Source: a virus. Taken from it: a stretch of DNA of 22,746 nucleotides. The position numbers and the translations under genes are program-made. Under the pieces are notes generated by a model, which saw only the letters and a list, made by a program, of their open reading frames with translations, made no database searches and was not told the origin of the DNA. Below, piece by piece: positions 1-22,746 of the stretch (position 1 is its first letter; each line of letters starts with the position of its first letter). The stretch is from the IMG/VR virus record IMGVR_UViG_3300037184_000146, positions 1 to 22,746 of that record, one strand, 5' to 3'.

Positions 1-76
1 CGCTATTTTTTACATTTTGGGCATTGAGTTCTCATCATATCTATAAGTATAACACAACCCATAAAACATGGGATTT

Positions 77-586
77 CTATGGTTCATATTTACAGATAAT
101 TACATTACCGGTATAGTCTTCAAATGCCACTTCTATAAGTCGGGTTATTATTCTAAAATCTCCACCACCTCTATCACTGCCCATTTTATAAGGAAATCCC
201 ACGGTATAATTGGGATCGAAATGGTTTAGTTTATTCGTAATGAGAGTGTCAGCCATTCCTTCTAGAGCAGAATAAATCGCTTCGTAATTTGTTTGACGCA
301 ATCCTTTACCATAAAGATCTTGTCCGTAAAGATTGAAGATGTATTTGATTTTGGTTCCATGCTTCGCTGCTGTGGAAGCATTGATATGAGCAAAACTGAA
401 ATTGCCCAGAGTGTTTGTTTTTAGTTTTGTAGCCATTACATCAGAAGCCCATGCTTCTGGATACATTTCTCTAATTGATCGGGCAATTCCACTTCCCATC
501 GTATTCTGACAGTTACATTGGTGGCCAATTACGTCAACATCTTTATTTAGAAGGAGGTCTCCAACGGTAGGTATCAAATATTTCAT
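77..586 (-). CDS. Macro-domain protein (ADP-ribose-binding, Poa1p/ALC1-like)
   Basis: This 169-aa protein is essentially one macro domain. The ADP-ribose-binding first loop is clear at residues 17-35 (DVIGHQCNCQNTMGSGIA), and a second Gly-rich loop, GSDRGGGD, lies near residue 137 before the closing helix. Macro domains bind ADP-ribose, and many hydrolyse ADP-ribose 1''-phosphate or remove ADP-ribose from proteins or nucleic acids; which activity applies here cannot be read from sequence. The HQCNCQN form is the one common in small stand-alone phage and bacterial macro proteins. It is transcribed away from the tail-fibre block. A TTGACT box sits about 30 nt upstream of the ATG on the minus strand. 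A small inverted repeat (58-72) follows the stop codon but lacks a U tract, so it is not called a terminator. Confidence 0.85.
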   Translation of the reverse strand: MKYLIPTVGDLLLNKDVDVIGHQCNCQNTMGSGIARSIREMYPEAWASDVMATKLKTNTLGNFSFAHINASTAAKHGTKIKYIFNLYGQDLYGKGLRQTNYEAIYSALEGMADTLITNKLNHFDPNYTVGFPYKMGSDRGGGDFRIITRLIEVAFEDYTGNVIICKYEP

Positions 587-592
587 AGCAGC

Positions 593-621
593 ACATTGGG
601 CACGTATTTATCAAAAGTCAA
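593..621 (-). promoter_or_regulatory. Possible promoter of the macro-domain gene
   Basis: On the minus strand TTGACT (621-616) is followed after 17 nt by the weak -10 candidate CAATGT (598-593), which ends 6 nt before the ATG. The -35 box is good and the -10 box is poor, so the call is tentative. If correct, the mRNA would have almost no leader. Confidence 0.3.
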
Positions 622-695
622 GACTTTTCTCGAAATAATTTGTTGATTGATGATGAAATTCCATATTTATTGTAAGCTTGTTCTAATTATTACCT

Positions 696-2324
696 ATGAA
701 TATAACACACACGTATACAGCTAGTGGAGAATGGATTTTCGCTGATGTTAGCGGAAGCGGACAGGTGACAATTCAATGTTGGGGAGCCGGTGGAAACGGA
801 AATGAAACGCGCACTGGAGGATCGGGTGGAGCGTATGCTTCGTCAGTATTAAATCTTGTTCCCGGAACGTATGTTATTAACGTAGGAACTCCTGATAATG
901 GAGGTATAACTAATGTGATATCCTCTAGTGGAGAAATTATAGTGCAAGCCCCCGGTGGAAAATCAGATGGAACTATAGATCATCAACCGACACTTCTTAC
1001 TGGAAGTATTACATCGGTAGGAGGAATTGGAGCATCGGAATATGATGGTTATAGCAATTATAACGGTTCTGGTGGTGGTTCATGTGGTGGACCATCAAGT
1101 AACGGTCAAGCAGGTCAATCGGGTCTTTATGCACAGAGAGAACAAGGAGCACTCGGTGGAATATCAATTGATTCTGTATCCGGTAATGGGGGAGCAGGAG
1201 CTTTTTTTGATGCAGGTACATTAGGTATTATTCTTCCAGCTAAAGATGGTGAGATCCCCGGTGGAGGTGCTGGTGGAGCATATTCATATTTAACAGAAAC
1301 ATTTGGTACAGGAGCAAATGGACAGGCGATTATATCATATGATAGTAGAATAATTCATTCATTACCCACTATACCAGAAATTAAAACTGATTGGACGGTT
1401 CCACCAACGGTATTACATCTTGATACATCACATGTTCCAGTTGGTTCTTATATCTTTTATAATTTCTCATGTAGTTATTCAGCTGATTTTAACACCATAA
1501 CCAATACAATGACTCAGTTTTCTACTGACCCAGAAGGACATAATGTTTTGAGTCAAAAATGGTTATACAATGGACTTGATACGGCTTCTGGGCAAATTTC
1601 GTTCAGTGCTTCGTTGTCTCCGATCTATAATGGGGGTCCGTTATACTTTACGATTGGTTATCCGTACTATAATCCGTATTTCTCAGGATCTACAACACAG
1701 ACCACGTGTAGTAATGTTGTAATTACATTGGATACTAAAGGCGCTCCTCCTGCCTATTCAATCAGAAATGGTATTTATTTTGACGGAAATATGTTTAACG
1801 ATTTAACTTTCCTAGATTATAATCACACTGGAAACAGATTCTATCCATGTGACGGAGGATTGGCAACTACAAATGAATTAATTGTGTGGAGAGTGGTAAG
1901 TGAATATCCACCGGTAAGACAATTTTTAGCTGCATTTACAAGTAGTGATTTTAACGGTCATTCATCAGTCGATATTACTGATCTTGTTCTTGCAGAGGGA
2001 GACAACTGTAAGTTGGTATTCAGTATCATATCTACAGATACATCGGGATCTATTCTAGAAATTCCTTTGGATATTGCTGGGCCAGATGTTATGCAAGGAG
2101 ATATTAATTATACTAAATCTACTACGTTCAATAGTGGTGGCGCTCCTGCTCCATATGATGGTAAGTATAATCAACTGTTTTTTAAATACACGGATACTGG
2201 TAAAATTGCGGCGTGGGTAAATTCATACACTATTCTGAAAATACCACAACCACAATACTCTATTGCTACAAGAATAACACTTCCAATCAATATTCCACAT
2301 TGGATACAAACACCTCCAAGTTAA
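696..2324 (+). CDS. Glycine-rich tail adhesin / receptor-binding fibre protein
   Basis: This 542-aa protein has an N-terminal Gly-rich region (about residues 28-220) with repeated blocks such as WGAGGNGNETRTGGSGGAYA, GSGGGSCGGPSSNGQAGQSG and GGGAGGAYSY between short beta strands. This pattern is known from glycine-rich domains of phage tail adhesins, where polyglycine strands pack into a sandwich (T4-type gp38 adhesins). The rest is Ser/Thr/Tyr-rich, predicted beta, without a motif I can name. There is no signal peptide or membrane segment, as expected for a virion protein. It heads a run of structural genes, and the next ATG follows its stop codon directly. The role in host-surface binding is inferred from composition and neighbours. 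A weak promoter-like pair (TTGATT, 643-648; TTTATT, 666-671) lies upstream. Confidence 0.7.
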   Translation: MNITHTYTASGEWIFADVSGSGQVTIQCWGAGGNGNETRTGGSGGAYASSVLNLVPGTYVINVGTPDNGGITNVISSSGEIIVQAPGGKSDGTIDHQPTLLTGSITSVGGIGASEYDGYSNYNGSGGGSCGGPSSNGQAGQSGLYAQREQGALGGISIDSVSGNGGAGAFFDAGTLGIILPAKDGEIPGGGAGGAYSYLTETFGTGANGQAIISYDSRIIHSLPTIPEIKTDWTVPPTVLHLDTSHVPVGSYIFYNFSCSYSADFNTITNTMTQFSTDPEGHNVLSQKWLYNGLDTASGQISFSASLSPIYNGGPLYFTIGYPYYNPYFSGSTTQTTCSNVVITLDTKGAPPAYSIRNGIYFDGNMFNDLTFLDYNHTGNRFYPCDGGLATTNELIVWRVVSEYPPVRQFLAAFTSSDFNGHSSVDITDLVLAEGDNCKLVFSIISTDTSGSILEIPLDIAGPDVMQGDINYTKSTTFNSGGAPAPYDGKYNQLFFKYTDTGKIAAWVNSYTILKIPQPQYSIATRITLPINIPHWIQTPPS

Positions 2325-2996
2325 ATGATCAGTTATTGCACGGCATGTAAGAATAGACTTCATCATCTAAAAATAACACTTCCGAAAACATTAGAGAATA
2401 TATCAAAAGATGACGAAGTAATTATTCTTGATTATGATTCGACCGATAAACTGTCGGAATGGATCGTTCCATATAAGGACCGTATATCTTATTTTAAATT
2501 AAACGAGGGACCGCAAACGTGGAAGATGGGCCGAGCAAAAAATATTGCCCACAGACTTGCATCAGGAAAGATTCTTTGTAATATTGATGCTGATAACTGG
2601 GTATGTAAGGGATTCTCTGAATATTTACAGAAACTTAAGTCCGGTCATGTAGCACGTGCTCCACAGAATAATAACGGAGGAGGAAGAGGAAGAGTAGCTA
2701 TGTATAGTTTTGATTTTAACCGACTTGGAGGTTATGATGAAAGAATGCAAGTCTGGGGATATGACGTAACAGATATAACAGACCGAGCAAGGTCTATTGA
2801 ATTTGAAATAGATACTATTCCAGACGAATTGATAAAATACATAGATCACGGAGACGGTGATCGATACTTAGGGGAGTTTAAATCAAAGATGGAAAGTGCA
2901 ATGTTCAATATGAGAATTGGAAAGGATACGTTACGGAGAGGAATATGTAATCCTAATGGTTTACATTGGGGTGAAGCTAAAATACTTTCGATTTAA
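2325..2996 (+). CDS. GT2-like (GT-A fold) glycosyltransferase
   Basis: This 223-aa protein looks like a short GT-A glycosyltransferase. It has an N-terminal strand MISYCTACKNR, a nucleotide-binding strand DDEVIILDYDSTD (29-41), the segment MGRAKNIAHRLASGKILCNIDAD with a DxD metal/nucleotide-sugar motif at 88-90, and a later GGYDERMQVWGYDVTD block (135-150). The last block resembles the acceptor-side motif of galactosyltransferase-like enzymes, with GYD replacing the usual GED. It would move a sugar from a nucleotide-sugar to an unknown acceptor. Its ATG follows the adhesin stop codon with no gap (TAAATG), so translation is probably coupled. Position between two fibre genes suggests the acceptor may be a fibre protein; modification of host surface glycan is an alternative. 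Confidence 0.75.
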   Translation: MISYCTACKNRLHHLKITLPKTLENISKDDEVIILDYDSTDKLSEWIVPYKDRISYFKLNEGPQTWKMGRAKNIAHRLASGKILCNIDADNWVCKGFSEYLQKLKSGHVARAPQNNNGGGRGRVAMYSFDFNRLGGYDERMQVWGYDVTDITDRARSIEFEIDTIPDELIKYIDHGDGDRYLGEFKSKMESAMFNMRIGKDTLRRGICNPNGLHWGEAKILSI

Positions 2997-3015
2997 TTCA
3001 AAGTTTTATCTATTT

Positions 3016-5373
3016 ATGAATATGGACATTTTATCAGACCCAAACAATATCGTTTTAGGAGATATAGGAGATCTATTTTATCGAAGTGGATCATCGGTAT
3101 CACGTTTTAATGGTTTTACAAAACGACCTGTATTAATTAACAATCTTAAAAGTTTCATAGGAAAATATAGAAGTCCTTTTTATAAAGGAACATATATTAA
3201 ATTTAAATATAATGAGGAGACATGGCAAAAAATTTCCGGCAACGGGACGACTACAGGATGGACGTTTATAGCAGGATCGAGTCCGTTTGCGTCTGCTAAT
3301 GCTAAATTTGTTTCAAGTGGTCCTCGTCTGTGGTTGATGGCCGATAAAGGTGTAACAACTGGAAGTTTAGATGACGTGTTAATATGGGCAGATCAAAGCA
3401 GTGGTTATGTAAATGCTGCAATTGTAAGTTCGAGTGTATTTACTTATCCTCCTACATTAGTTTCGAATGTAGTGGGAACTCTACCTGTATTGCATTTCAG
3501 TGCTAGTAGAGATAGTTGGTCAGGAAGTTTCTTGAAGTTGAATGATTGTATGTCAAGCGCCACCGCAGGAGAAATTTTTGTTGTGTGTAGATTGACGGAT
3601 ACACAATCTGCATATCCAACGGTGTGTCAATTTGGAAATAGTGAAGGACTTTCATATGCATCTGATCCAGTCAATCCTATAATTTATGATGATTTCGGAA
3701 ATGGAACGGTTGGACATGGATCGTTAACATCAAGTGTTGCTAGTAATGACTCGTTACTAGAATGGGGAATATTCAATGCTTCAATGGATTCGTTTGGTAA
3801 CTATTCTTCGAGCTTTAATTATCCAAGTGGAGGAATGATAAGAGCAACTAGTAGCCAAGTTGTAGAATTTATATCAAATCCTATTATCGGTGCTGGTTGG
3901 AACGGTTCAGATCCTCCGTTCTTTCTTGAATGGTTCTGGAATGGAGATATCGCAGAAATTATGGTATTTGATCGGGTGTTAAACCAGACAGAACGATCTG
4001 CAAAGTATTCATATCTTTGTCATAAATGGATTCCAGCGGAGATTTCGATGTCATACACGACAAGCGACGATCCAGTTGATATAATAGATATAAACAATGG
4101 AGATACTATTATTACTGATACTACAAATTCACTTGTTCAGTATAACTTCGTACTAGATAATAGTGGGTTTCCTGCATCAGAATTAAATCTTCATAGATAT
4201 TTTAGATTTGTGTCCGGGTCTGTGGGATCGGTTGGATATGTAAGTCCTCCTTCACAAACATTGTTGATGGGAGGCCAGTCAGCTTCTTTCTATGTACAAA
4301 CGTGGTACACAGATCCATATTCTCAATACAGTATAACACTGAATGTAATCAATGATTTGGTTCCAGCATATCATGTAAATTTCAGTATGTCATTTTCACC
4401 GCCTCCAACACCTACATCAACGCCGGTTCCATCAGAAACTCCCACTCCAACACCTACTCCTACTATTACTCCAACTCCTTCTCAACTTTCTGTTGATGTA
4501 TCGATTTATAATTTAGGTTCTATTGATTGCGGAGTTGGTTATTGGATAGGAAATATTACCCCCCCAGCTGGTGGAGGACAATTTATAGCTGTTTCTACAG
4601 CCAGTGTTCTTACTGATTTAGGTAATGTTTTAATGTATCCTGAAGGATTGACCTTCTATACTATTAACGATCCAACTATCACTTCATATTTATACGTTCC
4701 ATATACACCAAATAGTATTGTATTATCATATGATGGTGTAAGTACAATGACGAATGTTACTGAAGTTACCCCGACCCCAACTCCTACCCCAACGCCAACG
4801 CCAACACCGACACCCCAACAGTTGCTTGGTACATTTTTGGTTCAAGGAGGAGATGCCTTGACATCGGCAGTAGTAAATCATGATTACAACAACGACAAGC
4901 ATAACTGGCAAACATATACTCCGGTAGATCCAATGGGAAATATCAACTCTGTCAATTCTTTGTTGGTATGGCAAGTCTTCGATGTACCAAATTATCCAAA
5001 TAAATTTAATACGGCAAGTGCTCATACATTATTAGCAACGATTCCATTTTCAGATAGTACATCAAGTGGATATTTTGATGTGTCTTCATATGTACTAGCA
5101 ACCGGGACAGGATCTCTAATGTTTACAGTTGTAGCAGCCGTTTCATATAGTGGAGATTTTGAGATACCATGTGAAGTAAACTTGGAAGTGGGCAACGTAG
5201 GAGTTTACACACAAACAGATTCGGTAGGAGTGCCTCCTGATGGATATTATGGATATTTGTCAATAGCTGATCAAAAACAGTTATTCGGCTCAGTAATGTC
5301 GTGGTCTGATCCAGCTTCGTCTAACGCAGTTATGGATTTGGCACCAAGTCTTGGACAATTTCTTCCATCTTAA
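3016..5373 (+). CDS. Modular tail-fibre protein with LamG-like lectin domain and Thr-Pro linkers
   Basis: The start is set at 3016 (MNMDILSDPN), downstream of the glycosyltransferase stop codon. An in-frame ATG at 2917 would overlap that gene, and only the part after 3016 matches the paralogue at 5424. The 785-aa product is modular. Residues 1-92 are an N-terminal domain (GDIGDLFYRSGS ... TGWTFIAGSSPF) shared with the next gene, probably the virion anchor. About 103-338 is a LamG/concanavalin-like domain ending WNGDIAEIMVFDRVLNQTE. Residues 341-460 are a beta domain also shared with the next gene (DPVDIIDINNGDT ... GGQSASFYVQTWY). Then come a Pro/Thr linker (461-489), a small beta domain, a (TP)n linker (585-600) and a C-terminal beta region. 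LamG-like folds often bind glycans; the function in host recognition is inferred. Confidence 0.75.
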   Translation: MNMDILSDPNNIVLGDIGDLFYRSGSSVSRFNGFTKRPVLINNLKSFIGKYRSPFYKGTYIKFKYNEETWQKISGNGTTTGWTFIAGSSPFASANAKFVSSGPRLWLMADKGVTTGSLDDVLIWADQSSGYVNAAIVSSSVFTYPPTLVSNVVGTLPVLHFSASRDSWSGSFLKLNDCMSSATAGEIFVVCRLTDTQSAYPTVCQFGNSEGLSYASDPVNPIIYDDFGNGTVGHGSLTSSVASNDSLLEWGIFNASMDSFGNYSSSFNYPSGGMIRATSSQVVEFISNPIIGAGWNGSDPPFFLEWFWNGDIAEIMVFDRVLNQTERSAKYSYLCHKWIPAEISMSYTTSDDPVDIIDINNGDTIITDTTNSLVQYNFVLDNSGFPASELNLHRYFRFVSGSVGSVGYVSPPSQTLLMGGQSASFYVQTWYTDPYSQYSITLNVINDLVPAYHVNFSMSFSPPPTPTSTPVPSETPTPTPTPTITPTPSQLSVDVSIYNLGSIDCGVGYWIGNITPPAGGGQFIAVSTASVLTDLGNVLMYPEGLTFYTINDPTITSYLYVPYTPNSIVLSYDGVSTMTNVTEVTPTPTPTPTPTPTPTPQQLLGTFLVQGGDALTSAVVNHDYNNDKHNWQTYTPVDPMGNINSVNSLLVWQVFDVPNYPNKFNTASAHTLLATIPFSDSTSSGYFDVSSYVLATGTGSLMFTVVAAVSYSGDFEIPCEVNLEVGNVGVYTQTDSVGVPPDGYYGYLSIADQKQLFGSVMSWSDPASSNAVMDLAPSLGQFLPS
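4398..4482 (+). repeat. Pro/Thr linker repeat 1
   Basis: Degenerate CCN-ACN codon repeats encode a Pro/Thr/Ser linker (PTPTSTP ... TPTPTPTITPTPS) between two beta domains of the modular fibre gene. Such repeats can expand, contract or recombine. Confidence 0.85.
4768..4815 (+). repeat. (Thr-Pro)8 linker repeat 2
   Basis: Eight consecutive Thr-Pro codon pairs use mixed synonymous codons. They separate the small beta domain from the C-terminal region of the same fibre protein. Confidence 0.9.
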
Positions 5374-5378
5374 TAGAT

Positions 5379-5407
5379 TATTCTATCCCGATTAATTAAC
5401 TAGAATA
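5379..5407. repeat. Inverted repeat between paralogous fibre genes
   Basis: TATTCTA (5379-5385) and TAGAATA (5401-5407) are a perfect 7-bp inverted repeat with a 15-nt loop. They lie in the only sizeable gap between the two paralogous fibre genes. No U tract follows, so a terminator is not supported; it could be an mRNA processing or stability element. Confidence 0.35.
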
Positions 5408-5423
5408 GATTATATTTATAGCT

Positions 5424-6365
5424 ATGGTTGGAATTCGGACCTATAGTATAATCACTAGCCCAGAACATATCGTAATTGGTAGCGTTGGTGATTCATTTTA
5501 TCGAGCGGGATCGGTATCTTATATAATTTACAAAGGAACCACCAAATTAAATAGAATGAATTACACTATTAGAGATTATTTAATAGGACAAGTAGATCCA
5601 TATTACGATGGATCGGAAGTTGTAGCTCAGCACGATCAAGAGTATTGGAAAAAAACCAGTGGGATTAACTCAAATACTGGTTGGACATTTGTTTCTAATC
5701 TTTATCCATTTACTATTGCTCCTTCTCCTACACCGAGTATTACTCCAACACCCACACCAACACCCAGTGTTACACCCACAGAAACTCCAACACCCACACC
5801 AAGCATCACACCTACAGAGACGCCCACCCCTACACCAACACCGACAGCTGTTCCTGCGATAATGTCATTATCGTATAGTTCGAGTCTTGATCCAGTTGAT
5901 ATCATTTCTGTAAACAACGGAGATACGACCACTCAAATAGTAAGTGGATCTGGTATTACATATTATTTTACGTTAGCTAACAGTGGACTTTCAGGATCTC
6001 AATTAAATGTGGCTTCGTGGTTTTATTTTGGGGATGGAACAACACCGGGAAATGAGTCTGCATATGTGAGCCCTCCGACTACAACTTCTTTGTTTAGTGG
6101 ACAGTCGGCATCATTTTTCTTACAGGCATGGTACACGGCATCTGCCCCGGTGTTTAATTTAGCTCTCTATATTCCAAGTAATACGATGTCACCAGATTAT
6201 CAATTGAACTTTAGTATGTCGTTTTACGTTTCACCGGTTCCGCCGCCTTCAATGGAAAATTATGATGATTTCTCAACGTATGGAGCGGGAGCAATGAGTC
6301 CATTCAGTGGAGGGATGAATTGGAGAGAAAGTGGTATGGCAGTTTATACTAAAGCACCAGATTAA
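5424..6365 (+). CDS. Modular tail-fibre protein, shorter paralogue
   Basis: This 313-aa protein is a rearranged paralogue of the preceding fibre protein. Residues 1-95 match its N-terminal domain (IVIGSVGDSFYRAGS ... NTGWTFVSNLYPF). A Pro/Thr/Glu linker covers about 100-141. Residues 145-270 match its middle beta domain (LDPVDIISVNNGDT ... GQSASFFLQAWY ... LNFSMSF). The LamG-like domain is absent, and the linker lies before rather than after the shared beta domain. The C-terminal tail (YDDFSTYGAGAMSPFSGGMNW) looks like the start of a jelly-roll domain that is then cut short. The next gene starts 5 nt later, so the two could be parts of one split fibre. I see no Shine-Dalgarno sequence. Confidence 0.7.
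   Translation: MVGIRTYSIITSPEHIVIGSVGDSFYRAGSVSYIIYKGTTKLNRMNYTIRDYLIGQVDPYYDGSEVVAQHDQEYWKKTSGINSNTGWTFVSNLYPFTIAPSPTPSITPTPTPTPSVTPTETPTPTPSITPTETPTPTPTPTAVPAIMSLSYSSSLDPVDIISVNNGDTTTQIVSGSGITYYFTLANSGLSGSQLNVASWFYFGDGTTPGNESAYVSPPTTTSLFSGQSASFFLQAWYTASAPVFNLALYIPSNTMSPDYQLNFSMSFYVSPVPPPSMENYDDFSTYGAGAMSPFSGGMNWRESGMAVYTKAPD
5721..5846 (+). repeat. Pro/Thr/Ser/Glu linker repeat 3
   Basis: This is a long run of CCN-ACN codon repeats with interspersed SIT, SVT and TET triplets. The unit structure (TPTPTPSVTPTE, TPTPSITPTE) shows internal duplication at the DNA level. Confidence 0.9.
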
Positions 6366-6370
6366 TTTAT

Positions 6371-7567
6371 ATGGCAACACAAAGTTTACAAACAGGAAAG
6401 TATCAAGGAATAAGTAATCTTGCTATTTCAAACCATAATGGGTGGGGATCTCAGTTTACTAGACAAACAAATATAGGTAATTCGTGGAATCAAGTAACCG
6501 TGGGCGTTTTTTATACAATGGGAGGAGGATCTTCTTTAACATACACTGGTACACCAAGTGTTCAAGAATTTTTATCCAGTGGAGATAACGAATTGATTGG
6601 GTTATATTCAAGTGCGAGTTTTTCTACATTTGGTCCGATTTCTTGGTATGGTCTAAATAATTCGGGATTTATTGGAATCGGAAAAGATGACGCCGCTCCG
6701 ACACTTGGAATTAGTGCAAGTTCGTGGTTGCCATATAATACTGGAGCATCTCCTCAATTTATTGGAACGTTATATACTGGATCTGCATACGACCCTACGG
6801 CATCAGTTAATTATTATACAAGCTCGTGGGCATATACTGGGCTAGGAAGCACTCCGTACAGTTTTCCTCAAAATGGATTGACAAGTTCTCTAGGATTTTT
6901 TGCAATAACCTATCGAGTTGATAATTTAGGATCAAACACTCCTCAAATTTTGCAGGCAATAAGTATGTCGATTTATGTTGACTCGCCGACTGCTTCGTTA
7001 AACGGTGGGCCAATAACTGAAGCAGATATTCATCCATTGATGATTTATTTTATGGATCGAGCAAAAACACGTTCAACCCCTCCAGTTGGATTTCTTTGGT
7101 CATCTCAATTCCCCTCTACTGTACCATATGCCTTGCCCGATAGGTTATTAATAAATAATTCGTTCTTGAATAATATGTTTGTATTAGTAGCGTGTCGAGT
7201 AGCAACACAATACCAGTCTCCAATAATTCTGGGACCAGTATCAGAATCACAACATAATACATCAGAATCGTTTTCTTCATCGTATAATCTAACATATGTA
7301 ATGTCAGTTAATGCCACTGGGAGTGTTGGATCACTGTCGTATCAGTGGCAATACCTTCCGGGGTATTATCCTATTGTTGGTTCATGGAAAGATTTAACTT
7401 CGTCTTATTCTTATAGGATGACTGGAGCACAGACCCCATTACTTCACTGGTATGCTCATAGGAGTGATGGTACAGGAGGAGCACTTCGTTGTATAGTTTC
7501 AGATGCTATCGGCTCGGTGACTAGTAGTTTGTACTATTATTATACAGGTGAAATTCGTGGCGGATAA
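6371..7567 (+). CDS. Tail-fibre / virion surface protein with C-terminal Ig-like domain
   Basis: This 398-aa protein is rich in Ser, Gly, Thr and Tyr with no membrane segment. The first 240 or so residues (GVFYTMGGGSS ... FAITYRVDNLGS ... AISMSIYVDSP) are beta-rich and not assigned. The last 100 residues look like an Ig-like fold: SLSYQWQYLPG, then WKDLTSSYSYRMTGAQTPLLHW, then ALRCIVSDAIGSVTSSLYYY, matching the strand B Y-W pattern and the strand F C-x-V pattern of phage Ig-like domains. Such domains often decorate virion proteins and may help weak surface attachment. It starts 5 nt after the previous gene and ends the structural block. Membership in the fibre assembly is inferred from position. 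Confidence 0.65.
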   Translation: MATQSLQTGKYQGISNLAISNHNGWGSQFTRQTNIGNSWNQVTVGVFYTMGGGSSLTYTGTPSVQEFLSSGDNELIGLYSSASFSTFGPISWYGLNNSGFIGIGKDDAAPTLGISASSWLPYNTGASPQFIGTLYTGSAYDPTASVNYYTSSWAYTGLGSTPYSFPQNGLTSSLGFFAITYRVDNLGSNTPQILQAISMSIYVDSPTASLNGGPITEADIHPLMIYFMDRAKTRSTPPVGFLWSSQFPSTVPYALPDRLLINNSFLNNMFVLVACRVATQYQSPIILGPVSESQHNTSESFSSSYNLTYVMSVNATGSVGSLSYQWQYLPGYYPIVGSWKDLTSSYSYRMTGAQTPLLHWYAHRSDGTGGALRCIVSDAIGSVTSSLYYYYTGEIRGG

Positions 7568-7584
7568 AATAGTCAAAATAGTTC

Positions 7585-7613
7585 TTGACTTTTCATTTTC
7601 TTGAGCGATACTT
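7585..7613 (+). promoter_or_regulatory. Promoter of the RNA block
   Basis: TTGACT (7585-7590) is followed after 16 nt by GATACT (7607-7612). It is preceded by AAAATAGTTC, which with TTGAC forms a 15-nt element also found at 8894 and 12626. Predicted transcription starts near 7619. It would drive the structured RNA and, by read-through, the tmRNA. Confidence 0.65.
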
Positions 7614-7618
7614 ATCCT

Positions 7619-7847
7619 TGTTCTTTGAAACAGTTGTGGCCGGAAACCTCAGCTGATACAACATGACAGACGGTAAAATCCTTAAAATGGAGGGTAGACC
7701 GTAGAGATAAAAGGCCGACGTATCTGATACGTTAGCGCTTCCCATATGCAATTAAGTAGGCGTCCACAGTGATTGCCGAAAGCCTCGGGATAGGAAGTCC
7801 AAACTGAATCTTTGGATCGCGATTTATCTCCGTCTGTCACCTTTTTT
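7619..7847 (+). ncRNA. Unassigned structured RNA upstream of tmRNA
   Basis: There is no coding potential here, but many complementary segments. A 10-bp closing helix pairs 7664-7673 (TGACAGACGG) with 7830-7839 (CCGTCTGTCA). Inside it, 7705-7711 pairs with 7823-7829 (AGATAAA/TTTATCT, 7 bp). This encloses a hairpin at 7717-7733, a hairpin 7735-7740/7758-7763, a small hairpin 7776-7779/7785-7788, and a 6-bp arm with a 7-nt loop at 7798-7816 that resembles a T arm in shape. A U6 tract (7842-7847) follows the closing helix and touches the tmRNA 5' end. The 5' segment 7633-7662 can form GTTGT/ACAAC. An alternative pairing 7670-7674/7698-7702 (ACGGT/ACCGT) competes with the closing helix. I do not recognise the family. 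A Y-RNA-like role is possible because a Ro60-like gene lies downstream. Folds were drawn by eye. Confidence 0.5.
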
Positions 7848-8243
7848 GGGCCGTTTCTGGATTCGCTTTCGTAGGTCGCTTACAGAATGCGAGCACAGGT
7901 GGTGAACATCCTGTATAATCCTGTTTGCAAAAAATAAACGCTAAGAGAAATCTTGCTAAGGTGTCCTTCCTCAGCGCTCGCAAGAGCGTTGGTGCAGAGG
8001 CACTGAGTGTAGCCTAATTCGTTAGGTTATCCGTTCTCACCTATGACGCAGATGGTGGGATGAGAACGTCGATTATCTGCTGGTTCCCGCAAGGCACGAG
8101 GGTCGGTAACGGGAATGACATACGGAATCCTCAATTTTGATGGAGAGCATAACTAACCATCATCATATCCACTGTGCTACGCTCGTATATGTCTGTTAAA
8201 AAGCCTGCGTCTAACCGGGGTTCAAATCCCCGACGGTCCACCA
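7848..8243 (+). ncRNA. ssrA: Transfer-messenger RNA (tmRNA), one-piece
   Basis: The 5' end GGGCCGT (7848-7854) pairs with ACGGTCC (8233-8239) as a 7-bp acceptor stem, followed by A-CCA (encoded). The T arm is CGGGG-TTCAAAT-CCCCG (8216-8232). The start TTCTGGATTCG (7855-7865) matches the conserved tmRNA D-loop region. Helix 2 forms from ACAGA, GCG and AGCACAG (7882-7898) with CTGTGCT, CGC and TCTGT (8172-8196). Two clear pseudoknots follow the tag frame: 8032-8039/8061-8068 with 8048-8053/8075-8080, and 8084-8089/8110-8115 with 8098-8103/8127-8132. tmRNA with SmpB rescues stalled ribosomes and adds a degradation tag. The host normally has its own, so a phage copy may change rescue or tag choice during infection. 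It is not the permuted two-piece form. No terminator is visible at its 3' end. Confidence 0.95.
7940..8017 (+). other. tmRNA tag-peptide reading frame
   Basis: The resume codon is taken as GCT at 7940 because the preceding AAAATAAAC matches the usual A-rich sequence before tmRNA resume codons. The frame runs 25 codons to TAA (8015-8017). The peptide begins AKRNLAKVSFL, continues SARKSV and ends GAEALSVA. That is long compared with the typical 8-15 residues, and it ends in SVA rather than the common LAA or VAA. Codons 11-17 lie in a hairpin (7971-7977/7982-7988 around GCAA), equivalent to the helix that normally holds the stop codon. Confidence 0.7.
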
Positions 8244-8245
8244 TT

Positions 8246-8809
8246 TTAATTCGATTGTGTTTGAGTTTGTGCAGAGATAATATCCTTGATGAAATTTTTC
8301 ATTTCTTCACTGGATCTATTATTTTTCGCATAATTGATTGCCATGCACACGAATTCTATATTATCTTTCGTATAACCGAGGGAAGAATCAATTCTATCTA
8401 AACTCGCTTTCTTGAGAGAATGTATTTTATCATTGGTGCTTTTAGGAAGAATCATTTTGATCCCTGTATAGGGACACGTGCCATTTTGTTTCTCCCATAA
8501 TTCTTTTAGATCATTAACATTAACATGTATATCATCTTTAAGTTTTACCATCGATCCTCTGCCTGTATTTAAAAAATATCTAAACGGAGAGAATTCGTCT
8601 AATTTATTTCCGGCAGTCGATTTAAATACTGGGTGTTTTTTATACTGTTCTTTCCAATACTCCGTAGACATTATTTTATTTCTAAATGTACCGGAACAAG
8701 AATTATTACAGAAGTTTCTTAGTCCTCTTTTTTTACATCGGTTCAATTCTCCATTAGACTTCTCGAACCAGTTTCCACAATTTTCACATTTTACTTTAGT
8801 TGTACTCAT
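8246..8809 (-). CDS. HNH homing endonuclease with N-terminal zinc finger
   Basis: The start is placed at ATG 8809-8807 (MSTTKVKCENCG), giving 187 aa; upstream in-frame codons add a segment unlike the family. Residues 8-38 carry Cys pairs (CENCG ... C ... CNNSC) typical of a DNA-binding zinc finger. The HNH core is GTCPYTGIKM followed by SLDRIDSSLGYTKDNIEFVCMAINYAKNN, the usual form of free-standing phage homing HNH enzymes, which nick or cut DNA at a target site and spread by repair. Its stop codon lies 2 nt beyond the tmRNA CCA on the opposite strand, so it converges on the tmRNA. No intron is seen. It separates the tmRNA from the Ro60-like gene and is probably a mobile insertion. Confidence 0.85.
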   Translation of the reverse strand: MSTTKVKCENCGNWFEKSNGELNRCKKRGLRNFCNNSCSGTFRNKIMSTEYWKEQYKKHPVFKSTAGNKLDEFSPFRYFLNTGRGSMVKLKDDIHVNVNDLKELWEKQNGTCPYTGIKMILPKSTNDKIHSLKKASLDRIDSSLGYTKDNIEFVCMAINYAKNNRSSEEMKNFIKDIISAQTQTQSN

Positions 8810-8903
8810 ATAGATAAATAGTGGACTCGGCGGGAAAGTCATCGAAAATAATAGCGTCGGCTCCATTATTTACTTTTTATAACAAAATAAGTGAAAATAG
8901 TTC

Positions 8904-8932
8904 TTGACAAACATTGGATAAACCTTCAGAGT
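8904..8932 (+). promoter_or_regulatory. Promoter of the DUF2828 (Ro60-like) gene
   Basis: TTGACA (8904-8909) sits in the shared AAAATAGTTCTTGAC element, with a weak -10 candidate CAGAGT (8927-8932) after 17 nt. The leader would be over 200 nt before the ATG at 9148. Confidence 0.5.
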
Positions 8933-8983
8933 GGTGCCCGTTAATCAAAAAAACAACCCTAATCATCAACCACAATAGACTTT

Positions 8984-9134
8984 AAGACGCTTGCAGCAGT
9001 TCTAATTAACAAAAACGGCGTCTTGCAAAAACAACTTCAAAGACGGATACAGCAAACCAAAACTAAGGCTTGCCACGGATCGAAAGATCAATGGCCGGTT
9101 TCCCAAGGGTTTCCGCGATAACCCCCGCCGTCTT
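8984..9134 (+). ncRNA. Structured leader RNA / possible small RNA before the Ro60-like gene
   Basis: The leader holds two closed domains. The first pairs AAGACGC (8984-8990) with GCGTCTT (9018-9024). The second, 9040-9134, is closed by AAGACGG/CCGTCTT (9040-9046/9128-9134) and contains two arms. Arm A is 9054-9058/9097-9101 (AAACC/GGTTT), then GG/CC, CCA/TGG and GATC-GAAA-GATC, with all large bulges on the 5' strand. Arm B is GGGTT/AACCC (9107-9111/9120-9124). This makes a 95-nt three-way junction ending 13 nt before the start codon. The repeat CGNCGTCTTGCAA occurs at both 3' ends (9016-9028, 9126-9138). It could be a cis-regulatory leader, a binding site for the encoded protein, or a processed Y-like RNA. 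No known family is recognised. Confidence 0.45.
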
Positions 9135-9138
9135 GCAA
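9016..9138 (+). repeat. Direct repeat pair CGNCGTCTTGCAA
   Basis: The copies at 9016-9028 and 9126-9138 match at 12 of 13 positions and are 110 nt apart. Each is the 3' arm of one leader hairpin. Confidence 0.6.
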
Positions 9139-9147
9139 TTTAATACC

Positions 9148-10626
9148 ATGAACAAACTAATCAATACGATCACCAACACCGTTGGAAAGACCCTGACCGA
9201 GAATGGGGCATTGACCAACGACAAGTCCGGGTCCAAGGTTTTGGATCTGTTTTCATTGGGTGGAGCACTGCGATCACGTACTGATGCAGATATTCTTTCC
9301 ATCTTTGTTGCTGCATTCGACGAAGATCCTTTGCTGGCATTGAAGACTCTTTTCTATCTCCGTGATATTCGTGGAGGACAGGGAGAGCGTAAAGTATTTC
9401 GTTTGTGTATACGATGGATTGCATCGACACACTCGGATATCTTTGTTTCGAATCTTGATAACATCGTCAAGTTTGGTCGTTGGGATGATATGTTTGAAGC
9501 ATTCGGAACACCAGCCGAGAAGGCAATGGTGAACTTCATCAAGAAGCAACTTGCGGCAGATGCACGTGCTCCTGAGAGTGAATCTATTTCATTGTTGGCC
9601 AAGTGGATGCCATCAATCAATACTTCAAGTGAAGTAACTCGTGGTCAGGCTCATCAATTCTCCAAGGCGTTCAAGTTTACTTCTGCCAAGTACCGGAAGA
9701 CTCTTTCAGCACTTCGTGCTCGTTTGAATCTTGTCGAAACACTCATGTCCGGTAATGAATGGAGTGAAATCGACTTCGAAACTGTACCAAGCAAGGCAAA
9801 CCTGAATTACAAGAAAGCATTCAGCCGTCACGAGGCTGATCGTTATATCCAGTTCATCAAGGATGTTCAGTCAGGTGAAAAGAAGATGAATGCTTCGGCA
9901 TTGTATCCTTATGAAATCATCCGTGATATCGAAAAAGGCGGTGGGTCGGATAAGGAAGCATTGGACGCTCTCTGGAATTCGTTGCCAGACTTCTTGAAGA
10001 ATAATCCTCACAACGGATTGGTGCTTCCAGACGTGTCCGGAAGCATGTCGAGTGCTTATGGTACGACTGTTATGCCAATTTGGGTGTCGGTTTCGTTGGC
10101 AATTTATTTCGCTCAACGGAACAAGGGTGCATTCAAAGACTATTTCTTGGAATTCTCGTCGAACGCAGTTCTTCGTCGTTTGGTGTCCAAGAACATCGTC
10201 GAAGCATGGGAGGAAGTCAGCAACAGCACTACGTGGTGTAATTCGACTAATCTTCAGAGTGCATTTGACGTGATCTTGAATGCAGCGATCAAGGGCAAGG
10301 TTCCTGCTGAGGAGATGCCTTCGGTGCTTTATATCATCAGTGATATGGAATTTGATCAAGCTTGCTCAAACAATCGAAAGACCAATTTTGACAAGATTAA
10401 GCAGAAGTATGGCCATGCCGGATATCAGATGCCTGTGATTTGTTTCTGGAACGTTGCTGCACGGAGCAATCAATCTCCTGTTACGAAGGATGAAAATGGA
10501 ACAATCATGGTAAGTGGATGTTCTCCATCTATCTTCAGTCAAGTCATTTCAAATGAGATTATAACTCCATATGAGTTTATGCTTCAAGTCTTGAACAAGG
10601 AGCGATACAACACCGTGGTTGTATAA
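9148..10626 (+). CDS. DUF2828-family Ro60/TROVE-like protein with vWA domain
   Basis: The 492-aa form starting MNKLINTITNTVG is chosen because family members begin near this point and the upstream in-frame starts (9070, 9091) fall inside the structured leader. Residues about 30-275 form a helical-repeat domain with the family signatures FYLRDIRGGQGERKVFRL, LLAKWMPSIN and YPYEIIRDIEKGG. Residues from about 290 form a von Willebrand A domain with an intact metal site, DVSGSM (295-300), and a later strand YIISDMEFD. This is the architecture of Ro60: a ring of helical repeats that binds RNA ends plus vWA. Ro60 acts in RNA quality control with Y RNAs, but DUF2828 proteins are little characterised, so RNA binding is inferred. 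The gene looks less AT-rich than its neighbours, possibly from separate origin or high expression. A strong terminator follows. Confidence 0.8.
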   Translation: MNKLINTITNTVGKTLTENGALTNDKSGSKVLDLFSLGGALRSRTDADILSIFVAAFDEDPLLALKTLFYLRDIRGGQGERKVFRLCIRWIASTHSDIFVSNLDNIVKFGRWDDMFEAFGTPAEKAMVNFIKKQLAADARAPESESISLLAKWMPSINTSSEVTRGQAHQFSKAFKFTSAKYRKTLSALRARLNLVETLMSGNEWSEIDFETVPSKANLNYKKAFSRHEADRYIQFIKDVQSGEKKMNASALYPYEIIRDIEKGGGSDKEALDALWNSLPDFLKNNPHNGLVLPDVSGSMSSAYGTTVMPIWVSVSLAIYFAQRNKGAFKDYFLEFSSNAVLRRLVSKNIVEAWEEVSNSTTWCNSTNLQSAFDVILNAAIKGKVPAEEMPSVLYIISDMEFDQACSNNRKTNFDKIKQKYGHAGYQMPVICFWNVAARSNQSPVTKDENGTIMVSGCSPSIFSQVISNEIITPYEFMLQVLNKERYNTVVV

Positions 10627-10637
10627 GAAGAAATTGC

Positions 10638-10666
10638 AAAAACCCGCCGACCGAGGCGGGTTTTTT
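10638..10666 (+). terminator. Rho-independent terminator after the Ro60-like gene
   Basis: CCCGCC (10643-10648) and GGCGGG (10655-10660) pair around a 6-nt loop. The hairpin is preceded by an A run and followed by T6 (10661-10666). Confidence 0.95.
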
Positions 10667-10667
10667 G

Positions 10668-10695
10668 TTGACAGATAATGGATTTCAGGTACACT
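10668..10695 (+). promoter_or_regulatory. Promoter directly after the terminator
   Basis: TTGACA (10668-10673), 1 nt after the terminator T run, is followed after 16 nt by TACACT (10690-10695). The predicted start (about 10702) is almost at the ATG of the next gene, suggesting a leaderless mRNA. Confidence 0.65.
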
Positions 10696-10703
10696 GTTTA
10701 ATT

Positions 10704-10877
10704 ATGACAAAACTAGAGGAATTTACAGCACAGAACAAACGCGAGGCGATTGTCGCTTTTGGAGCAATTCTTGTTTTTGGAGGTGGAATGTTTGCAACAA
10801 ACGGTGACGCTCCGATCTACGGATTTTTTGCATATGTTGTTGGAATTTTATTTACGCGATGGGCATTCAACGTATAA
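10704..10877 (+). CDS. Small two-TM membrane protein
   Basis: The start is ATG 10704 (MTKLEEFTAQNKR); an upstream TTG would lie inside the promoter. The 57-aa product has a charged N-terminus and two hydrophobic stretches, about residues 14-30 (EAIVAFGAILVFGGGMF) and 37-54 (IYGFFAYVVGILFTRWAF). It is probably an inner-membrane protein of unknown role. A holin-like role is possible by size and topology but unsupported. The next gene overlaps its 3' end by 19 nt. Confidence 0.6.
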   Translation: MTKLEEFTAQNKREAIVAFGAILVFGGGMFATNGDAPIYGFFAYVVGILFTRWAFNV

Positions 10878-11311
10878 CAACCGCAATTTATCCAAATCGA
10901 GTAATCGATAAGGAAAAACTGGAGTTAGATCTCGGATTAGATGAATTCGGGGACAATACAACGTATTTTTATACTAAGAATGGAACGTTGTTTGCCGTGG
11001 GTTATATTAGGATTGTCTATGGAGATCATGGCCCCTACGTTGAATTCAATGTAATTAATATTAGATCTGAGTTAAGACGTAAATCTTACAAACCATTTGA
11101 TCCAGCTAGTTTTTATGACTGGTTGGTGCCGGTGAATGATTCTTCTCTTAAAGTATATGATCAAAAGAGAGATGTAAGGTATTTGAAAAATCCTCCGGAG
11201 GGAGGATTTAAAGGAAACCGAGAAGAAGGATATGCCGATTACAAGGTTGGAATGTTTTACGTTAATCCATATGAATTTGGAAAAGTTGATATACTGAAAA
11301 AGAAAAACTGA
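10859..11311 (+). CDS. Orphan phage protein (150 aa)
   Basis: I do not recognise this soluble, Tyr- and charge-rich protein. It has alternating strands (TTYFYTKNGTLFAVGYIRIVYGDHGPYVEFNVINI) suggesting a beta-sheet core and a basic, Gly-rich C-terminal half (PPEGGFKGNREEGYADYKVGMFYV). The ATG overlaps the end of the small membrane gene, and the following gene has a good ribosome site 6 nt after its stop codon. Confidence 0.6.
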   Translation: MGIQRITTAIYPNRVIDKEKLELDLGLDEFGDNTTYFYTKNGTLFAVGYIRIVYGDHGPYVEFNVINIRSELRRKSYKPFDPASFYDWLVPVNDSSLKVYDQKRDVRYLKNPPEGGFKGNREEGYADYKVGMFYVNPYEFGKVDILKKKN

Positions 11312-11322
11312 AAAGGAAATTT

Positions 11323-11619
11323 ATGAATCTAATGCCAGTTATGACTGCTGATGAAGCAAGACAAAAAACTCAAAGTGTTATAGACAATTGGGTGCCTAAG
11401 GACGAAGAGGCTGAATTGATTATGCTCAACAATGTAATCGAGGAAACTAAACGAAGTATTGACGCTGCTATTGCAAGAGGATCTACATGGGCGACAGCAA
11501 TGGTTCCTACAAGTGCAGTATCCGTGTGTTTAGGGGTAAAAAGAATATTTGGTAGTACCGGTTATGAGATTGGTGAAACTATTGGGTCCGGTATAACATA
11601 TTTTCATATTTCTTGGTAA
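11323..11619 (+). CDS. Orphan phage protein (98 aa)
   Basis: A clear Shine-Dalgarno AAAAGGA lies upstream of the ATG. Residues 8-60 look alpha-helical and acidic (TADEARQKTQSVIDNW ... EEAELIMLNNVIEETKRSIDAAI); the rest is short strands ending in GSGITYFHISW. No family is recognised. Confidence 0.6.
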   Translation: MNLMPVMTADEARQKTQSVIDNWVPKDEEAELIMLNNVIEETKRSIDAAIARGSTWATAMVPTSAVSVCLGVKRIFGSTGYEIGETIGSGITYFHISW

Positions 11620-11620
11620 A

Positions 11621-11824
11621 ATGAAATTAAAATTTCATATCTGTAAATGGGAATTTCGCACCGACCTCGGTGAAGAAGAACACGGTAAAAATACTACAAG
11701 GAGATTCTGTAAAATATGTAACCGAAGACAGGATTTATTTTACCATCGATACGGGGATATCCGCTGTTCATGGAGAGATGAAGCTAAACCAGAAGAAATT
11801 AAATTGCCATGGACGAAAAACTGA
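11621..11824 (+). CDS. Small Cys/His zinc-ribbon-like protein
   Basis: The 67-aa protein has HICKWEF near the start and RRFCKICNRRQ at about residues 27-37, a CxxC pair that with the upstream His/Cys and a later Cys could bind zinc. It resembles the other small Cys protein near 22304 in its zinc-finger layout. It overlaps the next gene by 16 nt, indicating translational coupling. Confidence 0.6.
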   Translation: MKLKFHICKWEFRTDLGEEEHGKNTTRRFCKICNRRQDLFYHRYGDIRCSWRDEAKPEEIKLPWTKN

Positions 11825-12084
11825 CAGAAACAGATATCCAGAAGTTTAAATATGGAGTAATTGCGTATTCGTTTAATTTATATGATATTGATTTAATTGA
11901 TATTGTTCATTTTGTTGGATTTGAACATCCGATAACACAACAAGATCTTGATAATGTTTTTCAAGAATTAAATACCGATGAAGAATTCGGTCTGGTAGGA
12001 AAGATGGGTAACTCTATATTTCTTTCACCGGCTCCACAAGATGTTATCGATTATTATATAAACTCATTACTCACACAATCATAA
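11809..12084 (+). CDS. Orphan acidic protein (91 aa)
   Basis: This soluble, acidic, mixed alpha/beta protein (DIVHFVGFEHPITQQDLDNVFQELNTDEEFGLVGKMGNSIFLSPAP) has no recognised family. The layout, a helix with LTETDIQKFKYG and a terminal helix DVIDYYINSLL, hints at a small winged-helix-like fold, but that is weak. It ends 4 nt before the dCMP deaminase gene. Confidence 0.55.
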   Translation: MDEKLTETDIQKFKYGVIAYSFNLYDIDLIDIVHFVGFEHPITQQDLDNVFQELNTDEEFGLVGKMGNSIFLSPAPQDVIDYYINSLLTQS

Positions 12085-12088
12085 TATC

Positions 12089-12613
12089 ATGAATTCGAAA
12101 ATTAATTACGATGACTATTTCATCACGTTAGCATACGTGGTTGCCCAGCGATCTATTGACCCATCTACGAAGTGTGGAGCGGTATTGGTCAGTGCAGATA
12201 AAAGGATTCTTAGTACCGGTTATAACGGGCCAATCAAGGGATCTGATGATACTAAGGTTCCATTGGAACGTCCTGCGAAGTATGCCCATCTTCTTCATTC
12301 AGAGGAGAACGCTATTATCGCATATAGTGGATCTACACAAGATCTGATTGGATCTACGATGTATATTACCGGAGCACCGTGCCATAACTGTCTCAGGATG
12401 ATTCTTCAAAAAGGAATTCGTGACATTGTTTATCCAGATGGAAATTTGGCTGTAATGCAGAATCAGGAAGAGTTGGATATTTGTAAATTAATTTCTCAGT
12501 ACACGCCGTACAACGTTCGGGTTGTGAGAAACCTACCTAATATTGTAAATATTTTAAGCGCAACTCAGGATTATATAATTGTAAAGAATCCAACCAAATT
12601 CGTTCACGAATAA
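12089..12613 (+). CDS. Deoxycytidylate (dCMP) deaminase
   Basis: The 174-aa protein has the zinc-dependent deaminase signature: HSEENA (His70, catalytic Glu72) and PCHNC (Cys98, Cys101). The N-terminal STKCGAVLVSADKRILSTGYNG segment matches dCMP deaminases of the T4 type. It converts dCMP to dUMP, feeding thymidylate synthesis. The length fits the family. It closes a tightly packed set of small genes started by the promoter at 10668. It fits the dNMP kinase and clamp-loader genes as part of a phage DNA-precursor and replication set. Confidence 0.9.
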   Translation: MNSKINYDDYFITLAYVVAQRSIDPSTKCGAVLVSADKRILSTGYNGPIKGSDDTKVPLERPAKYAHLLHSEENAIIAYSGSTQDLIGSTMYITGAPCHNCLRMILQKGIRDIVYPDGNLAVMQNQEELDICKLISQYTPYNVRVVRNLPNIVNILSATQDYIIVKNPTKFVHE

Positions 12614-12634
12614 TCGGTAGATAGAAAATAGTTC

Positions 12635-12663
12635 TTGACTTTTTATAATCAGCTGTCCATAGT
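12635..12663 (+). promoter_or_regulatory. Promoter of the second HNH gene
   Basis: TTGACT (12635-12640) is in the shared AAAATAGTTCTTGAC element and is followed after 17 nt by CATAGT (12658-12663). ATAGTTATCCT downstream nearly repeats ATACTTATCCT of the 7585 promoter. GAAAGG at 12671 is the likely ribosome site for ATG 12689. Confidence 0.65.
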
Positions 12664-12688
12664 TATCCTCGAAAGGTAATAAAACAAA

Positions 12689-13345
12689 ATGAACATACTC
12701 AATCAACCAGTTCTATGCTTGAACGCTCTATGGCAACCCGTGTCCGATAAGACTGTTAAGGAAGCTCTTATTGCCATGTGCGGAGGAGAAGGTGGAGGGA
12801 AACCGCCAGCTTTAGCTATTGACCAAGAATTCTCCGTAGATTCAGAAGGAAATGTAAATTGGAATGATATGATCTATGCCAACCCAGTTAGCTGGGAGAC
12901 GTGGATCACGCTTCCAATTCGTGAGTATGATATGGAAATCCATTCATGTAACATGACAATCCGGTGCCCGCGTGTCTTGGTGCAACCAAATTTTGCTAAG
13001 ATGCCAGTGGTTACACCACGTCCTACCAAGGATGCTATTAGAAAGCGTGACGGTGGCCGGTGTCAATACACTGGAGAAACATTGTCGTGGGCAGAGTCGA
13101 ATATTGACCATGTTATTCCGCGTGCTCAGGGTGGTAAGAATACATTTGAAAATATGGTTCTTTCTAGCAAAAAGATCAACACACTCAAGGCTGACAAGCG
13201 CCCAGAGCAAGCTGGACTGAAATTGCTTAGGAAGCCAGTGGCTCCGAAATCAATGCCTTTAATGTCAACCTTCACGGTTGCACATCATCCGTGTTGGCTT
13301 CCATTCTTACCTGCGGTTAAAGAAGTTCGAACGGTAAGAACATAA
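12689..13345 (+). CDS. HNH endonuclease family protein
   Basis: The 218-aa protein starts LNQPVLCLNALWQPVS and has the HNH core IRKRDGGRCQYTGETLSWAESNIDHVIPRAQGGKNTFENMVLSSKKINTLKADKRPEQAGLKLLRKP at 117-183. The catalytic D-H pair is at 140-141. This matches the family of bacterial and phage HNH proteins that start with a VLNxxWxPV strand. The usual zinc CxxC pairs are mostly replaced (CQYTG instead of CxYC, SSKKIN instead of CxxCN), so the fold is probably metal-stabilised only at the active site. It has its own promoter and terminator. The role (homing, packaging or recombination nuclease) is not clear. Confidence 0.85.
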   Translation: MNILNQPVLCLNALWQPVSDKTVKEALIAMCGGEGGGKPPALAIDQEFSVDSEGNVNWNDMIYANPVSWETWITLPIREYDMEIHSCNMTIRCPRVLVQPNFAKMPVVTPRPTKDAIRKRDGGRCQYTGETLSWAESNIDHVIPRAQGGKNTFENMVLSSKKINTLKADKRPEQAGLKLLRKPVAPKSMPLMSTFTVAHHPCWLPFLPAVKEVRTVRT

Positions 13346-13352
13346 ATAGCAC

Positions 13353-13381
13353 TTGACAAAACACAGGATGGCCGGTAGAGT
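13353..13381 (+). promoter_or_regulatory. Promoter threaded through a terminator
   Basis: TTGACA (13353-13358) is followed after 17 nt by TAGAGT (13376-13381). The -10 box occupies the loop of the terminator hairpin, so start would fall in its right arm (about 13388). Confidence 0.55.
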
Positions 13382-13398
13382 ATCGGCCATCCTTTTTT
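13366..13398 (+). terminator. Rho-independent terminator after the second HNH gene
   Basis: GGATGGCCG (13366-13374) and CGGCCATCC (13384-13392) form a 9-bp stem with a 9-nt loop, then T6 (13393-13398). The T run touches the next ATG. Confidence 0.95.
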
Positions 13399-13938
13399 AT
13401 GGACACATTTCAAGAGTCAGAATCAAAAATACCGAAACGAAAATTTAGCATATCACAGAAAGTATATGTTTTTTTATTGTTGATAGCATTGACTTGCTTG
13501 GTATGTGATCCGGTTATTCTCAGAATAATCGGTGCCATATTATTGTTCTGGCTAATGATATACAATATGGTCCAGACAAAACATCTAAAAGAAGACGTAG
13601 AAGAAAAGAATAGAAAGATGGGTCTGAGATTAGTCGATGGCATTAAATCCTTGACAAAGCTCATGGAAGTAGCATATGATCACATCAAGAATAACACATA
13701 TAAGCTAGATAAAACAGATGGAGTCATTAGAAAACATACTTCAGAATTACATCAACTTGGTCGGACCAAGCATCGATTGGTTGAACGGAGAATTGAAGTC
13801 AAAGAACCGAAAAAAGACTTTGAAGAGAAAACGAGAACTGAACGGGAGAATAAATCGAGAGAAACGAGAATTAACAAAACTGAAACAGTCGGTCCAAGCG
13901 TACCTAACGATGTGCCGAGTGTTAAACATAATCCCTGA
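13399..13938 (+). CDS. Membrane-anchored protein with long charged helical tail
   Basis: The 179-aa protein has a short basic N-terminus, then two close hydrophobic segments, about 20-37 (KVYVFLLLIALTCLVCD) and 39-57 (VILRIIGAILLFWLMIYNM). A helical, charged tail (60-150) with heptad-like spacing (LKEDVEEKNRKMGLRLVDGIKSLTKLM ...) ends in a Lys/Glu/Arg-rich, probably disordered region. A membrane hairpin with a cytoplasmic coiled coil is likely. I do not recognise the family. The ATG touches the terminator T run and no ribosome site is visible. Confidence 0.55.
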   Translation: MDTFQESESKIPKRKFSISQKVYVFLLLIALTCLVCDPVILRIIGAILLFWLMIYNMVQTKHLKEDVEEKNRKMGLRLVDGIKSLTKLMEVAYDHIKNNTYKLDKTDGVIRKHTSELHQLGRTKHRLVERRIEVKEPKKDFEEKTRTERENKSRETRINKTETVGPSVPNDVPSVKHNP

Positions 13939-13973
13939 ACGGGTGTTTGTTTTAGACAAAGGAGAAATACAAA

Positions 13974-14189
13974 ATGGAACAGGAACGTGATATCAGGGCG
14001 GCTGATTTTGCATCATTATCGGTTGGAGATAAGTTCTTCATATCAAGGATCGATGCAGTAAATGGAGCCGGAATACATAGCAAACTTCCTACGACAAAAA
14101 CATCAACGGGTGCGTGGGTTAATGCTCGTAATCAATTTGGTTGTACTGTATTTGTAAAGTATGACTCAAAGGTATGGATTCAACGATGA
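13974..14189 (+). CDS. Orphan phage protein (71 aa)
   Basis: A strong Shine-Dalgarno (AAAGGAGA, 13958-13965) decides the ATG. The small basic protein (LSVGDKFFISRIDAV ... STGAWVNARNQFGCTVFVKYDSKVWIQR) looks like a short beta barrel. No family is recognised. Its TGA overlaps the next ATG (ATGA). Confidence 0.65.
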   Translation: MEQERDIRAADFASLSVGDKFFISRIDAVNGAGIHSKLPTTKTSTGAWVNARNQFGCTVFVKYDSKVWIQR

Positions 14190-14464
14190 AAGTTGTAATT
14201 AATACCTGTTATGGAGGGTTTGAATTAAGCGATATGGCATGTTTGGAGTATTGTAAACGTAAAGGAATAGAAAAAATTCGAAGATATGATATTCCAAGAG
14301 ATGATCCGGACATTATAAATATTGTAGAAACAATGGGGGAAGCGTCGTGGGGAAAATATGCCAAATTAGAGATAATTGATATTCCAGACGGCATTGATTG
14401 GAAAATCGGAGAACATGCTGGTGAAGAGTGGGTCTATGAAAATCACCGCACGTGGAGAAATTAA
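14186..14464 (+). CDS. Conserved phage hypothetical protein (MKVVINTCYGGF type)
   Basis: The start ATG 14186 overlaps the upstream stop codon as ATGA; the in-frame ATG 12 nt earlier lies inside the previous gene. The protein begins MKVVINTCYGGFELSD and contains RDDPDIINIVETMG and a C-terminal IPDGIDWKIGEHAGEEWVYENHRTW. I know this pattern as a widespread but uncharacterised phage protein family. It is acidic and soluble. Confidence 0.75.
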   Translation: MKVVINTCYGGFELSDMACLEYCKRKGIEKIRRYDIPRDDPDIINIVETMGEASWGKYAKLEIIDIPDGIDWKIGEHAGEEWVYENHRTWRN

Positions 14465-14467
14465 TTT

Positions 14468-15247
14468 ATGAAACAATATAACGAAATAAAGCAGATAATA
14501 ACCGAACATTTCGGTATCACTTCATTAGAAACTTACAAAGTATGGTTAGCCAAGTGGCGTAGCGGTGAATGGAAACCTACCGAGGAAGACCTGATAATAT
14601 TGTCTCCAGATGTAGTCGATTGTTTCGATTTCTGGAATGTAGCTAATGATCTATTCGGAAATGACTGTGTGTGTAATGTTGCCGATGGAAATAAAGCACA
14701 TACCCAAATGGAGAGTAATAGAACAAATCTATTTATCGCCAGACAAACTGGACTACTTGCGCATATTGATTCGTACCGAGATTATAAACTCAACGTACTG
14801 GAACTTGGAGCGGGGTATGGATCGTTGAAAAATTATATTGAAGCAAACACACAATTCAGCTACACCGGATTCGATGTATTTCCAAAGATTCCTGAAATTC
14901 TTCCTACGGATAAAGCAGGAATGATTCCAGATGAATTTATTCAGAATAATATCGGAAAGTTTCAACTTATTACTGCTTCAAACGTACTCCAGCACCTTTC
15001 TACAAAACAAAAAGTTAATTTCTTCAATGCCGCTCATAAACTATTATCGGCAGGACAGGTATTGTCTTTCAACCTTAATGTATTTTCCTCACGGAGCACC
15101 AATAAGTACATGACGTTGTATGGACAGTTTATCGAGATGTTGACAAATGAAGAGATCGCTGGTCTAATAGACGGTAAATTTGGTCTGGTAACTTCAACCA
15201 CTCGGATGTATGATGGGTTAACTGGATTCACTTTCATCAAAGTATAA
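14468..15247 (+). CDS. SAM-dependent methyltransferase (class I)
   Basis: The 259-aa protein has a class I methyltransferase core: motif I VLELGAGYGSL (110-120) for SAM binding, an acidic strand-2 end (YTGFDVF), and FQLITASNVLQHLSTKQKVNFFNAAHKLLSAGQVLSFN resembling the post-motif region of small-molecule and sugar methyltransferases. The N-terminal 60-100 residues are helical and may form the substrate site. No DNA-methylase NPPY or DPPY motif is seen, so DNA adenine or cytosine N4 methylation is not supported. The acceptor is unknown; a sugar or other metabolite is plausible given the glycosyltransferases nearby. Confidence 0.8.
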   Translation: MKQYNEIKQIITEHFGITSLETYKVWLAKWRSGEWKPTEEDLIILSPDVVDCFDFWNVANDLFGNDCVCNVADGNKAHTQMESNRTNLFIARQTGLLAHIDSYRDYKLNVLELGAGYGSLKNYIEANTQFSYTGFDVFPKIPEILPTDKAGMIPDEFIQNNIGKFQLITASNVLQHLSTKQKVNFFNAAHKLLSAGQVLSFNLNVFSSRSTNKYMTLYGQFIEMLTNEEIAGLIDGKFGLVTSTTRMYDGLTGFTFIKV

Positions 15248-15248
15248 T

Positions 15249-15704
15249 ATGGCAAGAAAGGCAACCAGTCCATCGATTAAGGTTAAAGGTCTCTTCGATC
15301 ACGTAAATCATATTCGTGAGAAACAAGATCCCGGTTATATTGACGGACTATCCGATTCCGATTTGAAAAGTTGGAGTAATTACATGATCTGCCGGGTATT
15401 AAGTATGCAACCAGAATTGATCGAAGCCATGAATCAACTTCAAATATATTCATCGCTCAAACCAAGAGAGTTTTATCAACTGTTGATTGCTGTGGTCCCA
15501 TTGAGAAAAGTATATGTTCCGTACATCAAGAAGACCGGAAAGAAATGGTCCAAAGAATTAATATCTTTATTGGTTAAACATTTCCAAGATAGTGAACAAA
15601 ACATATTTGAGTATCTTGAAATAATGACGACACAAGAACTCAGGGATCTAGTTTCCAAATTCGGATTTACAGAAAAAGAAGTAGAAAAATTAATCGGAGA
15701 TTAA
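15249..15704 (+). CDS. Clamp-loader A subunit (T4 gp62-like)
   Basis: The 151-aa all-helical protein has the features I associate with the small clamp-loader subunit of T4-related phages: GLFDHVNHIREKQDPGYID, WSNYMICRVLSMQPELIEAMNQLQ, a central REFYQLLIAVVPLRKVYVPYIK, then KELISLLVKHFQ and a C-terminal LRDLVSKFGFTEKEVEKL. In T4, gp62 joins four gp44 ATPases to load the gp45 sliding clamp for the replicative polymerase. The gp44 and gp45 genes are not in this window. It starts 1 nt after the methyltransferase stop codon and ends 3 nt before the kinase gene. Confidence 0.7.
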   Translation: MARKATSPSIKVKGLFDHVNHIREKQDPGYIDGLSDSDLKSWSNYMICRVLSMQPELIEAMNQLQIYSSLKPREFYQLLIAVVPLRKVYVPYIKKTGKKWSKELISLLVKHFQDSEQNIFEYLEIMTTQELRDLVSKFGFTEKEVEKLIGD

Positions 15705-15707
15705 ATT

Positions 15708-16331
15708 ATGCAAGTAAAAAGAGTGATAGGATTATCAGGAGTAGCACGTGCGGGGAAAGATACTTTCTCTGCTATTTTAATTAAGAAATTGGAAGAACGA
15801 GGTCACGTGGTCAAACGGGTTGCCTTGGCCGACGCTCTTAAAGGCGACTGTGATAAGTTTTGTCGAGAGACATTGAAGATTTCGGCATATACTCAGGTTC
15901 CGGAAGAAAAGTTACTGATTCGTCCTTTGTTGGTCTGGTATGGAGATGCTCAACGTAAGCGAACGAACGGTCAGTATTGGATTAATCTTGCTCAGAAGAA
16001 GATTGATATTACCAATGCCGATTACTTCGTGGTTACAGACGTGCGGTACGATCACTACGAGAAGGACGAAGTATCATGGATTAAAGATGATTGTCATGGA
16101 TATCTTTGTCATATCAGTAAATGGACATTAAATGATGGTAAGATAGAGTTTGTTCCTCCTGCCAATGATCATGAAGCATTAAACGATCCGAAAGTGAAAG
16201 CTAAAGCGAATTATACTGTATCGTGGCCGGATGTTAGTACCGTTCTGAACGGAAAGTCGTTGTTAGAAGATCCAACTCTTAATGAATATGTCGAAGACTT
16301 TATTTTGAAGCAGGCCCAGTTTTTTGGATAA
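15708..16331 (+). CDS. Deoxynucleoside monophosphate kinase
   Basis: The 207-aa protein has an N-terminal P-loop, GLSGVARAGKDTF (8-20), of the nucleotide-kinase type, followed by the LID/substrate regions LLVWYGDAQRKRTNGQYWI and YFVVTDVRYDHYEKDEVSW. Phage dNMP kinases of the T4 gene 1 type share this layout and phosphorylate dNMPs, in T4 including a modified dCMP. It completes a replication and precursor set with the clamp-loader gene 3 nt upstream. Its 3' end overlaps the convergent gene by 32 nt. Confidence 0.75.
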   Translation: MQVKRVIGLSGVARAGKDTFSAILIKKLEERGHVVKRVALADALKGDCDKFCRETLKISAYTQVPEEKLLIRPLLVWYGDAQRKRTNGQYWINLAQKKIDITNADYFVVTDVRYDHYEKDEVSWIKDDCHGYLCHISKWTLNDGKIEFVPPANDHEALNDPKVKAKANYTVSWPDVSTVLNGKSLLEDPTLNEYVEDFILKQAQFFG

Positions 16332-16761
16332 AGTCCTCTGGATCATCGTCTTCGTCTATGTTATTGAAAGTTTCTTGTGTCAATCCAAGTTCTTTTACAA
16401 TTGCTCCAATTAGAAAACAATACCCTTTTTCGGATAGATTAGATTTTTTGAATCTGACAGATATATCTTTTGCTTGAGCGAGTATAGCTTGCATAATTTG
16501 TGTTTTGTGATTTGGATGAATGATTCCGGGAACGGGGTTCTTCTTATCATTGACGTTATAAACCATAGCTAGTTCTGAAGCTAATAATGTTTTATATTCA
16601 TCTTCGTCTTTCGCAACTTCTCTTATCAATTGTTTTAGTGCGTCGATATCTTTTTTTGCTATTACTTTTGTCACAGAAAAGTTTCTCAACACTCCTGTTT
16701 TTTGAAGGATATGAGAGTAAGATTCATCTGAACTTGATCCGGATGGTATAGATTCTTCCAT
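16300..16761 (-). CDS. Orphan protein in the receiver operon
   Basis: I use ATG 16761 (MEESIPSGSS, 153 aa). A GTG at 16776 gives five more residues and has a Shine-Dalgarno GGAG, but only 3 nt away. The protein is helical and charged (IAKKDIDALKQLIREVAKDEDEYKTLLASELAMVY), with a Leu/Gly-rich segment LSEKGYCFLIGAIVKELGL and an acidic tail EDDDPED. No family is recognised. It is the last of three co-directional minus-strand genes, so it may work with the receiver protein. Confidence 0.55.
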   Translation of the reverse strand: MEESIPSGSSSDESYSHILQKTGVLRNFSVTKVIAKKDIDALKQLIREVAKDEDEYKTLLASELAMVYNVNDKKNPVPGIIHPNHKTQIMQAILAQAKDISVRFKKSNLSEKGYCFLIGAIVKELGLTQETFNNIDEDDDPEDFIQKTGPASK

Positions 16762-16793
16762 ACCAATAATTATCACACTCTCCGTCGAATCGT

Positions 16794-17156
16794 TTACATC
16801 TTATTGATGACAGTTATGATTTCTTCCAGTGATTCGACGGTCTTATTATAAACTGAATGAATCACACCCTTATTTTTATAATGTAGAATCTGTTCTTTGA
16901 AATTATCGGGAAACCCGGAATATATTACAACATATACATTTATTTTTCGTTTGGTAATGTATTCGAGTACCTCAACACCATCGGAATCAGGAAATACCAT
17001 GTCTAATATAACAAGTCCGATGTCACCATGATCAAGAATTATTTTAGCAGTTTTTGGATCAGGGCAAATAACCAGATCATGTGGCGTATCTATAAAAATT
17101 CTCTTTGCTAACAGCGATATAAATTCGTCGTCTTCAACATACAATATTTTCACCAT
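16794..17156 (-). CDS. CheY-like single-domain response regulator
   Basis: The 120-aa protein is a complete receiver domain without an output domain. All phosphorylation residues are present: acidic pocket D9-D10 (YVEDDE), phosphoacceptor D52 (VILDMVFPDSDG), switch S80 (VVIYSGF) and K105 (VYNKTVES). Receivers take phosphate from histidine kinases, so it could compete with, buffer or redirect a host two-component or chemotaxis pathway. A strong ribosome site (GGAGGAG) lies just upstream. The spacing of 3 nt to ATG also allows the GTG at codon 2. The upstream membrane/coiled-coil gene ends 19 nt before it. Confidence 0.88.
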   Translation of the reverse strand: MVKILYVEDDEFISLLAKRIFIDTPHDLVICPDPKTAKIILDHGDIGLVILDMVFPDSDGVEVLEYITKRKINVYVVIYSGFPDNFKEQILHYKNKGVIHSVYNKTVESLEEIITVINKM

Positions 17157-17175
17157 TCTCCTCCGGAAAGTCTTT

Positions 17176-17679
17176 TCATTTTTCCTTATCCTTCAGGACT
17201 TGGATCTGAAAATCCTTTTTTATTAATTCCATATTCATGTCAGAGATTTTGGTCTCTTTCAAGATAATTTGTTGTTTTAAATCGGCGATGGCTGTTTGCA
17301 TCTCATCAATGAGTAGACTTTTTTCATTGATCGTTCTTTCTAATTTCTCTATTGTAGCTTTTGCTTGATCGAGGTCTTTTTTGATCTCTTCACGGAATTT
17401 ACTATTGGCTGTTACTAAGTCATTGAACTCTGATCTTGCAGTTTTTTTCTTTCCAACAAGATACGCCACAACTCCTGTTACAACGGCTGATATAGCTGAA
17501 GCGACGTATGGAATATAATCCGTTGAAGTTGTAACCACGATCTGTTTTGCTGCTTCTGAAATAGCTGGCGTGACATTAGGAATGGTGGTTGCTGCATCTG
17601 CTAAAAATGTTAGTAACATCATTGTAATAAATATAGTCAAAATAGTCGAATATGCATTTTTATCAGTTGACAAATACAA
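17176..17679 (-). CDS. Two-TM membrane protein with cytoplasmic coiled coil
   Basis: The 167-aa protein has a first hydrophobic segment (residues 11-28, STILTIFITMMLLTFLAD), a short Ser/Thr/Ala-rich loop, a second segment (56-76, IPYVASAISAVVTGVVAYLVG), a basic stop-transfer KKK, and a long coiled coil (about 85-165). This is the topology of a small sensor or adaptor without catalytic domains; a phage lysis or spanin-like role is an alternative. It leads the operon containing the CheY-like receiver. ATGs at codons 20-21 are alternative starts that would shorten the first membrane segment. Function not recognised. Confidence 0.6.
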   Translation of the reverse strand: MYLSTDKNAYSTILTIFITMMLLTFLADAATTIPNVTPAISEAAKQIVVTTSTDYIPYVASAISAVVTGVVAYLVGKKKTARSEFNDLVTANSKFREEIKKDLDQAKATIEKLERTINEKSLLIDEMQTAIADLKQQIILKETKISDMNMELIKKDFQIQVLKDKEK

Positions 17680-17695
17680 AATGTTGATCTATCGT
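17667..17695 (+). promoter_or_regulatory. Promoter of the Cas4-like nuclease gene
   Basis: TTGACA (17667-17672), 17-nt spacer, TATCGT (17690-17695). The predicted start (about 17702) is at the gene's third-codon ATG (17703), suggesting a leaderless mRNA. It overlaps the 5' end of the divergent membrane gene. Confidence 0.6.
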
Positions 17696-17696
17696 A

Positions 17697-18689
17697 ATGT
17701 ATATGGATGATAATATAAATAAACAGACGGTAGAACTAACGCAGATTGAAGAAACACCTATTCCATTTCCAATATCAGATAGTATTGTTCCACCAGAAAA
17801 GAAAAAAACAACGACTGTAAGTTACAGTCAATATTCAATGTGGCTTAAATGTCCGTTTCAGTGGAAGTTATCATACATGGACTACTTGGCTCCATATGAA
17901 GCATCATTGAATACTGCATTTGGAGACGGAATTCATCATGCTCTTCAAGTTTTTTTAACTACGCTTTATGGAAAGAGTGCCGTCGAAGCAGATTCACTTG
18001 ATCTAATGGCTTTATTTAGAGTTGGGTTCGACGAAGCATTAAAACGGGTCAAGAACCCGGATCTAACAGAGATAGAAGGGTTCTTGGAGGACGCTAAGGT
18101 AATGTTGACTCATGTAACCGGTCCTGCTGTTAGAAACAAACATTTTCCTTCTCGTATATATGAAGTAGTGGGTGTAGAGCTTCCACTCGAAATTCCAATT
18201 CGCGGAGGAAAGATTATATACAAAGGCTATCTTGATATTGTTCTCCGTGACAAGAAGACCAAGAAAATACTTATTTTAGATTTCAAGACTTCGACCTATG
18301 GCTGGAATAAGTATCAAAAGATGGATAGAACGAAACTTGACCAGTTGTTATTATATAAACGTTTTTATAATCAGGTGTATAACACGCCTATGTCAGATAT
18401 TAATATAGAATTCTTCATTATGAAGAGAAAGCTGTATGAAGATGTAGCATTTCCACAGCAAAGAATTCAACGCATAACACCACCTAGTGGTAAATTATGT
18501 ATAAGTGAGGTAGAAAAAACATTCTTGGAGTTCATCAACGAGTGCTTCACTCCGGAAGGTTCGTTTAATAGAGAACATCAATTTTTAAAGAATCCCGGAA
18601 AAGGAAAGAAATATTGTAAATATTGTCCGTTCGGGAAGATGATTGATCCAAAAACGGGCTCTCCTTACTGCGATCAAAAAGAAGGTTGA
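17697..18689 (+). CDS. PD-(D/E)XK nuclease, Cas4/RecB-like, with Fe-S-type cysteines
   Basis: The 330-aa protein begins its fold with TVSYSQYSMWLKCPFQWKLSY (C52). It then shows His80-81 (GDGIHHAL), D180 (KGYLDIVL), D195 and K197 (ILILDFKTST) and Q216 (KLDQLLLYK), the full PD-(D/E)XK set of the Cas4/RecB nuclease group. C307, C310 and C325 near the C-terminus with C52 match the four-Cys layout that holds an Fe-S cluster in Cas4 and AddB. It probably processes DNA ends during replication or recombination. There is no CRISPR locus here. ATG 17703 (MDDNINKQ) is an alternative start and better fits the promoter. Confidence 0.85.
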   Translation: MYMDDNINKQTVELTQIEETPIPFPISDSIVPPEKKKTTTVSYSQYSMWLKCPFQWKLSYMDYLAPYEASLNTAFGDGIHHALQVFLTTLYGKSAVEADSLDLMALFRVGFDEALKRVKNPDLTEIEGFLEDAKVMLTHVTGPAVRNKHFPSRIYEVVGVELPLEIPIRGGKIIYKGYLDIVLRDKKTKKILILDFKTSTYGWNKYQKMDRTKLDQLLLYKRFYNQVYNTPMSDINIEFFIMKRKLYEDVAFPQQRIQRITPPSGKLCISEVEKTFLEFINECFTPEGSFNREHQFLKNPGKGKKYCKYCPFGKMIDPKTGSPYCDQKEG

Positions 18690-18704
18690 TATAAAAAAGA
18701 TTTT

Positions 18705-18735
18705 TTGACGGATTTTCATTTTTGCTTCATATATA
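18705..18735 (+). promoter_or_regulatory. Possible promoter of the ribbon-helix-helix-like gene
   Basis: TTGACG (18705-18710) is followed by an AT-rich CATATATA stretch (18728-18735) offering several -10 choices at 17-19 nt. Two ATATAC copies follow and could be operator half-sites. Confidence 0.45.
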
Positions 18736-18762
18736 CAGATATACGAAATAAACAAGGAATAT

Positions 18763-18972
18763 ATGAAACTAAAGAGCAGCCACGAAACTGGGTTCACAAG
18801 CGTCCACATTTTCAAGGACAAATATGATTCGTTCAAACAACTGTCGATTCCGGCAGGAATGACTCTACAAAAGTTAGTCAACCGATGTGTTTATCTTTAT
18901 GCGAAAGATGAAGAATTTCGCAAAAGAATCAATCAAGTAAATGATCTACAAATAAGTGGTTCAGCATTTTAA
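18763..18972 (+). CDS. Ribbon-helix-helix-like small protein
   Basis: The 69-aa protein has a strand TSVHIF, then helix KDKYDSFKQLSI, a PAGMT turn and a second helix TLQKLVNRCVYLYAKDEEFRKRI. This matches the strand-helix-helix order of Arc/CopG-like DNA-binding proteins. A Shine-Dalgarno AAGGA lies just upstream. It may regulate its own operon, which has AT-rich repeats in the promoter, but no operator is proven. Confidence 0.65.
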   Translation: MKLKSSHETGFTSVHIFKDKYDSFKQLSIPAGMTLQKLVNRCVYLYAKDEEFRKRINQVNDLQISGSAF

Positions 18973-18982
18973 TTAATAACCT

Positions 18983-20470
18983 ATGAGAGAAGACTACATT
19001 CCACAAAATCAACGTAAAAAAATTCTGTTGTTATGCGACGATATTCGTATGCATTCTGGTATTGCCACGATGGCCAGAGAGTTTGTATCTGGCTTAGCAC
19101 ATAAGTATAACTGGGCACAGATTGCCGGTAGCACACAGCATCCAGAAAAGGGTAAGATACTGAATCTGGATAAGGCTACTACCGATATGACGGGAATTCC
19201 TGATCCATACGTTCGTCTATATCCTACCGATGGATATGGTAATCCCGATATTCTTCGAGAGGTCATGAATATTGAAAAACCAGATGCTATATTGCATTTT
19301 ACTGATCCACGTTTCTGGATATGGCTTTATCAAATCGAACGTGATCTTCGCCAAAAAATTCCAATCGGGTTTTATTCAATCTGGGATGATCTTCCATACC
19401 CAATGTATAATAGGGCGTTTTATGAATCATGTGACTGGATCGGTTGTATTAGTAAACAAACTAAAAACATTGTTGAATGTGTGTTGAATGATAAGCTTAA
19501 TAAACCAACTCAGGTAACATACGTTCCACATGGCATAAATGTAAAAAATTTCCGTCCGTTAACAACAGAACAGGAACTTAAGGATTTGGAGAAGGTAAAG
19601 AAAGAATGGCTCAAGGGCAAGGATTATAAGTTCATTCTCTATTACAACAGCCGAAACATTCGCAGAAAACAGACTTCTTCAATCTTACTTGCATGGAGAG
19701 TATTCTGTGATAATCTTTCCAAGGAAGAGGCTGATAAATGTGTTCTAATGCTACATACTCAGCCCATGGATGAAGCAGGAACAGACTTGCTTGCATGTAA
19801 AGAAGCGTTTTGTCCGAATAGCAATGTCATATTCAGTACCGACAAAGTATTGCCAGAACGAATGAATCAGTATTACAACATTGCCGATGTTACGATTCAT
19901 CTTTCCGATAATGAAGGTTTTGGTATCGCAACAGCTGAATCTATTACGGCTGGTACGCCAATTATCGTTTCTGTAACCGGCGGTTTGCAAGATCAGTGTG
20001 GATTCGTTGACGAAAACGGAAGTGAAACCGTATTTACTCCAGAATGGGGATCAAATAGCGACGGTCGATATAAAACTCATGGTAAATGGGTGACTCCTGT
20101 TTATCCTTCATCTCGTATGGTGCAGGGTAGTATTCCTACACCGTACATTCTTGCTGACTATGCTAAGTATGAAGATGCTGCGGAAGCAATTCTTTATTGG
20201 TACTTGATTGGCCGCGATAAACGAAAAGAATGTGGTCAAGCTGGGCGAGAATGGATCACAAGAGAAGGTGGACTCAACGCTGAGAATATGTGTAAGAAAA
20301 TGGCAGAGGGCTTAGACGGAATGATGACTAATTGGAAAGGTCGTGAACGATTCAATATTCATCGTCAGGATGAAGTGGTTAGTCATGCTATGCCCGGTGG
20401 TAATCTAGGATTGATTTTACCAAAATTCAATAGAGAAGAAGTGCTAAAAAAGTTCTCCAATACTCAATAA
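18983..20470 (+). CDS. GT-B glycosyltransferase (GT4-like), 495 aa
   Basis: Start MREDYIPQNQRKKILLLCDDIRMHSGIATMAREF has the N-terminal Rossmann strand and the GIAT(M)AREF helix of retaining GT-B enzymes. A central YVPHGINVKNFRP and the C-terminal donor-binding segment NEGFGIATAESITAGTPIIVS (about 309-330) with E-x7-E spacing identify the GT4-like group. It transfers a sugar from a nucleotide-sugar. The acceptor is unknown; candidates are phage DNA, virion proteins or host surface glycans. It is followed by small genes and a second GT-B gene, forming a glycosylation cluster. Confidence 0.85.
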   Translation: MREDYIPQNQRKKILLLCDDIRMHSGIATMAREFVSGLAHKYNWAQIAGSTQHPEKGKILNLDKATTDMTGIPDPYVRLYPTDGYGNPDILREVMNIEKPDAILHFTDPRFWIWLYQIERDLRQKIPIGFYSIWDDLPYPMYNRAFYESCDWIGCISKQTKNIVECVLNDKLNKPTQVTYVPHGINVKNFRPLTTEQELKDLEKVKKEWLKGKDYKFILYYNSRNIRRKQTSSILLAWRVFCDNLSKEEADKCVLMLHTQPMDEAGTDLLACKEAFCPNSNVIFSTDKVLPERMNQYYNIADVTIHLSDNEGFGIATAESITAGTPIIVSVTGGLQDQCGFVDENGSETVFTPEWGSNSDGRYKTHGKWVTPVYPSSRMVQGSIPTPYILADYAKYEDAAEAILYWYLIGRDKRKECGQAGREWITREGGLNAENMCKKMAEGLDGMMTNWKGRERFNIHRQDEVVSHAMPGGNLGLILPKFNREEVLKKFSNTQ

Positions 20471-20474
20471 TGAC

Positions 20475-20527
20475 TTGACTAATCGGAAAACTTCTTCATG
20501 ATGCAGGAAGATTACATGAGTAGTCAA
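20475..20527 (+). promoter_or_regulatory. Promoter with inverted repeat
   Basis: TTGACT (20475-20480), 16-nt spacer, CATGAT (20497-20502). TTGACTA (20475-20481), which includes the -35 box, is repeated inverted as TAGTCAA (20521-20527), with CTTC/GAAG (20491-20494/20507-20510) nested inside. It could act as an operator or leader hairpin. Confidence 0.45.
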
Positions 20528-20544
20528 AACCAATAAAAAAACAT

Positions 20545-20736
20545 ATGTCAAAAGCACTAACACGTGAAGAAGCAGAAGCAAAAGTATACGAGCTAACCAA
20601 GCGGTTGGCTGTTCTCAAACAAGATAAGAAGGCGGCAGCTGCCGATTATCGAGATCAATTGAAAGAAGTCGAGGATGAGATTAAGGGCATTCTTGAAGAG
20701 CAAGAGGAACAGAATACGGCAGGAACGAGTGAATAA
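20545..20736 (+). CDS. Small coiled-coil protein (63 aa)
   Basis: Almost the whole product is a charged helix (TREEAEAKVYELTKRLAVLKQDKKAAAADYRDQLKEVEDEIKGILEEQEEQ) with heptad-like hydrophobic positions. It probably oligomerises. No family is recognised. The next gene starts 2 nt later. Confidence 0.6.
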   Translation: MSKALTREEAEAKVYELTKRLAVLKQDKKAAAADYRDQLKEVEDEIKGILEEQEEQNTAGTSE

Positions 20737-20738
20737 AA

Positions 20739-20981
20739 ATGGAATTGAAGGGAACAAAAAGTGAAGTTTTAAAAGCTCTCAATGCAGAAATTCCTCTGCT
20801 TGAGAGCGTTCCCGTTCATCCAAAAATTGGGGATCGATGGATGATCTCTAAGAAGTCGTGGGAATGGCAGATTGATCATTTCGAAGATCCAAATATAGGG
20901 TTGGTGTGGTACACGGAATGTATAGTAGAAAAACCACTTGCATTAAAATGGCCAACAGTAGCAATTTGTATTGAAAATTAA
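20739..20981 (+). CDS. Orphan phage protein (80 aa)
   Basis: A small soluble protein rich in Trp and Pro (HPKIGDRWMISKKSWEWQIDHFEDPNIGLVWYTECIVEKPLALKWP), probably a beta fold. No family is recognised. It lies between a coiled-coil gene and a GT-B gene in one tight transcription unit, 3 nt before the latter. Confidence 0.6.
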   Translation: MELKGTKSEVLKALNAEIPLLESVPVHPKIGDRWMISKKSWEWQIDHFEDPNIGLVWYTECIVEKPLALKWPTVAICIEN

Positions 20982-20984
20982 AAT

Positions 20985-22307
20985 ATGAGCAATGAAATAA
21001 AACCAGTGTGTGTATTAATTGGACCGGTCGCATCTAGATCAGGTTATGGCGACGACGCCAGAAGTCGTGCTCTTGCCCTCATCAATTGGGGTAAGTTTGA
21101 TGTTAAAATCGGACCCACTCGTTGGGGTGCCTGCCCGATGACGGAACTGGATGATGAAACCCGTCCGGGGGTCAAAGAAATAAAGAGTAGAATACTTACC
21201 GGACCAATTACAACTCAACCAGAGTTGGTTGTTCAGGTTGCCATTCCAAATGAATTTCAACCGATGGGAAAGTTCAATGTTGGTGTTACTGCTGGTATTG
21301 AATCTACCGTTCCGAAGGCCGAATGGTTAGAGGGATTGAATAGAATGAATCTTACGATTGTTCCTTCCAATTTTACAAAGGAAGTGTTTAGTAAGGCATC
21401 GTTCATGAAGAATCATCCAAATGGTCAACAAGAACCGATTAAGATGACAAAGCCAATGGAAGTGGCATTTGAAGGAGTTGACACAAATATTTATAAGAAA
21501 ACGTCAGAACCATCGATTGAAATTGATTCGGCGCTAAACGGTATTCCCGAGTCTTTCTGTTATTTGTTTGTTGGACATTGGCTACAGGGCGACCTCGGAG
21601 CAGATAGAAAAGACGTAGGAATGTTAATCAAGGTATTCAGTGAGGTATTTAAGAACAAGAAAAACAAACCCGCATTGATTCTGAAAACCAGTGGTGCAAC
21701 GTTTTCTCAAATGGATAAGCATGACATTCTGAGAAAAATCCGTGATGTTAGGAGTCAACTAACGGGAGATCTACCTAATATCTATCTGATTCATGGTGAT
21801 ATCACTCCTACCGAATTGAACCGGCTTTATAATCATCCAAAGGTTAAGGTTCATGTAAGTTTTACTCACGGTGAAGGATTCGGGCGTCCATTATTGGAAG
21901 CGTCGTTGAGTGGAAAGCCAGTTATAGCTTCTAATTGGAGTGGTCATCTCGATTTCCTTCCAGATAATCTTTGTACGTTGTTGCCGGGAACTTTGGCACC
22001 ATTGCCCCCGAGCGCATGCAACGACTGGATGATCAAAGAAGCGCATTGGTTCAATGTAAATTATAGTGTTGCTGCGCAGAAATTGGAAGAATCGTTCACT
22101 GACTATATCAAGTTTATTCCAAATGCCGAGAAACTTCGACAACACAATTCTGCTAAATTCACGGAGGAAGCGGGTCAAAAGGCATTTATCGATATCCTTG
22201 AGAAATATGTTCCTGTATTTGAAAAGAAAGTTCAAGTAACACTTCCAAAGTTTAAAAAAGTTGCTCCTTTAGTATCTGCCGCAACTACTTCGGCTTCCAT
22301 AACGTGA
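20985..22307 (+). CDS. GT-B glycosyltransferase (GT4-like), 440 aa
   Basis: The N-terminus (VCVLIGPVASRSGYGDDARSRALALI) has a Gly-rich acceptor loop of GT-B enzymes. The middle TIVPSNFTKEVF and VAFEGVDTNIY, and the C-terminal VSFTHGEGFGRPLLEASLSGKPVIASNWSGHLDFL (about 291-325) give the HGEGFG...E donor site of GT4. The C-terminal 40 residues are basic and low-complexity. It is not closely similar to the GT at 18983 outside these motifs. Its stop codon overlaps the next gene's start. Confidence 0.85.
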   Translation: MSNEIKPVCVLIGPVASRSGYGDDARSRALALINWGKFDVKIGPTRWGACPMTELDDETRPGVKEIKSRILTGPITTQPELVVQVAIPNEFQPMGKFNVGVTAGIESTVPKAEWLEGLNRMNLTIVPSNFTKEVFSKASFMKNHPNGQQEPIKMTKPMEVAFEGVDTNIYKKTSEPSIEIDSALNGIPESFCYLFVGHWLQGDLGADRKDVGMLIKVFSEVFKNKKNKPALILKTSGATFSQMDKHDILRKIRDVRSQLTGDLPNIYLIHGDITPTELNRLYNHPKVKVHVSFTHGEGFGRPLLEASLSGKPVIASNWSGHLDFLPDNLCTLLPGTLAPLPPSACNDWMIKEAHWFNVNYSVAAQKLEESFTDYIKFIPNAEKLRQHNSAKFTEEAGQKAFIDILEKYVPVFEKKVQVTLPKFKKVAPLVSAATTSASIT

Positions 22308-22516
22308 AAGAATTCTTTAAAGGATTATACTTGAAATGGAGATGTTGGCGAGGATATCACGAACCAACATTTGCTATGACGGAATGGGGTCCGGGATGTA
22401 GTAGAATATCGGATGAATGGACGTGCGAACGATGTGGTTACTACCATCCGGGAGTTGATTGGTCTAGGTTTCCAATGCCGCCTATTAAGAAAGTACAGTC
22501 GAATTACGAAATATGA
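22304..22516 (+). CDS. Small Cys zinc-finger-like protein (70 aa)
   Basis: The 70-aa protein has CWRGYHE near the start and WTCERCGYYHPG (CxxC) near residue 40, with H and C residues suited to one zinc. The ATG lies inside the previous gene's final codons and the stop TGA overlaps the next ATG (ATGA), so it is part of a coupled operon. No family name is given. Confidence 0.65.
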   Translation: MKEFFKGLYLKWRCWRGYHEPTFAMTEWGPGCSRISDEWTCERCGYYHPGVDWSRFPMPPIKKVQSNYEI

Positions 22517-22746
22517 AAATCAGTTATTTAGTAACATGCTTGAGCGAAACGCAAGAGCTGAATAGGCTAATGACTCAATTAGACATTGGAATTAAACGAG
22601 GAGAATATTCCACCGGAAAAATTATAGAAAATAAATATGATGACGAAATAGTTATCCTTCACGACTCGGCAGGGTTTTCGGACTGTTCTATGATATTCTG
22701 GTTAGAAAAGTATAGACAACTAGAAAAATATCAACAATCACACGAT
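22513..22746 (+). CDS. GT2-like glycosyltransferase, N-terminal part (truncated by window end)
   Basis: An open frame from ATG 22513 runs 78 codons to the window edge with no stop. It starts MKISYLVTCLSETQELNRLM and has DDEIVILHDSAGFSD, matching the first two strands of the GT-A glycosyltransferase at 2325 (MISYCTACKNRLHHLK, DDEVIILDYDSTD). The DxD motif would lie beyond the edge. It overlaps the previous stop codon (ATGA). Confidence 0.65.
   Translation, partial: MKISYLVTCLSETQELNRLMTQLDIGIKRGEYSTGKIIENKYDDEIVILHDSAGFSDCSMIFWLEKYRQLEKYQQSHD

Follow-up and report, generated by a model that had tools for sequence, protein, structure and literature searches.

The window analysed here, a whole 22.7-kb IMG/VR virus record, carries directly in front of its tmRNA gene a member of a family of structured RNAs that, as far as tested, lies outside Rfam. 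Members of this family adjoin phage tmRNAs, share their promoter and have been exchanged between related phages as a cassette. The RNA is a real gene, and we lean towards regarding it as a stand-alone, folded non-coding RNA of the phage, ~180 nt long, that is co-transcribed with the tmRNA, freed by RNase P and active in trans. The preliminary description of this locus had proposed either a separate RNA or a tmRNA leader cut off by RNase P, which remains the right pair of alternatives; the two are compatible, because an RNase P cut at the 5′ end of the tmRNA would free the RNA.

The tmRNA locus and its relatives

The locus comprises the following features, all on the plus strand:

7585..7612 (+), sigma-70-like promoter TTGACT-N16-GATACT, common to the RNA and the tmRNA (consensus scan; similar block in relatives)
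7620..7628 (+), boxA-like leader GTTCTTTGA, shared by all relatives for which upstream sequence exists, L035 among them
7631..7655 (+), extra 5′ hairpin CAGUUG...CAGCUG, window only (RNAfold)
7664..7839 (+), RNA body, classed as type II in the tmRNA-linked family (match to model R1, from which the window was excluded)
7842..7847 (+), U6 tract, abutting the tmRNA (sequence)
7848..8243 (+), one-piece tmRNA with tag AKRNLAKVSFLSARKSVGAEALSVA (ARAGORN; Rfam RF00023, 60.4 bits)
9070..10626 (+), Ro-like protein gene (phrog_850, E 2.4e-141; DUF2828 and DUF7788)

As originally described, the U6 tract runs into the tmRNA without a gap. The consensus scan for promoters returned about as many matches as in shuffled sequences and is weak evidence alone; a TTGAC...GATA[AC]TTAT block similar to that of the window precedes the RNA in relatives, and also the RNA-less tmRNA of L035. 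The GTTCTTTGA leader is presumably equivalent to the boxA of rRNA operons. By inspection, the hairpin at 7631-7655, between this leader and the RNA body, is absent from L088 and from the type I members (see below). The tmRNA is directly followed by an HNH/endonuclease VII-like gene (8246-8866, minus strand), which separates it from the Ro-like gene and is probably a homing endonuclease insertion.

Among cultured phages, BLAST returned no credible relative, and the weak blastn matches to Bacteroides phages fall inside annotated genes and are due to chance. Neither a first DNA pattern derived from the window alone nor the neighbouring gene (6371-7567) used as a query gave any match. A DNA pattern for the tag region of the tmRNA yielded 21 loci in viral contigs, nearly all with a related RNA directly before the tmRNA. 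Patterns derived from the RNA itself, with no tmRNA required, then added further members, all adjoining a tmRNA, and two chance matches, L066 (viral) and L069 (the only match in genome_contigs), which are G+C-rich, have no tmRNA and lack the surrounding helices; the genome_contigs pattern matches thus contained no bacterial homologue. With eleven additional contigs from a final scan for tmRNA variants, the RNA is carried by 41 IMG/VR contigs besides the window, each time directly 5′ of a phage tmRNA and behind the sigma-70-like promoter and the boxA-like leader. Several of these contigs are near-identical, and the 21 representatives that were aligned comprise 19 distinct sequences. One contig (L035/L052), the nearest relative of the window by protein, has a tmRNA without the RNA.

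Each of the nine records searched for further copies holds a single RNA, and in the two longest RNA-bearing records the major capsid protein is of the T4 type (Gp23). Cultured phages with other genes in common with the window (hosts Flavobacterium and Microcystis) have no tmRNA above the Rfam cut-off. Of the tmRNAs behind the RNA in L057, L058, L062, L088 and L094, several were missed by ARAGORN, and some of these have diverged 5′ ends, e.g. GGGCTCGTTTTTAGATTC.

Fold and covariation

In type I, a 13-bp helix P1 (GAAACGUGUAGGG/CCCUACACGUUUU) joins the two ends of the RNA. It encloses hairpin P2, a long arm, the invariant sequence AUAGG and the hairpins P7 and P8; the arm comprises P3, P4 (GAC/GUC or AAC/GUU), an AGUA/GAA module on P5 and a hairpin P6. 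The pairings covary strongly. In nine type I sequences, two-sided changes occur in 23 of the 44 pairs, and 97% of the cells are paired; these measures were matched by none of 500 shuffles, and sliding the partner strand by 1-3 columns lowers pairing to ~40%. When the window and L088 are included (19 distinct sequences), two-sided compensatory changes are found in 28 of the 44 pairs and standard pairs in 96.4% of the cells, values reached in 0/500 shuffles, in an alignment that is model-fitted and therefore biased towards the structure.

A covariance model built from the nine sequences, the window not among them (R1), matches positions 7685-7849 of the window (31.2 bits, E 2.5e-7; next-best match in the window, E 0.61), and the L088 group scores 41.6 bits with the family model. 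The window has the core features of the family, namely P3, the AGUA/GAA module on P5, AUAGG and P7, and we conclude that its RNA is a member. The structured RNA proposed from the letters alone is thereby confirmed, and its homologues do preserve the pairings. A covariance-model scan of the window, L054, L060 and L068 against Rfam 15, at E values up to 5-10, gave, apart from the tmRNA, only chance matches below the gathering thresholds, in agreement with the initial failure to recognize a known family, and a limited search of the open-access literature found no structured RNA family described at this position.

The elements of the window RNA are as follows:

7664..7673 (+), P1 5′ strand, partner 7830-7839, perfect 10 bp
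7678..7695 (+), P1b hairpin AUCCUU/GAGGGU, strands 7678-7683/7690-7695, type II only
7705..7711 (+), P1c 5′ strand AGAUAAA, partner 7823-7829, 7 bp (sequence; model match)
7718..7732 (+), P2 hairpin ACGUAU/AUACGU (sequence; P2 covaries in the family)
7740..7743 (+), P3 5′ strand UCCC, partner GGGA 7787-7790, covarying in the family
7755..7780 (+), putative sarcin-ricin/loop E-type motif, AGUA 7755-7758/GAA 7778-7780 on P5 GGC 7759-7761/GCC 7775-7777
7790..7794 (+), invariant AUAGG, linking P3 to P7 (kept in all rows of alignment A4)
7798..7816 (+), P7 hairpin, 6-bp arm with 7-nt loop CUGAAUC (family: two-sided changes at 7/7 pairs)

The AGUA and GAA strands are unchanged in all aligned members, while the adjacent P5 ranges from GGC/GCC to GGU/ACC; judging from this sequence pattern and the covarying helix beside it, the module appears to be of the sarcin-ricin (loop E) type. 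P3 occurs across the family as UCUUC/GAAGA, UCUUU/AAAGA, UCUCA/UGGGA, UCCCU/AGGGA and UCCC/GGGA. The AUAAAAGG block at P1c of the window corresponds to UUAAAAGG in type I.

All helices named in the preliminary description, that is, the 10-bp and 7-bp helices, the hairpin 7678-7683/7690-7695 and the 6-bp arm with its 7-nt loop, are present where they had been placed. Their tRNA-like interpretation is not supported by the comparison. The presumed T-arm is P7, for which the loops in the family (CCGAAU, CCAAAU and CUGAAUC) include no T-loop, the acceptor-like helix is the inner closing helix, and inspection of the RNA by eye revealed neither a T-loop-like loop nor a tRNA-like domain. The suggested switch is likewise unsupported, because the alternative pairing 7670-7674/7698-7702, present in the letters of the window, is not conserved in L088, the other type II member.

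Two types of the RNA and their exchange

The window and the L088 group constitute type II, which keeps P2, P3, the AGUA/GAA module, AUAGG and P7, has no P8 (a hairpin confined to type I) and, inserted after the outer closing helix and before P2, carries an extra hairpin, P1b (window 7678-7695). Within this type, P7 and the extra hairpin differ in letters between the window and L088 and retain the same shape: at the position of P1b, L088 has GCCC/GGGC, and a related closing stem, CAGACGG, is the counterpart of P1.

Close relatives may carry different types. Between L088 and L057/L094, the upstream DNA is 64-94% identical in 50-base windows (flanks mostly 70-94%) and the tmRNA mostly 92-100%, whereas the intervening RNAs belong to different types and are 34-58% identical. 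The converse is seen in the pairs L036/L085 and L051/L094, where the RNAs are 76-83% identical and the identity of the upstream DNA drops to 33-44%. In L053, an RNA of the L037 group precedes a tmRNA with a different 5′ end, suggesting recombination at the boundary. Finally, L035 retains the promoter, boxA and tmRNA, with 16 nt in place of the RNA, which shows that the RNA is dispensable for one tmRNA-bearing phage. The occurrence of different RNA types in near relatives identifies the RNA as a cassette, passed on and exchanged as a unit.

Possible roles and comparison with known RNAs

The RNA would be the first unit of a stable-RNA operon in the order promoter, boxA, RNA and tmRNA. RNase P generates the 5′ end of tmRNA, and given the shared promoter and leader, the RNA would emerge from this cut with paired ends. 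Its ends are joined by a helix of 13 bp in type I and 10 bp in the window, as in many stand-alone RNAs, and we infer that a cut at the first base of the tmRNA, together with this closing helix, would both free and protect the RNA. The freed molecule could then act in trans, with its conserved core (P3, the AGUA/GAA loop-E module, AUAGG and the P7 loop) as the probable binding site for a protein or the ribosome. Release with paired ends, the exchange of types before near-identical tmRNAs and the absence of the RNA from L035 together favour such a separate, trans-acting RNA.

The main rival, somewhat less probable in our estimate and still serious given the strict linkage to the tmRNA and the boxA-like leader, is a cis-acting leader that controls tmRNA synthesis, either as an aptamer resembling a riboswitch or, together with boxA, as an attenuator/antiterminator in which the closing helix and the U-rich tail form a regulated terminator. 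All 41 relatives adjoin a tmRNA, and the RNA was never seen away from one, even in the pattern searches that did not require it, which also fits a cis-acting element. The loop-E module and the invariant joining nucleotides resemble ligand-binding cores, and the tmRNA of phage Melnitz has been reported with an associated glutamine riboswitch (PMC9004378). On the other hand, no alternative pairing is conserved, no Rfam riboswitch scores, and the tmRNA of L035 stands behind a similar promoter with no such element. P1 is followed by a U-rich spacer in relatives, with U6 in the window, L036 and L037 and U5 in L067 and L088, but runs of at least five U are missing in L039, L048, L051, L054 and L085. 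A G+C-rich stem directly followed by an unbroken U run, as expected of an intrinsic terminator or attenuator, is therefore not a feature of all members, and a terminator tool, which considers short loops only, called none in the window. Only some members thus have a tail that hints at a terminator.

We regard as rather unlikely a more specific version of the trans-acting reading, in which the slot before the tmRNA would hold interchangeable RNAs exchanged under selection, e.g. decoys or inhibitors of host RNA-targeting defences or of the host translation machinery, delivered together with the ribosome-rescue RNA of the phage. A 5′ processing or folding aid, with the leader positioning RNase P or preventing misfolding of the precursor, seems less likely still. 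The RNA is indeed the immediate 5′ leader of the tmRNA in all members; yet L035 manages without it, two very different RNA types precede tmRNAs that hardly differ, and where some members show, by eye, a stretch of RNA complementary to the tmRNA, others lack it. Replacement or loss of the RNA next to a retained tmRNA does not suggest an aid specific to that tmRNA.

A phage Y RNA, which would tether a Ro-like protein to RNA-decay or repair enzymes, was considered because the Ro-like gene of the window lies 0.8 kb downstream of the tmRNA, and genes for bacterial Y RNAs are located close to Ro (PMC7790460). This idea is very improbable and was rejected, since the Ro-like gene is not linked to the RNA in relatives: eight other RNA-bearing records, contigs of 297 kb and 185 kb among them, were searched for phrog_850 without a match, and 31 contigs chosen for their Ro-like genes gave no significant family match. 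The likeness to bacterial Y RNAs/YrlA lies in the vicinity of a Ro-like gene in the window; no tRNA-like domain was seen, and no Rfam Y RNA model matched. Homologues of the Ro-like gene in mycobacteriophages are annotated as 'Ro-like RNA binding protein', 677 cultured phage records carry a homologue, and many related viral contigs have a Ro-like gene near tRNA arrays; the structure predicted for the protein from its single sequence was of poor quality (pLDDT 38) and was left unused. One phage contig with a Ro-like gene encodes a bacterial class A RNase P RNA (L006:1-215; RF00010, 125 bits), which is truncated by the contig end and directly followed by a tRNA-Ile gene.

The folding energy of the single sequence is unremarkable (z = -0.74 for 7619-7847 and -1.82 for 7664-7839), so that folding alone is no proof of structure, but covariation, the model match and conservation leave practically no room for a chance structure or an overlooked coding stretch, which the covariation already refutes.

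Several known RNAs invite comparison. RNase P RNA can be set aside, with no RF00010 match in the window or in four RNA-bearing records. Large ornate phage RNAs such as GOLLD and ROOL are likewise structured and found in phage tRNA/tmRNA neighbourhoods; they are larger, at several hundred nt, and the window RNA matches no Rfam model. The glnA riboswitch also has a loop-E motif. The glutamine riboswitch of Melnitz (glnA/Downstream-peptide motifs) resembles our case as a structured RNA tied to a phage ssrA (PMC9004378). However, the Melnitz ssrA is two-piece, whereas that of the window is one-piece, the order of the helices differs, and the Rfam glutamine riboswitch models gave no match up to E 10. 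The RNAs rnaC and rnaD of T4 (species 1 and 2) are similarly small stable phage RNAs with no annotated function, encoded head to tail with tRNA genes; they differ in their sizes (139 and 119 nt) and in lying next to tRNA-Arg, with no tmRNA, and the family model has no match in T4 69500-75500, even at E 10, which speaks against homology. Stable, structured RNAs that phages encode together with tRNA-like genes are thus a kind already known from T4; as far as checked, the form that is linked to tmRNA and exchangeable is new. As a well-supported structured RNA family that is tied to phage tmRNA and, in the members scanned, matches no Rfam model, it bears on the reason for the presence of tmRNA in phages. 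A partner RNA that is closely linked to the tmRNA, can be exchanged and has an invariant loop-E core offers a concrete handle on this question, in a small region open to expression, pull-down or deletion.
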